Source: Rhizobiales bacterium IMCC20636
GTDB lineage: Bacteria > Pseudomonadota > Alphaproteobacteria > Rhizobiales > GCA-2746425
DNA: 64,000 nt
Assembly: GCA_016865015.1 (NCBI GenBank)
Contig: CP018226.1
Span: forward strand, 3,875,001 to 3,939,000
Direction of reading: 5' to 3'
Under the pieces are notes generated by a model. That model had not been told where the DNA came from, searched no databases, and saw nothing but the letters and a program-made list of their open reading frames with translations. Positions 1 through 64,000 of the stretch are shown here, one piece after another. The position numbers and the translations under genes were made by a program. Every line of letters starts with the position of its first letter. Within the stretch, counting starts at the first letter, position 1.

Positions 1-318
1 ATCCTCGGCGTTGAAGGCGGCCCCGTCCTGAAAACTCACGCCCTCACGCAGATGAAAGCGCCAGCCATTTTCACCCTCCAGCGGCTCCCAGGAGGTTGCA
101 AGCGATGGCTCGATTTCCATGGTCTCGCCGCGGCGCACAAGGCCCTCATAGATATTGTTGAGGAAGGACAGCACAGGAGTGGCGTTGACAGCATGCGGGT
201 CCATGGTCTGCGGATCGGTGGTCGAGGCCCAGCGGAAGGTCTCGCCATAAGCCCCCTGGGCCCCCAGCATGAGCACACCGGCAAGAGCGCTGGTCTTCAT
301 TAACTTCGCAAAAGTCAT
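1..318 (-). CDS. ABC transporter substrate-binding protein, family 5 (partial, N-terminal part only)
   Basis: The reading frame runs off the left edge, so only about 106 residues are visible. They begin with MTFAKLMKTSALAG, a short Sec-type signal peptide ending near AQGAYG. The mature start has ETFRWASTTDPQTMDPH, then a segment with NNIYEGLVRRGETMEIEPSLA and GWRFHLREGVSFQDG. This is the usual beginning of the SBP_bac_5 oligopeptide/dipeptide-binding family, periplasmic receptors for peptide, opine or glycoside ABC importers. I chose the ATG at 316-318 because GGGGAAATCAAC precedes it; a second in-frame ATG lies 18 nt downstream. The ligand cannot be told, and the permease and ATPase genes would be outside the window. 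Confidence 0.85.
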   Translation of the reverse strand, partial: MTFAKLMKTSALAGVLMLGAQGAYGETFRWASTTDPQTMDPHAVNATPVLSFLNNIYEGLVRRGETMEIEPSLATSWEPLEGENGWRFHLREGVSFQDGAAFNAED

Positions 319-355
319 GTTGATTTCCCCGTCATTTGTTTTTTTGACACTGCGT

Positions 356-372
356 TCTGACATTAGGTCAGA
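356..372. promoter_or_regulatory. Short inverted repeat upstream of the binding-protein gene
   Basis: TCTGAC-ATTAG-GTCAGA is a perfect 6-bp inverted repeat with a 5-nt spacer. Its near edge lies 37 nt upstream of the ATG of the leftmost gene, a reasonable place for an operator. No regulator is known; this is only a structural observation. Confidence 0.3.
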
Positions 373-986
373 GCAAAATGGACTTCGCAGGTCAAGAAAA
401 CAATTTTGGGGTGTATGGGAAAAAGGTCAAGCGGGGGTGGTGATTGGGCGGGGTGGGTGTGGGGTGTTGGCGACGGTGTTTTTGGCCGGTGTATCTGGTG
501 CTTGGCTTGGAAATCCCAGCTAGGATCACCTGACCGCTGGAACCGAGACAGGGGCAAGCGCTAGCGGCAACCTGATTACAATTACAATGCAGAAGATGCG
601 AGAGTTGGTTGTTGTGTGTTTTACCGCGTTGGACCAAATGCAAAATTTTGTCGGCGCTGCGGAACATGAAGAAAAATAGACCAAGACATCTACCGCATCA
701 GGCCGCGTATCTGCTGCAACGCTTTGACCAGAAACCACTTCCTTTAACAACATTCCTGTTGATGAATACACAGAGCTAGATGCAATAGGTTATCCGCTGT
801 TCTATCGTCTGACTAATTATCTGATTGGTTAAGTGAAACACTAAGAACAATCCATGGTGTCCGAAATTGTTTGTTGGCAAGGCGTACTCGATGTGATCCT
901 AATGAAATTTTATGTAGCGACATCTGGAAATTCTTTCGTGCCGCGGCACTATAAATTTACTGTGAATTGATAGGTGGGGAAGAAAC
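373..986. other. Intergenic region without a recognisable gene
   Basis: About 610 nt between the divergent binding-protein gene and the KAP NTPase gene. No reading frame here has a convincing ribosome site or recognisable protein. Base composition turns AT-richer from about 570 onward and matches the KAP gene rather than the flanking genes. The KAP promoter should lie in 780-980, where AT-rich stretches occur, but I see no clean -35/-10 pair. No tRNA or attachment-site-like direct repeat was found. Confidence 0.5.
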
Positions 987-3900
987 ATGAGTAAGGGTGC
1001 GAAGCCAGACGACAGCCAGATTATGCCGAGTATTCTGGATAAAGAAGTTTCCGAGTTATCAAACGATGCATTCGGCCATCATAATTTTTCAAATGCACTC
1101 AAGAGCTTGATCGAAGGCAAACATCGGCCACCATTCAGCATTGGTTTACTTGGGTCTTGGGGAACTGGGAAAAGCACGATCAAGGAGCTTTATCTCGACT
1201 CTTTAGCTTCAGACTCCAGAGGTGCAAACGGGAAAAAGCGTAGGAACCGCTTTCGTCCAATCACTTTCAACGCTTGGCGATATGGAGCTGACGAAGACAT
1301 CAAACGCGCTCTGCTCCGCCACGTATTTATACAGTTGGGGGGTGACGATTTGGAACTTCGTCAGAAACTCTATCAGCAGGTTACAGACACCCAAAAGACT
1401 AGGCGAGGAATGGTAGAATGGCTCAAAGAAGCTGTACTTCAGAATTCAACCTCGATGGCATTATTCCTAGTGGCTTATGCGGTCATTATAGGAAGCATTA
1501 TTTATGCCTCAAATTCGCTCGGTCTTTCGGACCAATTTGGTTTGACGATGCTCCTTTCTGTTGGGTCCGCAGTTGCGGTTTTCCTTAGCAAGTATGTTGT
1601 TGATATTCGGCTGAAGTCACCCACCCTTTTCAATAATCAGACGGTTATATCATTCCCTATGACTAGCGCAGAGGAATATGAACGGCTGCTGATTGATCAA
1701 ATCAGAAAATTCAGAGCTGGACGCGAAGGACGCTCGTGCGAGCGGCTCATCGTATTCGTGGATGATTTGGACCGACTGTCAGCCGCAGAAATGGTTTCTG
1801 GATTGGATGCGGTTCGGACTTTCTTAGAACTTCCGCTTGGAGAAGAAACGGAGAACTTCGGAGTGATCTTCGTAATCTCTTGCGACGAAGACCGCGTAGC
1901 TGATGCACTGTCCCGTGGGCGCGGAAGAATTAACCCGGATCTGCCGGGATCAGTGTTTACTCGCTCGGATGCACGGCGCTATCTCGACCGGTTGTTTCAG
2001 TTTCGGCTGGAGATTCCACCTTTTCCTAAGTTGGACATGAGGCAGTTCACAGAAACGAAACTTAGCGAATCGGGGGTTCTTGTCGCAGAAATTGAAAAGG
2101 GAGGAGCGAGGCTGCAAGATGTTGTTGAGAGGCTCATCCACGTGGGTGTTCAGAGTCCTCGCAACGCGATTCAAATACTAAATGCATTCACGCAGACTTG
2201 GTGGATTGCCCTCCAGCGTGAACGAAGCGGAGTCGGGTCAACCGCCCCAGGGGCTCTTTATGACGGCGCAGTATCAAATCATCCGCTAGCCTTGGCGGCG
2301 CTTTGTGTGCTGCGTGTGGATTTTCCGGATTTTTACAATGAATTGCAAAAGAGACCTGAACTAATCCAAGAATTCCAACGTGTTCTCTTCAGAAGTGTAC
2401 CTTTTGAATCGCTTGCAGTCGGAGCTCAACATGCTTTGAAAGACTTCCTCATTGTTCACGATGGCAAGGTCGGAAGCGACGTTCGACCGGATCACCGAAA
2501 CCTTCGCCAATATCTGTCTAGCCTTCTTGACCTTCGCTGGCCAAAGTCGCTTCAGCCACTTCTGCTTCTTGCACAGGATGCGATCTCCCGGAAGTACGGA
2601 GACCGCGCCGCCGAGCTCCATAGCGCTTTCGTTTCCGGGGATACTCATGGTGTTCTGGAAATCTTTGGTCACCACCTCGACAACGATGACCTTAGCGACG
2701 ATGACGTGAGGCTGCTGGAAGAACTAGCTGAAGGGCTATCTGACGACACGCAGACGCGACGTGTGAACGCGGCAAGAGTTCTTGCAGCTGTCTCTGATCG
2801 CATTCCCAACAACTTGCGGGGCGGATTGATGGTTCCATTAGCGCGTCAGATGATCGAGTTGAAGAATATTCGGATGAATGTCGGGCCCAAAGTTGCGAAA
2901 GAAATTATAGCGGCCCTCTCGTCGGCAGATAGGCGTGAGGTTGCAGAGAGTTTTTCTTTCGATCTTCTTACAGGGCGGATGCTTGATTGGCGCCTACCGA
3001 CAGGTCAAACACCCAATTTAGAAGAGCTGGTATCCGATGCAAAGTCTGCGGTCGAACTTGTCCTAGATGTGCGCGCAACCGATGATCTCCTTCCTGCCAC
3101 CGATAATCGTCTCAAAGCTTGGCTTTGGGGTCGTGAAGTTCAATCCTCCCTAGGCTCTCAAACGCTTTCTTTCGCACAATTAGAATTGTGGATGAGCAAA
3201 CACTCAAAACACCTATTGCGCCTACTTGGTAGTGATTACAGTCAGCAGGCTATTGACGAGCTGGAAAGCAATCCAGAAAGCATCCCAAATGTGGAACACA
3301 TGCTTGAACGAGTTTGTGAGATCTTCAAGAACCTTGCAGACGATGGCCAGGAGAGCCGCGAATGGTTGTGGCAGCAGCTCACCAAGTTGGTAGCGGTTAA
3401 GAGTTCCGAGGGCGTACAAACAGCGTGGAACAATGCGGCTACACACGCTGCTTTAGCGGAAATGCAGCAGGCACAAGTATTTCTTTTGGCATTTGCTTCT
3501 CGATTGCAATTGCAGATGACAGACACACGCCAACAAGAATTGGACTGGAAATCTGGCGCACAGCAATTTCTCGATTTGGCTACCAGATGGAGTGGACACA
3601 TCGATGGGAATACCGCCGAAAAGATTCTGCCACTTGCCCAAACTTGGAGTGAAGATGATGAAACGTCTGAATACATGGTTCGAATCGCTGACATCCTTAA
3701 GCATCAAAACAGAGAATCTTGGAACAAATTGATCGACTATCTCATCAGCAAACCCTTCGAAGAATTGCCTGGCGGCCCCCTCGAGTATGTCGCTTCCAAC
3801 CTCAATGAACTTGACGATGCACAAAAAGGAGCGTTAGCGAAACAGTTGAACGTGATCGTGACCCTAGATGTTGTCGGTATGGAAAAGGCAGAAAAATACA

Positions 3901-5069
3901 CGAGGTTCATTTCCATATCTCCAAAAGTTGAGTGGTCATCAGGACCACTATTGAAACATGCGAACCTTGCGCGCGATCGCATTGTCGCTATGTCGACGCA
4001 GGCCGAATATATTTCCGCAATTTTTCCTTCAGTACGAATGCTCTTTAATAGTGCTCCCGAAGGACAAACTGCTACTGTTCTTACGCCCCTGTTCGAGCAA
4101 GCAGCAGGTTCCCCCACCGCCTATCCAATCCTACATCGCGAAATGACTGGCTATTGGCCAGAAGAGAATGAGCAAACAGGGCGTTATGACCCTAGTACCA
4201 TCGCCTCGCGTGCACTTCAGTTCATTAAGGATAACGGGACGCTTATCGAATCTGGAGACGTTTTTCGGTCTGTCGTAGATATGGAATCACGCGACCTCGT
4301 TGAAGAAGGCATACGTAAGGGGTTATCTGACGCTGCAACCATTATATGGCCCCATTCACCCGCGGCTGTCATTACATGTATCAAGCAGATCGCATCGTTC
4401 ATTCCGCCCAGAGACGCTAAAAAGCTTCTGACCGGCAAACAGCCAGACCAGCCAGAAAATGGCATTCAGATAATTATCAAAGCGCTAATTGATGAAGCGA
4501 ACGCCGAGCGATTATTGGCCATTACGAAGGAGGTTCTGGCAACACCACCGTTGCCAATTGAAGACCAGCCCGATGGAGTACTAAGGCTCTGGCTGCTCTC
4601 TCTGCAAGAGAATGAAAGTCAAATATTGATAGAACTGATCAAAGATGAAAGCCTAAATGAAGTTCAGAGAGAGCGTATCATCACATACGCATTTGCAAGG
4701 AAGGAGCAACTTGCATTGGCGTTCTTCGTCGAAGCGCTACCGATTGTCCTAGCGAAGACCGACGAAATGAAACCAATTGCAGTAGTAGTAGCCGGAATCG
4801 ATGGAATCCTGTCTTTAGCTAGAAATAGCGACCAGAAGAGTGTGCTTGCTACTGCACTAGTTCCAACTCTTTCTAACCTGCCAAATGAATCCATGGCACT
4901 AGTCGCAAGAGCAATCAATAAACTAAATGGCAGGGGAATACTCGAGCGAACTAAAAATGCCTGGGAAAATATGGACGCCAATCAGATGTCCATATTGGCG
5001 CAAGAGATTCCGGGTTCGAAGGTGATCAAGCAATATCAGAAATCCAGTGGCGAGGATTCTGACAAATAG
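987..5069 (+). CDS. KAP-family P-loop NTPase, membrane-anchored, 1360 aa
   Basis: A KAP (Kidins220/ARMS-PifA) type STAND NTPase. Walker A is GSWGTGKST at residues 56-64, followed by the KAP-typical FNAWRYG near 94-100. Two hydrophobic helices (about 157-176 and 184-204) sit between Walker A and the Walker B LIVFVDDLDR at 254-263, the arrangement that defines the family. The rest, over 900 residues, looks helical and has no motif I recognise; it may be a repeat-rich sensor or effector region. Bacterial KAP proteins include the plasmid phage-exclusion protein PifA, so a phage-defence role is possible but not shown. The gene starts at an ATG after GGTGGGGAAGAAAC. It is AT-richer than the operons around it, which suggests transfer. 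Confidence 0.85.
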   Translation: MSKGAKPDDSQIMPSILDKEVSELSNDAFGHHNFSNALKSLIEGKHRPPFSIGLLGSWGTGKSTIKELYLDSLASDSRGANGKKRRNRFRPITFNAWRYGADEDIKRALLRHVFIQLGGDDLELRQKLYQQVTDTQKTRRGMVEWLKEAVLQNSTSMALFLVAYAVIIGSIIYASNSLGLSDQFGLTMLLSVGSAVAVFLSKYVVDIRLKSPTLFNNQTVISFPMTSAEEYERLLIDQIRKFRAGREGRSCERLIVFVDDLDRLSAAEMVSGLDAVRTFLELPLGEETENFGVIFVISCDEDRVADALSRGRGRINPDLPGSVFTRSDARRYLDRLFQFRLEIPPFPKLDMRQFTETKLSESGVLVAEIEKGGARLQDVVERLIHVGVQSPRNAIQILNAFTQTWWIALQRERSGVGSTAPGALYDGAVSNHPLALAALCVLRVDFPDFYNELQKRPELIQEFQRVLFRSVPFESLAVGAQHALKDFLIVHDGKVGSDVRPDHRNLRQYLSSLLDLRWPKSLQPLLLLAQDAISRKYGDRAAELHSAFVSGDTHGVLEIFGHHLDNDDLSDDDVRLLEELAEGLSDDTQTRRVNAARVLAAVSDRIPNNLRGGLMVPLARQMIELKNIRMNVGPKVAKEIIAALSSADRREVAESFSFDLLTGRMLDWRLPTGQTPNLEELVSDAKSAVELVLDVRATDDLLPATDNRLKAWLWGREVQSSLGSQTLSFAQLELWMSKHSKHLLRLLGSDYSQQAIDELESNPESIPNVEHMLERVCEIFKNLADDGQESREWLWQQLTKLVAVKSSEGVQTAWNNAATHAALAEMQQAQVFLLAFASRLQLQMTDTRQQELDWKSGAQQFLDLATRWSGHIDGNTAEKILPLAQTWSEDDETSEYMVRIADILKHQNRESWNKLIDYLISKPFEELPGGPLEYVASNLNELDDAQKGALAKQLNVIVTLDVVGMEKAEKYTRFISISPKVEWSSGPLLKHANLARDRIVAMSTQAEYISAIFPSVRMLFNSAPEGQTATVLTPLFEQAAGSPTAYPILHREMTGYWPEENEQTGRYDPSTIASRALQFIKDNGTLIESGDVFRSVVDMESRDLVEEGIRKGLSDAATIIWPHSPAAVITCIKQIASFIPPRDAKKLLTGKQPDQPENGIQIIIKALIDEANAERLLAITKEVLATPPLPIEDQPDGVLRLWLLSLQENESQILIELIKDESLNEVQRERIITYAFARKEQLALAFFVEALPIVLAKTDEMKPIAVVVAGIDGILSLARNSDQKSVLATALVPTLSNLPNESMALVARAINKLNGRGILERTKNAWENMDANQMSILAQEIPGSKVIKQYQKSSGEDSDK

Positions 5070-5273
5070 CGCTGGCTTGCCTTCACACGGGCGACCGTTG
5101 AGTGAATTTAGATAGATTTTTACTGTTAAAAGTGATATGTTTCATATCGGCTAGCTGTTGTCATTATATCGATTTCGTACAGATTTTTGTTTTGAGCCAA
5201 GACCCGCAGTTTCACCTCCATGTCTTAGGTCTAGTGCCCTAGGCGGTGAGCCATACAAACCAACAATCCCATT

Positions 5274-6038
5274 TCAGCTCAAGGGTGCATTGGGCTTCGA
5301 GAAAAGAATATTGGCGAGTGCTATAGTGTCTTCGATAAGAGAGTTTGCAGGAATTCTCGGAATAATAGCAAGTTTGGCTATCGGGCCAGAAACTGTACAA
5401 ACCGACCAAGCAAGTGAATTCAATGCCACCTCCACACCGTCAGGCTGGCAAACATTTCCAAGAATGGGACGACCTAGCGAGTTATGAGCTTGTGGCTTTG
5501 TTTGTGGGGTCACATGTGTGCCAACCTCGCACAACCAAGAATAAGAAGCTTGATCCGTTGGAATCACCGATCCCAGCTGCTCCAATTTCTTTCTAACTGA
5601 CCCTGCACTGTATTGATTTAGTCGTTCCTTGTCTGTTGCGTCTAACCATTGCCGCGCATGTTGACTTTCAATGGAAAAAAGTTGAACAAGATTTCCAATC
5701 TCAGCCAAATTACGACTGATGGACAGGGCCTCGTCGTAGTAGCCAAAACCGATTAGACGCATTGCTGCGTTCGTCGATGTCACTGTCCTACCCGAAAGAT
5801 ACTCATACACATGCTCCTTCCCGTGGCACCCCCAGCGGCAACAAGCGAGACCATACATTCCGCTCATTATGGAACCGAGTCGATTTACAACGTCAGAATT
5901 GGACAGTATATCGTCCCAAGTATTCTTCTCACAGACCCCTTCGATAGAGTTCAGCTCTGACCAATATTGGACTTCCTCGTTCAGGAAAGGTTCGTGTTGT
6001 TTTTCCAACCTAAGTGTTCTCCTTATCGCATGTCTCAA
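5274..6038 (-). CDS. Hypothetical protein, 254 aa, convergent with the KAP gene
   Basis: I do not recognise this protein with confidence. It appears soluble and mostly helical with no signal peptide. A central stretch, RLIGFGYYDEALSISRNLAE (about residues 95-114), resembles the helical repeat seen in DUF5677/HEPN-like proteins of accessory regions, but that similarity is weak and by eye. A cluster of cysteines, LACCRWGCHG, lies near residues 64-73. It is convergent with the KAP gene (204-nt gap without an obvious terminator) and shares its lower GC content, so both probably belong to one acquired patch. Start: the first ATG of the frame; no strong ribosome site helps the choice. Confidence 0.6.
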   Translation of the reverse strand: MRHAIRRTLRLEKQHEPFLNEEVQYWSELNSIEGVCEKNTWDDILSNSDVVNRLGSIMSGMYGLACCRWGCHGKEHVYEYLSGRTVTSTNAAMRLIGFGYYDEALSISRNLAEIGNLVQLFSIESQHARQWLDATDKERLNQYSAGSVRKKLEQLGSVIPTDQASYSWLCEVGTHVTPQTKPQAHNSLGRPILGNVCQPDGVEVALNSLAWSVCTVSGPIAKLAIIPRIPANSLIEDTIALANILFSKPNAPLS

Positions 6039-6104
6039 AAAACAAAATATCCAGTAGATTTGAGTTGGGCATGGCTAGAATTAAGTGCATACAATCCTTG
6101 GCCC

Positions 6105-7385
6105 CTACCCCGCCCGATGCCGCCGGTTCACCCGTGACGGCCGCCCCGGCAGTGTGACTTCCGTGTCCTGCCTTTCACGCAGTGCAATCACCTTGCCCTT
6201 GGCCATCACCAGCAACCGCTCTGGCCGCAGACGAATAGCCTCTATCGGATTCCCCGCGTCGAGTACGACGAGGCTGGCTTTTTTGCCGGGGGAGAGGCCG
6301 TAATCGGGCAGGCCCATAATGGCGGCGTTCTGGTTGGTGACCATGTCGTAGCAGCTTGTCATGTCGGCGGGGCTGGTCATTTGGGCGACATGAAGCCCCA
6401 TGAAGGCGACGTCCAGCATGTCGGCATTGCCAAGCGGATACCAGGGGTCGAGCACGCAATCCTGGCCCCAGCCAACGCGGATGCCGTGGGCCAGCATTTC
6501 CGGCACGCGGGTCATGCCGCGGCGTTTGGGGTAAGTGTCGTGGCGGCCCTGAATGGTGATGTTGATCAGCGGGTTGGGAATGGCCGAGACGTCCGCTTCC
6601 GCCATCAGCGGCAACAGTTTGGACACATAGTAATTGTCCATGGAATGCATCGAGGTGAGATGCGATCCGGCCACCCGGCCCTGCAGACCAAGGCGCTGGG
6701 TTTCAAAGATCAGCTGCTCGATGTGGCGCGACTGGGGATCGTCGGTTTCATCGCAATGCATATCCACCGGCAGGCCGCGCTTTGCGGCGATTTCGCAGAG
6801 TTCCGTGACCGAGCGGCGACCATCTGCCATGGTGCGTTCAAAATGAGGAATGCCGCCGACCACATCCACGCCCAGATCGAGCGCGCGCAGCGTGTTCTGC
6901 AGGGCATTGGGGCTGCGATAAAGGCCATCTTGCGGAAAGGCGACGAGTTGCAGATCGATGTAATCGGCAACCTCTTTCTGAACCTCCAGCAGGGCCTCCA
7001 CCGCCAGCAGGCGGTCATCGCAGACATCGACATGGGTGCGGATGGCAAGCAGGCCCTGGGTGACCGCCCAGTCGCAATACTCCAGCGCGCGCTGCTTGAC
7101 CGCCTCATGGGTGAGTTGCGGCTTCAACTCGCCCCACAGGCCGATGCCTTCCAGCAAGGTGCCGGATTTGTTGATGCGCGGAATGCCATAGGACAAGGTG
7201 GCGTCCATGTGGAAATGCGGATCGACAAAAGGCGCACTGACCAGATTGCCGGAAATGTCGATGGTGTCCCGGGCCGTGCCGTCCAGCTTCGGGCCAATGG
7301 CGGTGATGGTTTCGCCGGTGATGGCGATATCGGCGGTTGATCCGTCCGGCAGGATGCCGCCTGTGAGAAGACAATCAAAACTCAT
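6105..7385 (-). CDS. CodA-like cytosine/nucleobase deaminase (amidohydrolase)
   Basis: 426-aa metal-dependent amidohydrolase resembling E. coli CodA, which deaminates cytosine to uracil. Metal and active-site residues line up with CodA at a constant offset of four: HFH at 57-59, the substrate Gln in AFPQDG (Q152), H210 and E213 in HCDETDD, H242 in GSHLTSM, and D309 in GQDCVLDPWYPLG. CodA has Asp at the next position (D314) where this protein has C310, so specificity could be shifted to another pyrimidine, purine or related ring. It is the last gene of an operon with a BMP-type ABC transporter and overlaps the upstream permease stop by 4 nt (ATGA). AAAGGTGAACG precedes the ATG. Import followed by deamination is the likely role. 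Confidence 0.85.
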   Translation of the reverse strand: MSFDCLLTGGILPDGSTADIAITGETITAIGPKLDGTARDTIDISGNLVSAPFVDPHFHMDATLSYGIPRINKSGTLLEGIGLWGELKPQLTHEAVKQRALEYCDWAVTQGLLAIRTHVDVCDDRLLAVEALLEVQKEVADYIDLQLVAFPQDGLYRSPNALQNTLRALDLGVDVVGGIPHFERTMADGRRSVTELCEIAAKRGLPVDMHCDETDDPQSRHIEQLIFETQRLGLQGRVAGSHLTSMHSMDNYYVSKLLPLMAEADVSAIPNPLINITIQGRHDTYPKRRGMTRVPEMLAHGIRVGWGQDCVLDPWYPLGNADMLDVAFMGLHVAQMTSPADMTSCYDMVTNQNAAIMGLPDYGLSPGKKASLVVLDAGNPIEAIRLRPERLLVMAKGKVIALRERQDTEVTLPGRPSRVNRRHRAG

Positions 7386-8329
7386 CGTTCACCTTTTTGA
7401 TAGGGCACCATCAGGGCTTTTGGGTAGCTTGCGCGCCGCGCCACCACAATGAGCGCCACGATGGAGAGAATATAGGGCAGCATCAGGAATATCTGATAGG
7501 GAATGACGCCGCCGGTGACCTGCTGCAGACGCACCTGATAGGCATCAAAAGCGGCAAACAGGATGGCGCCCAACAGCGCCTTGCCCGGCCGCCAGGAGCC
7601 GAACACCACCAGGGCAATGCAGATCCAGCCGCGCCCGTTGATCATTTCAAAGAAGAAGGAATTGAAGGCCGACATGGTGAGGAACGCCCCGCCAATGGCC
7701 ATCAGCGCCGAACCGACCATCACAGCGCCGACGCGAATGGCGGTGACGCTGATGCCCTGTGCCTCGACCGCAACCGGGTTTTCACCGGCAGCGCGCACCG
7801 CCAGCCCCAATGGCGTGCGGTACAGGACCCAGGCGACCAGCCCGACCGTGATGAAGGCCAGATAGGTCAGCGGGGTCTGCATGAAGAGGGTTTCGCCGAG
7901 GAACGGAATTTCCGACAGGCCCGGCACCGGATAGGGCTGGAATGGCTCGATTTTGGGCGGCGAGGTGGATTCCGACAAGGCGACACGATAGGTGAAATAG
8001 GTCAGGCTGGTGGCCAGCAGGGTGATGCCGATGCCGGTGACATGTTGCGACAGGCCAAGCGGCACCGTCAGAAAGCCGTGCAGCAGCCCGAACATGGCAC
8101 CGCACAGCGCCGCCACCATGACACCGGTCCACAGATCACCCCCGGCATAGACGGTGAACCAGCCGGTAAAGGCCCCGACCGTCATGATGCCTTCAATGCC
8201 CAGATTGAGCACCCCTGCCCGCTCGCAGATCAACTCGCCCATGGTGGCGAAAATCAACGGCGAGGCAATGCGGATGGCCGCGACCCAGAAGCCGGTTGTC
8301 AGCAGAATGTCAAACGCATCCAGCAGCAT
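7382..8329 (-). CDS. Nucleoside/simple-sugar type ABC transporter permease (second permease)
   Basis: A 315-aa integral membrane protein of the BPD_transp_2 family with about eight to nine hydrophobic segments. It is the YufQ/NupQ-like partner of the permease encoded just upstream. Recognisable parts are the N-terminal FATMGELICERAGVLNLGIEG and GAVMVGSALMAIGGAFLTMS. I place the start at the ATG at 8329 because GGAGGTGATC sits directly before it; a GTG 12 nt earlier is in frame but lies inside that ribosome site. Only 2 nt separate this start from the stop of the other permease. It ends in a 4-nt overlap with the deaminase gene, so the operon is translationally coupled. Confidence 0.88.
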   Translation of the reverse strand: MLLDAFDILLTTGFWVAAIRIASPLIFATMGELICERAGVLNLGIEGIMTVGAFTGWFTVYAGGDLWTGVMVAALCGAMFGLLHGFLTVPLGLSQHVTGIGITLLATSLTYFTYRVALSESTSPPKIEPFQPYPVPGLSEIPFLGETLFMQTPLTYLAFITVGLVAWVLYRTPLGLAVRAAGENPVAVEAQGISVTAIRVGAVMVGSALMAIGGAFLTMSAFNSFFFEMINGRGWICIALVVFGSWRPGKALLGAILFAAFDAYQVRLQQVTGGVIPYQIFLMLPYILSIVALIVVARRASYPKALMVPYQKGER

Positions 8330-8331
8330 GA

Positions 8332-9381
8332 TCACCTCCACCTGATGCGAAAGCGGGTCAGCATGATGGCGGTCACCATGCTGAGCAGCGCGGTTGCGAC
8401 CATCACATCAGAGATGTAGCTGGGCACGCCTGCGCTGCGGCTCATGGCATCTGCGCCAACAAAAATGCCCGCCACAAAGATCGCCGATATGACAACACCG
8501 AGCGGATTGAGCAGCGCCAGCATGGCCACCACAATGCCGGTGTAGCCATAGCCGGGCGATATATCGAGGGTCAGATTGCCCTTCAGGCCAGCCACTTCCG
8601 AGACGCCTGCCAAAGCCGCCAGACCGCCGGACAGAAGCGCAGTTTTCACCAGCACGCGGTTGACCGGTATACCGGCAAAGCGTGCGGCTTCGGGGTTGTG
8701 GCCAACGGCGCGCATTTCATAGCCCAGCACGGATTTTGCCATGATCAGCCAGACAGCAATGGCGCTGAAAATGGCGAGGATAAACCCGTAATGCAGGCGC
8801 TTGCCCTGAATGATGCGCGGCAGACGCGCTTCGGCGACCACGCGTTCCGATTGCGGCCAGCCCAGGCCCATCGGGTCTTTCAGCGGGCCTTCCAGCAACA
8901 GCGAGACAAACAGAAGAAAGATGAAATTGAGCAACAGGGTTGTGACCACCTCATCCACCCCGAAACGGGTCTTTAAAATGGCCGGACCGAGCAGCAACAG
9001 GGCACCGGCGGTCATGGCCCCGACGATGATGATCGGGATCAGAATGCCGGCGGGCGCGGCAATGGCGCCAGTGCCCAGAATGATGGTCATCACGGCACCG
9101 GCATAGAGCTGTGCCTCGGCCCCGATATTCCAGAGCTTGGCCCGGAAGGCGACGGCAATGGCCAGGCCGGTAAAGATCAAAGGCGTGGCCCGTGTCAGGG
9201 TTTCGACCAGCGCGAATTGCGAGCCAACGGCCCCCTTGATGACAAGGCCGAACACCTGCAGCGGCGCGGCACCGGCGATCATCACCAGAATGGCGGCGAT
9301 GACGAAGGTCGCCAATATGGCCATCGCCGGATAGAGCAAGGTCACCGCCATAGACGGCGCTGGCTTGGGTTCAAGCCGCAT
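8332..9381 (-). CDS. Nucleoside/simple-sugar type ABC transporter permease (first permease)
   Basis: A 349-aa membrane protein of the YufP/NupP class (BPD_transp_2). Features include GLAIAVAFRAKLWNIGAEAQL, VDEVVTTLLLNFIFLL, AVGHNPEAARFAGIPV and SPGYGYTGIVVAMLALLNPLG, all typical of nucleoside-type permeases. The frame is open 39 nt further upstream, but the ATG at 9381 is preferred: AAGGAG lies 7 nt before it and it overlaps the ATPase stop by only 11 nt. It should form the membrane channel together with the second permease. Confidence 0.88.
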   Translation of the reverse strand: MRLEPKPAPSMAVTLLYPAMAILATFVIAAILVMIAGAAPLQVFGLVIKGAVGSQFALVETLTRATPLIFTGLAIAVAFRAKLWNIGAEAQLYAGAVMTIILGTGAIAAPAGILIPIIIVGAMTAGALLLLGPAILKTRFGVDEVVTTLLLNFIFLLFVSLLLEGPLKDPMGLGWPQSERVVAEARLPRIIQGKRLHYGFILAIFSAIAVWLIMAKSVLGYEMRAVGHNPEAARFAGIPVNRVLVKTALLSGGLAALAGVSEVAGLKGNLTLDISPGYGYTGIVVAMLALLNPLGVVISAIFVAGIFVGADAMSRSAGVPSYISDVMVATALLSMVTAIMLTRFRIRWR

Positions 9382-10939
9382 GATCAGGCTCCTTCGGCGC
9401 GGTGTTGGAGGCGCTTTCAAAGCCGTGCCCGGCCATCAGCGTGCCAAGATCGGCAATCGTGCGTGCGCCGCGTCTGGATGGTGCCGAGAGGCGGCCTTTT
9501 GACATGACGACAATCTGGTCAGCCAGGGTCATGACCTCATCGAGATCTTCGGAAATCAGCAGGATGGCCGCGCCGCGCGCGCGGGCCTTCAGCAATTGGG
9601 CGTGAACATAGGACACAGCGCCGACATCCAGCCCCCGCGTCGGCTGGCTGGCCAGGATCATCTGCGGATCGCCGTCAAAGGCGCGGCCAAGAATGAGTTT
9701 TTGCATATTGCCGCCGGAGAGCAGCCGGACGCGGGCTTCGGGCGATGGGCATTTGACATCGAAATCATGGATGATGCTTTCGGCAAAGCGCCGGGCCGCG
9801 CCCCAGTTGAGAAAGCCCATTTTGGAAAAGCGGTTGCTGAGATAGCGCTCGGACACGACATTTTCGGTGACACTCATATCACCGATCATGCCAACCGCAT
9901 GGCGGTCTTCGGGGATGCGGCCAATCTTGTGCGCCAGCGCATGGCGCGGGGACCAGCTGCCAATGGTCTCGCCATTGATATGGATGCGGCCTTTGGTGGG
10001 TGACAATGTGCCGGAGATCAGCGCGGCGAGTGCCGCCTGCCCATTGCCGGAAACGCCTGCCAGACCGGTGATTTCCCCGGCCTTCAGATCCAGGAAGATA
10101 TCGTGCAGATCTGCGCCGGTGCCAACACCCTTTGCGCTGACATTTTCCAGCCGAAACACGGTCTTGCCGGTCTGAGGTTCGGAAATTTGTGGCGGCTTGA
10201 TTTCTTCGCCAACCATCAGGCCGGCCAGGGCTTTGCGATCAGTCTCGGCGGTCCGTTCCTCGCCCACCAGCTTGCCACCGCGCAGCACAAGCACACGGTC
10301 ACTGACGGCCATGACTTCCTGCAGCTTGTGGGAAATAAAGATGATCGACAGGCCCTTTGCCACCAGCATTTTCAGGGTGCGGAACAGGGCGTCGGTTTCG
10401 TGCGGGGTGAGAACCGCTGTGGGCTCATCGAGAATGAGAATGCGGGCATCGCGATACAGCGCCTTCAGGATTTCCACGCGCTGACGCTCGCCGACGGACA
10501 GATCAGCAATCAACGCGTCGGGATTGACTGACAGGCCAAAATCTTCCGCATGGCTGACAATGCGCTGTCTGGCTTTGGCGCGGTCGAAACTTGGCCAGAA
10601 CAGCTTTTGTGTTCCAAGCGCGATGTTGTCGAGCACGGTCATGTTGTCGGCCAGGGTGAAATGCTGGTGGACCATGCCGATCCGGGCATCCAGCGCGGCC
10701 TGCGGATCGCCCTTTGGCAATTCCTTGCCAAAGGCGGTGACGGTTCCTGAATCGGCCACATAATGCCCGAACAGGATGTTCATCAGGGTCGTCTTGCCAG
10801 CGCCATTTTCACCCAGAAGGGCAATCACCTCTCCCTGTTTCAGGGAAAAGCTGATGGCATCATTGGCGATGAGCGGACCGAATGTCTTGGTGATGCCGGA
10901 GAGGTTGAGAACAACCTCTCCGTTCGATTGTGCAGTCAC
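9371..10939 (-). CDS. ABC transporter ATP-binding protein with two nucleotide-binding domains (nucleoside/BMP-type)
   Basis: 522-aa fused ATPase of the sugar/nucleoside class (RbsA/YufO-like). The first domain has a full Walker A (GENGAGKTT), signature LSVGERQRVEI and Walker B ILILDEPTA. The second has a degenerate P-loop (GVSGNGQAAL), signature LSGGNMQKLILGRA and ASQPTRGLD, as is normal in this family where one site is weak. It starts at a GTG at 10939 that shares one base with the stop of the upstream receptor gene (TAGTG). It would energise import by the two downstream permeases. Confidence 0.9.
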   Translation of the reverse strand: MTAQSNGEVVLNLSGITKTFGPLIANDAISFSLKQGEVIALLGENGAGKTTLMNILFGHYVADSGTVTAFGKELPKGDPQAALDARIGMVHQHFTLADNMTVLDNIALGTQKLFWPSFDRAKARQRIVSHAEDFGLSVNPDALIADLSVGERQRVEILKALYRDARILILDEPTAVLTPHETDALFRTLKMLVAKGLSIIFISHKLQEVMAVSDRVLVLRGGKLVGEERTAETDRKALAGLMVGEEIKPPQISEPQTGKTVFRLENVSAKGVGTGADLHDIFLDLKAGEITGLAGVSGNGQAALAALISGTLSPTKGRIHINGETIGSWSPRHALAHKIGRIPEDRHAVGMIGDMSVTENVVSERYLSNRFSKMGFLNWGAARRFAESIIHDFDVKCPSPEARVRLLSGGNMQKLILGRAFDGDPQMILASQPTRGLDVGAVSYVHAQLLKARARGAAILLISEDLDEVMTLADQIVVMSKGRLSAPSRRGARTIADLGTLMAGHGFESASNTAPKEPDHAA

Positions 10940-11982
10940 TAGCTGGATTTCGGCTCTTCATCATTGATGGTCACTGTGAAGCTGCCATCCTTGATTGCAG
11001 CTTCCTTGGCAGCGACCATATCCAGAGCTTCCTGGGGGATCTTGCCTTCAAAGGTGCCATAAGGCGCCAGCGAACAACCGCCCTCTTTCATGAAGGAATA
11101 AACGCCGTAATCCGCGGCCTTGAATTCACCGGCCTTGGCCTTGGCAATGGCCGCATCCAGTGTTGGCTCGAAGTGCCAGATGGCAGAGGCGACAACCGTG
11201 TCGGGATAATCGACCTGGGTGTCGATCACATTGCCGATGGCCAGAACGTTCTTTTCCTTGGCAGCATCGGAAACGCCAAAGCGCTCGGCATACATGATAT
11301 CAGCGCCGCCATCGATCTGCGCAAAGGCGGTTTCCTTGGCTTTTGCCGGATCAAACCACGAGCCGATAAACGCAACCTGGAACTTGATATCAGGCTGAAC
11401 TTCCTGCGCGCCTGCCATGAAGGCATGCATCAGTCGGTTCACTTCCGGAATCGGGAAGCCGCCAACCATGCCGATATTCTTGGTTTTCGTCATCGCACCG
11501 GCGATGATACCGGACAGATAGGCCGCGTCCTGAATGTAATTGTCAAACACCGCAAAGTTTGGTGCATCATCCATCGGTTTGAAGCTGGAGCCCATCAGAA
11601 AGGCCTTGTCCGGATAATCCCGGGCCACATCGCGGGCCGCGTTTTCCACGCCAAAAACCTCGCCGACGATCAGATCATGGCCGGCTTCGGAATATTCGCG
11701 CATGACGCGCTCATAATCATTGTTGGATGTACTTTCCGAATAGACATATTCAATCTCACCGCGTTCTGCTGCAGCCAGGGCTGCCTTGTGAATGCGGCTG
11801 ATCCATTGCTGCTCAACAGGGAGCGTATAGATGGCTGCGACCTTAAGCGGCGCGTGGCTGGCTGCACTGGCAGCGCCCAGAAGGCCCGGCATGGCCAGTG
11901 CGGTTGCACCCAGGCCTGCACTTTTCAACACTGCTCGGCGTGACATGGCTGCCTGAACCAGCGATTTGATTGGATCTGTCAT
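10939..11982 (-). CDS. BMP-family (Bmp/PnrA-like) ABC transporter substrate-binding protein with Tat signal
   Basis: 347-aa receptor of the basic membrane protein/PnrA family, which binds nucleosides or nucleobases. After the ATG at 11982 comes MTDPIKSLVQAAMSRRAVLK followed by a hydrophobic stretch, which looks like a Tat signal with the SRRAVLK motif. The mature part has PLKVAAIYTLPVEQQWISRI, EVFGVENAARDVARDYPDKAF, and VGGFPIPEVNRLMHAF, all family landmarks. AAGGAGCCTATCT precedes the chosen ATG; an in-frame ATG 84 nt upstream lacks a ribosome site. It is the first gene of the transporter-deaminase operon. The 224-nt leader upstream showed no riboswitch class I could recognise. Confidence 0.9.
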   Translation of the reverse strand: MTDPIKSLVQAAMSRRAVLKSAGLGATALAMPGLLGAASAASHAPLKVAAIYTLPVEQQWISRIHKAALAAAERGEIEYVYSESTSNNDYERVMREYSEAGHDLIVGEVFGVENAARDVARDYPDKAFLMGSSFKPMDDAPNFAVFDNYIQDAAYLSGIIAGAMTKTKNIGMVGGFPIPEVNRLMHAFMAGAQEVQPDIKFQVAFIGSWFDPAKAKETAFAQIDGGADIMYAERFGVSDAAKEKNVLAIGNVIDTQVDYPDTVVASAIWHFEPTLDAAIAKAKAGEFKAADYGVYSFMKEGGCSLAPYGTFEGKIPQEALDMVAAKEAAIKDGSFTVTINDEEPKSS

Positions 11983-12230
11983 AGATAGGCTCCTTGTTGA
12001 GAAACATGATGGTAGGAATTGCCACAAACCTTGACGGTAGTGTGAATCCGTGGGCCTGACAAGCACCCCTCACCTGTCGAGAGAGCTTTCTTGCTAGTGC
12101 CAGAAACACGGTGGATTTCGATACGCATGCAAGCTGCAGAAAACCTCTTTTGCGACCGGATTGATATGTTAGACTGACCATTGGAACTGGTGGCAGCTGC
12201 ACCAGAATGAGACCTGCAAGGAGTTGTCCC

Positions 12231-12701
12231 ATGCATACCGCCCCAGCCAGCTTTGGGTTTATTGCTGCACTGTGCATTCTGGCCAGTCCGGCCACAGCAC
12301 AGGAAGCGATTTCCGATTGTGACTGGCCTGCCAGTCTGCGCAATATCGTCGAACCGTGGGAGAGCCACACACGCACTTTTGCCAATGGCAAAATCCGCAT
12401 TGCCCATGTGGATACGGGCGGCGAACCGGTGTGCTGCAGCTCTTATCTTGCGATTCTCGCGCCCACCGGATCGGAAATTGAACTGGAAAGCCGCCAGTGC
12501 AAATTGCTGACTGATGGCCCCGAAATGAGCGGCTTCAACTGGATCGCGTTTGACAGCATCACTGCGAGCTATGATCCGGGCCTTGGCCTGCTGCTGAGCG
12601 TACCGGTAGAGCGCTATGATTTTGCAGGCGATGGCACCACGATTCCCGCGACTGTCGGCATTCGTATCAACCAGGCGAGTGGCGAGATTTATACAGAGTA
12701 G
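12231..12701 (+). CDS. Small exported protein of unknown function
   Basis: 156-aa protein with a clear Sec signal peptide (hydrophobic core FGFIAALCILASPA, cleavage near ATAQ/EA). The mature domain contains four cysteines (CDW, VCCSS, RQCKL), which suggests disulfide bonding in the periplasm, and ends in a beta-rich segment with TVGIRINQASGEI. No enzyme motif is visible. The ATG at 12231 follows GCAAGGAGTTGTCCC, a good ribosome site; an in-frame ATG 24 nt earlier lies upstream of that site and is unlikely. The gene is convergent with urtE, with a gap of only 5 nt and no terminator visible. Function not recognised. Confidence 0.75.
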   Translation: MHTAPASFGFIAALCILASPATAQEAISDCDWPASLRNIVEPWESHTRTFANGKIRIAHVDTGGEPVCCSSYLAILAPTGSEIELESRQCKLLTDGPEMSGFNWIAFDSITASYDPGLGLLLSVPVERYDFAGDGTTIPATVGIRINQASGEIYTE

Positions 12702-12706
12702 AGCAA

Positions 12707-13405
12707 TCACACCATCAAATGCTGACGCACTTCTTCCCGGTCGAGGCTGGCTGCATCACCGGAATGAACCACTTCGCCGCGATCCATGATGTAGATGTCA
12801 TCGGCCAGTTCGCGGCAGAAATCGAGATATTGTTCGACCAGCAAGATGGCCATGCCTTCTTCATCGCGCAGGAAGCGGATGGCGCGACCGATATCCTTGA
12901 TGATCGAAGGCTGGATGCCCTCGGTTGGCTCATCCAGAACCAGCAGTTTTGGCCGTGTCACCAGGGCCCGGCTGATGGCCAGTTGCTGCTGTTGGCCACC
13001 GGATAAATCGCCGCCACGCCGATGCAGCATATCTCTCAGAACCGGAAACAGATCAAACACATAATCGGGAATGGTGCGCGAGGCCCGTTTGACGGCGGCA
13101 TAGCCGGTTTCCAGATTCTCCTCGACGCTGAGCAGCGGGAAAATCTCACGGCCCTGCGGCACAAATCCGATACCGGCGCGGGCGCGGTCATAAGAGGCGG
13201 TTTTGCCAAGCACCCGCCCTTCCATGCTGATGCTGCCGGAGGTGAGCGGATGGTGTCCGACCACAGCGCGCATCAGACTGGTCTTGCCCACGCCATTGCG
13301 GCCCAGAACGCATGTGATCCGGCCTGCCGCTGCCTGCAGCGACACGCCCCGAAGCGCTTCAGCTGCACCATAGTGCAGAACGGCATTTTCTACATTCAGC
13401 ATCAT
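12707..13405 (-). CDS. urtE: Urea ABC transporter ATP-binding protein UrtE
   Basis: 232-aa ABC ATPase of the branched-chain amino acid/urea class. Walker A is GRNGVGKTSLM, the signature LSGGQQQQLAISRAL and Walker B LLVLDEPTEGIQPSII, the last being typical of UrtE. TGATG links it to urtD: the A of the urtD stop is the first base of the ATG. Last gene of the urtABCDE operon; with UrtD it powers high-affinity urea uptake. Confidence 0.95.
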   Translation of the reverse strand: MMLNVENAVLHYGAAEALRGVSLQAAAGRITCVLGRNGVGKTSLMRAVVGHHPLTSGSISMEGRVLGKTASYDRARAGIGFVPQGREIFPLLSVEENLETGYAAVKRASRTIPDYVFDLFPVLRDMLHRRGGDLSGGQQQQLAISRALVTRPKLLVLDEPTEGIQPSIIKDIGRAIRFLRDEEGMAILLVEQYLDFCRELADDIYIMDRGEVVHSGDAASLDREEVRQHLMV

Positions 13406-14154
13406 CAACGCCCCAAATACACTTCAATGACCTTCGGGTCGGCAGACACATGGTCCAGCGAGCCTTCGGACAGAACCGAGCCTTCGTGCAGGCAGGTCAC
13501 CTTGACGTCGAGTTCGCGGACGAAGCCCATATCGTGTTCCACAACGATGACCGAATGATCTTCCGCGATATCGCGCAGCAGGGATGCAGTGGCTTCGGTT
13601 TCAGAATCCGTCATGCCGGCCACCGGTTCGTCGACCAGCAGGAGCTTTGGATCCTGTGCCAGCAACATGCCGATTTCGAGCCATTGCTTCTGGCCGTGGC
13701 TGAGATTGCCCGCCGTGTTGCCGCGCAGATGGGACAGGCGGATGGTGTCAAGAATCTGCCTGATGCGCCCTTCCCCCGCTTCACTGCGGCGGTGAAACAA
13801 CGTCGCCATGATGCCGCGTGAACCGGCCAGCGCCAGCGCAATATTATCCTCAACCGTATGGCCTTCAAACACTGTTGGCTTTTGAAATTTGCGGCCAATA
13901 CCCATGGTGGCAATGTCAGCTTCATCGTGACTGGTGAGATCGATCTCACCATCAAAGATCACATCGCCAGTGTCGGGACGGGTCTTGCCGGTCATGATAT
14001 CCATCATGGTTGTCTTGCCAGCACCGTTGGGGCCGATGATGGCGCGCATTTCGCCCTGTTGCAGAACCAGCGACAGATTGTTGATCGCCTTGAAGCCATC
14101 AAAGGAGACGGATACGCCATCCAGATACAGCAATGAATTGGTTTTGTCGGTCAT
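13405..14154 (-). CDS. urtD: Urea ABC transporter ATP-binding protein UrtD
   Basis: 249-aa ABC ATPase with Walker A GPNGAGKTTMMDIMTGKTRP, signature LSHGQKQWLEIGMLLAQ and Walker B LLLVDEPVAGMTDSET. The LSHGQKQWLEIGM signature with a His in place of the second Gly is characteristic of UrtD. The start lies 3 nt after the urtC stop, with GGAGTAAGGC acting as ribosome site across the junction. It pairs with UrtE on the cytoplasmic face of UrtB/UrtC. Confidence 0.95.
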   Translation of the reverse strand: MTDKTNSLLYLDGVSVSFDGFKAINNLSLVLQQGEMRAIIGPNGAGKTTMMDIMTGKTRPDTGDVIFDGEIDLTSHDEADIATMGIGRKFQKPTVFEGHTVEDNIALALAGSRGIMATLFHRRSEAGEGRIRQILDTIRLSHLRGNTAGNLSHGQKQWLEIGMLLAQDPKLLLVDEPVAGMTDSETEATASLLRDIAEDHSVIVVEHDMGFVRELDVKVTCLHEGSVLSEGSLDHVSADPKVIEVYLGR

Positions 14155-14157
14155 GCC

Positions 14158-15336
14158 TTACTCCGCTGCCTGAGGCTGGCTATTGGCCTGGTCGGCCGGT
14201 TTTTGGGTCGTGTCGCTTTCAATGGGAGCTTGCTTTGCCGGGCGCAGTTTTGCCCAACCATCACGCACTGTGCCGACAATGCCTTTCGGCAGCAGCAAGG
14301 TCACCAGCACGAACAGGCCGCCCAAAGCGAACAGCCAATATTCCGGGAACGCACCGGTGAACCAGCTCTTGCCGCCATTCACGACCAGAGCGCCAATGAT
14401 GGGGCCGATAATGGTTCCGCGTCCGCCGACCGCTGTCCAGACAACCACTTCAATGGAGTTGGCCGGCGCAAATTCGCCGGGATTGATGATGCCGACCTGC
14501 GGCACATAAAGCGCGCCGGCAATGCCCGCCATGATGGCCGACACCACGAAGGCAAACAGCTTGACCATTTCCGGGCGATATCCCAGAAACCGTGTCCGGC
14601 TTTCCGCATCGCGCACGGCAATCATCAGCTTGCCAAATTGCGAGCCGGTGATGGCGGCGGTGATGAGCACGCCCAGTGCCAAGGCAATTGCGCTGGCAGA
14701 AAACAGCCCGGCGCGCGTTGTGCTCGCCTGAATGTCATAGCCCAGAATATCCTTGAAATCGGTCAGGCCATTATTGCCGCCAAAGCCCATATCATTGCGG
14801 AAGAAGGCCAGCAGCAAAGCATAGGTCATGGCCTGTGTGATGATCGACAGATAGACGCCGGTGACACGGCTGCGAAAGGCAAACCAGCCAAAGATGAAGG
14901 CCAGCCCACCGGGCACCAGAATGATCATCAAGGCGGCAAACCAGAACTGGTCAAATCCGTACCAGAACCAGGGCAGTTCCTGCCAATTGAGAAAGACCAT
15001 GAAATCGGGCAGCACCGGATCGCCATAGACGCCGCGCGAGCCGATCTGACGCATCAGATACATGCCCATCGCATAGCCACCCAGTGCAAAAAATGCACCA
15101 TGGCCAAGTGAGAGAATGCCGCAATAGCCCCAGACCAGATCCAGCGCCAAAGCCAGAAGCGCATAGGTGAGATATTTGCCGAACAGGCCCACCAGATGAT
15201 TGGGAACATGCAGCGGATGAGCCGGATCGAGATAAAGGTTCGAGAAAGGAACCGCGACGGCAATCGCCAGAATGATCAGGATGGTCAGCGTGATGGGCCA
15301 TGTCAGGCCCTTTTTGAGAAAGTGCGTTAAAATCAT
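14158..15336 (-). CDS. urtC: Urea ABC transporter permease UrtC
   Basis: 392-aa LivM-type membrane protein with around ten hydrophobic segments. Landmarks are DLVWGYCGILSLGHGAFFALGGYAMGMYL, GFGGNNGLTDFKDILG and VVWTAVGGRGTIIGPIIGALVVNGGKSWFTGAFPEYWL (given in parts by family memory; visible here between about 14300 and 15130). The frame is open 165 nt further upstream, but that part is inside urtB; the ATG at 15334-15336 overlaps the urtB stop by 4 nt (ATGA), the normal arrangement. The last ~30 residues are hydrophilic and Gln/Pro-rich. Confidence 0.94.
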   Translation of the reverse strand: MILTHFLKKGLTWPITLTILIILAIAVAVPFSNLYLDPAHPLHVPNHLVGLFGKYLTYALLALALDLVWGYCGILSLGHGAFFALGGYAMGMYLMRQIGSRGVYGDPVLPDFMVFLNWQELPWFWYGFDQFWFAALMIILVPGGLAFIFGWFAFRSRVTGVYLSIITQAMTYALLLAFFRNDMGFGGNNGLTDFKDILGYDIQASTTRAGLFSASAIALALGVLITAAITGSQFGKLMIAVRDAESRTRFLGYRPEMVKLFAFVVSAIMAGIAGALYVPQVGIINPGEFAPANSIEVVVWTAVGGRGTIIGPIIGALVVNGGKSWFTGAFPEYWLFALGGLFVLVTLLLPKGIVGTVRDGWAKLRPAKQAPIESDTTQKPADQANSQPQAAE

Positions 15337-16952
15337 GTTTCGATCGCCCGTCCCTTGAGCGCAAACAGGCCGCGCGGTTTCTTCTGGATGAACAGAATAA
15401 TGAAAACCAGCACCAGGATCTTGCCCAGCACAGCGCCCGCATAAGGTTCGAGGAATTTGTTGAAGACCCCAAGCGACAGCGCGCCCACCAGTGTTCCCCA
15501 CAAATTGCCAACGCCGCCAAACACCACAACCATGAAGCTGTCGATGATGTAGCTTTGGCCAAGATTGGGTGACACATTATCAATCTGGCTGAGCGCCACA
15601 CCGGCAATGCCGGCAATGCCCGACCCCAGCATGAAGGTCAGCGCATCCACCCATGGGGTGCGAATGCCCATGGCCGATGCCATGCGCCGGTTTTGTGTCA
15701 CTGCGCGCATTTGCAGGCCGAGCGAGGTTTTGTTGAACGCCCACAGCAATACGGCAAAGACGCAGAGCGCGAAGATGAGAATATAGAGGCGGTTCCAGGT
15801 GATGGTGATCTGGCCCAACTCGAATGCCCCGGACATCCAGGACGGGTTTGAAACCTCCTGATTGCTAGGGCCAAACAAGGTCCGCACAGCCTGTTGCAGG
15901 ATCAGAGAAACGCCCCAGGTTGCCAGCAATGTTTCCAGCGGGCGGCCATAGAGAAACCGGATGACACCGCGTTCCAGCACCAGCCCGACCAGAGCCGACA
16001 CCATAAAGGCCAGCGGCAGGGCAATCAGCAAAGACCAATCCATCAGTTCGGGCATGGAATTGCGGATGATTTCCTGAACCAGATAGGTGGTGTAGGCCCC
16101 CAGCATGACCATCTCGCCATGGGCCATGTTGATCACACCCATCACACCGAAGGTGATGGCAAGACCGATGGCGGCCAGCAGCAGCACAGAGCCAAGAGAC
16201 ACGCCGTACCAGACATTCTGCCCCATGCCCCATAGCTTGAGGTTTTTTTCGATCTTGGTGATGGCGCGGGCAGCCAGGGTTTTCAATTCGCCATCGGCCT
16301 GCGCTTCAAAGCGGGTCAGGAATGCCAGGGCTTCGCGATTGCCGAGCGCGGTCATGACATTGACAGCGTTGGTCTTGTCTTCCAGCGAGCGATCGGAGAT
16401 CAAAATGGCAGATGCCTGCGCCTGACGCAGGCGCTTGGCAACCGTGTCATCGGTTTCCCGCTCCAGGGCGGCTTCAATCGCTGGCAGCGCCTCGACATCT
16501 GGGTTTGCCGCCAGCGTGTTTGCAGCGGTCAGACGGACAGACGGGTTTTCTGAGGCCAATGTGAGCCCGCCAATGGCATCTCTGATGCTGCGCCGGAGCG
16601 CATTGTTGACCTTGACCTTCTTGAGGTCGCGTTTTCCAGCTTCACCGGCGGCTTCACCGGTCAGCGGATCGAACAGTTCCAGCGTCTTGCCGCTTCCGGG
16701 AACCACGAACACCTGATTGTCAGATTTGCGGAAATATACCGAGCCATCTGATAGCGCGTTCAGCACTCCGGCCACCGACGCATCGCCGGTTTCGGCAAGC
16801 TCCGTCACAATGGCCTTGGTCTGATTGAAATTCTTGGAGGTTGCGAATTTTTGGATGATCGCCTGAAGATCAGCGTCTTGTGCGTTCGCTACAGGCGCAA
16901 ACAGCGACAGACACCATATTGTCAGCAGTGCCAGAATTGATTTGCGGTACAC
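15333..16952 (-). CDS. urtB: Urea ABC transporter permease UrtB
   Basis: 539-aa protein with the two-part structure of UrtB. A signal peptide (APVANAQDADLQ) and roughly 200 residues of non-membrane, helical repeat-like sequence come first, then a LivH-type permease core. The core starts near GVSLGSVLLLAAIGLAITFGVMGVINMAHGEMVMLGAYTTY and includes LLATWGVSLILQQAVRTLFGPSNQEV and QIDNVSPNLGQSYIIDSFMVVVFGGVGNLWGT (partial quotes of longer segments). Length is normal for UrtB, which is longer than LivH because of this N-terminal domain. It is separated from urtA by 136 nt holding a strong hairpin. Confidence 0.95.
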   Translation of the reverse strand: MYRKSILALLTIWCLSLFAPVANAQDADLQAIIQKFATSKNFNQTKAIVTELAETGDASVAGVLNALSDGSVYFRKSDNQVFVVPGSGKTLELFDPLTGEAAGEAGKRDLKKVKVNNALRRSIRDAIGGLTLASENPSVRLTAANTLAANPDVEALPAIEAALERETDDTVAKRLRQAQASAILISDRSLEDKTNAVNVMTALGNREALAFLTRFEAQADGELKTLAARAITKIEKNLKLWGMGQNVWYGVSLGSVLLLAAIGLAITFGVMGVINMAHGEMVMLGAYTTYLVQEIIRNSMPELMDWSLLIALPLAFMVSALVGLVLERGVIRFLYGRPLETLLATWGVSLILQQAVRTLFGPSNQEVSNPSWMSGAFELGQITITWNRLYILIFALCVFAVLLWAFNKTSLGLQMRAVTQNRRMASAMGIRTPWVDALTFMLGSGIAGIAGVALSQIDNVSPNLGQSYIIDSFMVVVFGGVGNLWGTLVGALSLGVFNKFLEPYAGAVLGKILVLVFIILFIQKKPRGLFALKGRAIET

Positions 16953-17017
16953 GCTTTTAAGACCTTCAAAATTGGAGGTTTTGGATTGTTTCGTTTCCGG
17001 GCATTTCGGGTCCAGAT

Positions 17018-17055
17018 ATTTCCGGGCGAAGTGGGAGGGAACTCCGCCCGGAAAT
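17018..17055 (-). terminator. Intra-operon hairpin between urtA and urtB (attenuator or 3'-end stabiliser)
   Basis: ATTTCCGGGCG at 17018-17028 pairs perfectly with CGCCCGGAAAT at 17045-17055, an 11-bp stem with a 16-nt loop. On the transcribed strand it is not followed by a run of U, so it is not a classical intrinsic terminator. Such hairpins after a binding-protein gene commonly let the receptor be made in excess over the membrane parts; that role is inferred. Confidence 0.6.
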
Positions 17056-17088
17056 CTGTTGCAGTGGTGTGCTAAATCCGATCAGGAC

Positions 17089-18384
17089 TTAGTTTACGCC
17101 CTTACCGCCACACTGGCCGGTAGCAGTGTTGAAGTTGCCGCAGGACATTGGCGCGCGCCAATCGGCGATCAGGTCCTTGGAGTCTGGCAGATAGTCAGAC
17201 CATGCATCGCCAACAACGAGACCGGAGGTTTCCCAAACGGTTTCGAACTGACCATCTTCCTGGATTTCGCCAATGAGGACAGGCTTGGTGATGTGGTGGT
17301 TTGGCATCATGGCTGAGAAGCCACCGGTGAGGTTTGGCACGGACACGCCGACAATGGCGTCTATGACCGCATCCGGATCAGTTGTGCCAGCCTTTTCAAC
17401 CGCTTTGATCCACATGTTGAAGCCAATGTAGTGGGCTTCCATCGGATCGTTTGTGACGCGGTTTTCGTCACCAATGAAAGCCTGCCATTTTTCAATGAAC
17501 TCAGCGTTTTCATCTGTATCGGCGGACTGGAAGTAGTTCCAGGCGGCCAGGTGACCAACGAGGGGAGCTGTATCGAGACCAGCCAGTTCTTCTTCACCAA
17601 CCGAGAAGGCAACAACGGGAATATCTTCCGCCTTGATGCCCTGATTGCCGAGTTCCTTGTAGAACGGCACGTTGGCATCACCATTGATGGTGGAGACAAC
17701 AGCTGTTTTCTTGCCAGCCGAGCCGAACGCGCTGATGTCAGCAACGATGGTCTGCCAGTCTGAGTGACCAAACGGCGTGTAGTTGATCATGATGTCTTCT
17801 TCAGCCACACCTTTGGCTTTCAGATAGGCTTCAAGAATCTTGTTGGTTGTGCGCGGATAGACATAGTCGGTTCCGGCCAGAACCCAACGTTCAACGCCTT
17901 CATTTTCCATCAGATAATCGACCGCAGGAATAGCCTGCTGGTTCGGCGCAGCGCCAGTGTAAAAGACATTGCGCTGACTTTCTTCGCCTTCGTATTGAAC
18001 AGGGTAGAACAGCAGGCTGTTCAGCTCTTCAAATACCGGCAGAACCGATTTGCGGGACACAGATGTCCAGCAACCAAATACGGAAGCGACATCATCGCCT
18101 TCGATCAATTCACGTGCTTTTTCAGCAAAGAGTGGCCAGTCAGAGGCCGGGTCAACGACCACTGCTTCCAATTGCTTGCCGAGAAGACCACCCTTCTTGT
18201 TCTGCTCATCAATGAGCATCAACATTGCGTCTTTAAGGGTTGTTTCGGAAATCGCCATTGTTCCGGACAGTGAATGCAGGATGCCGACTTTAATCGTTTC
18301 CTGAGCATTGGCGGTGAAAGACGCCGTTGCCATTATGGTTGACGCCAGGGACGCCAAAGCGAGAGTTTTAAGTTTACCAGTCAT
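17089..18384 (-). CDS. urtA: Urea ABC transporter substrate-binding protein UrtA
   Basis: 431-aa periplasmic urea receptor. It starts at the ATG at 18384 with GGAGGTATC directly before it; an open frame 33 nt further upstream has no ribosome site. MTGKLKTLALASLASTIMA is a Sec signal ending near TANAQ/ET. The mature sequence opens with IKVGILHSLSGTMAISETTLKDA and has FGCWTSVSRKSVLPVFEELN and LFYPVQYEGEESQRNVFYTG, all strongly typical of UrtA rather than LivJ. First gene of the urt operon and probably the most highly expressed. Confidence 0.96.
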   Translation of the reverse strand: MTGKLKTLALASLASTIMATASFTANAQETIKVGILHSLSGTMAISETTLKDAMLMLIDEQNKKGGLLGKQLEAVVVDPASDWPLFAEKARELIEGDDVASVFGCWTSVSRKSVLPVFEELNSLLFYPVQYEGEESQRNVFYTGAAPNQQAIPAVDYLMENEGVERWVLAGTDYVYPRTTNKILEAYLKAKGVAEEDIMINYTPFGHSDWQTIVADISAFGSAGKKTAVVSTINGDANVPFYKELGNQGIKAEDIPVVAFSVGEEELAGLDTAPLVGHLAAWNYFQSADTDENAEFIEKWQAFIGDENRVTNDPMEAHYIGFNMWIKAVEKAGTTDPDAVIDAIVGVSVPNLTGGFSAMMPNHHITKPVLIGEIQEDGQFETVWETSGLVVGDAWSDYLPDSKDLIADWRAPMSCGNFNTATGQCGGKGVN

Positions 18385-18422
18385 GATACCTCCGACAGGT
18401 TTGTTTGCACCGGACACTGAAC

Positions 18423-18438
18423 TGCAAGTGCCATGCCA
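18423..18438 (-). promoter_or_regulatory. Sigma-54 (RpoN) promoter for urtABCDE
   Basis: On the minus strand the sequence is TGGCATGGCACTTGCA. Compared with the consensus TGGCACG-N4-TTGCA it differs at one position and keeps GG and GC at the required spacing. Transcription would start about 12 nt after the GC, near 18412, leaving a leader of about 28 nt with GGAGGT before the urtA ATG. This fits NtrC-dependent control of urea uptake under nitrogen limitation, an inference from family knowledge. I could not identify a clear NtrC site upstream. Confidence 0.75.
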
Positions 18439-18451
18439 AAGACGGGTCGGA

Positions 18452-18471
18452 GAATTATTTTTTAATAATTC
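18452..18471. promoter_or_regulatory. AT-only palindrome upstream of the urtA promoter
   Basis: GAATTATT-TTTT-AATAATTC, a perfect 8-bp inverted repeat with a 4-nt spacer, lies 13 nt upstream of the -24 element of the sigma-54 promoter. It may be a protein-binding or DNA-bending site. No known binding consensus is matched. Confidence 0.3.
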
Positions 18472-18983
18472 ATTAATAAATTCAGTCTGTTAAACCGCAC
18501 AACTTCGAACAAGACGCCTCGATTTACGACCATCCAACCCCCAAAAGAACGGATTAATTTGCGCACAAAATATAAGCACACCTCAAAAACGCCTATTTTT
18601 AGGGCAGTCGCTAAAAATTTTGGCGATTTGCTTGGCCAATATGCCGAGGTGACTCTATTACAGGCAGGCTGCAATTTTTTGCGGCAGGTTGTTTGCACCA
18701 AAACGACCTTGCGCTCTCTGCTGTCAGCAGGGAGCGCATCAAAACCCATCCATGTCAGAGATCTGAGAGTGTTGGTGTTCCGCTTGCAGCAACCCAGTTG
18801 TGGCTGTCACGAATGCGCGCGTGCAAAAATTATCGTTGGCTGCAAGATTTTTGAAAGGATGTGTGGCCAGTTTCGAAGAGACAATTTTCAATTTGAACAT
18901 CTGGCGGCCAGAAAACCAGGTTTCTGCGATTTATTTTGCCCAAGCCTATCCGGCTGTGGCCATATCAGGCAGTGAAAATCCAG
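18472..18983. other. Intergenic region upstream of urtA, no gene seen
   Basis: About 510 nt between the urtA promoter and the RsbT-like gene. It should hold the enhancer (NtrC-type) sites for the sigma-54 promoter, but no GCACC/GGTGC dyad is clear. A 138-codon open frame on the plus strand at 18559-18975 has no ribosome site and odd composition, and I consider it chance. Confidence 0.5.
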
Positions 18984-19373
18984 TCAGACCCATTTTATGA
19001 TTTCAACTCTGGTGCCCTTGCCAACTTCTGAGTCAATTTGAAAAACATCGACCAGTTGCTGGGATGCCTGAAGGCCGTTTCCGGGGCTTCCATTGGCGCT
19101 GAAGCCATTTACCATGGCATTTTTCACATCGACGATACCGGGACCGTTGTCGATGAAGATGCACCGTATGCCGGTTTCGGTGTCTCCATGGACAATTTCC
19201 ATTTCCACGTGACCGCCGCCGCCATGGACCAGCGTGTTGCGCGCCAATTCACTAACAGCGGTTGCAATTCGGGTTTTATCGATCACCGAGCAGCCCAGTC
19301 GTGACAGAATGGTGCGTGCCGCATTCCTGGCCGCCACGATATCATTTTCTTTCTGAATCTCAAATCTGTGCAT
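18984..19373 (-). CDS. RsbT/RsbW-like anti-sigma regulatory factor (HATPase_c kinase)
   Basis: 129-aa single-domain GHKL ATPase resembling RsbT serine kinases. The N box is SELARNTLVHGGGGH, the G1 box IDNGPGI, and the G2 region GSPGNGLQASQQLVD. The usual RsbT G2 form is richer in glycine (GLGLG), so the lid is somewhat divergent. I set the start at the ATG of MHRFEIQKEND because family members begin there; the frame is open up to 96 nt further upstream, including another ATG (MSSLRANSF) preceded by AGGTTGGGTAGA. No RsbR/RsbS partner lies next to it. It may act on a PP2C phosphatase or STAS partner elsewhere. Confidence 0.75.
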   Translation of the reverse strand: MHRFEIQKENDIVAARNAARTILSRLGCSVIDKTRIATAVSELARNTLVHGGGGHVEMEIVHGDTETGIRCIFIDNGPGIVDVKNAMVNGFSANGSPGNGLQASQQLVDVFQIDSEVGKGTRVEIIKWV

Positions 19374-19900
19374 TTGAGGCTCTTTACTCGACGTAACCTG
19401 GAAACTATTCGCCCTCAGTGATGACATTCTACCCAACCTTTCCCCATTTGCGCTCACATGCAAACGCACGCAGTGTCAGTTTGGTTCCAACATTTTTTAG
19501 AAAATAGGGCGCATCCAGATTCATTTCCAGGAAACAGGTCCCCAAAACACGGATGTTTTTGGCAATACCCCGTCCAAAAACGGTATTTGATGCCATGCTC
19601 ACCATTTTTTCATCACGCTCATACTATCGCCCACGCCCAAAACTGCCTTGCAAACGCAGCAATTGATCCTGCTCAAAACTTTGATAAAACTGTCGCAGCG
19701 GCACAAATACCAAGTCCAGAATTGTGGGACTTGAAGCCGATCCCGACACATAATTTGCAGCTTTAGCCGGTTCAGAATTAATAAATCTTGAAAAAATGGA
19801 GGAGAATGTCGATTTTTATGATTTACTGAATATACTTTTTGACACGTACGTCTCTGCCTCAACATGGAAGCGGTCGTTGAAACGATAAAGCACACCAAAC
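19374..19900. other. Intergenic region, no gene seen
   Basis: About 530 nt between the RsbT-like gene and the GGDEF-EAL gene. Composition is AT-rich near 19770-19850. No reading frame has a ribosome site together with plausible protein content, and no clear terminator hairpin with a T-run is visible. Confidence 0.45.
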
Positions 19901-21544
19901 TCATAGCGCGGACAGTTTTCTCATCGGCACCACCGATGGCGATTCAGAATGGATGTCACGGACTGTCACCGGATGAAAGGGTGCCCAACTGGCAGGCCCC
20001 GTTTCCAATTTCCGCTTCAGACCCTCTGCCGCCATTGGGCGAGCGAAGAAATAACCCTGCGCAAGATCACATTCCAGTTCGCACAGCTTGTTTCTGGTTT
20101 CGATGTCTTCGACGCCTTCGGCAACGACGACAATCTCCAAATTCTTGCACAAATCAATGATGGAGCGGACAATCGCCAGATCGTTTTTCTTCTGGACCAT
20201 GTTTCTGATGAACACCATATCGATCTTGAGTTCATCAACCGGCATGCTTTTCAGATACATCAAGGATGTGTAGCCCGTTCCAAAATCATCTATCGATATT
20301 GAAACCCCCATCTGCTGAATGCGCTCCAGAACCCGCAAGGCCTGCTCGGGATTCTTCATGAAGGCCGTTTCAGTAATCTCAATAATCAGATTTTCAGGCG
20401 GAAATGACTTCTGTTCAAGCAGTCGGATAATGAGATCAGGCAGTTCCCAGTCATTCAGCAATCGTGCAGACACATTGACCGACAGCTTCAAAGGATTGTC
20501 GGCCCGCTGCCAGATGACAGCTTGCTCCATAGCCTGCTCCAGAACATTCAAAGTCAGCGGCTTGATGACGCCTGTGCGTTCAGCTGCAGGAATGAACTCA
20601 GCGGGTGATATCAGACCAAACTCGGGGTGTTGCCAACGCACCAGCGCTTCAACACCAGCAACGTCTCCCGTTACGAGATTGATTTTTGGCTGATATTCCA
20701 GAAACAATTGCTGTTTGCTGATCCCGGCTCTCAATTGGCTGGCGAGAGTGGACTTCTGAATTTCCTCCGCTGTGCCATCCGAACCATAGATAATGTAACC
20801 GCATCCATCCTTCTTGGCAGAATACATGGCAGCATCCGCGTTCGAGAGGGTCATCACACCATCTTCGCCATGGACGGGATACAGAGCGACACCAATGGAA
20901 ATGCCCACATCGACCATTTCCCCGCCAACAGGAATTGGTTTCCCGACAGCATCAACAAGCTTCTGGACGACGACATCAACGCCTTCCTGTTCCAATGCTG
21001 ATGGCAAAAGGGCTGCAAATTCATCGCCGCCCAATCGCGCGACCGTATCGGAGTGGCGCAGTGTTTCTTTCAGCCTTTTGGCAACTTCCTGCAAGACCTG
21101 ATCACCTATATCGTGACCCATTGTGTCATTGATTTCCTTGAAGCGATCCAGATCCATCATCAGAATGGGCAAAAGTCTGCCCTCACGCTTCGCAAGCTCG
21201 CAACTTTGCTCCAGACGATCATAGAACAAGGCCCTGTTTGCAAGACCGGTCAGATCGTCATAAAAGCTCAATTTCTCAAGATGCTTGCGTGCCTGTTCCA
21301 ACTCGTTGGTGAGCTGTGTCACGCCGCGGTAGGTTTCGTCCAATTCCTCTTCCAGCATGGCAATCATGTCGACCGATTCAAGGTCTTCGTCCTGCTGGAA
21401 CGCCACCTTGGATAAAGACAGCAATGCCTCGTTGTTTACAGCGTCATGCGTGCCCAGATCTTCCCAGTCAACTTTGGGGACTTCCGGTTCAGCATTTTGG
21501 GCTGCTTTTCTCAAAGCGCCATATCTCTTGAATGGATTGACCAT
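19901..21544 (-). CDS. Diguanylate cyclase/phosphodiesterase with GGDEF and EAL domains
   Basis: 547-aa cytoplasmic cyclic-di-GMP enzyme without membrane segments or signal peptide. After about 60 acidic residues comes a coiled-coil-like stretch (residues 62-92), then FYDDLTGLANRALF, the intact GGDEF motif at about 172-176 and an I-site RHSD placed exactly five residues before it. The EAL domain opens with YQPKINLVTGDVAGVEALVRW, keeps ITETAF, DDFGTGYTSL and AEGVED and ends with AQGYFFARPM. Both active sites look complete, so it could make or break c-di-GMP. I prefer the ATG at 21544 over the GTG just before it; AGGTGAAAG lies upstream. Input signal unknown. Confidence 0.92.
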   Translation of the reverse strand: MVNPFKRYGALRKAAQNAEPEVPKVDWEDLGTHDAVNNEALLSLSKVAFQQDEDLESVDMIAMLEEELDETYRGVTQLTNELEQARKHLEKLSFYDDLTGLANRALFYDRLEQSCELAKREGRLLPILMMDLDRFKEINDTMGHDIGDQVLQEVAKRLKETLRHSDTVARLGGDEFAALLPSALEQEGVDVVVQKLVDAVGKPIPVGGEMVDVGISIGVALYPVHGEDGVMTLSNADAAMYSAKKDGCGYIIYGSDGTAEEIQKSTLASQLRAGISKQQLFLEYQPKINLVTGDVAGVEALVRWQHPEFGLISPAEFIPAAERTGVIKPLTLNVLEQAMEQAVIWQRADNPLKLSVNVSARLLNDWELPDLIIRLLEQKSFPPENLIIEITETAFMKNPEQALRVLERIQQMGVSISIDDFGTGYTSLMYLKSMPVDELKIDMVFIRNMVQKKNDLAIVRSIIDLCKNLEIVVVAEGVEDIETRNKLCELECDLAQGYFFARPMAAEGLKRKLETGPASWAPFHPVTVRDIHSESPSVVPMRKLSAL

Positions 21545-21806
21545 CACGCAGTTACTTTCACCTATAATTAGCCGCCGAGATTAGCAGTCAAGACATGAAT
21601 TTTTTGTAAAAAATGCCACCTCCAGGCCCGTATGTTCAACTCTTCGTTGTTTTTCGATATATGATGGAGCCCGTAAAACACCAACCCTTCCGTAGCGTCA
21701 ACCAAGGTAAAAACACTCTACAACTTCAAATTGCTGCATTAAATTAACCTTTTAAATACCCAAGGTTGTTTTGAGCCGGGCCAGGTAAAGCGCGCCATGA
21801 AATGGT

Positions 21807-22421
21807 TTAAAGGCCACCGGATTCCTGGAGAAAATCAATCACTGCGTCCAGCCCTTTGCCTGTGCGCAAATCAGTCATGGCCGTCGGACGACCGTTGCGT
21901 GATTTATGTGCGTCTGCCTCCATCTGCTGCAAATCGACACCGACATGAGGCGCAAGTTCCGTTTTGTTGACGATCAGCAAATCCGAGCGCGTGATGGCGG
22001 GACCGCCCTTGCGCGGAATATCACCGCCCTGACAGACCGAGATGACATAAAGCGTCAAATCCGCCAGCTCCGGCGAGAAAGTGGCAGCAAGATTGTCGCC
22101 ACCCGATTCAATGAAGATGACATCCAGATCCGGATGGTGCTCATTCATCTCACGAATTGCATGCAGATTGATGGAGGCGTCCTCGCGAATGGCCGTATGC
22201 GGACAGCCGCCGGTTTCGACACCCTTGATACGATCAGCAGACAGAGCCTGCATCCGCACCAAAGCGTCTGCATCTTCGCTGGTGTAAATGTCATTGGTGA
22301 TGACACCGATAGACCATTTATCGCGCATGGCTTTGCATAATTCAGCGGTCAATGTGGTTTTGCCGGTACCGACCGGCCCACCAATGCCAACACGCAGCGG
22401 ACCATTTTGAGTATTGCTCAT
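21807..22421 (-). CDS. ureG: Urease accessory GTPase UreG
   Basis: 204-aa SIMIBI GTPase that drives nickel delivery to urease. P-loop [12 protein letters not shown], the metal-binding [32 protein letters not shown], and the G4 motif VNKTEL are all present. It overlaps by 4 nt (ATGA) a 25-codon frame lying between it and ureF. Last gene of the urease operon; AAGGAAGAAACCGC precedes the ATG. Confidence 0.97.
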
Positions 22422-22495
22422 GCGGTTTCTTCCTTGAAAATTTGCAGTCCTGCCTTGAGGCTGTCGGACAGATCGTTGCCGGGCGCGTCATTCAT
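22418..22495 (-). CDS. Possible small protein (25 aa) coupled between ureF and ureG
   Basis: An ATG at 22493-22495 overlaps the ureF stop (ATGA), and the frame ends in a TGA that overlaps the ureG ATG by the same ATGA pattern. The 25 residues start [16 protein letters not shown] and end KEETA, hydrophilic and acidic without a membrane segment. UreF itself ends in the usual LFRS, so this is not a lost UreF tail. The tight overlap at both ends suggests that it at least carries ribosomes from ureF to ureG, whether or not the peptide has a function. Confidence 0.4.
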
Positions 22496-23160
22496 GAACG
22501 GAACAATCTGACTGTTTGTGTCTCGTGATTCATCGAAGCGATATCCGCAATGAGCGTTGCTGTTCCAAGATCATCCAGGCTTGTCCCGACTGCCGACATC
22601 GCCAAACGGGCAATATCCGGTTCCAGCGCTGCCAAACTGCGCGCCGCGCCGGACTGACCCAGAACTGACAGGCGAATGGCTGCCTGCAACTGGTTGGATA
22701 TGCTGGCCTGCAGATAGCCGATCAAGGCAATTTCCAGTGGAATTCCGCCCGCGGCACAATACCCCCCCACAACAACCGGTAGCGGATACAATTTGCCGAA
22801 ATCAGGATGTGTTTCAAATTTCCAGTGTTCGACAGCCAAAACGAAGGCTTCACCCTGTGCTGTTAGTTCCAGATGCCGTTCCTTGCTGCCGGCCAGTGCA
22901 ATGGCCAATTCACCAACCGGACGACATGTCTCGTTCGCAAGAGCCCGTCGCCAGCTCTCAGCCAGAAAAATCTGATCATTCTTCGCAGAGCCGCGCGTGA
23001 TGACGCTGCGCAGCCATTCGCATAATTGCGCTTCATTGCTGACAAGACCATCGTGAACCGCCCGTTCCAGCCCGTTGCTGTAGGCAAAACCGCCTGTCGG
23101 AAAAACCGGCGACAGCCAACTCAACAGGCGAACGAGCCCTATGCCTCCAGCAGCTGTCAT
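22492..23160 (-). CDS. ureF: Urease accessory protein UreF
   Basis: 222-aa helical chaperone of the UreDFG nickel-insertion complex. LLSWLSPVFPTGGFAYSNGLE near the N-terminus and the C-terminal [13 protein letters not shown] are typical. The frame is open about 140 nt further upstream across ureE, but the ATG at 23160, 7 nt after the ureE stop, gives the normal length; an alternative ATG at 23181 would overlap ureE. Confidence 0.93.
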   Translation of the reverse strand: MTAAGGIGLVRLLSWLSPVFPTGGFAYSNGLERAVHDGLVSNEAQLCEWLRSVITRGSAKNDQIFLAESWRRALANETCRPVGELAIALAGSKERHLELTAQGEAFVLAVEHWKFETHPDFGKLYPLPVVVGGYCAAGGIPLEIALIGYLQASISNQLQAAIRLSVLGQSGAARSLAALEPDIARLAMSAVGTSLDDLGTATLIADIASMNHETQTVRLFRS

Positions 23161-23167
23161 CGACAAC

Positions 23168-23653
23168 TCAATCGTGATCATTGGTGTGGCTATGGGCGTG
23201 GTGCCCATGACTGTGTGTATGGGTGGTGTCCGCGCGGCCATAGGCGCCACCTTCGGGATCAAAAGGCGCATTGATTTCAGAGACGCGCGCCCCCAGGCCA
23301 ATCAACATTGTCTTGATGACATGATCGGCGCGAATGCGAATGCAGTCTTGCGCAATCTGCGCCGGAAGATGCCGGTTGCCCAGTTGCCAGGCCAATTGCA
23401 AAAGATGCTTTTGATGTTTACCACGCACCTCATAGAGTTGTTCCGGCTCGGCCTGTACTTCAATCACCCGGCCATCTTCCAGCACCAGCCCTTCACCATG
23501 ACGCAGCAATCGGGCCTCCGGCAGATCAAGCAGGAATGCGATGCCGTTGTTGGACAGCATCCTGACGCGGCGCCGGTGCCGCGCGGTTTCATCCAGCGTG
23601 ATCGTATCAGCGGCGTCGTGGACATGATCGATGGTGTGTGTGGCGCGGATCAC
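23168..23653 (-). CDS. ureE: Urease accessory nickel metallochaperone UreE
   Basis: 161-aa protein with the UreE N-terminal peptide-binding domain (LTLDE-like ITLDETARHRRRVRML, GIAFLLDLPEARLLRHGEGLVLEDG across the middle) and metal-binding domain. It ends in a histidine-rich tail, HTHSHGHHAHSHTNDHD, that can hold extra nickel. The start overlaps the class D beta-lactamase stop by 4 nt (ATGA), so ureE translation is coupled to an unrelated gene. Confidence 0.95.
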   Translation of the reverse strand: MIRATHTIDHVHDAADTITLDETARHRRRVRMLSNNGIAFLLDLPEARLLRHGEGLVLEDGRVIEVQAEPEQLYEVRGKHQKHLLQLAWQLGNRHLPAQIAQDCIRIRADHVIKTMLIGLGARVSEINAPFDPEGGAYGRADTTHTHSHGHHAHSHTNDHD

Positions 23654-24528
23654 CAGAGTTGTTCTCCTGTTATGCGTTGAAGAGCCTGTTTCGCAATCAC
23701 ACTCCGGGACAGGCTGTGTTTCTTGGAATCCAGCATGTCGATGTTCAGCACAAACACATAGGTCTCGGCCTCAAGTTCCAGCCAGCCCACATACCAGCCA
23801 ATGGATGGCTTGGTGTCCACGGCCCAGCCGGTCTTGGCACGCAAAACCCAGTTATCTCCGCGATCAACCTCCAGAATTTCGATTACTGCTTCCTGATGCC
23901 GTTGCGAAAACGGCAAGGACCGCGCGTGAAGCCGCTTGAGGAAATCTACCTGTTCAAAAGCAGAGATCTGCAGCGGCCCCAGCAACCAGAATTTATCGAC
24001 CACTTCGCCAATTTCCTGATTGCCATATTTGGCTTTCCTGACAAATGACGCCATCTGGTCAATACCAATACGCCTCGCCAGTTCCTGATAGGTGGGTACA
24101 GATGACACAACAATGGCGCTGCGCAGGCTGTGTGGCCTGTTCCATTGCTTGATCCTGCGCTGCGTGCCGTCCCAGGGCACACTCTCATCCACATCGGCAA
24201 CAGCACCGGCCTCCAGCGCAAACAGGCTGTTTGGCACCTTGAACGTGGAGGCAGGTGTTTTGGGATCCGCCGCGCGGGCCTTGTCATGGACCCAGAGCTT
24301 TTGCTGCCCAAGGCGTTCGACAACCAGTGTTCCGGCAGTTGCTTGCGCGCTAAAGATGTCATCAAACTTGACATCACTTGCCTGTGCCATCGCTGACGGC
24401 AGCATCACCAGAAGGATCAAAAGCCAAAAGCGCCCCAAAAAGCGCCCGGACACGTGCAAGGGCAAGAGCGCAAATTGGCACTCAGACCAATATTCTATCC
24501 GGGACCTGAGGGTGTGCCGTCGGAACAT
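23650..24528 (-). CDS. Class D (OXA-type) beta-lactamase inside the urease operon
   Basis: 292-aa serine beta-lactamase that would hydrolyse beta-lactams in the periplasm. All class D motifs are present: STFK at 94-97 (Ser nucleophile and Lys to be carbamylated), S-S-V at 142-144, YGN at 168-170, the FWLLGPLQIS tryptophan at 181 and KTG at 232-234. The start used (ATG 24528, 5 nt after the previous stop) gives an unusually long 30-residue leader before the hydrophobic core FWLLILLVMLPSA; a GTG further in (VSGRFLG) is an alternative. It is packed between an ABM-domain gene and ureE with 5-nt spacing and 4-nt overlap, so it is probably co-transcribed with urease. Spectrum and expression cannot be read from the sequence. 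Confidence 0.9.
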   Translation of the reverse strand: MFRRHTLRSRIEYWSECQFALLPLHVSGRFLGRFWLLILLVMLPSAMAQASDVKFDDIFSAQATAGTLVVERLGQQKLWVHDKARAADPKTPASTFKVPNSLFALEAGAVADVDESVPWDGTQRRIKQWNRPHSLRSAIVVSSVPTYQELARRIGIDQMASFVRKAKYGNQEIGEVVDKFWLLGPLQISAFEQVDFLKRLHARSLPFSQRHQEAVIEILEVDRGDNWVLRAKTGWAVDTKPSIGWYVGWLELEAETYVFVLNIDMLDSKKHSLSRSVIAKQALQRITGEQLW

Positions 24529-24533
24529 TCAGC

Positions 24534-24830
24534 TTACCGCACTTCAACATCGGCAGGTTCGATAATTTCTAGCTTCCGACCCAGAAAGAAAGGTTCTCCT
24601 GCCTTGCGCCAGGCAATCAGATGTGGCTCCTGAAAATGAGCATCCAGTGCAGCCTTGTCTTTCCAGCGTTCGATAAACATCAAGGTGTTTTCATCGGTCA
24701 GGCTGTGAACCAGATCATAGGAAACACATCCGGCTTCTTTCCGTGTGGCTTCAATGCAGGGCGTAACAGCCGCCATGATATCTGGCAGGGAGCCGGGTTT
24801 GATTTCGAGCGTCGCGATGAGATAGATCAT
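24534..24830 (-). CDS. Antibiotic biosynthesis monooxygenase (ABM/YgiN-like) domain protein
   Basis: 98-aa ferredoxin-like dimeric alpha/beta barrel protein. MIYLIATLEIKPGS, EAGCVSYDLVHS and FIERWKDKAALDAHFQEPHL follow the ABM pattern seen in YgiN quinol monooxygenase and small heme- or cofactor-free oxygenases. It lies between ureC and the beta-lactamase and is probably on the urease transcript. Substrate unknown; a role in detoxifying a small aromatic or quinol is a guess from the family. Confidence 0.8.
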   Translation of the reverse strand: MIYLIATLEIKPGSLPDIMAAVTPCIEATRKEAGCVSYDLVHSLTDENTLMFIERWKDKAALDAHFQEPHLIAWRKAGEPFFLGRKLEIIEPADVEVR

Positions 24831-24943
24831 GTCTTATCCGTCTGTTGGTTGGTTATGCTTGAATTGGCCCCGTTCAATACCACCACACGATGGATGACAA
24901 CAAGCTGGTAACGCGGTCAGTGAAAGTTCCGGGCACGCCCGGC

Positions 24944-26656
24944 CTAGAATAGAAAATACCTTTGCGCCATGGGCAGCACGTCTGCCGGCTCACAGGTCAG
25001 CAACTCACCATTGGCACGCACTTCATAGGTTTCCGGATCGACTTCCACATCCGGCGTCGCATCATTGTGGATCATGGAGGCTTTGGAGATGCCGCCTCTG
25101 GTGTTGGTCACTGGTAGCAATTGCTTGGCAACACCCAGCTTGCCGGCAAGCCCATCCTCGATGGCGGCCTGCGAGACGAAAGTTGCCGAGGAGTTGGTGA
25201 GCGATTTTCCAAACGCGCCGAACATTGGCCGGAAATGCACCGGCTGCGGCGTTGGGATGGAGGCATTCGGATCGCCCATGATTGAAGCGGCGATGGTGCC
25301 GCCGATCAGGATCATATCCGGTTTGACGCCGAAGAACGCGGGATCCCACATCACCAGATCAGCACGCTTGCCGACTTCCAGTGAGCCAATCTCGGACGAC
25401 ATGCCGTGCGCGATGGCCGGGTTAATGGTGTATTTGGCGATGTAGCGGCGCACGCGCATATTGTCATTGGCGCCGGTTTCCTCCGGCAACGGGCCGCGCT
25501 GACGTTTCATCTTGTCCGCTGTCTGCCAGGTGCGGATGATAACCTCGCCGACCCGGCCCATGGCCTGGCTGTCGGATGCGATGATCGAGAAGGCGCCCAT
25601 ATCGTGCAGGATGTCTTCCGCAGCAATGGTTTCCTTGCGAATGCGGCTTTCGGCAAAGGCAACATCTTCCGGGATATTGGCATCCAGATGGTGGCAGACC
25701 ATCAGCATGTCGAGATGTTCGGCAATGGTGTTGACCGTGTAGGGCCGCGTTGGGTTGGTGGACGATGGAATGACGTTCGGCAGGCCGCAAATCTTGATGA
25801 TATCCGGTGCGTGACCACCACCGGCCCCCTCGGTGTGGAAGGCGTGAATGGTGCGGCCCTTGAAGGCATCGACGGTGTTTTCCACAAAGCCGGATTCATT
25901 CAGCGTATCGGTGTGGATCATCACCTGAACATCATAGGCATCAGCCACTGACAGGCAGCAATCAATCGCGCCGGGTGTCGTTCCCCAGTCTTCGTGAAGT
26001 TTCAGAGCGCAGGCACCACCCAGCAACATTTCCTCCAGGGCGCCGGGTTGAGAGGCATTGCCCTTTCCGGCAAAGGCCAGGTTCATCGGAAATGCATCAG
26101 CAGATTCAATCATCCGCGCAAGATGCCAGGGGCCGGGCGTACAGGTTGTTGCCAGCGTGCCATGGGCCGGGCCGGTTCCACCGCCGAGCATGGTGGTGAG
26201 GCCGGACATCAGCGCTTCGTCGATCTGTTGCGGGCAGATGAAATGGATGTGGCTGTCAAAACCGCCGGCGGTGATGATCTTGCCTTCACCGGCTATGGCC
26301 TCAGTGCCGGGACCGATGATGATATCGACCCCAGTCTGGGTATCCGGGTTACCCGCTTTGCCAATGGCACAAATGCGGCCGCCCTTCAAACCGATATCCG
26401 CCTTGTAGATGCCGCTGTGATCGACAATCAGCGCATTGGTGATCACCGTATCCACAGCACCATTGGCGCGCGTCACCTGGGATTGCCCCATGCCATCGCG
26501 AATGACCTTGCCGCCGCCAAATTTGACCTCTTCACCATAGGTGGTGAGGTCTTTTTCCACCTCGATGAACAATTCCGTATCCGCCAGACGCACCTTGTCG
26601 CCAGTGGTGGGGCCGAACATGTCTGCATAGGCAGCGCGGGAAATTTTTGTGGGCAT
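24944..26656 (-). CDS. ureC: Urease catalytic subunit alpha UreC
   Basis: 570-aa nickel hydrolase splitting urea to ammonia and carbamate. [14 protein letters not shown] gives the two nickel-binding histidines, [16 protein letters not shown] the carbamylated bridging Lys, HTDTLNE and [15 protein letters not shown] further histidine ligands, and [22 protein letters not shown] (in parts) the flexible flap with the active-site Cys-His pair. Length is standard. The start ATG overlaps the ureB stop by one base (TAATG). Confidence 0.98.
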
Positions 26657-26961
26657 TACAATGCTCCCATAATTTTTTGATTGAAGCCATAGACCGTGCG
26701 GGTTCCACCAAGCGGCACCAGTGTCACTTCGCGGGTCTGCCCCGGTTCGAAGCGAACGGCTGAGCCCGGCGCAATATCCAGCCGCATGCCGCGCGCTGCA
26801 TCGCGCTCGAAGGACAGACTCTCATTGGTTTCAAAGAAATGATAATGGCTGCCAACCTGAACCGGACGGTCCCCGGTATTGGAAACGATGAGCGTTTTGG
26901 TTGGCTGGCCGGCGTTCAACTCAATGTCGCCAGCAGCGGTGATGACTTCTCCGGGGATCAT
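26656..26961 (-). CDS. ureB: Urease subunit beta UreB
   Basis: 101-aa structural subunit with [38 protein letters not shown] and the C-terminal [17 protein letters not shown], all UreB hallmarks. AAGGAAACGCC precedes the ATG. Unusually, it lies about 900 nt downstream of ureA because a nuclease gene and repeat segments separate the two. Confidence 0.96.
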
Positions 26962-26995
26962 GGCGTTTCCTTGTTTTCATGGGCAGTGTCTGTGG

Positions 26996-27018
26996 ACCCT
27001 CGGAACAAGTCCGAGGGT
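26996..27018. repeat. REP-like hairpin 1
   Basis: ACCCTCGGA and TCCGAGGGT form a perfect 9-bp stem around the loop ACAAG. Same orientation as hairpin 3. Confidence 0.85.
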
Positions 27019-27269
27019 GACGGAGAGGTTGGGTAGGTGTGGGTGGAAGGTTGCGCAGGCATTGCGAGAGGCTGCGTGCAACTGCCGAGAGGACGGAGGA
27101 TATCGCGTACAGTGGGTTGCGTATTGCGATGGCTCGGAAGACTCCGTTGAGCAGTTGGGAGCGTATAGCGTGAGGTCTGGTGTGGCTGCCGAGAGGTTGA
27201 ATGGATATGTTGAGGCGTTGGCACACATGTCAGACGCATGGACACCACGCCACCACACACACACCCGTC

Positions 27270-27292
27270 ATCCTCGGACTTGTTCCGAGGAT
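27270..27292. repeat. REP-like hairpin 2
   Basis: ATCCTCGGA and TCCGAGGAT form a perfect 9-bp stem around CTTGT, the reverse complement orientation of hairpin 1. It lies just after the GIY-YIG stop codon and could also act as a transcript 3'-end structure. Confidence 0.85.
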
Positions 27293-27306
27293 CCATCACC
27301 GCTGCA

Positions 27307-27594
27307 CTATCCATTGAGCGTCTCATACAAATCATCCCAATTCGGGTTCAACTCTTCAATCAGGTTCAGTTTCCACTGGCGGACATAATGCTTGATGGTC
27401 TTTTCGCGCTGAATTGCTGCGGGTATCGTTTCGTGTGCTTCGTACCAAACCAGCATTTTGCAGCCATATGTGCGGGTGAATCCGGGTGCCAGACCTTCGC
27501 GGTGCTCATAAGCGCGTTTCGGCAGGTCTGAAGTTACGCCGACGTAGAGAGTACCCTTTCGTTTTGAGGCCATGATGTAGACATATGGGTTCAT
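27307..27594 (-). CDS. GIY-YIG single-domain nuclease between ureA and ureB
   Basis: 95-aa protein of the GIY-YIG endonuclease family (COG2827-like). YVYIMASKRKGTLYVGVTS carries the paired GIY/YIG strands, KRAYEHREG the catalytic Arg region, and AIQREKTIKHY the metal-binding Glu region. I start it at MNPYVYIM, where the domain begins. There is no Shine-Dalgarno sequence before that ATG, and the frame stays open 135 nt further upstream through repeat segment B, adding VILGLVPRIH-type residues that are repeat-derived. It is flanked on both sides by related palindromic segments and splits the urease operon, so it is probably a passenger or agent of a mobile repeat. Confidence 0.85.
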   Translation of the reverse strand: MNPYVYIMASKRKGTLYVGVTSDLPKRAYEHREGLAPGFTRTYGCKMLVWYEAHETIPAAIQREKTIKHYVRQWKLNLIEELNPNWDDLYETLNG

Positions 27595-27616
27595 GGGGTT
27601 GGTGTTGGTTTTGTGG

Positions 27617-27639
27617 ATTCTCGGAACAAGTCCGAGAAT
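27617..27639. repeat. REP-like hairpin 3
   Basis: ATTCTCGGA and TCCGAGAAT form a perfect 9-bp stem around ACAAG. Compared with hairpin 1, two stem positions differ and both arms changed together, so pairing is kept. Confidence 0.85.
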
Positions 27640-27827
27640 GACGGAGAAGTTGGGTGGGTATGGCGATGAGCCGGGTGGATATGGTGAGCAGTGGGGAGAG
27701 CATTGCGAAAAGCCTGGGGCAGCTCGCAAGAGAATGGTTCAGTGTGGTGAAAAGGCGTGTCGGTATCGCGAAACGTCAGCGCACACATCAGGCGGATGGA
27801 CACCGCGCCACCACCCACACACCCGTC

Positions 27828-27850
27828 ATCCTCGGACTTGTTCCGAGGAT
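27828..27850. repeat. REP-like hairpin 4
   Basis: Identical to hairpin 2 (ATCCTCGGA, CTTGT, TCCGAGGAT) and set 8 nt after the ureA stop on the transcribed strand. Confidence 0.85.
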
Positions 27851-27858
27851 CCATCTTC

Positions 27859-28161
27859 CTAGCGGATTGGCTCATGGACTGTGACCAGTTTGGTGCCGTC
27901 GGGAAAGGTGGCTTCTACCTGAATGTCGTGGATCATTTCGGGGATGCCGTCCATGACCTGTGCGCGGGTCAGTACGTGGGCGCCCTGCTCCATCAGGTCT
28001 GCAACGCTTCTGCCGTCTCTTGCACCCTCGACAACGAAATCCGTGATCAGGGCAATTGCCTCCGGGTGGTTCAGCACAACGCCGCGCGCAAGGCGCTTGC
28101 GGGCGACTTCGGCGGCCATGGAGATGAGCAGCTTGTCTTTTTCGCGGGGGGTTAAATTCAT
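27859..28161 (-). CDS. ureA: Urease subunit gamma UreA
   Basis: 100-aa structural subunit. [20 protein letters not shown] at the start, [26 protein letters not shown] in the middle and [19 protein letters not shown] at the end are standard (quoted in part). The frame is open 66 nt further upstream, but the ATG at 28161 has AAGGGACTTGGA before it and gives the family length. Confidence 0.96.
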
Positions 28162-28192
28162 TCCAAGTCCCTTACAATTCGCTATCTGGCTC

Positions 28193-29017
28193 TTAAAGTG
28201 ACCAAACTTTAGGCAGCTCCGCCTCAAAATTCATCAGGGCGACCAGCGGCAACAGTATTTTGCGCAGTTGAAAACTGTCTTCTGCCATGACCCTAGCAAG
28301 AAGCTTGCCATTCCAGCATGACACGCCACCATTTTTTCCAATCAACTGACGCGCTTCGCTCAAAAACCCATCCGCACGAGGTGAAACGAACAGAAGTGTT
28401 GCGAATGCTGTCAGGCCACCGGTTACGGCGCGTTGCGACAGGATAGAGGCGATGTCACCGCTGAGGCGAAAATCTTCTGCGTGAATGAGTTTTCCACCCT
28501 GCGAAATACGCCATGTGTCGCGCAGATCGGCGCTCAGCACATGTTCCCCCATTGAACGGCGCCCCAATATGACGGGCTCCAGAAACAGCGCCTCGGCATC
28601 ATCAGCCAGATCGGCTATGATGGTCCGGGCAAATCCGGCACGGTTGAACACGATGGTTTCCTGCGGCAGCCAGGCAAGCCGAGCGGCCCTCTCGGCTTTC
28701 AACGTCACGGTGTTCGCCGCCACACCACCTGAGGATTTATAAATTTTCTCGCTGGCCTGAGTGGTCAGCATCAGATGGGTGTCCTGCCCTGCTTCGAACG
28801 ACCAGTTCATGTGGTCACCACCTGTCACACCGCCTGAACTGTTGATGAGGACGGCTTCCAGTGCAGTGCCATGATAGGTTTTGGGGATGCGGATTTTTGC
28901 GCAGCCTTCCTGATAGAGCCGGTTGATGCGGGTCCGGCCATCGCGTTGTTTTACAGATAATCGCCCGACGCCAACGGCTCGTTGCATGGCTGGTACGGCT
29001 TCGCTTGACAGGGTCAC
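28193..29017 (-). CDS. ureD: Urease accessory protein UreD (UreH)
   Basis: About 274-aa scaffold of the UreDFG nickel-insertion complex. [58 protein letters not shown] and [10 protein letters not shown] are family signatures. The frame is open to 29326, but the extra upstream residues do not look like UreD. I place the start at a GTG at 29017, giving the usual length; an ATG at 28987 is the alternative, and neither has a strong ribosome site. First gene of the urease operon; the promoter should lie in the 250-nt gap to the divergent dehydrogenase gene. Confidence 0.88.
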
Positions 29018-29267
29018 AGGCTCTGCCAATGCCGCAACTGTATGAACGCAATGTAGAAAGTGATACTGATCACAATTGGTGCGACTCCCGGTGCTTTTTC
29101 TGATGCCAATCAGGCAGGTTTCCCCGGCCATGTCAAAATCCCATTCAAGTATCGGGCCAAGGAGATATTGCGTGGTCAAAACCCTGAATTTGCTTTCAAG
29201 ACTGTGCGCTTTATAAACAGCCAACTTTGAATGCGAACGCTCAACAACAGCAGACAGGACAGATATC

Positions 29268-30185
29268 ATGAGTAATGCGACCGAAACCATCGGCTTTGTG
29301 GGTGTGGGCCTGATGGGGCACGGCATGGCGAAGAACCTCGTCGAGAAGGGCTATGCGCTGACAATTATCGGCCACCGTAACCGTGAACCAGTTGAAGATC
29401 TGGTCAAACGCGGTGCCAGTGAAGCCGCTTCCCTTAAGGACCTTGGCGCGGATTCATCTATCGTTTTCATTTGCGCGCCGGGATCGCCTCAGGTGGAATC
29501 CATTGTGGCCGAGTTGAAGGACGGGTTGAAACCAGGCTCCATCATTGTTGACTGCTCGACTTCAGACCCGACATCGACGGCCAGTCTTTCCAAACAATTG
29601 GCCAGTCTGGATATCGCTTTGGCTGATGCGCCTTTGGGTGGCACCCCGGTGCAGGCTGAATCTGGCGAATTGAGCGCAATGATTGGCGCCTCGGACGAGA
29701 TTTTTGCGCGCATCAAACCCGTGGTGGAAGCCTGGGCGGGAACTGCTGTGCACATGGGCGGCGTCGGCGATGGCCACCGCATGAAATTGCTGAACAACTT
29801 CCTGTCACTCGGTTATGGCGCGATTTACGCAGAAGCTCTGGCTCTGGCCAGCAAGGTGGGGCTTTCACCGGCCAAATTTGATAGTGCCATTCGCGGAGGT
29901 CGCATGGATTGCGGGTTCTATCAAACCTTCATGGATTACATCATGGAGGGCAATCGCGAAGCCCATAAATTCACCCTGTCGAATGCGTTCAAGGATATGC
30001 GCTATCTGGAATCCATGGCGGATAATGCAGGCATGGTGAACCCTGTCGGCAATGCGGTGAAAAATCTGTATGCGGCCGCCCATGCCGCCGGAGGCGACGG
30101 ACCGGAAGACTATGTGCCGATGCTGCCGGAATATGTTGGACGGTTGAGCGGGACAGAAGTCAAACCGGAAAAGCCTGTAAAATAG
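29268..30185 (+). CDS. NAD(P)-dependent beta-hydroxyacid dehydrogenase (3-hydroxyisobutyrate dehydrogenase family)
   Basis: 305-aa Rossmann-fold oxidoreductase. GFVGVGLMGHGMAKNLVEKG at the N-terminus is the dinucleotide-binding GxGxxG with family-specific GLMG; DAPLGGTPVQAESGELSAMIG is the substrate-binding region (normally D-A-P-V-S-G-G), and NNFLSLGYGAIYAEALALASK carries the helix with the asparagine, though the catalytic lysine usually seen as G-x-G-x-x-x-K appears as GVGDGHRMKLLNN. It probably oxidises a 3-hydroxy acid such as 3-hydroxyisobutyrate or tartronate semialdehyde; substrate not decidable. GGACAGATATC precedes the ATG. Divergent from ureD and convergent with the kefB-like gene (8-nt gap). 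Confidence 0.85.
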   Translation: MSNATETIGFVGVGLMGHGMAKNLVEKGYALTIIGHRNREPVEDLVKRGASEAASLKDLGADSSIVFICAPGSPQVESIVAELKDGLKPGSIIVDCSTSDPTSTASLSKQLASLDIALADAPLGGTPVQAESGELSAMIGASDEIFARIKPVVEAWAGTAVHMGGVGDGHRMKLLNNFLSLGYGAIYAEALALASKVGLSPAKFDSAIRGGRMDCGFYQTFMDYIMEGNREAHKFTLSNAFKDMRYLESMADNAGMVNPVGNAVKNLYAAAHAAGGDGPEDYVPMLPEYVGRLSGTEVKPEKPVK

Positions 30186-30193
30186 AGCGAGTT

Positions 30194-32137
30194 TCAGCCC
30201 TCCTTCTTGTCGGCCTCGGCAGCAACATCTGCCAGTGACGGGGGCACCCAGCCGCGATCAGCGCGGCTGGCAAATGCCGTCGACTTTCCGCGCATTTGGG
30301 CCTCCTGCTCGGCACCAATTTCTCGAGCCAGTGCGACATAGGCTTCATTCTGGTGGCTCGGAATGTCCGGATCATACACCTGCGCCAATTGACGCAAGCC
30401 CTTCCGGTCGCCCTCGACAAAATCACGCACCTGTCGTTCCGCGTCGTAGGCATGAAAGCCCAGTGCTTCCAGCGCAGAGCGCCCGGCACGTACAGAACTG
30501 TCAAATGTCTCACGAATGATATCACCGGCACCGGCCGCAAAGAGTTCATAAACATGGTTCCGGTCACGCGCCCGCACAACGATATGGATGTGGGGATGGT
30601 TCTGGGTCACGTAGTGCACGAGTTCCGATGCCTGCTCCTTGTCATCGATGGCGACCACCAGCATCCTGGCCTCATCGATACCTGCGGCGTGCAGCAAATC
30701 AGGACGGGTGCCATCGCCGAAAAACACCTCAAAACCGAATTTACGCAATATCTCCAATTGCGCGGAACTATAATCAAGCACCACGGTATTGAACCCGGCG
30801 CCCATCAAGATACGATTGACGATGCCGCCAAACCGCCCATGCCCGACGATGATGATTGAGCCTTCCCCATTGATGTCATCGGGCTGAGCGGTCTGAGCCA
30901 CGGCATAGTGCGGCGCAATGACTTTATCATAGAGAATGAACAGGGCTGGCGTCAGCAACATTGACAGAGCAACGATCAGAAGCAACTGGTCTGCGATATC
31001 TGACGGGATGACATTGTTGGCGACTGTGAACGACAGCAGCACAAAGCCAAACTCACCCGCCTGCGCAAGGCCAAGGGTAAACAGCCAACGGTCGGAACTG
31101 TCGATCCTGAAGATAAAGGACAAGGCCAAAAGCACGGCGGCCTTCAATGCCATCAAGCCGATTGTCAGGCCAATAATGGCGCCTAGATTGTCGAACAGCA
31201 GAGCGAAATTGATGCCTGCACCGACCGTCATGAAAAACAGGCCAAGCAACAATCCCTTGAAGGGCGCAATATCACTTTCCAATTCATGGCGGTATTCGCT
31301 GTTTGCCAGGACGACACCGGCAAGGAAGGTGCCAAGGGCTGGCGACAACCCAACCAGCGTCATCAGCAGCGCAATGCCGATGACAATCATCAAAGCGGTC
31401 GCGGTAAACAATTCACGCAATTTCGCCATGGCTATGAAGCGGAAGATGGGGCGGGTCAGATAGGAGCCGCCGCCAATGACAGCCGCAATAGCGCCGATGG
31501 TGACGAGTGTCCGCTGCCAGGCAGGCAGCCCTTCGACGAAATTGAGGCTGGAGCCATGATCAGCAGCGGCCGCGTCTGCACCGTGGCCTGCGACATCCAC
31601 AGTGTGGGCAATATCTGCCATTTCAGGCAAAGCCAGCAAAGGGATGAAGGCCAGCATGGGGATGACGGCAATATCCTGAAACAGCAGCACCGCAAAGCTG
31701 GACTGTCCCCCATCGGATTTCATCAACCCTTTTTCATTGAGTGTCTGCAACACGATGGCCGTGGAGGACAGGGCAAAAACTAGGCCAATCGCCAATGATA
31801 TGGTCCAGGACAGATCAAACAACATGGCGATGGCCATGACACACAGGGTGGTCAAACCGACCTGAAGACCACCAAGGCCGAGCAGTTTGGATTTCATCTG
31901 CCAGAGCAGGCGTGGCTCCAACTCCAGCCCCACCAGAAACAGCATCATCACAACGCCAAATTCTGCGAAATGCTGGAGGCTGATGACATCTACGCCAAGG
32001 CTCTGGAGCAAGGGCGCGATGATGATACCAGCAATCAGATAACCCAGAACAGAACCCAGACCCAGCCGGGAGGCAATCGGAACTGCGATAACGCCAGCAA
32101 TCAAAAATACGAAGGAGAGAACCAGAAAGCCTTCCAT
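30194..32137 (-). CDS. CPA2-family K+/H+ antiporter with TrkA-N domain (KefB/KefC-like)
   Basis: 647-aa protein: about 12 transmembrane helices of a Na+/H+ exchanger domain (residues 1-380), then a RCK/TrkA-N domain starting IIIVGHGRFGGIVNRILMGAG with a Rossmann NAD-binding loop, and a helical C-terminal part. SSTAIVLQTLNEKGLM and FQDIAVIPMLAFIPLLALP are KefB/C-like. A His/Asp/Ala-rich loop lies near residues 180-190. It is coupled to the upstream NAD(P)H oxidoreductase (3-nt gap), the same pairing as kefG-kefB or kefF-kefC, which gate glutathione-linked potassium efflux and protect against electrophiles. Confidence 0.9.
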   Translation of the reverse strand: MEGFLVLSFVFLIAGVIAVPIASRLGLGSVLGYLIAGIIIAPLLQSLGVDVISLQHFAEFGVVMMLFLVGLELEPRLLWQMKSKLLGLGGLQVGLTTLCVMAIAMLFDLSWTISLAIGLVFALSSTAIVLQTLNEKGLMKSDGGQSSFAVLLFQDIAVIPMLAFIPLLALPEMADIAHTVDVAGHGADAAAADHGSSLNFVEGLPAWQRTLVTIGAIAAVIGGGSYLTRPIFRFIAMAKLRELFTATALMIVIGIALLMTLVGLSPALGTFLAGVVLANSEYRHELESDIAPFKGLLLGLFFMTVGAGINFALLFDNLGAIIGLTIGLMALKAAVLLALSFIFRIDSSDRWLFTLGLAQAGEFGFVLLSFTVANNVIPSDIADQLLLIVALSMLLTPALFILYDKVIAPHYAVAQTAQPDDINGEGSIIIVGHGRFGGIVNRILMGAGFNTVVLDYSSAQLEILRKFGFEVFFGDGTRPDLLHAAGIDEARMLVVAIDDKEQASELVHYVTQNHPHIHIVVRARDRNHVYELFAAGAGDIIRETFDSSVRAGRSALEALGFHAYDAERQVRDFVEGDRKGLRQLAQVYDPDIPSHQNEAYVALAREIGAEQEAQMRGKSTAFASRADRGWVPPSLADVAAEADKKEG

Positions 32138-32140
32138 GTT

Positions 32141-32749
32141 CTAGGCTCCTTCAACAATTGGCAGCGTCTCATAAGACAGAACATCCCTTGAGGCACTTTT
32201 TTCAAAATCAAACCGATCATCACGCACCGCTTCCAGCAACACGCGATAACCCTGTGCATGAGGCTGAACCCGGCCCTGTGCAGGCGCGCGCAGGGATGCG
32301 AACAGAACATAGGGTGGTGTGAAGTCCATCTGGCAAAGACCAGCTGTCTGTTCCAGTGGTGTCAGAAAAGTACGCAGTGGAAATTTCTGATAACCGGTTT
32401 CGGTATAAGCATCCTCCGGTCCTGCGGCCGTGATGGCAAGCATCATGCGTTTGCCAGCCAGCCTATCACCGCCGGAGCCATAGGCAAAACCGTGTTCCAG
32501 CACCAGATCCTGCCATTCCTTGACAAGCGACGGAGTGGAATACCAGAACAGCGGAAACTGAAACAGAATGACATCGTGATCCAGCAGGCGTTGCTGCTCC
32601 TTGTCGATGTCGATGTCATTGCGTGGATACTCCGCATACATATCCACAAAGGTGATGCCATCCACATCTTGCGCGACTTTTGCCAATTCCCGGTTTGTAT
32701 GGGAATGCCGCTGCCCGGGATGGGCATAATACACGATCAATCTTGCCAA
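32141..32749 (-). CDS. KefG/KefF-like NAD(P)H oxidoreductase, antiporter ancillary protein
   Basis: Flavodoxin-fold quinone reductase-like protein. LIVYYAHPGQRHSHTNRELA binds the flavin phosphate, FQFPLFWYSTPSLVKEWQDLVLEHGFAYG is the family's central segment (quoted in part), and KRMMLAITAAGPEDAYT follows. I favour a TTG start at 32749 because AAGGGG lies 6 nt before it and the domain begins right after; an ATG 42 nt upstream is in frame but has no ribosome site and would add basic residues. Its position before the antiporter gene supports a regulatory subunit role. Confidence 0.85.
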   Translation of the reverse strand: MARLIVYYAHPGQRHSHTNRELAKVAQDVDGITFVDMYAEYPRNDIDIDKEQQRLLDHDVILFQFPLFWYSTPSLVKEWQDLVLEHGFAYGSGGDRLAGKRMMLAITAAGPEDAYTETGYQKFPLRTFLTPLEQTAGLCQMDFTPPYVLFASLRAPAQGRVQPHAQGYRVLLEAVRDDRFDFEKSASRDVLSYETLPIVEGA

Positions 32750-32861
32750 AATTCGCCCCTTTGCTTTTTTCAAACAAAGGCGAAGCGCCATGCAGAATCA
32801 AGCCAAAACATGGTGTCCGCCTGCGTGGTAAATCCAGACAGGCAATTGATGTCGTCGTCAA

Positions 32862-34280
32862 TCAGGCCAGCCCGAACTCGCGTTCTGCATCTCCAAGCGC
32901 CTCGTCAATGATTGTCAGCGCATGGTCCAACTCGTCGCGTTTCAAAATCAAAGGCGGAGTGAAGGTCATCGTATTGCCCATGGACAATTTGAAAGACAGG
33001 CCCTTGTCGAGGCAGCGATAGAGCACATCCTCTGCAAGTTCATTGGCCGGCTCCTTGCTGTCACGTCCCAACACCAGTTCTGCACCAAACAGAAAGCCGC
33101 GACCACGCACATCACCAATGGTCGGGTGGTTTTGCTGCATCTCCCGTAAACGCTCCAATGCGTAAGCCCCCAAAGTGGCAGCAGACTCAACCAGATTTTC
33201 ATCCTCGATGATTTCGATTGTCGTCAGCGCGGCGCGGGTGGTGACCGGGTTTTTCTCATGGGTGTAATGGCCAAAGGCGTAGCCTCCGGCAACATCCAGA
33301 TGTGGCCGCGCCATGACAGCGGCGATGGGCAGAATACCGCCGCCCAGTGCCTTGCCCATGACCAGAATATCGGGCACGACATCATCGTGATCACAGGCGA
33401 ACATCTTGCCGGTTTTACCAAGACCGGTTGGAATTTCATCAAAGATCAGCAAGGCACCCGCTTCATTGCAGGCCTTGCGCACTTCGGCCCAGAAACCGGG
33501 TGGTGGAATGTAAGGCACAGCGCGGGCAGGTTCCGCGATCACGGCCGCCACATCGCCCTCTTTCTCCAGCACATAACGAACGAAATTCGCGCAGGTCAGC
33601 TTGCAAAGATCCAACTGAGGTGCGCCATTATTGTCTGGATAGCCATAGGGGCAGCGGTAACAGGCAAAGGGTGCGACATGCTCTGTTCCGGTTAATAATG
33701 GACCGGCAACTGCCGAGCGGAACAATTGCTCACCGCCCACCGATGATGCGCCAAAGCCAGCGCCATGAAAGGAATCCCAGAATGAAATTGTCTTGTGGCG
33801 CCCGGTGGCGGCGCGGGCAATTTTCAGAGCCACCTCAACCGCGTCAGAGCCGCCTGTTGTGAACAGCACCTTTGACAGATCACCGGGTGCAATATCAGCC
33901 AGCTTTTTGGCAAGTGCAGTGGCTGGCGCGCAGGCAAAGCGTCTTGGCGCAAAGGGCAAATCATCCATCTGCTTTGCAATGGCGGCCTTCAAACGTGGAT
34001 GACCATAGCCGATGTGATGGACATTGTTGCCATGAAAATCCAGATAGCGCCGCCCCTGCGCATCCATGATGTATGGCCCTTCGGCGCCAGTGATAACGGA
34101 AAGGCAGGGTGTTGAGACTGCCTGATGCAGAAAATAGCGCGCGTCTTCATCGAGCATGTCCTGCGTGGCAGCATCATGATTGGCTGCTGCCCATCTGGTG
34201 CGGCGGGACGAGGTATTCACCTCTCCTTCAGACTGCGCAGGCGTTTGGGTTCCGGATGGTTTCATATCTGGGGTCCGCAT
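32862..34280 (-). CDS. Class III PLP-dependent aminotransferase-fold enzyme (PbfA-like)
   Basis: 472-aa fold-type I PLP enzyme. The cofactor Asp-containing motif is LLIFDEIPTGLGKTG and the Schiff-base lysine is in ILVMGKALGGGILP. The N-terminal pattern FLHQAVSTPCLSVITGAEG, DFHGNNVHHIGYGHPR and TISFWDSFHGAGFGASSVGG resembles (R)-1-hydroxy-2-aminoethylphosphonate ammonia-lyase (PbfA) more than ordinary aminotransferases, from memory of that family. A Cys-rich insert, FACYRCPYGYP, is present. No phn genes lie nearby, so an aminotransferase on another amine is possible. The first 45 residues are polar and variable; a later start (for instance the GEVNTSSRR region) cannot be ruled out. Confidence 0.75.
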   Translation of the reverse strand: MRTPDMKPSGTQTPAQSEGEVNTSSRRTRWAAANHDAATQDMLDEDARYFLHQAVSTPCLSVITGAEGPYIMDAQGRRYLDFHGNNVHHIGYGHPRLKAAIAKQMDDLPFAPRRFACAPATALAKKLADIAPGDLSKVLFTTGGSDAVEVALKIARAATGRHKTISFWDSFHGAGFGASSVGGEQLFRSAVAGPLLTGTEHVAPFACYRCPYGYPDNNGAPQLDLCKLTCANFVRYVLEKEGDVAAVIAEPARAVPYIPPPGFWAEVRKACNEAGALLIFDEIPTGLGKTGKMFACDHDDVVPDILVMGKALGGGILPIAAVMARPHLDVAGGYAFGHYTHEKNPVTTRAALTTIEIIEDENLVESAATLGAYALERLREMQQNHPTIGDVRGRGFLFGAELVLGRDSKEPANELAEDVLYRCLDKGLSFKLSMGNTMTFTPPLILKRDELDHALTIIDEALGDAEREFGLA

Positions 34281-34346
34281 TTGGTTTCAGGTCGGTCTGG
34301 GTTGGGCTTTTCAGCCCAGCAAAAAATTCGCGCCAAGGCGTTTGTC

Positions 34347-34934
34347 TTACGACCCGTATGGGTCTTTGGGTGCGCGATCGGTGGAGTGTGAGCGGTGCAG
34401 CCGGTGAGACAGGCGCTCGATGGCCTCTGCAACATGCGCGTCGGCAATGCTGGCATCACCCGCTTCAGTGCGCACAAGATGGGCCTCGAACAATACATCG
34501 GCATGAGATGCGCCCACTGGCGGTTCAAAACGATAGGAAGCCAGTTCGATCAACAACCCCAGAGGATCCTGAAAATAGATTGAATTCATGAAACCGCGAT
34601 CGCGCTCTCCGGAATGCTTGATACCCCTGGCATCCAGTCGGCTGACCAGCTGCGAGTAAGTTGCCTGACTCACAGAAAATGCGATGTGGTGAACACAGCC
34701 CGGATCCGTCGGTGTGCGGCTTGGGTCAGCTTGACGGTTTTCATCCGTGAAGACCGTGATCAACCGACCATCACCGGGATCAAAATACAGATGGCCTTCG
34801 TCCGGATTATCGAGATTGGGCTGCTCGAAGACAAAAGGCATCCCGAGGACACCCTCCCAAAAATCAATCGATGTCTGCCTGTCGGCGCCAACGAGGGTAA
34901 TGTGATGCACACCCTGAGACTGCATCTTCTGCAT
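34347..34934 (-). CDS. VOC-superfamily (glyoxalase/dioxygenase-like) protein
   Basis: 195-aa protein with vicinal-oxygen-chelate halves: GVHHITLVGADRQTSIDFWE (metal His in HHI), then GCVHHIAFSVSQATY and IYFQDPLGLLIELAS with the Glu ligand near ELA. This is the pattern of ring-cleaving dioxygenase-like or glyoxalase-like proteins. The C-terminal 50 residues, with many Ala, Glu and His, are beyond the usual fold. The ATG at 34934 has GGGGAGTGTTCC before it; the open frame extends 36 nt further upstream. It may be co-transcribed with the PLP enzyme downstream (66-nt gap). Substrate unknown. Confidence 0.8.
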   Translation of the reverse strand: MQKMQSQGVHHITLVGADRQTSIDFWEGVLGMPFVFEQPNLDNPDEGHLYFDPGDGRLITVFTDENRQADPSRTPTDPGCVHHIAFSVSQATYSQLVSRLDARGIKHSGERDRGFMNSIYFQDPLGLLIELASYRFEPPVGASHADVLFEAHLVRTEAGDASIADAHVAEAIERLSHRLHRSHSTDRAPKDPYGS

Positions 34935-34992
34935 GGAACACTCCCCTTGCTTTGATCCAAAGGACGACATTGCCCTATTTCACAAACAGAGG

Positions 34993-35922
34993 CTAGTGGG
35001 TGGTTACCGTGTCAAAGCCCTGTTCGCTGCGCAGGCTGAGGGCGGATTGGCGGACGAGTTCAGACAGGCGCAACAACTGCACAGACAACGGGCTGGACTT
35101 GCGCCAGATCATGCCGATGGTGCGAGTAGGCTGTGGTTCCCTGAAATTTGCAACAGACACAGACGCCGAGCGTGTTTCCACTGCAACCGCCATTTCAGGA
35201 AGTAATGTCACGCCCAGACCAACGCCCACCATCTGAACCAGCGTCGAGAGCGAACTGCCATCCAGTCCGTCCCAGGGTCGGGCCGACGCAACGCCACAAA
35301 ATGAAAGAGCCTGGTCGCGAAAACAATGTCCCTCTTCCAGCAGCAGAAGCCGCATTTCATGCAGCAATTCGGCTTCGGGTACTGGCTTGTCGGCGTCGTC
35401 GCTAGGTCTGACCAACATGAAATTTTCTTCAAACAGGCCGACTTCCGTGAAGGAATGCTCTGAGACGGGCAGAGCAACAATCGCGGTGTCTATGCGCCCG
35501 TCTGACAATTCCTGAATCAGTTTGGGGGTCAAGGTCTCACGCACATGGATGTCGAGATCCTTGTAGCTTTGGTTGAGCTTGCCGATGATTGTCGGGAGCA
35601 AATAGGGCGCAACGGTGGGAATGATTCCGATTCGCAATCGCCCGACCAGCCCCTCCCGGGACGCCCGCGCCAGTTCACCCAACTCATCAACCGACCGCAA
35701 TATGTCCCGCACCCGAAGCGCAAAGGCTTCTCCGAAATTTGTCAGCCGGATTTGTCGTGCTCCGCGCTCGATCAGAATTGTTCCCAATTCATTTTCCAAC
35801 TCCTTGATTTGCATGGATAAAGCTGGCTGAGAGATCGCGCAGGCGTCAGCTGCGCGGCCAAAATGACCGTGGCGGGCCAGTGCCTCGAAATAGCGAAGCT
35901 GCTTGAAAGTAATATTTGTCAT
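34993..35922 (-). CDS. oxyR: Hydrogen-peroxide-sensing LysR-type regulator OxyR
   Basis: 309-aa LysR regulator with an N-terminal helix-turn-helix (GHFGRAADACAISQPALSMQ). The redox-sensing cysteines are present at 200 and 209 in EEGHCFRDQALSFCG, matching E. coli C199 and C208. It is divergent from katG with a 191-nt shared promoter region, the usual arrangement in this group, and should activate katG on peroxide stress. Confidence 0.94.
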   Translation of the reverse strand: MTNITFKQLRYFEALARHGHFGRAADACAISQPALSMQIKELENELGTILIERGARQIRLTNFGEAFALRVRDILRSVDELGELARASREGLVGRLRIGIIPTVAPYLLPTIIGKLNQSYKDLDIHVRETLTPKLIQELSDGRIDTAIVALPVSEHSFTEVGLFEENFMLVRPSDDADKPVPEAELLHEMRLLLLEEGHCFRDQALSFCGVASARPWDGLDGSSLSTLVQMVGVGLGVTLLPEMAVAVETRSASVSVANFREPQPTRTIGMIWRKSSPLSVQLLRLSELVRQSALSLRSEQGFDTVTTH

Positions 35923-35968
35923 AGTTTCTACTTATTGCTGCCATCAGAATATTCAACTTAAACTAATG

Positions 35969-35983
35969 ATAGAAATTTGCTAG
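35969..35983. promoter_or_regulatory. Candidate OxyR half-site in the oxyR-katG intergenic region
   Basis: ATAG-AAATTTG-CTAG matches three of four bases of the second element in the OxyR pattern ATAG-N7-CTAT. The two further elements expected upstream at 7-nt spacing are only partly matched (TTAA and GAAT). The site lies about 47 nt upstream of oxyR and 130 nt upstream of katG. Confidence 0.4.
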
Positions 35984-36101
35984 GGTGCGGCGAGCAAGGG
36001 AAGGCTGTTCGATTTTACAGCCACCTGATGATGAAATTTCCACACAGCAAATGCTTGATGGGAAAGATCACTCGGGAGCCATTCGAGCAACCCAGCAATA
36101 A

Positions 36102-38324
<2,223 letters not shown>

Positions 38325-38404
38325 TTGGGCCTGATTTTATCAATCTGGCCGATGCAGTTCCTGAACGGAATTTACACCGGCTTCGATCTTCGTAACATTG
38401 CAAG

Positions 38405-38441
38405 ACGGCGTTTCAATTTCAATTGAAACGCCGTTTTTTTT
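38405..38441 (+). terminator. Intrinsic terminator of katG
   Basis: ACGGCGTTTCAATT at 38405-38418 pairs with AATTGAAACGCCGT at 38421-38434, followed by seven further T. A strong stem plus T-run on the plus strand, 80 nt after the katG stop. It is not bidirectional. Confidence 0.93.
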
Positions 38442-38460
38442 AACACGCACTTGGCATGGT

Positions 38461-39351
38461 TTATTCTGCCAAGCTGGCTTTCAGATAATCGAGGAAGGTT
38501 CGCCGGGCGAGCGTGCTGTAGTCATCCATCCGATGCACAGATGCTATTTTTACATTTGGAAACAGGTGTGAAACGTCGCGCGAGACCAAAGGCCTGTCCC
38601 GCTCAGGATCAAAGGTCGGTGTGGCAACAATGGCAACGCCAAGACCGTTTGCAGCATAGGTTTTCATGACATCCGGATTGCTGGTTGTCACAGCATAGTT
38701 GGGACTGAGGCCGTGTCTGTCGAAGGTTTCGCGCAGGGAGACTGTTGGCGTTTCAAACGCGATGATCGGTTCCGTTGAAATCATCTCAAGGGTGATTTCA
38801 CTTGTGGTGAACAGGGGGCAATCGGGAGTTCCAATCAACAGGCGCGTCCATTCCAGCAGGATGTCCGTTGCAAGATTTCCCGGTGGTTCCAAGCCAATTG
38901 GTGCAATTGCAAAATCGCACTGGCCAAGCCGCACGGCATCGATGGCCTTGTATGATTCCTCAACCTGAATGCGCAGATGCACATTCGGATGCCGCAGCGT
39001 GAACTTCTTGACTGTTGATGTCAGCAGATAATGTGCAAGGGTCGGCGTTGTTGCGAGAGACAACGTTTCCCGTTCCAGCGTACTGGCTTCCTGCCCTATT
39101 TTTTCGATGCTGCTGATATCCTGAAGCACGCGTTCAGCATGATGCAGAATTTTCTCCCCTTCTGGCGTCAACCCGGACAGGCGTTTGCCGGTCCGAATGA
39201 AGATTTTACGGGTGAGCGTATCTTCCAGTGATTTCAAGTGTTTGCTGATGACGGACTGGGATGTGTTCAGCTTTATAGCAGCCTTCGAAACATGAAACCC
39301 CTGCCTGCTTATCTCGACAATGGCCTGAAGTTGTTTCAGTGAATACCGCAC
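38461..39351 (-). CDS. LysR-family transcriptional regulator (CysB-like length and motif)
   Basis: 296-aa regulator with the helix-turn-helix GFHVSKAAIKLNTSQSVISKHL and a LysR substrate-binding domain. The N-terminus MRYSLKQLQAIVEISRQGFHVSKAA resembles CysB/Cbl-type LysR proteins (quoted over two overlapping pieces). It is divergent from the beta-propeller and tctCBA genes, with 115 nt between its start and the next ATG, and is the obvious candidate regulator of that module. Effector unknown. Confidence 0.88.
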   Translation of the reverse strand: MRYSLKQLQAIVEISRQGFHVSKAAIKLNTSQSVISKHLKSLEDTLTRKIFIRTGKRLSGLTPEGEKILHHAERVLQDISSIEKIGQEASTLERETLSLATTPTLAHYLLTSTVKKFTLRHPNVHLRIQVEESYKAIDAVRLGQCDFAIAPIGLEPPGNLATDILLEWTRLLIGTPDCPLFTTSEITLEMISTEPIIAFETPTVSLRETFDRHGLSPNYAVTTSNPDVMKTYAANGLGVAIVATPTFDPERDRPLVSRDVSHLFPNVKIASVHRMDDYSTLARRTFLDYLKASLAE

Positions 39352-39466
39352 ATCAATAGTCCATTTTAGAATACAATATGAGAATTATATATTTGAATAG
39401 GAATAAAGCAACTGCAAGGCTGTGACCGAAATCAAGCCGGATGGGGAGTTCGGCACGAGGGGGAAC

Positions 39467-40480
39467 ATGGCAATCGCGAACAAGCAACACAGTTCATTCT
39501 CCGCTTCAGAACTTGAAGCGGTGAACAATCCAACCGGGCGCAATGGTCTTATCGGTATCGATAAGGTTGGTGATGCGATTTTGTTTTTTGATCCGGTCAG
39601 TCTTGAGACACAAAAAATCATTCCCCAGAAAAACCACCATGAACTGGCTGTTACGCCAGATCATAAATTTGCCTTTGTCTCGGAGCTGGGCAAGTTTTTT
39701 GCTGGGAACTTCATTGAATCTGGCGCGCATATAAGTCTGGTCGATCTGCAAGCCCAAACCGTTGTGCGTCGCATTCCCACTGGTGCCTTCAAAGGTCCGC
39801 ATGCCATGCGCTTTGATGCCAATGGCGATCTTTGGCTGATCTTTGAAGAAACCGGCGAACTGGGCCGGATTGATACCGGCTCCATGGAGTTGGTTGAAAC
39901 CTGTGTCATTGGCGCGGCCGGAAAGCGTGCGCCCTTTATTGAAGTGACGCCGGATGGCAAGCGTATTTATGTTTCCTGCAAGCTTGGCAACATTCTGGTG
40001 TTTGATATCGCATCAAGACAGGTCGTAGCGGAGATTCAGGTGCCGAAAGGGACGGAAGGCATTGCCATATCCCCCGGAGGGGACCGGTTTTATGCTGCGG
40101 ACAACAGCCAGCAGGATTTGCTGGAAATCGACACTGCCTCCAATGAAATCATTCGGGTCATACCCTTGAAAGGCGCGGTTCTCAGCAGCCCCAAAACAAG
40201 CCGGTTGATCCGGTTGCGTTTCTCACCTGATGGCAAATATCTGGTGAGTACGAATTACGTTTCCGGCGTGATGCATATTCATGATGCGCAAGACCCGGAA
40301 GACCATGTCATGGTTCCAATTGCCAAGGGACCACAGGGCATTGCCTTTGACCCGGATGGTGAGCACACGCTGATCTCAAATCATGATTGCGGCCTGTTTA
40401 CGCGCGTCCATCTGGCTAGCCAGAAGGCAGTGACCTGTGTGGCTGCAGGCAAGGGAATCGAGACACTTACATATTTCTAA
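39467..40480 (+). CDS. YncE-like beta-propeller protein
   Basis: 337-aa protein made of repeated blades such as NHHELAVTPDHKFAFVSELG, KRAPFIEVTPDGKRIYVSCK, GTEGIAISPGGDRFYAADNS and KGPQGIAFDPDGEHTLISNH, typical of YVTN/lactonase-type propellers. No signal peptide is visible, so it may be cytoplasmic; a lactonase-like activity on a sugar acid lactone is possible but no catalytic set is certain. I chose the ATG at 39467 after AGGGGGAAC; a GTG at 39422 is in frame. First gene of the tct module. Confidence 0.7.
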   Translation: MAIANKQHSSFSASELEAVNNPTGRNGLIGIDKVGDAILFFDPVSLETQKIIPQKNHHELAVTPDHKFAFVSELGKFFAGNFIESGAHISLVDLQAQTVVRRIPTGAFKGPHAMRFDANGDLWLIFEETGELGRIDTGSMELVETCVIGAAGKRAPFIEVTPDGKRIYVSCKLGNILVFDIASRQVVAEIQVPKGTEGIAISPGGDRFYAADNSQQDLLEIDTASNEIIRVIPLKGAVLSSPKTSRLIRLRFSPDGKYLVSTNYVSGVMHIHDAQDPEDHVMVPIAKGPQGIAFDPDGEHTLISNHDCGLFTRVHLASQKAVTCVAAGKGIETLTYF

Positions 40481-40519
40481 AGCAGAACAGATATTTGGTA
40501 AAAACGGGAGGATATTGCC

Positions 40520-41494
40520 ATGAGATTTTCGAAACTGAACAGACGCACCTTTGGGGCTATGGCCATTGGCGCTATTGGTTTGTCACTGACAGCCATGCCA
40601 ACGCCAGCAGCAGCTCAATCTTATCCGGAAAAGCCGATTAACATCATTGTGCCAACGGGGCCTGGCAGCCTGGTTGATATTCTGGCGCGCCTTGTGGGTG
40701 ACGGCATGACGGAAAATTGGGGCCAGCAGGTCATCGTCAAGAATATTGGTGGTGCTGGCGGCTCTATCGGAGCTGCCAAGATTGCAACGGCCGAGGCCGA
40801 TGGCTACACGCTTGGCTTTGTCCCGGCCAACCTGACGACCCATCCTTACCTCTACAAGATCAAATATGATGTGCAGGCAGACTTTGATCCCGTGATCCGG
40901 GTCGCAGGTGCATCCATGGTGCATTATGTGAACAATGAACTTGGCATATCGACGGAAGAGGAATTCATCGATTACGCCAAAGCCAATCCCGGCAAGTTGA
41001 CATTTGCAACGGCAGGCCTTGGCAGTGCTGCCAATCTGGCATCGGAACTGTTCCAGACCAAAACCGGTGTGAGCATGAAAGCCGTTCCCTACAAGAAGCT
41101 CAATCTTGGCGTTCTGGATGTTGTGGCCGGCCGGGTTTCCACTGTGTTTGTCTCTGCAGCGCAGGGCATGCAATTTGTCCGTGATGGCAAGTTGACGGCA
41201 TTAGGCATCACCGGTCTGACACCCAATCCAGGTGCGCCCGAGTTGAAACCAATCGCGGAACTTGGCGTTCCCGGATATGAATTCAAATCCTGGTTCGGCT
41301 TCATTACACCATCGGGTGTCCCATCGGACATCATTGCAAAGCTCAATGCGGAAGTTCTCCGTCAGACAAAGACCGAGGCATTTCAGCAGGCACTTTCCAA
41401 GGCCGGACTGGAACTGATTGCTGGCTCTCCTGAAGAGTTTGCCGATGTGATCGATGCCGAGCTTGCAAACTGGAAAGGTATTCTTTCCAAGTAA
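40520..41494 (+). CDS. tctC: Tripartite tricarboxylate transporter substrate-binding protein TctC (Bug family)
   Basis: 324-aa periplasmic receptor. The signal contains NRRTFGAMAIGAIGLSLTAM, with a twin-arginine-like RRTF followed by a hydrophobic core, ending near AAAQ/SYP. The mature part starts YPEKPINIIVPTGPGSLVDILARL and has the Bug-family FVPANLTTHPYLYKI and NPGKLTFATAGLGSAANLAS. ACGGGAGGATATTGCC precedes the ATG. Bug receptors bind carboxylates; the ligand is unknown. Confidence 0.9.
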   Translation: MRFSKLNRRTFGAMAIGAIGLSLTAMPTPAAAQSYPEKPINIIVPTGPGSLVDILARLVGDGMTENWGQQVIVKNIGGAGGSIGAAKIATAEADGYTLGFVPANLTTHPYLYKIKYDVQADFDPVIRVAGASMVHYVNNELGISTEEEFIDYAKANPGKLTFATAGLGSAANLASELFQTKTGVSMKAVPYKKLNLGVLDVVAGRVSTVFVSAAQGMQFVRDGKLTALGITGLTPNPGAPELKPIAELGVPGYEFKSWFGFITPSGVPSDIIAKLNAEVLRQTKTEAFQQALSKAGLELIAGSPEEFADVIDAELANWKGILSK

Positions 41495-41512
41495 TCACGC
41501 TGTATGATGCTA

Positions 41513-41542
41513 CAAGGGCCTGCATTAAAATGCAGGCCCTTG
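41513..41542 (+). terminator. Intra-operon hairpin between tctC and tctB
   Basis: CAAGGGCCTGCAT and ATGCAGGCCCTTG form a perfect 13-bp stem around TAAA, 19 nt after the tctC stop. There is no T-run after it, so it more likely protects the tctC mRNA end or partly attenuates than terminates fully. Confidence 0.65.
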
Positions 41543-41573
41543 CTGACTTTCACCAACACTGGGGGGGCTCGCG

Positions 41574-42017
41574 GTGAAGTTACTGACCGACAAGGATTTC
41601 GGATCTGGCCTGCTGTTCGTTCTGGCTGGCATCGCAGGTCTGGTCCTGACATCCAGCTTCGAATTTGGCTCCACCGCAGAGCCCGGACCCGGGTTTTTTC
41701 CGGTCGTGCTTTCCACAATTCTCGTTCTGATTGGCATTGCGGTGGCGCTGGGTGTCTTGCTGCGTGACGCCAATCCGATCTCGGCTGTTGCAGTCAGGCC
41801 CTTTGTGCTGATCACCTGCGCAGTCATCGTATTTGCTTTGTGTATCGAGCGCTTTGGTCTGATGCCATCTGTCTTTGTAGCAGCCATTGTTGCCAGCTTT
41901 GCACGCGCCAATTATGGCTGGTCTCATCGCATTCTGGCCGCCACAGGTCTTGCCGTTTTCAGCGCGCTCCTGTTCATTGGCGCATTGAATTTGCCTGTCG
42001 CTCTCTGGTCGTTTTGA
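41574..42017 (+). CDS. tctB: Tripartite tricarboxylate transporter small membrane subunit TctB
   Basis: 147-aa protein with four hydrophobic segments. STAEPGPGFFPVVLSTILVLIGIAVAL is the family signature (in part). It starts at a GTG at 41574 with a run of seven G shortly before it. Between tctC and tctA, as in all such operons. Confidence 0.9.
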   Translation: MKLLTDKDFGSGLLFVLAGIAGLVLTSSFEFGSTAEPGPGFFPVVLSTILVLIGIAVALGVLLRDANPISAVAVRPFVLITCAVIVFALCIERFGLMPSVFVAAIVASFARANYGWSHRILAATGLAVFSALLFIGALNLPVALWSF

Positions 42018-42027
42018 GGAGCGTGAC

Positions 42028-43533
42028 ATGGAACTGATCAACAATCTGAGCCTTGGGTTCAGTGCTGTCCTGACCGGCCAGAATCTGCTGTTTTCCTTTT
42101 TTGGCGTTCTGCTGGGAACGCTTATCGGTGTCCTTCCCGGTCTTGGCCCACTGGTGGCCATTGCTGTCTTGTTGCCCTTCACATTCGGGCTGGATCCGGT
42201 GTCTTCCATGATCATGCTGGCCGGGATTTTTTACGGCGCGCAATATGGCGGTTCCACAACAGCCATTCTGATCAATTTGCCAGGGGAAGCCTCTTCCATT
42301 GTGACAACGCTGGACGGGCATGAAATGGCCAAGCGCGGTGAAGCGGGCAAGGCGCTGGCAACGGCGGCCATTGGCTCATTTTTTGCCGGATGTGTGGCGA
42401 CGGTACTGATTGGCGTGTTTGCGCCGCCCCTTGCAGAACTGGCCTTTCAGTTTGGCCCTGCTGAATATTTTTCGCTGATGGTTTGCGGCCTGATCGTCTC
42501 TGTCGTGCTGGCAAACGGGTCTGTCCTGAAAGCCATCGGCATGATGGTGTTTGGTCTGTTGCTGGGCCTGATCGGCACAGATGAAATGACCGGTCTTCAG
42601 CGTATGACACTGGACATTCCGGAACTGTCAGACGGGTTGAGTGTTGCGGCCATTGCCATGGGCATATTCGGCCTTGGCGAGATCATGCGTAATCTGGAAG
42701 ACACCAGCAAACGTGAATTCAGCGTGGCAAAAATTACAAGTCTGATGCCAACGCGGGAGGATATGAAACTCATTTTTGCACCCATGGTGCGCGGCACCTT
42801 TCTGGGCTCCTTTCTGGGCGTGTTACCGGGCGGTGGAGCCCTGCTTGCGTCCTTCTCAGCCTATGCGCTGGAGAAGAAAATTGCCAAGGATCCCAGCGCC
42901 TTCGGCAAAGGTGCCATTCAGGGCGTGGCGGCGCCTGAATCAGCCAACAATGCCGGCGCACAAACCTCCTTCATTCCCATGCTGACCCTTGGCATTCCCT
43001 CCAATCCGGTGATGGCGCTGATGATCAGCGCTCTGATCATACAGGGCATTGAACCCGGCCCTGCGGTGATCAATGATCACCCGGAACTGTTCTGGGGTAT
43101 CATTGCTTCCATGTGGATCGGCAATCTGATGCTGCTGGTTCTCAACCTGCCGCTGGTGGGGCTGTGGGTAAAACTTGTGTCCATCCCTTACAAATTCCTG
43201 TTTCCGATTGTGATCGTGTTTGCCTGTGTGGGTGTTTTCAGCATCAACAACACTGCATTTGCCGTGCTCACCATGGCTGCCTTTGGTGTTCTGGGATATG
43301 TGCTGAAAAAACTGGAATGCGAGGCAGCTCCCATGATTCTGGGCTTTATCCTTGGCCCGATGATGGAAGGGCATATGCAGCGCGCTTTGTTGATCTCGGG
43401 TGGTGAGGTGTCCATCTTTGTGCGCGAACCGATCAGCGCCGGACTTCTGGCGGTTGCGGCCATTGCTTTGATTGCTGCAGTTCTGCCATCGGTGAGGCAG
43501 ACACGGAAAATTGCGCTGGTGGAGGAGGATTGA
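42028..43533 (+). CDS. tctA: Tripartite tricarboxylate transporter large membrane subunit TctA
   Basis: 501-aa membrane protein with about twelve helices. GVLPGLGPLVAIAVLLPFTF, FYGAQYGGSTTAILINLPGE and a second GVLPGGGALLASFSAY show the duplicated TctA motif, and LGIPSNPVMALMISALIIQG follows. Seven codons of spacing or less separate it from tctB; GAGGAGCGTGAC precedes the ATG. It forms the ion-coupled channel. Confidence 0.94.
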   Translation: MELINNLSLGFSAVLTGQNLLFSFFGVLLGTLIGVLPGLGPLVAIAVLLPFTFGLDPVSSMIMLAGIFYGAQYGGSTTAILINLPGEASSIVTTLDGHEMAKRGEAGKALATAAIGSFFAGCVATVLIGVFAPPLAELAFQFGPAEYFSLMVCGLIVSVVLANGSVLKAIGMMVFGLLLGLIGTDEMTGLQRMTLDIPELSDGLSVAAIAMGIFGLGEIMRNLEDTSKREFSVAKITSLMPTREDMKLIFAPMVRGTFLGSFLGVLPGGGALLASFSAYALEKKIAKDPSAFGKGAIQGVAAPESANNAGAQTSFIPMLTLGIPSNPVMALMISALIIQGIEPGPAVINDHPELFWGIIASMWIGNLMLLVLNLPLVGLWVKLVSIPYKFLFPIVIVFACVGVFSINNTAFAVLTMAAFGVLGYVLKKLECEAAPMILGFILGPMMEGHMQRALLISGGEVSIFVREPISAGLLAVAAIALIAAVLPSVRQTRKIALVEED

Positions 43534-43591
43534 CTGAGGCGGCAAAAACCGCCTTCATTCTGCTCACCTTTCTGCAGTTTTCTGGTAAATT

Positions 43592-43626
43592 CAACCGCAC
43601 CGTCTGAACTCCAGACGGTGCGGTTG
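43592..43626 (+). terminator. Strong hairpin after tctA
   Basis: CAACCGCACCGTCTG at 43592-43606 pairs perfectly with CAGACGGTGCGGTTG at 43612-43626, a 15-bp stem with a 5-nt loop. No T-run follows, so whether it terminates or only attenuates before the DUF849 gene is open. A weaker stem AGGCGG/CCGCCT lies at 43537-43554. Confidence 0.6.
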
Positions 43627-43662
43627 CCGCAAGCAGCGCGTCACTCTAAAACCGTTTGGTGA

Positions 43663-44490
43663 ATGCCGGACCCGAACCCCTCTTCAGAGCTCTTCCGTCT
43701 TATGACCCTACTCAATTCATTGCCCGATATCATGGTGGCACCCAATGGTGCGCGCCGGACCAAAGCGGACCATCCTGCGATCCCGTTAACCCAGCAGGAA
43801 CTGGTTGAAACCGCCATTGCCTGCCAAGCCGCTGGCGCAGACGGGATACATCTGCATATCAGGGACGCACAAGGTCTGCATCTGCTGGATGCAGCTGGCT
43901 ACGCTCGGTTGCTTGATGCCTTCTCAGCGGCGGTTCCGGATATGTATCTTCAGGTGACATCTGAAGCTGCCGGTCGCTATATGACAGAAGAGCAGATTGC
44001 GGTTGTCCGGGCGCTGAAACCCGACAATGTGTCTGTTGCGCTGAGAGAAATGACCCCTTCACCAGAAGCGTGGCCAACTGCTCAGGCGTTTTATCACTGG
44101 GCAGCGGACAAAGGCGTTTCCATCCAGCACATTCTGTATGCACCCGAAGAGGGTGCGCTGTTCCTCGATGCGTTGAGCGCGGGTAAAATACCAGGCACGC
44201 ATCATTTGCTGCAATTTGTATTAGGCGACTATCAGGGAACCCGCATCAGCCGGCCTGAGGATATTCAGCCTCTGCTGGATCTGTTGGCAGGCGCTGGCAG
44301 CGCCCACACATTCGATTGGATGCTGTGTGCCTTCGGACGCGAAGAAACTGGTTGTTTGACGGAAGCTGCACGACTGGGCGGCAAGGTCCGCGTCGGGTTT
44401 GAAAATTCGCTGTGGAATGCAGACGGATCACTGGCAGGCGACAATGCCGAGCGGGTTCGTGAAGTTGCGCAGTCCATTCACGCGCTGTGA
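43663..44490 (+). CDS. BKACE family (DUF849) beta-keto acid cleavage enzyme
   Basis: 275-aa TIM-barrel zinc enzyme of the family that condenses a beta-keto acid with acetyl-CoA and cleaves it to acetoacetate plus a new CoA ester. APNGARRTKADHPAIPLT, GADGIHLHIRD (two zinc histidines), SVALREMTPSPE and VRVGFENSLW (zinc Glu) are family marks. The ATG at 43663 is used; an ATG at 43702 (MTLLNSLPDIM) begins nearer the conserved domain and may be the real start. It follows tctCBA on the same strand, so its substrate may be what that transporter brings in. Confidence 0.85.
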   Translation: MPDPNPSSELFRLMTLLNSLPDIMVAPNGARRTKADHPAIPLTQQELVETAIACQAAGADGIHLHIRDAQGLHLLDAAGYARLLDAFSAAVPDMYLQVTSEAAGRYMTEEQIAVVRALKPDNVSVALREMTPSPEAWPTAQAFYHWAADKGVSIQHILYAPEEGALFLDALSAGKIPGTHHLLQFVLGDYQGTRISRPEDIQPLLDLLAGAGSAHTFDWMLCAFGREETGCLTEAARLGGKVRVGFENSLWNADGSLAGDNAERVREVAQSIHAL

Positions 44491-44559
44491 TGGCGACATA
44501 ATTATAGTGGACATACGGGCTGAATATAATCCCGTCATGAATGGCACAGGAACAAGGCA

Positions 44560-45522
44560 TTGGCAGGACATCATCACCATCACATAGACCCCGATGCCGG
44601 GGATGCGCGTGTCTTCTGGGCCGTGGTTGTCAATCTGGGTCTGACCGTTGCGCAGATCATCGGCGGCATTCTGTCTGGCAGCCTGGCATTGCTGGCAGAC
44701 GCACTGCATAATTTTTCCGATGCGATTTCACTGATCATCGCGTTTGCGGCACGCAAGATTGCGCGACGACCGGCTGACGAAGCCATGACATTTGGCTATG
44801 GCAGGGCTGAAATCGTGGCTGCGCTGGTCAATTACACAACGCTGATCATTATCGGGCTGTATCTGATTTATGAAGCCATATTACGGTTCTTCGAGCCGCA
44901 GGGAGTGGATGGATGGCTGGTGATCATTATTGCCGGCATCGCTCTGGCAGTGGATATCGTGACGGCGCTTCTGACATTTTCCATGTCCAAGCAGAGTGTC
45001 AATATCCGGGCAGCATTTCTGCACAATGTGGCAGATGCACTGGGCTCCGTCGCTGTCATTTTCGCGGGCACCCTGATCCTTCTGTATGATTGGCGAATGG
45101 TGGACCCAATCATCACACTGATGATTGCCTGCTATATTTTATGGCAATCCTTTGTTGAGATCGGACCTGTGATCCGCATGCTGATGCTTGGCAGCCCGCC
45201 AGATCTTAGTATTCCCGATATCCTGACCGAACTCCGATCCATGGATGGTGTAGCAGGCATTCACCATCTGCATCTGTGGCAGATGCAGGAACATGAGACA
45301 GCCCTCAATGCGCATCTGGTTGTCTCACAAGGCGCATGGGGACATGCCGATGCGATCAAGATGGCAGCGAAGGATTTGCTTCAAACCAGGTTTGATATTG
45401 CGCATGCAACGCTGGAAATCGAATGCTCGATACATGCCTGCGTCGATGCCAAGGTGGTTGGCCATGAGGTTGCCGTTGATACTGGTGAGACGCATGACCA
45501 TGCGCACCAGGAACACGCCTGA
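44560..45522 (+). CDS. Cation diffusion facilitator (CDF) metal exporter
   Basis: 320-aa transporter with six membrane helices and a cytoplasmic C-terminal domain. LLADALHNFSDA in helix 2 and FLHNVADALGS in helix 5 give the paired metal-binding His/Asp sets of the CzcD/ZitB group, pointing to zinc (perhaps cobalt or cadmium) efflux driven by protons. It begins at a TTG with AGGAACAAGGCA before it, immediately giving MAGHHHHHID, a natural five-His tip; the C-terminus also has HDHAHQEH. Confidence 0.88.
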   Translation: MAGHHHHHIDPDAGDARVFWAVVVNLGLTVAQIIGGILSGSLALLADALHNFSDAISLIIAFAARKIARRPADEAMTFGYGRAEIVAALVNYTTLIIIGLYLIYEAILRFFEPQGVDGWLVIIIAGIALAVDIVTALLTFSMSKQSVNIRAAFLHNVADALGSVAVIFAGTLILLYDWRMVDPIITLMIACYILWQSFVEIGPVIRMLMLGSPPDLSIPDILTELRSMDGVAGIHHLHLWQMQEHETALNAHLVVSQGAWGHADAIKMAAKDLLQTRFDIAHATLEIECSIHACVDAKVVGHEVAVDTGETHDHAHQEHA

Positions 45523-45745
45523 TCCAATAGAACCCAACTGACTATCGACCGTTGCCGCACAATATTCTGAGCCATGTCACAGAGCCGTTTAGTTATTGAT
45601 TTCAGAGCTGAAATCAGCGGTTCTGTTGGATTATGCGAAGCCCCTATTCCGCAGCTTTTGACTGAACTGTCTGCGCTTGCGCCATCCTTCAAGATTTGTG
45701 TGGATATCTTCCGCTTGACTCACTTGTCAGCCCTCCTGTTAAATA

Positions 45746-45760
45746 GAACAAAATAGGAAC
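45746..45760 (+). promoter_or_regulatory. LexA (SOS) box of the imuA-imuB-dnaE2 cassette
   Basis: GAAC-AAAATAG-GAAC is an exact match to the alphaproteobacterial LexA operator GAAC-N7-GAAC. It ends 17 nt before the imuA start codon, so LexA bound here should block the promoter until DNA damage. Confidence 0.9.
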
Positions 45761-45777
45761 ATTTAACAGGAGCGATT

Positions 45778-46722
45778 GTGCATCACGCGACAGCAACAGC
45801 GTTGATTGATCATTTGCATGCGCAGGATCAGATGCGTGTTCAGACCGATTATCAGACGAAATCCGGTATCACATTGCCTGCGGCCCTGAATGCACAACTG
45901 ATTCCTGCCAGCCGGCTGCTGCCCAAAAACAGGACCGTAGCAGAGGATGAACTGGCAGCCTTCTTTGAAGCTGGTCTTCCGTCCGGCAGCCTGCATGAAC
46001 TGCGCTGTGCGCACAGCCGCGATGCCGGAGCACTGGCAGGGTTTGCCCTGACCTTGCTGAGCCGGATGAACACACATGCGCACAAGCCGGTTTTATGGAT
46101 ATGCGCGCCCTTTGCCGACACCAGCAACATGACCCTGTTCCCGCAAGGTCTTGCAAATCTGGGCGTTGATCCTGACCGCCTTGTGATTGTCACCCCACTC
46201 AGTGTGAAACACGCTTTGTGGGCAGCGGATGAGGCTGCCAAATGTACCGATCTGGCCGCCGTCATCCTGCATATTGAGGGGCATCCCGGCGCGCTTGATA
46301 TGACTGCAACACGGCGTTTGAACCTGCGCGCCAGTGAAAGCGGGACATGCGTTATTATTCTGCGGCAAAGCAGTGAGGAGGAAGCCAATGCGGCCATAAC
46401 ACGGTGGTATATCGCGCCACGCCTGTCGTTCCAGTCACAATTGCATGACGGCCTGAAGCCGGATGAAGGCATTGGTCATACAGCTTTTTCCGTTCACCTG
46501 GAGCGGAACCGACAAGGGGCAACCGGGACGGCCTCTGTCACATGGAACCACCAAATCCGAGGCTTTAGCCATGTCCGATATGAAGACCACACCCACGCAG
46601 AGTCACCATCGGCGGCAGAGGTTCCTCAGCATCGCATTCCCCACCCTGCCAACCGACAGGATCAGCCGTCAGATATGGGGCAGATCGTGGCGCTTCCAAC
46701 GCAGTTGGGACGGTCAGGCTGA
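45778..46722 (+). CDS. imuA: ImuA, RecA-like component of the SOS mutasome
   Basis: 314-aa protein, SulA/RecA-fold related. It contains LPSGSLHELRCAHSRDAGAL where RecA has its P-loop (no intact Walker A), KPVLWICAPFADTSN and LVIVTPLSVKHALWAADEA, as in ImuA proteins. Starts at a GTG with ACAGGAGCGATT before it. The last 50 residues overlap the imuB frame. It works with ImuB and DnaE2 in damage-induced mutagenesis. Confidence 0.88.
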   Translation: MHHATATALIDHLHAQDQMRVQTDYQTKSGITLPAALNAQLIPASRLLPKNRTVAEDELAAFFEAGLPSGSLHELRCAHSRDAGALAGFALTLLSRMNTHAHKPVLWICAPFADTSNMTLFPQGLANLGVDPDRLVIVTPLSVKHALWAADEAAKCTDLAAVILHIEGHPGALDMTATRRLNLRASESGTCVIILRQSSEEEANAAITRWYIAPRLSFQSQLHDGLKPDEGIGHTAFSVHLERNRQGATGTASVTWNHQIRGFSHVRYEDHTHAESPSAAEVPQHRIPHPANRQDQPSDMGQIVALPTQLGRSG

Positions 46723-48259
46723 CTGCCCGCCCTTGGCCGTCATCGCCTCTGTCAAAGGTGCGTTGCGCCTGTCCGCCCTGAACCAGACGGCGCGGCAGGC
46801 CGGGCTGCATAAGGACCAGACCCTGACAGATGCACGGGCGATTGTGCCAAAACTGGACTGTCATGAAGCCGATGAAGCGGCAGATGCCGCCCTTTTGGCA
46901 GCTATTGCCGACTGGTGCGAGCGTTACACGCCGCTGCTGTCCATTGATACCATCAATGGTCTGCCCGGTCTGATGCTGGACATCACCGGCTGCGCGCATC
47001 TGTTCAAGGGCGAGGACGCGTTGCGTCTGGATTTGATCTCCAGACTGACTGCCCATGGTTTTGTCAGCAATATTGCAATTGCCGCAACACCGGGCGCGGC
47101 CTGGGGCATCGCCCGTTACGGCGATCTCGACGACAGCCGGATTGTCGCCACCAGAGCAGAGCGAGAGCATGTTGCGCCGCTGCCTCTTGAAGCCTTGCGG
47201 ATGGCACCGAAAACCGTTGAAGAGCTGAAACAGGTTGGTCTGAAAACCATTGGCTGCATTGTGGATTTGCCGCGCGGGCCACTCTCACTGCGGTTTGGCA
47301 GACCATTGCTGCGCAGGCTGGATCAGGCCCTTGGCCGGGAAGAGGAAACCATTTCACCGCGCATGGCCGTGGCAGATCTTGCATCTGAGCGCCAATTCGT
47401 TGATCCGATCTCATTGCAGGATGATATCAGCCGCAGCATTTTATCGCTTGCAGGCAATCTGAAACCCGTTCTGGAAAAGCGGGCCCTTGGGGCGCGGGTG
47501 CTGGTTTTAAAACTGTTCCGGGTGGACGGAGAGCGCCGCATGCTCAGTGTCGTCACGGCCAATCCGGAACGTGAACCGGCTCATATTGAACAATTGTTTC
47601 AGGACAGGCTTGCCAGTTTGCACAGCCCGCTGGATGCAGGCTTTGGATATGATCTGATCCGTCTGGAAATTGCCACATCGGAACCGATGCTGCATCAGCA
47701 GGCGGATTTCGTTTCCAAAGCACCGATTGCAGACAGTTACAACGCATTGATCAACCGGCTTGGTGCCCGCCTTGGCACAGACCGGGTTCAGCGTTTCGCC
47801 ATGAATGACAGCCATATTCCGGAACGCAGTTTTGGGGTGCTGCCATCTATTCGCACCTCCACAGCGCACTCGAATGCCAGTCGGACAGATATGTCCCAAA
47901 ACATGAGAACACAGGCTGCGCTTTCCCTTGCGGATGCTGAAGATGTGACGGAGCTGGATACGCAACTGACGCGGCCGATCCTGCTGCTGAACCGGCCTGA
48001 ACCTGTTGATGTGATGGCCGAAATACCCGAAGGTCTGCCGCAACGATTTCGCTGGCGCAAAGTGCTGTATGAGGTTGCGGCCAGTGAAGGGCCGGAGCGG
48101 ATTGCCTGCGAATGGTGGCGCGATGGCCGCCAGGCGCTGACACGGGACTATTTCAAGACAGAAGACCGGGCAGGTCGTCGGTTCTGGATGTTCCGCCTGG
48201 GATTGTATGATCGGGAATCCGGGCGTCCCCACTGGTATATGCACGGACTGTTCCCGTGA
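46571..48259 (+). CDS. imuB: ImuB, catalytically inactive Y-family polymerase homologue
   Basis: About 562-aa adaptor of the mutasome. RRQRFLSIAFPTLPTDRISRQ at the start and LMLDITGCAHLFKGED replace the polymerase active-site Asp/Glu set, as known for ImuB; SNIAIAATPGAAWGIARYG and FGRPLLRRLDQALGREEE follow. The frame is open further upstream to 46463; I prefer the ATG at 46571, with GAGGCTTTAGCC before it, which still overlaps imuA by 152 nt. Its stop overlaps the dnaE2 start by 4 nt. It should recruit DnaE2 to the sliding clamp. Confidence 0.9.
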   Translation: MSDMKTTPTQSHHRRQRFLSIAFPTLPTDRISRQIWGRSWRFQRSWDGQADCPPLAVIASVKGALRLSALNQTARQAGLHKDQTLTDARAIVPKLDCHEADEAADAALLAAIADWCERYTPLLSIDTINGLPGLMLDITGCAHLFKGEDALRLDLISRLTAHGFVSNIAIAATPGAAWGIARYGDLDDSRIVATRAEREHVAPLPLEALRMAPKTVEELKQVGLKTIGCIVDLPRGPLSLRFGRPLLRRLDQALGREEETISPRMAVADLASERQFVDPISLQDDISRSILSLAGNLKPVLEKRALGARVLVLKLFRVDGERRMLSVVTANPEREPAHIEQLFQDRLASLHSPLDAGFGYDLIRLEIATSEPMLHQQADFVSKAPIADSYNALINRLGARLGTDRVQRFAMNDSHIPERSFGVLPSIRTSTAHSNASRTDMSQNMRTQAALSLADAEDVTELDTQLTRPILLLNRPEPVDVMAEIPEGLPQRFRWRKVLYEVAASEGPERIACEWWRDGRQALTRDYFKTEDRAGRRFWMFRLGLYDRESGRPHWYMHGLFP

Positions 48260-51200
48260 CCCACCAACAATCTGCCCTGCTATATGTGGAACTGGCTGCT
48301 GCCAGCAATTTTTCGTTTCTGCGGGGGGCCTCTCATGGTGAGGAAATGGTTCTTCAGGCCAAAAAACTTGGCCTCACCGGTCTTGCCATTGCCGACCGGA
48401 ACTCCGTGGCCGGTGTGGTCCGCGCCCATATGGCCGCCAAAGAGGCAGAACTGCCTTTTGCACCGGGATGCCGGCTGGTGTTCACCGATGCAACGCCGGA
48501 CATTCTCGTCTGGCCGAAAAGCCGACAGGGCTGGAGCAATCTGTGTGAATTGCTGACACGGGGCAAACGGCGGGCACCGAAAGCTGCCTGTTATCTGCAG
48601 CTGGATGATCTTCTGGATTTGGGAGAGCAGATGATCATGGCCGCAGTTCTGCCCATACAATTTTCAGAGAAGACAGGCGCTTTTCTGCCAAAGCTGAAAG
48701 CCCGGTTTGGCGGCAATGTCTATCTTGCCCTGTCACGGAGTTACGGGGCCCATGATGGCAGACGGCTAAAACGTCTGTCGCGCATGGCCGACGCTTGCAA
48801 ATTGCCACTTCTGGCCATTGGTGATGTGCTTTACCACGCCCGGGACCGACGGCCTTTGCAGGATGTTTTGAGCTGCATTCGCGAAGGCAGAACACTGGCC
48901 ACTATCGGCAAGGCACTGGAGCCGAATGCCGAGCGGCATTTGAAATCCGGCGCTGAAATAACACAGCTTTTCAAGGGCTATGAACCAGCCATCCGCGCTT
49001 CTGTGACCATCTTCGAGCAATTGCAGTTTTCCCTTGATGAATTGCGCTATCAATATCCGGATGACCCGGTCTTTGAAGAGCTTGGCGGGCATTCGGTTCC
49101 CTCCCAGATGGCGCTGGAACAATTAACCGCACGCGGTGCGAAAGAGCGGTTTCCAGAAGGTGTGCCCGCCAAGGTTCAAGCCGCGATCCGCCATGAAATG
49201 GCTCTGATCAAAAAGCTGGATTATGCATCTTATTTTCTAACCGCTTACGACATTGTCCGCTTTGCCCGGAGCCAGGGCATCTTATGTCAGGGGCGTGGGT
49301 CTGCCGCCAATTCCAGCATCTGCTATTGCCTGCGCATCACCGAAGTTGACCCTGTAAAGGTGGATCTGCTGTTTGAGCGGTTCATCTCTGAAGAGCGCGA
49401 TGAGCCGCCGGATATTGATGTGGATTTCGAGCATGAGCGGCGCGAAGAAGTTATCCAGTATATTTACGCAAAATACGGGCGGGAAAAGGCCGGGCTTGCG
49501 GCCACCGTCATCACCTATCGCGCACGCTCGGCCATACGCGAAGTGGGCAAGGTGTTCGGCCTGTCGGAGGATGCCATCAGCGCGATTTCCGGCACACGAT
49601 GGGGCAGCGGATCAAGTGCCATCAGTGATGATGAAACCAAACGGTCCGGGCTTGATCCACAGGACAAGCATCTGAAACAACTGCTTGATCTGGCCAACCA
49701 GATCATTGGATTCCCGCGCCATCTGTCTCAGCATGTCGGAGGTTTTGTGATTACCCGTGACCGGCTGTCATCGCTCATTCCAATTGAAAATGCGGCCATG
49801 GATGACCGCACCATCGTCGAGTGGGACAAGGACGATCTGGAAAGTCTGGGCATGCTGAAAATCGATGTGCTGGCGTTGGGCATGCTGACCTGCATTCGCA
49901 AGGCGTTCGGGCTGCTCAGAACCCATTATGGTCGCGATGAAACTCTGGCGTCCCTGCCGCAGGAGGACAAAGCCACCTATGACATGATCTGCCGGGCCGA
50001 CACGCTGGGTGTGTTCCAGATTGAAAGCCGTGCGCAGATGTCGATGCTGCCACGGCTGCGGCCCAGAACCTATTATGACCTTGTCATCGAGGTTGCCATC
50101 GTCCGGCCCGGGCCGATTCAGGGGGATATGGTGCATCCCTATCTGCGGCGCCGTCAGGGCAAGGAAAAGGTCAGCTATCCCAAGGCCGAACTGGAACGGG
50201 TGCTGAAAAAAACCCTGGGCGTTCCGCTGTTTCAGGAACAGGCTATGAATATTGCCATTGTCGCGGCCCATTTCACCCCGTCCGAGGCTGATAAATTACG
50301 CCGCGCCATGGCCACGTTTCGCCGGGTCGGCACCATTGGCAATTTCGAAAGAAAGATGGTGGAGGGCATGGTCGCCAACGGGTATGAGCGTGAGTTTGCC
50401 GAATATTGCTTCAAGCAGATTGAAGGCTTCGGCAGTTATGGTTTTCCGGAAAGCCATGCGGCCAGTTTTGCCCTGCTGGTCTATGCGTCCTGCTGGCTGA
50501 AATGCTATTATCCGGACGTCTTCTGCGCCGCCATTCTAAACTCGCAACCGATGGGGTTTTACGCCCCGGCCCAGCTTGTGCGCGATGCCAGAGAACATGG
50601 CGTGGAACTGCGCCCGCCTGACATCAATCATTCGCATTGGGACACAAGTCTGGAAGCCGATGCAACCCCACAGAAAATTGCACCACAACACCGCGAGATG
50701 AAGGATGTGATGCACAACAGCCATGCTGTCCGTCTGGGTCTCAACCGGGTCAAAGGCCTGCACAGGGAGCATGCAGAGCAACTGGTTGCCCATCGCGGGC
50801 GCGGCTATGACAGCATGCGCGATCTCTGGCTGCGCTCGGGCCTTGCAAAATCCACTCTGGAACGTCTGGCAGAGGCAGATTGTCTGCGCTCTCTGGGTCT
50901 GGACCGCCGCACCGCCCTGTGGGCGGCCAAGGCGCTGGACCCGCTGACCAGCGAAGAGCGTCTGCCGCTGTTTGCAATCGGCACGGATACGGATCGCCGC
51001 AATGAGCCGGATGTGATGCTGCCAACCATGCCTTTGGGCGAGCACGTGATCCATGATTACCGCACGCTGTCCCTGTCGTTGAAAGCCCATCCTGTGTCTT
51101 TCGTCAGGCAGGCATTGGGGCAAATGCGTTACCGTCAGACAGTGGCTCTCAACACGGCCCGGTCAAACGCCTTTATCCGTGTTGCCGGGCTTGTCCTCGT

Positions 51201-51618
51201 GCGCCAGAGGCCCGGCACGGCCAAGGGTGTGATCTTTGAAACCATCGAAGATGAAACCGGAGTTGCCAATATCATTGTCTGGCCAAAAACCTTTGAAAAA
51301 TACCGCGCAGTTGTTCTGGGCGCGCGGTTTGTCGGCATTCACGGCAAGGTTCAGACCGCTGATGGTGTCACGCATATCATCGCCAACCATCTTGAAGATC
51401 TGACCCATCTCCTGTCAGCCATATCTGATGCAACGGATCATCTGGAGCCACTGGCCAATGCAGACGAGGTTAAAAACCCGCAACAGGATATCAGAGACAA
51501 GCGCGCCCGGCCCGAACGAATTCAACAGTTTGAAAGGGACATCGAGACATTACGGCGCAAGAACCTGTCACAATCACGTGCTGACAGGGTTTTGCCAAAG
51601 GGGCGGAATTTTCACTGA
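48256..51618 (+). CDS. dnaE2: Error-prone DNA polymerase DnaE2 (ImuC)
   Basis: 1120-aa C-family polymerase. The PHP domain opens YVELAAASNFSFLRGASHGEE and AIADRNSVAGVVRAH; the polymerase core has CQGRGSAANSSICYCLRIT and DEPPDIDVDFEHERREEVIQ, holding the catalytic aspartates; FGSYGFPESHAASFALLVY and the OB-fold TAKGVIFETIEDETGVANIIVW come later (all quoted in part). Length matches DnaE2 rather than DnaE1. Starts at a GTG overlapping the imuB stop. Performs SOS mutagenic synthesis with ImuA and ImuB. Confidence 0.96.
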   Translation: MTHQQSALLYVELAAASNFSFLRGASHGEEMVLQAKKLGLTGLAIADRNSVAGVVRAHMAAKEAELPFAPGCRLVFTDATPDILVWPKSRQGWSNLCELLTRGKRRAPKAACYLQLDDLLDLGEQMIMAAVLPIQFSEKTGAFLPKLKARFGGNVYLALSRSYGAHDGRRLKRLSRMADACKLPLLAIGDVLYHARDRRPLQDVLSCIREGRTLATIGKALEPNAERHLKSGAEITQLFKGYEPAIRASVTIFEQLQFSLDELRYQYPDDPVFEELGGHSVPSQMALEQLTARGAKERFPEGVPAKVQAAIRHEMALIKKLDYASYFLTAYDIVRFARSQGILCQGRGSAANSSICYCLRITEVDPVKVDLLFERFISEERDEPPDIDVDFEHERREEVIQYIYAKYGREKAGLAATVITYRARSAIREVGKVFGLSEDAISAISGTRWGSGSSAISDDETKRSGLDPQDKHLKQLLDLANQIIGFPRHLSQHVGGFVITRDRLSSLIPIENAAMDDRTIVEWDKDDLESLGMLKIDVLALGMLTCIRKAFGLLRTHYGRDETLASLPQEDKATYDMICRADTLGVFQIESRAQMSMLPRLRPRTYYDLVIEVAIVRPGPIQGDMVHPYLRRRQGKEKVSYPKAELERVLKKTLGVPLFQEQAMNIAIVAAHFTPSEADKLRRAMATFRRVGTIGNFERKMVEGMVANGYEREFAEYCFKQIEGFGSYGFPESHAASFALLVYASCWLKCYYPDVFCAAILNSQPMGFYAPAQLVRDAREHGVELRPPDINHSHWDTSLEADATPQKIAPQHREMKDVMHNSHAVRLGLNRVKGLHREHAEQLVAHRGRGYDSMRDLWLRSGLAKSTLERLAEADCLRSLGLDRRTALWAAKALDPLTSEERLPLFAIGTDTDRRNEPDVMLPTMPLGEHVIHDYRTLSLSLKAHPVSFVRQALGQMRYRQTVALNTARSNAFIRVAGLVLVRQRPGTAKGVIFETIEDETGVANIIVWPKTFEKYRAVVLGARFVGIHGKVQTADGVTHIIANHLEDLTHLLSAISDATDHLEPLANADEVKNPQQDIRDKRARPERIQQFERDIETLRRKNLSQSRADRVLPKGRNFH

Positions 51619-51630
51619 AAACGATATGTA

Positions 51631-52278
51631 TCAGGCACTTTGAATACGAATATCCGGCGTACGGCTTTTGGCATAAACCAGCCGTCCATTTGGCAGATCA
51701 TTCTCGTCAACCTTGCTGTCAATCTCCGCCTCCGACAGACCCAGATTCACCCAACGCTCTCGCAAACGCCGCTCCAACTCGGCCTCGTCCACCTCGACCA
51801 TCAATGTCTGATCGAACAGCGCTGACAATTGCTGCCAGGGGGCTTCATCGAGCAGCAGATAATTGCCCTCAACCACAATCATGCGCGTTGCCTGTTCAAT
51901 GAGGGCAGCGCCTGCCCGGGCAATCTCGATTGACCGGTCGAACATCGGCACCGCAATGGACGGTTCGCTGTTTGCCCGGAGCCGTTCCAGCATGGCGGCC
52001 AGACCACCCACATCAAATGTATGCGGCGCACCCTTTTGCGCCTGCCAGCCTCTTGGCGTCAGCACACGGTCATCATAATGATAGCCATCCATTGGCAGCA
52101 AGGCTGCCCGCCCAGCGCCCGCTTCATTCAGCTGATCCACAACCCACTCTGCCAGAGTTGACTTGCCGGACGCCGGGGCACCTGCGATGGCAATAAGATG
52201 CCGATCACCAGGCGCACTGGCATCACAGATTTTTGCTAGCTGCGCCAGAAGCTCTTGTTGATCCAGAGATTGAGACAT
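51631..52278 (-). CDS. P-loop nucleoside/carbohydrate kinase family protein (uridine kinase-like)
   Basis: 215-aa kinase with Walker A GAPASGKSTLAEW and a partner motif LLPMDGYHYDDRVLTPRGW, typical of the PRK/uridine kinase group (YggC/PanK-like). VVEGNYLLLDEAPWQQLSAL is the Walker B-like strand, and RLRERWVNLG the lid. Such proteins phosphorylate a nucleoside, pantothenate or sugar; which one is not decidable. ATG at 52278 with GGAGCCGGT before it; an ATG 15 nt upstream is also in frame. Convergent with dnaE2 (12-nt gap). Confidence 0.82.
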   Translation of the reverse strand: MSQSLDQQELLAQLAKICDASAPGDRHLIAIAGAPASGKSTLAEWVVDQLNEAGAGRAALLPMDGYHYDDRVLTPRGWQAQKGAPHTFDVGGLAAMLERLRANSEPSIAVPMFDRSIEIARAGAALIEQATRMIVVEGNYLLLDEAPWQQLSALFDQTLMVEVDEAELERRLRERWVNLGLSEAEIDSKVDENDLPNGRLVYAKSRTPDIRIQSA

Positions 52279-52318
52279 ACCGGCTCCATTCACTCCCTAA
52301 TTTTGGGATCAGACCTAC

Positions 52319-53260
52319 TCAGTAACCGCGCGTCACATCCACCAGATGGTCCAGTTCCCTGCCCTCCTGATGCGCACGCACCTGTCTGGAAATCAGATGT
52401 GACAGGGCTTTTGGATTGCTGACCGCTGCAACGTGAGGCGTGATGATGAGGTTTTCCAGGTTCCAAAGCGGGCTGTCCTGTGGCAGCGGTTCCACTTCAA
52501 AGACATCCAGACTTGCTGCTTTCAGCAGATCATTCTGCAAAGCGGCAACAATATCGCTCTCGACATGAATGCGACCGCGCCCGGCATTGATGAAAACCGG
52601 CCCGCCCAGTGCGCCATCCCGGCGCAGTTTTTCAAACACTGCTGTGCCAATCAGACCTTCAGTGTCCGGTGTCAAAGGCAACAGGCACACCAGAATATCG
52701 GTCTCGGATAAAAACGCATCCAGCCCGTCGGTGCCATGAAAGCAAGCCACATTGTTCAGTTGCTTGGGCGTTCGGCTCCAGCCGCGTAAACCGAAGCCAA
52801 GCTGATGTAGCAAGTTTGCTGAAGCGCGTCCCAATTCACCTAACCCCATCAAGCCAATTTGCACTTCGCTGGCCAGCGGCTGCTTCAGATTATGCCATTT
52901 CCTCGCGCGTTGTTGCTGGACATATTGCAGATGCTGACGATGATGCAACAACACCTGCGCCACGATCCACTCGGTCATGCGCGCGGTCAGATCAGGGTCG
53001 ACCACACGGCCGATCGGCACAGCAGGCAATGTGTCTCCACCCAGCAGATGATCCACGCCCGCACCCAGGGAAAACAGAGCCTTCAAATTGGGAAAGGCGT
53101 CCAGCGCCCCGCTTTGGGGCGCCCAGACCAGCGCATATTCAACAGCATCAGGGTCTATGACATCAGGATAGGCTTCGATGAGTTGGTCCGGCATTGCAGA
53201 TCTCAGGGCATCCACCCAGGGCGCTGAATTCCAACCATCGACCAATACAAGAATGCTCAT
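52319..53260 (-). CDS. Glyoxylate/hydroxypyruvate reductase A (GhrA-like)
   Basis: 313-aa D-2-hydroxyacid dehydrogenase. IGLMGLGELGRASANLLHQLG binds NAD(P)H (quoted in part), LFSLGAGVDHLL and INAGRGRIH are substrate/cofactor motifs with the catalytic Arg, DVFEVEPLPQDSPLW carries the catalytic Glu, and ITPHVAAVSNP the catalytic His. This matches GhrA, which reduces glyoxylate and hydroxypyruvate. Lies 9 nt before the yejF-like stop on the same strand, probably the last gene of the transporter operon. Confidence 0.88.
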   Translation of the reverse strand: MSILVLVDGWNSAPWVDALRSAMPDQLIEAYPDVIDPDAVEYALVWAPQSGALDAFPNLKALFSLGAGVDHLLGGDTLPAVPIGRVVDPDLTARMTEWIVAQVLLHHRQHLQYVQQQRARKWHNLKQPLASEVQIGLMGLGELGRASANLLHQLGFGLRGWSRTPKQLNNVACFHGTDGLDAFLSETDILVCLLPLTPDTEGLIGTAVFEKLRRDGALGGPVFINAGRGRIHVESDIVAALQNDLLKAASLDVFEVEPLPQDSPLWNLENLIITPHVAAVSNPKALSHLISRQVRAHQEGRELDHLVDVTRGY

Positions 53261-53269
53261 ATCAGCCTG

Positions 53270-54913
53270 TTACACCGCGACCTGATCGGAGCCAACGGCC
53301 TCCAGATCAAAGGCGGCGGCCATCAATGCCTTGGTATATTCATGCTCGGGTGCATCGAAAATCTTCGCTGATGGCCCCTGCTCCACCACTTTGCCAAGCC
53401 GCATGACAATGACCTCATTGGCCAGTGCCCGGACAACTTTCAAATCGTGGCTGATGAACAGATATGCCAGATTGCGGCGCTTTTGAACCGCCCGCAGCAA
53501 ATCCACGACCTGCGCCTGCACGCTCATATCCAAAGCCGATGTCGGTTCATCCAACATCAGAAATTTGGGTTCCAGAACCAGAGCACGGGCAATCGCAAAA
53601 CGCTGACGCTGGCCACCGGAAAACTCATGCGGATAGCGATTGCGCATCTCCGGGTCCAACCCAACCTCCTGCAACACATCAGAGACGCGCTGCGCACGCT
53701 CTTCCCTGGTCAGTTTGGGGAAATGAATGGTCAGGCCTTCTTCGATAATCGCCGCGATTGACATGCGCGGACTGAGAGAGCCGAATGGATCCTGGAAGAC
53801 GATCTGCATATCTTTGCGCAACGGGCGCAATTCCTTGGACGATTTACCCTGAAGATCGTTACCGAGCAGATTGATATCACCCTTCGACGAAATCAGCCGC
53901 ATCAAAGCCAGACCAAGTGTTGTCTTGCCTGATCCACTTTCGCCAACGATGCCAAGTGTCTGGCCTTCGCGCACGGTGACGTCGATGCCATCAACGGCCT
54001 TGATGTTATCGACCGTCTTGCGCATGAAACCGCGTTTGATCGGAAACCAGACCTTGATGTCCTGACCGGTCATGACGGGCGGCGCGTTGACATCCAGTTC
54101 CGGCGGGTCACCTTTTGGCTCGGCAGATAACAGATGTTGAGTATAGCTGTGTTGCGGATTTGTGAAAATCTCTTCTGTCGGCCCATGCTCCACAATCTCG
54201 CCATCGGTCATGACACAGACACGGTCGGCAATCTTGCGCACAATGCCCAGATCATGGGTGATGAACAGCATGCCCATGCCCATGCGGGTTTTCAGATCTG
54301 CCAACAATTCCAGTATTTGCGCCTGAACCGTTACATCCAGCGCGGTGGTCGGCTCATCAGCGATCAGCAGCTTTGGACTGTTGGCCAGAGCCATGGCGAT
54401 CATCACACGCTGGCGCTGCCCACCGGACAATTGGTGCGGATAGGAATCCAGCCGTTTTTCCGGGTCGCGAATGCCAACCTGGTTGAGCAGTTCAACAACC
54501 CGCTGACGGACTTTGGTGTCCGATGCGCCCTGATGCAATTTCAGGGTTTCGCCAATCTGGCGCTCAACCGAATGGAGCGGATTGAGCGAGGTCATGGGTT
54601 CCTGAAAAATCATGGAAATGTTGTTGCCGCGCACATGCTGCAGATCTTTTTCCTTTGTCTGCATCAGGTCTTCGCCATCAAACAGAATGCTGCCTGCCGG
54701 ATGTGAGGCCGGGGGATAGGGCAGCAATTTCAACACGGACAATGCGGTAACGGATTTTCCGGAGCCGGACTCCCCGACCAGCGCAAGGGTTTCCCCCTGA
54801 TTGATGTGAAACGACACGCCACGCACCGCATGTGTGACTTTGCCGTCAGCGGTGAAATCCACATGCAGATTGTCGACTGTCAGGAGAGGCCCTGTTGCCA
54901 TATCTTCAGCCAT
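53270..54913 (-). CDS. yejF: Peptide ABC transporter ATP-binding protein with two domains (YejF-like)
   Basis: 547-aa fused ATPase of the oligopeptide class. First domain: [18 protein letters not shown], signature [15 protein letters not shown], Walker [13 protein letters not shown]. Second: [36 protein letters not shown] (in part), [15 protein letters not shown]. Both sites look complete. Start overlaps the yejE-like stop by one base. In YejABEF systems the ATPase powers uptake of peptides such as microcin C; the natural ligand here is unknown. Confidence 0.92.
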
Positions 54914-56067
54914 CAGGAAAATGTCTTTCGTGGATCAAATGCATCGCGGACGGCCTCGCCGACAAAAATCAACAGGCTGAGCATCAGCGAGATGACAAAA
55001 AAGCCAGTCAGAGCCAGCCATGGGGCCTGAAGATTATTCTTGCCCTGTGCCAGCAATTCACCAAGCGACGGCGATCCGGGTGGCAGCCCAAATCCGAGAA
55101 AGTCGAGTGACGTCAGGGTCGTGATCGAGCCATTGAGGATAAAGGGCATGAAGGTCAGCGTCGCGACCATCGCGTTAGGCAGCAAATGCCGCCACATGAT
55201 GGTCATGTTGCCCACGCCCAGCGCTCGAGCTGCGTTTACATATTCAAAGTTCCGGGCGCGCAGAAATTCGGCGCGCACCACAGCCACCAGACTGACCCAG
55301 GAAAACAGCAGCAAAATACCGAGCAATATCCAGAAGTTCGGCGTGATGATGGCCGCAAGAATCAGCAACAGATAAAGCGTTGGAACCGAGGTCCAGATTT
55401 CTATGAAACGCTGAAACAGAAGATCCGTCCAGCCACCGAAATAGCCTTGCATCGCCCCGGCAGCAATGCCGATGATGGACGAGAAAATTGTCAAGGTCAG
55501 ACCAAACAAAACCGATATGCGGAACCCATAAATCAGCCGAGCCATAACATCACGGGCCTGATCATCGGTGCCGAACCAGTTCCAGTTGCCGATCGAGCAA
55601 TTGGGATCATCAACCCCGCCCGGATAACGCTGACAGCGCTCTTCCTTGTCCAGCATCCATGATGGAGCGGATGGTGCGGGCGTTGGAATTTCATTGTTGA
55701 CGGTGCGGTAGGAATAGCGGATCGGTGGCCAGAGAATCCAGCCATTTGCCTCGATTTCCTCAAGCACAAAGGGATCACGGTAATCTGTCACTGGAAGAAA
55801 GCCGCCAAATTTATCTTCAGGATAATCGACAAAGACCGGCGTCAGCAGCTCGCCCTGATAGGAGATCAGCAGGGGTTTGTCATTGGCGATGAATTCGGCA
55901 AACAAAGTGACGAAAAACAGCACCAGAAAAATCTGCAGGCTCCAGAAGCCACGGCCATTGCCTTTGAAATTCTGCCAGCGCCTTTGATTGATCGGCGAAA
56001 ACCGGCTTTGTTTCTTTGGTGCTTCCGCAGTGCCTGAAGTCTGTGCTGGTGCGAGCTGAGTATCCAT
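54913..56067 (-). CDS. yejE: Peptide ABC transporter permease (YejE-like)
   Basis: 384-aa DppC-type permease with a long polar N-terminus (MDTQLAPAQTSGTAEAPKK), one early helix, then a periplasmic loop typical of YejE (YPEDKFGGFLPVTDYRDPFV, PPIRYSYRTVNNEIPTPAPS) and the core DDQARDVMARLIYGFRISVL. AARALGVGNMTIMWRHLLPNA is the coupling EAA loop. GGAGGTGTAGGATC precedes the ATG at 56067; the frame is open 42 nt further. Confidence 0.92.
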   Translation of the reverse strand: MDTQLAPAQTSGTAEAPKKQSRFSPINQRRWQNFKGNGRGFWSLQIFLVLFFVTLFAEFIANDKPLLISYQGELLTPVFVDYPEDKFGGFLPVTDYRDPFVLEEIEANGWILWPPIRYSYRTVNNEIPTPAPSAPSWMLDKEERCQRYPGGVDDPNCSIGNWNWFGTDDQARDVMARLIYGFRISVLFGLTLTIFSSIIGIAAGAMQGYFGGWTDLLFQRFIEIWTSVPTLYLLLILAAIITPNFWILLGILLLFSWVSLVAVVRAEFLRARNFEYVNAARALGVGNMTIMWRHLLPNAMVATLTFMPFILNGSITTLTSLDFLGFGLPPGSPSLGELLAQGKNNLQAPWLALTGFFVISLMLSLLIFVGEAVRDAFDPRKTFS

Positions 56068-56071
56068 GATC

Positions 56072-57190
56072 CTACACCTCCCGCGATTCAAAATCGATAC
56101 GCGGATCAATCCACGTATAGGTCAGGTCCGATATCAAACCAACCAGAAGGCCCATGATTGAAAAGATGTAGAGTGTTGCGAAGACCACCGCATAATCCCT
56201 GTTGAGGACAGATTCAAAGCTCAACAACCCCAGCCCATCCAAGGAGAAAATGGTTTCAATCAGCAAGGAACCGGAGAAGAAGGCTCCGATGAAGGCGCCC
56301 GGAAAGCCAGCAATGACAATCAGCATCGCGTTCCGGAATACGTGACCATACAGAACCTGACGATTGGACACGCCCTTTGCCTTGGCTGTGACCACATATT
56401 GCTTGCGAATTTCATCGAGAAAAGAATTCTTTGTGAGCAATGTGGATGTCGCGAAAGCAGCCAATGCCATGGCGGTCAGTGGCAGAACCAGATGCCAGAA
56501 ATAATCCAGAATCTTTTCGAACAGATTCAATTGGTCAAAATTCTCAGAGGTCAGGCCACGCAGAGGGAAAATGTCCCAGAAGCTGCCACCGGCAAACAGA
56601 ACAATCAGCAAGATTGCGATCAAGAACCCTGGCACAGCGTAGCCGACAATGATGATCGAAGAGGTCCAGACATCGAAGCGGCTTCCGTCACGCACTGCTT
56701 TGGAAATGCCGAGCGGGATCGATATGCCGTAGGAGATCAGTGTCATCCAGAGGCCAAGTGAAATCGAGACCGGCATTTTTTCTATGATGAGATCAATGAC
56801 GCTGACATCACGGAAATAGCTGTTGCCGAAATCAAACCGCACATAGTTCCAGAGCATGGAGAAGAAGCGCTCAACTGGCGGCTTGTCAAAGCCGAAGTCC
56901 TTTTCCAGCTGACGGATAAATTCAGGATCAAGACCCTGAGCCCCGCGATAGCGCGAATTGATTGGATCGGCCTGACCGGATTTCTCCAGATTGTTTTCAC
57001 CAACCGAACCAAAATCGCCGCCAGAGCCGCTGATGCGCTCTGTGGCTGAAATGGAATTGCCAGACAGTTTAGCAATCACCTGCTCCACCGGCCCGCCGGG
57101 CGCGAACTGGATAATGACAAATGTAATCGCCATGATCCCGAACAGGGTTGGGATCATCAGCAACAGGCGTTTCAGAATGTAAGCGGCCAT
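56072..57190 (-). CDS. yejB: Peptide ABC transporter permease (YejB-like)
   Basis: 372-aa DppB-type permease. MAAYILKRLLLMIPTLFGIM is the first helix, FVIIQFAPGGPVEQVIAKL follows, and the long insertion between helices 1 and 2 with QLEKDFGFDKPPVERFFSML is typical of YejB. The EAA loop is VVTAKAKGVSNRQVLYGHVF. It is followed by the yejE-like gene after a 4-nt gap and preceded by two binding-protein genes. Confidence 0.93.
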   Translation of the reverse strand: MAAYILKRLLLMIPTLFGIMAITFVIIQFAPGGPVEQVIAKLSGNSISATERISGSGGDFGSVGENNLEKSGQADPINSRYRGAQGLDPEFIRQLEKDFGFDKPPVERFFSMLWNYVRFDFGNSYFRDVSVIDLIIEKMPVSISLGLWMTLISYGISIPLGISKAVRDGSRFDVWTSSIIIVGYAVPGFLIAILLIVLFAGGSFWDIFPLRGLTSENFDQLNLFEKILDYFWHLVLPLTAMALAAFATSTLLTKNSFLDEIRKQYVVTAKAKGVSNRQVLYGHVFRNAMLIVIAGFPGAFIGAFFSGSLLIETIFSLDGLGLLSFESVLNRDYAVVFATLYIFSIMGLLVGLISDLTYTWIDPRIDFESREV

Positions 57191-57218
57191 AATTCTATCG
57201 ACTCAAACTGTTTTCGGG

Positions 57219-59096
57219 TCAGGTCGTCTTGGACCACCATGTGGTTTCCACTGGGAAATAGTAATCCGGTTTTGTATCAGGCCACTCATATTTATCCCAT
57301 ACTGCTATTCGGTGATTTGCGGAATACCACCCTGGAAGCCAGTAATGGCCAGCACGCACCACCCGGTCAAGAGCCTGCCATGCAGCTTGGTGGGTTTCTC
57401 GGTCATTTGCGGCTTCCACCATCTGCGTGAGCGCATCCACAACCGGGTCTTTTATGCCAGCCCAGTTGTTGCTTCCTTCAAGATCGGCAGAGTGCGACGA
57501 GAATAATTGATCGGCCGCCGTGAACGGGGTTGCCCCAAGGGACAGCGCCGTTCCAACCATGTCGTAGTCAAATACAGAAGAACGTGCCTGGAACTGCGCC
57601 GGGTCCACCACACGAATGGTGGCCTCAACGCCCACGGCGCGCAGCGAATCGACATATTTGCCGTAGACGCGCTCGAATACCGGTGAGCGCACCATGATCT
57701 CCATTGTCAGCTGCTGACCATTTGCATCATACAGTCCGCCATCGCGGCGCTGCCAACCCGCCTCAGACAGCAATTGCGTTGCACGCCGCAGCAGGCTGCG
57801 GTCGCGGCCACTGCCATCTGACACAGGCGGAAGATAAGCGTCGCCAAACACCGTTTCAGCCAATTGGTCACGAAACGGTTCCAGCAGTGCCAGTTCTGCA
57901 CCACTCGGCGCACCTTCCGCCTTGTAGATCGAGCCCTCGACATAGGAGGTCACGCGGGAATAGGCGTTGAAGAACAGGTTTTCATTGACCCATTCGTAGT
58001 CAAAGCAGAGCACCAGAGCTTCACGGGTTCGCGGGTCAGCAAATTTTTGACGTCTTGTGTTCAAAAAGGAGCCCTGGAAGCGCGGCCGCAATTCGGCTGG
58101 GAACAGTTCTTTCTTAACCCGACCATCGAGGGCTGCGGGGAAATTATATTCGGTTTCCCAGGTCTTTGAGGTGAATTCCTCCCGGAAAGTCATATTGCCC
58201 TTCTTGAAGGCTTCAAAAGCCGTCTGCCGCTCACGGTAAAACTCGACCCGCACGACATCGAAATTGGCCTGACCAAGCATAACAGGCAAATCCCTGGCCC
58301 AGTAATCCTCGACCCGTTCATATTCCAGATAGGCTCCGGCATCGAAGCGGCCTATCCGGTACGGACCGGATGCCAGAGGCGGGTCCATGGTGGATGCTGT
58401 AAAATCTCGATCAGCATAATAGGCTTTGGAAAAAATCGGCGTACCGGCAATTTCAAAGATCAGGCCACGGGACTGGGTGCCATCCAGTGTTACCAGAAGG
58501 TGGGCTGCATCCAGCGCTTCAATGGACGTGATCTTGCGGAAACTCTGCGTGAAATCCGGATGCCCATCTTCCTTCAGGATAGTCAGGGAAAATGCAACAT
58601 CTTCTGCGGTCAACGGCGTCCCGTCATGAAACCTGGCCTCCGGACGCAGACTGAACAGAAAACTGTTCCCGTCTTGGGATATCGTGATGCTGTCGGCAAC
58701 CAACCCATAGACGGCGTCCGGTTCGTCATGGGCACGGGCCATCAGCGAATCAAAGATTAGCTCCAGTCGTGGTGGCGCATCACCTTTGGTGACGTAGCCA
58801 TTCAGCGTGTTGAAGGTTTGCGGATTCTGGTTGTGAAACCAGCTTCCAGGCGACAGGACGAAGCGCCCGCCCTTGGCTGCCGATGCATTGGCATATTCAA
58901 AATGGGAAAAGTCAGCCGGATATTTCAGATCACCGAAAATAGACAAGCCGTGGCGTGCAGGCTGATTCGCGAAGCCTTCAATTTGCGCGCCCAGTTTTTG
59001 GGCCAAAACAGGACCCGAGGCCAGGCTGAGCAGTGTTCCACCCGCGAGCAGCAATCCCTCGCGCCGGGTCACGCCTTTCCCGGGGCGCATTTTCAT
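57219..59096 (-). CDS. YejA-like peptide-binding protein with Tat-type signal (second copy)
   Basis: 625-aa SBP_bac_5 receptor. The N-terminus has TRREGLLLAGGTLLSLASGP, a Tat-like signal, ending near VLAQ. Mature landmarks: GLSIFGDLKYPADFSHFEYAN, GGRFVLSPGSWFHNQNPQTF and ARFHDGTPLTAEDVAFSLT. It shares the plan and end of the protein encoded just upstream and overlaps that gene by 4 nt (ATGA), which fixes the start at 59096. Two receptors feeding one permease is unusual for this system; ligand ranges may differ. Confidence 0.88.
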   Translation of the reverse strand: MKMRPGKGVTRREGLLLAGGTLLSLASGPVLAQKLGAQIEGFANQPARHGLSIFGDLKYPADFSHFEYANASAAKGGRFVLSPGSWFHNQNPQTFNTLNGYVTKGDAPPRLELIFDSLMARAHDEPDAVYGLVADSITISQDGNSFLFSLRPEARFHDGTPLTAEDVAFSLTILKEDGHPDFTQSFRKITSIEALDAAHLLVTLDGTQSRGLIFEIAGTPIFSKAYYADRDFTASTMDPPLASGPYRIGRFDAGAYLEYERVEDYWARDLPVMLGQANFDVVRVEFYRERQTAFEAFKKGNMTFREEFTSKTWETEYNFPAALDGRVKKELFPAELRPRFQGSFLNTRRQKFADPRTREALVLCFDYEWVNENLFFNAYSRVTSYVEGSIYKAEGAPSGAELALLEPFRDQLAETVFGDAYLPPVSDGSGRDRSLLRRATQLLSEAGWQRRDGGLYDANGQQLTMEIMVRSPVFERVYGKYVDSLRAVGVEATIRVVDPAQFQARSSVFDYDMVGTALSLGATPFTAADQLFSSHSADLEGSNNWAGIKDPVVDALTQMVEAANDRETHQAAWQALDRVVRAGHYWLPGWYSANHRIAVWDKYEWPDTKPDYYFPVETTWWSKTT

Positions 59097-61000
59097 TGGC
59101 CAGCCCCAACACGGGCAGCTTTTTCCTCGTCGTACCACCAGACAGAAGGGAAGGCTGGTTCAGCATAAGCCGGCAGTGTATCGGGACGCGCAAAACGATC
59201 CCAGCGGGCCGTGCGCGTTGACAATAATGTCCAGCCGGGAATGATGTAATGATTGGCCAGAAGAACTCGGTCCATTGCCTTTGTGGCGGCAATCAGTTCT
59301 TCGCGATCCTTGGCAAAGATAATGCGTTGAATGAGCTTGTCGACGGCAGGGTTCTTGATGCCAGCCCAGTTGCGCGCGCTTTCCTGATCAGCCGCGGCGG
59401 AGCCAAAATACTCCAATTGTTCATTTCCGGGCGACAGCGACTGTCCCCATCCTGAGTAAATGAAGTCAAAATCACGGCTTCGCACGCGATTGACCCATTG
59501 GGAACTGTCGACAATACGGACCGACAGGTCGACCCCGATACGCGCGAAATTCCCCTTCAGGCGCAGGGCCACTTTTTCAAACCGGTTGCTGTTGAGCAGA
59601 TACTCAATGGTGAAGGGCTCGCCGGTGGCAGCATTCACCATCTTGCCGTCTTTCAATTCGTAACCGGCTTCACGAAACAGTCTGACCGCCTCGCGCAAAT
59701 TGTTGCGGAAGGCGCGAATGTCCGGGGCAACCGGGTTTTCATAGGGCGTGGTGAAAATCTCCTCCGGGACAAGGTCCCGAACGCTTTCCAGAATTTCCAG
59801 TTCAAGGCCTGTAGGCAGGTCGGAAGACGCCAATTCATCACCATAGAAATAGGAATCGACTCGATCATACTGGTCGAAGAAAAGCGCCTGGTTCATTTCG
59901 TCGAAATTGAACGCATAATTCAGGGCTTTGCGGACACGCAGATCCTGAAACTTCTCCCGGCGCAGATTGGGAATAAAACCGACCATCAACCCACGACCAC
60001 GCTCGGCGAAACTCTCCTTGATAACCCGCCCGTCTATCACAGCCGGAAAATCATATCCTGTTGCCCAGACACGCGCAGTGCTTTCCACCCGATAGTCATA
60101 ATCATCTGACTTGAAGGCTTCCATTTGAACAACGGAGTCGCGGAAATATTCATAGCGAATACGATCAAAATTGTTTTGACCGACATTGACCGGCAAATCT
60201 GCGGCCCAGTAATCATCAACGCGTTCATACTCGATGGTACGACCGGGAACGACCCTGGAGACACGATAAGCGCTGCTACCAAGTGGAATTTCCAGCGTAC
60301 CCTTCGCGATATCCCGTTGTTCGCCATTTCCATCCGTGCCTTCCCACCAATGTTTTGGCAGCACCAGCAATTGGCCGACAATGTGAGGCAATTCGCGGTT
60401 TCCGGTCTGATCGAACGTGAACTTGACTTCATGTTCGTTGATGACTTCCACACCACTGACATGCTTGTAATAATTCTGGTAGCCGCGATTGTTCTCGATG
60501 AGCATGTTGAATGACCATGCGACATCTTCTGCGTTTAACGGTTCACCGTCGTGCCAACGTGCGTCAGGGTGTATTTGAAATGTGACGCTGGAATAATCAT
60601 CCGGATAGCGCATCTGTGTTGCGATCAGCGGATACATGGCTGAAATCTCGTCCAGGGAAGAGGTCAACAGCGTATCGTAAATCAGTCCAAGACCGATCCC
60701 CAGATTTCCGCGCTGCGGCACCGAATTCAGTGTATCGAAAGTGCCGTCTGTCGCCAGACGTACCATGCCACCCTTCGGAGCATCCGGATTGACATAATTG
60801 AAGTGGGGGAAATCATCAGCATATTGTGGCTCGCCAACGAGAGCCGTCGATTTCTTCCAGTCGCTCATGACCTGCGCGTTTGCCGGTTGCGTCAACGACA
60901 TTGCCGCCAGCATTGCCAGAACCAATGTGCCTGCCATGATCACGCTGTGCTGCAACCTGTTGCTTGCACATGCTCTGATTTGCTCACTCACTATTGCCAA
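59093..61000 (-). CDS. YejA-like peptide-binding protein with Sec-type signal (first copy)
   Basis: 635-aa SBP_bac_5 receptor and first gene of the yej-type operon. A Sec signal with core VIMAGTLVLAMLAAMSL ends near ANAQ. Mature part: GEPQYADDFPHFNYVNPDAPKGG (in part), LIYDTLLTSSLDEISAMYPL, DARWHDGEPLNAEDVAWSFN and, near the end, GWGQSLSPGNEQLEYFGSAA, all typical of the YejA group. Two in-frame ATGs (61000 and one 63 nt later) precede the hydrophobic core; GGAGGCTTAACTTGGCA lies before the first. Confidence 0.9.
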   Translation of the reverse strand: MAIVSEQIRACASNRLQHSVIMAGTLVLAMLAAMSLTQPANAQVMSDWKKSTALVGEPQYADDFPHFNYVNPDAPKGGMVRLATDGTFDTLNSVPQRGNLGIGLGLIYDTLLTSSLDEISAMYPLIATQMRYPDDYSSVTFQIHPDARWHDGEPLNAEDVAWSFNMLIENNRGYQNYYKHVSGVEVINEHEVKFTFDQTGNRELPHIVGQLLVLPKHWWEGTDGNGEQRDIAKGTLEIPLGSSAYRVSRVVPGRTIEYERVDDYWAADLPVNVGQNNFDRIRYEYFRDSVVQMEAFKSDDYDYRVESTARVWATGYDFPAVIDGRVIKESFAERGRGLMVGFIPNLRREKFQDLRVRKALNYAFNFDEMNQALFFDQYDRVDSYFYGDELASSDLPTGLELEILESVRDLVPEEIFTTPYENPVAPDIRAFRNNLREAVRLFREAGYELKDGKMVNAATGEPFTIEYLLNSNRFEKVALRLKGNFARIGVDLSVRIVDSSQWVNRVRSRDFDFIYSGWGQSLSPGNEQLEYFGSAAADQESARNWAGIKNPAVDKLIQRIIFAKDREELIAATKAMDRVLLANHYIIPGWTLLSTRTARWDRFARPDTLPAYAEPAFPSVWWYDEEKAARVGAGQ

Positions 61001-61146
61001 GTTAAGCCTCCTGAAATTTGCTCATTATCTGAACGATACCCAGACATCGTCCACCCATCCCTATTTCTATAGGTGATAAGCCAGACGGGACTAGGGCAAA
61101 GGTGCCTTTATGACCAAAATTTAAGTGATAAAGCGGCTGAACGGAA

Positions 61147-61803
61147 TCACAAATGCAGGATTTCGGCACGTAATTCGGCAAGACCGGTGCCTTTTTCCGA
61201 CGATGTCATCAAAATTTCTGGATGAGCAGCTGGCCGTTTGGCGATGGCTGCTCGGGTCTTGTCCAGAGACTCCTGCAATTCGGCCGGACGCGGCTTGTCT
61301 ATCTTGGTCATGACGATCTGATAGGAAACAGCGCTCTTGTCCATCAGGTCGAGGGCTTTGAGGTCTGTCTCCTTGATGCCATGACGGCTGTCTACCAGCA
61401 CATAGGCGCGGCGCAGGTTCGGCCGTCCGCGCAGATAGGAATAGACCAAACGGGTCCACGCCTCGACCTGCCCTTTGGGCGCTTTGGCGTAGCCATAACC
61501 GGGCATATCAACAATGGTGATCTGGTCGTTGGTAAAGAAGTTCAGCTCCTGGGTGCGGCCAGGTGTGTTGGAGGTTCTGGCCAGACCGTTTTGTCCGGTC
61601 AGCGCATTGATCAGGCTGGATTTTCCAACATTCGAGCGACCGGCAAACGCAATTTCAATGCCGTCATTATCCGGCAGTTGATCAAGCTTGACTACGCCAA
61701 GGACAAACCGCCAGGGACGCGCGAACGCCAGCCGACCGGTTTCCAACTGTTCCGGCGTGAACGCTTTTTCATCAGGGTCCTGGTCTGTATTATCAATGCT
61801 CAT
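61147..61803 (-). CDS. engB: Ribosome biogenesis GTPase EngB (YihA/YsxC)
   Basis: 218-aa GTPase needed for large ribosomal subunit assembly. G1 [15 protein letters not shown]2-G3 [12 protein letters not shown] and [15 protein letters not shown]4 MTKIDKP and G5 [10 protein letters not shown] are all present. In many Hyphomicrobiales engB follows yidC directly; here an acetyltransferase gene lies in between and overlaps the engB start by 4 nt. Confidence 0.95.
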
Positions 61804-62486
61804 TTTAGGGTCGCTTGCTCCATTGCTTCCAAATCCATCCCGCGAATGGCACTGAGATTACGGGTAATTTTCTCTGCATCCCAGTTCCACCACGCAATGC
61901 GGCACAATCGGTCTATCACATCACGCTCAAAACGCTGTCGCACAATCTGGGCCGGATTGCCCGCGACAATGGTGTATGCTGGCACATTGCGCGTCACAAC
62001 GGCCCGCGCACCAATAATTGCGCCATCACCGATCGTGACACCCGGCATGATCATGGCTTCCCGGCCAATCCACACATCATTGCCGACAACTGTGTTGCCA
62101 CGGTGATCCGTCGGCCATTCAAAACCCGCTTCCCAGCCTCTGCCCATGGCGGCAAAGGGATAGGTCGAAAATTCATCCATCGGATGATTGGCACCATTCA
62201 TGATGAATTGCACACCGGTTGCAAATGCACAGAAGCGCCCGATGATCAGTTCATCGCCAACGAAGTCAAAATGATATTTGACGCATTTTTCCAGAAAATG
62301 CTCTGGTCCCTCAGGATCATCATAATAGCTGTAGTCCCCAATCGTGACACGCGGATGATCGACCAGCCTGTTGAGAAAGCCGAGTTGCGGAAATTCCGAC
62401 AGGGGAAACGGCAGAGCTGAATCCGGCCCAATCCCGGACACATCATCGGGCTGGCCGACGCTTTGTTCAGGAATATCTGCAGGCAT
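61800..62486 (-). CDS. CatB/Vat-like xenobiotic acetyltransferase (hexapeptide repeat)
   Basis: 228-aa left-handed beta-helix acetyltransferase. [43 protein letters not shown] with the catalytic His, and repeated hexapeptides [37 protein letters not shown] (quoted in family pieces) match CatB/VatD-type proteins that acetylate chloramphenicol or streptogramin A. Chromosomal homologues often have other substrates, so resistance is not assured. Its stop overlaps the engB start by 4 nt, tying it to the yidC-engB transcript. Confidence 0.85.
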
Positions 62487-62543
62487 TTCTATCTCGAATC
62501 AGATGGGTTGATTTGGGTCCGGTGACAGTAAATCAGGTCTGAA

Positions 62544-62568
62544 CCGGGCGATCAAACAGACCGCCCGG
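62544..62568. terminator. Hairpin between yidC and the acetyltransferase gene
   Basis: CCGGGCGATC at 62544-62553 and GACCGCCCGG at 62559-62568 form a 10-bp stem with one G-U-type mismatch and a 5-nt loop. No T-run follows in either direction, so it may be an attenuator rather than a full terminator. Confidence 0.4.
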
Positions 62569-62612
62569 CACGAGACTTGATTCATAGTCGATCAAAGGAA
62601 ATCCAATGGCTG

Positions 62613-64000
62613 CTAAGCCTTGTCTTTCTCATCCTTGCCGCCCAAGCCAAAGGCTTCAAGCGTATTCTTCCAGATTTCCACCGGTACACCCTGGCGACGC
62701 ATGATCACCGATTGCTGGGCGATAGACAGGGTGTTGTTCCACGCCCAGTAGATCACAAGACCAGCTGGGAAGGACGACAGCATGAATGTAAAGATAACCG
62801 GCATCCATGTGAAAATCATCGCCTGTGTCTTGTCGGGTGGCAATGGATTCAAACGCATCTGAACGAACATTGTGACGCCCATAATAAGAGGCCAGATGCC
62901 GAGCATCAGAATTTGCGGCGGATCCCACGGGATCAGTCCAAACAGATTGAAAATTGACGTCGGATCTGGTGCCGCCAAATCCTGAATCCAGCCGAAGAAG
63001 GGCGCATGGCGCATTTCGATGGTGACAAACAGAACCTTGTAGAGCGCGAAGAACACTGGAATTTGCAAGACAACCGGCAGACAACCGGCCAAAGGATTGA
63101 TCTTTTCCTTCTTGTATAATTCCATCATCGCCTGCTGCTGGCGCGTTCGATCATCCTTGTAGCGCTCGCGCAATTCAGTCAGTTGCGGCTGAACCTTTTT
63201 CATATTGGCCATGGAGGCATATGATTTGTTGGCAAGCGGGAAGAACAAGATCTTCAGCACAACAGTCACGGCCAGAATGGCCAGACCGAAATTGCCGATC
63301 AGATTGTAGAGCCAGTCGAGCGCGACAAAAAGCGGCTTGGTGATGAAATAGAACCAGCCCCAGTCGATCATCAGATCGAAGCGTTCGATTCCCGGCGCCT
63401 CACGATAGCTGTTGATGACGCTGACTTCCTTTGCGCCGGCAAACAGGCGCGAGATGTGATCTCCGCTGCTGCCTGGCGCAATTTCCACCAGCTCACCCAG
63501 AAAGTCTGCCTGGTAAGCCGAACGGTTGTTGACCGTATGATGGAAGAATCGCGGTGTGTAGGACTCACCCGGCGTTGGAACGATGGCTGCAGCCCAGTAT
63601 TTGTCAGTAATGCCAAGCCAGCCTTGCGTCTGGGTTCCGAATTTGATTTCGCCTTCTTCCTCCAGATCGTCATAATCGACTTCCTGCAGGCCATCTTCAC
63701 CGATAAATCCGATCATCCCTTCATGAAGGATGAAAAAATTCTGCAGGTCGGGGATGCCGTGCCGTGTGACCAGAGCATAGGGAAACAGCGATACAGCACC
63801 GGCAGTGTTGTTCTCGACACTATCCGAAATGGTCACAAGATAATGCTCATCCATTTCATAGACGCGATTGAAGATCAGGCCTTCACCATTGTCCCATGAC
63901 ACCGTTATGGGAGTCTGTGGCGTCAGGCGGTCACCTTCGGTCAGGCTCCATACGGTCTGGCTGTCGGGCACAGCTGCCGTAATTCCCTGTCCCTTGACCC
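62613..64000 (-). CDS. yidC: Membrane protein insertase YidC (partial, N-terminus missing)
   Basis: About 462 residues of the C-terminal part; the frame stays open to the right edge (VKGQGITAAVPDSQTVW before the first visible in-frame GTG). The periplasmic beta-sandwich domain comes first, then the insertase core with KPLFVALDWLYNLIGNFGLAI, FPLANKSYASMANMKKVQPQ, YKKEKINPLAGCLPVVLQIP and VFTFMLSSFPAGLVIYWAWNN. It inserts and folds inner-membrane proteins with or without SecYEG. The upstream rnpA and rpmH expected in this order are outside the window. Confidence 0.96.
   Translation of the reverse strand, partial: VKGQGITAAVPDSQTVWSLTEGDRLTPQTPITVSWDNGEGLIFNRVYEMDEHYLVTISDSVENNTAGAVSLFPYALVTRHGIPDLQNFFILHEGMIGFIGEDGLQEVDYDDLEEEGEIKFGTQTQGWLGITDKYWAAAIVPTPGESYTPRFFHHTVNNRSAYQADFLGELVEIAPGSSGDHISRLFAGAKEVSVINSYREAPGIERFDLMIDWGWFYFITKPLFVALDWLYNLIGNFGLAILAVTVVLKILFFPLANKSYASMANMKKVQPQLTELRERYKDDRTRQQQAMMELYKKEKINPLAGCLPVVLQIPVFFALYKVLFVTIEMRHAPFFGWIQDLAAPDPTSIFNLFGLIPWDPPQILMLGIWPLIMGVTMFVQMRLNPLPPDKTQAMIFTWMPVIFTFMLSSFPAGLVIYWAWNNTLSIAQQSVIMRRQGVPVEIWKNTLEAFGLGGKDEKDKA

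Follow-up and report, generated by a model that had tools for sequence, protein, structure and literature searches.

A GIY-YIG nuclease gene flanked by CGTC-tagged palindromes in a rhizobial urease operon, and the association of its homologues with such repeats

The window analyzed here, a 64,000-nt stretch from the genome of Rhizobiales bacterium IMCC20636 (G000; 4.79 Mb, one contig), carries on its minus strand ureD, ureA, a GIY-YIG gene, ureB, and ureC, in that order. In the ureA–ureB interval of about 0.9 kb, a 31-nt hairpin occurs four times, its orientation alternating from copy to copy; the layout is as follows.

26656–26961, minus strand: ureB (urease beta), with a family match over its full length
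26993–27023, minus strand: outer CGTC-tagged palindrome on the ureB side, head to head with 27265–27295 across a 241-nt spacer
27265–27295, plus strand: CGTC-tagged palindrome 11 nt past the nuclease stop codon, with its CCA tail toward the gene and its tag outward
27266–27643, minus strand: core cassette (CGTC-hairpin-CCA, gene, TGG-hairpin-GACG), a unit common to several copies at unrelated sites in relatives; its limits in the window are putative
27310–27594, minus strand: GIY-YIG nuclease gene, 95 aa, stop codon at 27307–27309, matching Pfam PF01541 at E 3.3e-15
27614–27644, minus strand: CGTC-tagged palindrome 19 nt ahead of the nuclease start codon, with its CCA tail toward the gene and its tag outward
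27823–27853, plus strand: outer CGTC-tagged palindrome on the ureA side, head to head with 27614–27644 across a 178-nt spacer
27859–28161, minus strand: ureA (urease gamma), its stop 5 nt from the outer repeat, with a family match over its full length

Each hairpin reads TGG-hairpin-GACGG or its complement, and the two inverted hairpin pairs have both ends in common, as an 82-nt repeat that is 89% alike and a 52-nt repeat that is 87% alike. The sequence-only reading of this DNA had described a GIY-YIG gene framed by two hairpin-bounded segments between ureA and ureB, which the four hairpins, their coordinates, and the PF01541 match confirm. The two outer segments that it took as the framing unit are present in the window, but it is the inner pair with the gene in the middle (27265–27295, gene, 27614–27644) that is found again in relatives. 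An open frame with VILGLVPRIH-type residues had been thought to tie repeat to nuclease; it carries no weight and a meaning in it was rejected, since it is the hairpin read through in an open frame. A Met stands at the alignment start, where the ATG at 27594 lies, in 10 of 20 aligned relatives. No intron or intein splicing element was found, the nuclease gene being intergenic and both adjoining urease genes matching their families over the full length. Features of an insertion sequence were likewise not found: the sole gene detected was the PF01541 gene, and no target duplication appeared in the junctions aligned.

A degenerate hairpin pattern gave 35 matches in the G000 genome and its reversed form gave 0, so the hairpins are not due to chance. 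A second pattern matched 30 times in G000, 15 in G001, 25 in G002, 15 in G003, and twice in G004, with 0 matches for reversed controls. Among the 32 distinct variants in this second match list, which were typed by hand, stem positions 3–6 and 9, left free in the search pattern, pair in 28–32 of 32, and position 3 takes all four Watson–Crick pairs (T-A, C-G, A-T, and G-C). Head-to-head pairs were seen at most G000 sites read. With its CGTC tag, 9-bp stem with AT first, 5-nt loop, and CCA tail, the window hairpin fits by sequence the CGTC-tagged REPs of Di Nocera et al. 2013 (PMC3733652), for which the accessible part of that paper gives a CGTC tag, a stem of 8–9 bp with AT first, a loop of 4–5 nt (5 nt in families 3 and 4), a CCA tail, and, as here, mostly head-to-head pairs. 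The same part of the paper places these REPs in all orders of Alphaproteobacteria, equates CGTC-1 with dRS3 in Neisseriae, suggests transcription, and a role as RNA elements, for many of them, notes that CGTC units do not flank any RAYT, and describes these REPs as repeats that “apparently lack a dedicated transposase” (PMC3733652). The word GIY is absent from it; no transposase gene is linked with the repeats in its accessible part, in contrast to the nuclease that accompanies them here.

As in the RAYT/GTAG REP system, inverted palindromes enclose a gene and further copies lie dispersed over the genome, but the protein is a GIY-YIG protein (PF01541) rather than a Y1 transposase. A profile search for the Y1 transposase (PF01797), which found matches in 5 of 14 control genomes, gave none in the five genomes of the genus, G000–G004, and a RAYT was for that reason rejected as mobilizer in this genus.

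The nuclease is a single-domain GIY-YIG protein with catalytic-type residues intact. Seven residues (Y6, Y17, G19, R27, H31, E64, and N83) are invariant in 20 aligned relatives, and we take them to be those expected in a GIY-YIG active site. T21 is also invariant and lies next to residue 22, which is Ser in the window protein. A structure model with pLDDT 93.6 has 1zg2 (UPF0213) as its nearest solved structure, followed by weaker matches to Slx1 and UvrC N-domains. UPF0213 and the UvrC N-domain (1zg2, 1ywl, and 1yd6) have the same fold as the window nuclease, but their similarity to it is moderate.

A Neisseria gonorrhoeae homologue, 58.9% identical over 90 aa, sits among CGTC-1-like (dRS3-type) repeats, carries GTCATTCCCGCG repeats nearby, and would correspond to ssn. 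The Ssn family, which Chenal and colleagues are said to have described in 2025, reportedly consists of GIY-YIG enzymes that in Neisseria cut single-stranded DNA at a repeat (NTS); an effect on transformation and thousands of homologues with their own sequences are also said to have been reported. The window locus is like that family in its small stand-alone GIY-YIG protein and in palindromic repeats that lie round the gene and are scattered in the genome, and is set apart by its 9-bp stem, its 5-nt loop, and the position of the cassette in a urease operon. Because the gonococcal homologue sits among repeats fitting CGTC-1/dRS3, we assign the window nuclease to the Ssn type; it is very probably a member of this family of site-specific single-strand nucleases. 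To that extent, the element is very probably not an undescribed one. In the literature available for searching, no paper linking GIY-YIG nucleases with CGTC repeats came up, nor did the residue-22 tag rule described below or the cassette limits, which is not proof that these are unpublished; all three come from this analysis. A defence or phage origin was rejected, as there was no match in PADLOC or PHROGs and none in phage records at E 1e-6.

A homologue is present in 107 of 199 related genomes, from which 111 ORFs in 108 loci were examined, drawn non-randomly, roughly down the E-value list with some skipped. A strict caller found a tagged hairpin within 200 bp of 50 of 104 homologue ORFs with full flanks (a set that still includes two genes twice plus some fragments) vs. 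25 of 333 control ORFs. A motif-free test, for which duplicates were removed, fragments joined, and 5 of 107 genes dropped for short flanks, detected exact inverted flank matches of at least 14 nt at 55 of 102 nucleases vs. 1 of 335 control ORFs taken from these loci. With a relaxed caller and proteins of at least 70 aa, tagged palindromes were found within 250 bp of 86 of 103 homologues and on both sides of 59; of two poorly delimited genes, L035 was excluded from this set by length and L049 was counted as having no repeat. Tagged palindromes had a density of 4.23 per kb within 250 bp; past 400 bp it fell to 0.466 per kb, and reversed sequence gave 0.271 per kb.

Examination of more distant genomes gave similar figures. 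In a phylum sample, 113 of 398 genomes had a homologue match at E 1e-12, and tagged palindromes were present at 30 of the 31 genes whose loci were fetched (26 of 27 when four seen before are left out). A further set had them within 250 bp of 45 of 60 homologues, and at each of eight named loci selected out of 33 records (gonococcus, Planktothrix, Aeromonas, Spirosoma, Rhizobium, Sinorhizobium, Azospirillum, and Photobacterium) they occurred within 400 bp. No repeat was called at 17 of the 103 and 15 of the 60 homologues, some of these misses being due to limits of the caller. The association of nuclease and palindrome is systematic and occurs in several phyla, and the enrichment of homologues near the repeats, which the sequence-only reading had proposed to measure, is borne out.

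Some of these loci have particular surroundings. On an Azospirillum lipoferum plasmid (L223), a homologue with tagged repeats lies between sufB and sufC, making this a second operon so split, and on a Planktothrix agardhii plasmid (L218) a homologue has an MmeI-like gene on one side and, on the other, drmA from a DISARM defence locus. Three records filed as plasmids (NZ_CP119140.1, NZ_CP119142.1, and NZ_AP026896.1) are 2.2–4.9 Mb long, sizes that resemble whole chromosomes.

The repeats are ordered with respect to the gene. Where the nearest repeat lies within 60 bp, it points tail to gene in 36 of 42 upstream and 40 of 57 downstream cases (related loci not being independent), and 18 of these 42 upstream repeats cluster 16–22 nt from the gene. 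Thirty-five nuclease pairs are at least 74% identical: 22 have common neighbors, many of these pairs coming from one Bradyrhizobium group, and 13 have none, 7 of them within one genome, several loci being only 3 kb long, so that absence of common neighbors is weak there. In 11 pairs at unrelated sites, whose homology limits are a reading of alignment coordinates, DNA homology spans repeat to repeat in 6 (L113/L120, L016/L019, L031/L121, and three pairs of G179), in 2 is one-sided or stops at a contig end, and in 3 is limited to the gene. From this we infer that the gene and its flanking repeats form a cassette, tag-hairpin-gene-hairpin-tag.

Stem, loop, and tag vary from locus to locus, and the repeat tag follows the nuclease clade. 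For 84 nucleases compared between genomes, the distance of two proteins correlates with that of their repeats (Spearman coefficient 0.276, null sd 0.042, no higher than 0.124 in any of 1000 shuffles). A within-genome shuffle, in which paralogues of 13 genomes exchanged repeats, was borderline, the observed value being reached in 296 of 5000 rounds, and a nearest-neighbor test favored the own repeat of the nuclease in 13 cases and another in 10, with 9 ties. On a nuclease tree built without column 22, and with L270 excluded by hand, the tag changes 3 times vs. about 13 in shuffles. Each of these changes coincides with a change at residue 22; the starred branches force only one.

The relation between residue 22 and the tag was drawn from a training set of 80 single-tag nucleases (77 of the 103 and three added by hand). 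In this set, 12 of 12 CTC nucleases have D, E, or R at residue 22 vs. 1 of 68 GTC nucleases; read from the protein, Asp or Glu goes with CTC in 9 of 9 cases and S, N, G, A, or T with GTC in 67 of 67. The rule was fixed in writing before later nucleases were looked at. Among 60 later nucleases, 45 had a called repeat: D went with CTC in 2 of 2, and the others went with GTC in 42 of 43, two of these 42 having had no residue 22 read by script. The sole exception among the 43, L270, has a GTC repeat on inspection, made after the fact. Ten extra regions, partly picked from genomes with CTC repeats, gave CTC for two more nucleases with D and GTC for three with N or S. Taken together, all 4 Asp22 nucleases that were read after the rule was fixed and had a called repeat showed the CTC tag, and two more Asp22 cases had no called repeat. 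L225 (Asp22) has palindromes with other tags, no palindrome was found at L252 (Asp22), and L202 (Asp22), which had been seen before the rule, has an altered tag. Arg at residue 22 is non-diagnostic, with 3 CTC and 3 GTC cases (the latter L105, L211, and L294).

Across 61 genomes, matches to the CTC pattern were present in 7, and a CTC cassette was found in five of these, four having CTC cassettes of that loop type and G127 a cassette that was read; in G066 and G158, CTC repeats are present and no CTC cassette was found. Another repeat pattern occurs in 3 of the 61 genomes, and its two matches in G059 both adjoin the nuclease (variants not counted).

In relatives, the urease site takes several forms. 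G003 carries the insert at the same ureA–ureB position, the repeat next to its nuclease being interrupted by a DDE-type insertion sequence (L067 1471–2685), and G001 and G002 have a ureA–ureB gap of 34 nt and no nuclease homologue anywhere in the genome. In G004 the ureA–ureB interval holds an ORF for a DUF1272 protein (L068 4114–4377), and in G070 and G014 a similar-looking small ORF, judged by eye. The order ureA, nuclease, ureB is therefore not fixed, since G001 and G002 lack the insert and G004 has the DUF1272 ORF. Empty sites in relatives, which the sequence-only reading had proposed to look for, were found in the form of the insert-free gaps, but these may be losses rather than the original state: a tree of ureD–ureA DNA groups G000 with G001 and G002, then G003, and so places both within the insert-bearing clade. 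The tree therefore calls for one gain and one loss, or two gains, and the gaps were rejected as certain original empty sites. Target duplications, proposed together with the empty sites, did not appear where junctions could be aligned. The nuclease genes of G000 and G003 are 75% identical in DNA (71.5% for the ureD–ureA stretch and 88% for ureA), in line with common descent. Codon differences between the two genomes number 29 silent and 22 changing in the nuclease vs. 30 silent and 3 changing in ureA.

Six repeat-pair sites elsewhere were also queried. Four are common to G000 and a relative (one aligned, three by coordinates), and at the aligned site G001 holds a single collapsed repeat. At L138 and L141, repeat pairs present in G000 are absent from the relatives read, and the junctions are unclean; among the six sites, no exact fresh insertion in the genus was caught.

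These data are best accounted for by an Ssn-type nuclease that has the tagged palindromes as its cognate sites and forms a cassette with them, a reading to which we give a probability of about 0.8. The nuclease would recognize a hairpin with the unpaired 5′ tag CGTC in single-stranded DNA and cut near the tag, and residue 22, beside T21, may help to read the tag base; that the hairpin is cut seems likely. An ancestor of G000 and G003 would have acquired the cassette between ureA and ureB. Both the cassette and repeat pairs may spread slowly, with a repeat being cut and the break mended from a different copy that bears repeats, and they may collapse by recombination between palindromes. Because G001 and G002, which lack a homologue, have 15 and 25 repeats of the second pattern, repeats persist without the nuclease. 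GIY-YIG enzymes hydrolyze DNA and are not known to join strands, so transposition would need host repair.

Whether such a nuclease goes on to spread the repeats is a more doubtful matter, and we propose it tentatively. In a role like that of a RAYT, it would multiply the repeats and its own cassette by cutting tagged hairpins in single-stranded DNA, repair then copying the piece elsewhere; we hold this to be a serious possibility that falls short of being probable. The tag that follows the clade speaks for it, as do the seven genomes of 61 with CTC repeats, five of them with a CTC cassette, the two G059 matches beside the nuclease, the 13 of 35 pairs without common neighbors (7 within one genome), the 6 of 11 pairs homologous from repeat to repeat, the two of six repeat-pair sites in G000 that are absent from the relatives read, and the lack of a Y1 match in the five genomes of the genus. 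Against it stand the four of six sites common with a relative and the unclean junctions of the other two, the aligned junctions without target duplication, the 3 of 11 pairs in which the gene alone is homologous, the 3-kb length of several loci, which weakens the absence of common neighbors, and a GIY-YIG chemistry in which no strand-joining step is known. A mobile element is a plausible reading of the sequences. The earlier idea of a GIY-YIG enzyme in the place of a RAYT agrees with the enrichment near repeats, the five genomes without Y1, and the repeat-to-repeat homology; active movement is no more than a possibility.

A different order of events would have the repeats come first and spread by other means, with a cut repeat being repaired from a repeat-flanked copy of the nuclease. 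Such homing into repeats would account for the 86 of 103 loci with a called repeat beside the gene, 59 of which have one on each flank, for copies whose homology ends at repeats in 6 of 11 pairs, and for the two genomes that hold repeats and no nuclease. We think it unlikely, as homing alone does not demand that the tag follow the nuclease clade, and the clustering of upstream repeats 16–22 nt from the gene (18 of 42) suggests a unit over random capture. That the palindromes are operon terminators or mRNA stabilizers and the nuclease incidental is very unlikely: hairpins do lie directly after ureA and round the nuclease gene, and the accessible part of Di Nocera et al. (PMC3733652) suggests that many are transcribed as RNA elements, but this leaves the nuclease association in several phyla unexplained. 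We give slightly less credence still to a small gene that settled in repeat-rich intergenic DNA through repeat recombination, with no biochemical link: repeats do recombine (the collapsed pair in G001) and are intergenic at the window site, but control ORFs of the same loci are almost without such flanks and the tag base goes with a protein residue, also in cases read after the rule was fixed.

For an Ssn-type nuclease with tagged palindromes as cognate sites, the widest extension would be that a hydrolytic GIY-YIG nuclease, and no transposase, drives both its own cassette and the whole CGTC-REP superfamily through the genomes of bacteria from several phyla, with tag and stem specific to the clade and residue 22 reading the tag base. 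We offer this as a conjecture with the odds against it. If true, it would give a second REP replicator beside RAYT, chemically different from it, and if the nuclease also spreads repeats, a new kind of mobile element; failing that, the nuclease–repeat pairs would remain of use, as they offer enzymes whose specificities in cutting single-stranded DNA may differ. CGTC-tagged REPs had no known partner gene in 2013, as far as the accessible part of PMC3733652 goes, and are now tied, across several phyla, to one nuclease family. The rule relating residue 22 to the tag base is concrete enough for a single-mutant test.

Two further arrangements of the tagged hairpins were observed in G000. At G000:C1:2954474–2958596 (L070), there are arrays of tandem units of about 230 and about 326 bp in which tagged hairpins alternate in orientation. 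An element of about 0.2–0.4 kb is conserved inside, has partly conserved inverted outer ends, and carries CGTC hairpins near its ends; seven of nine aligned copies (L002, L005, L007, L139, L143, L144, and L147) are clearly alike, and the element looks like a MITE with embedded repeats.
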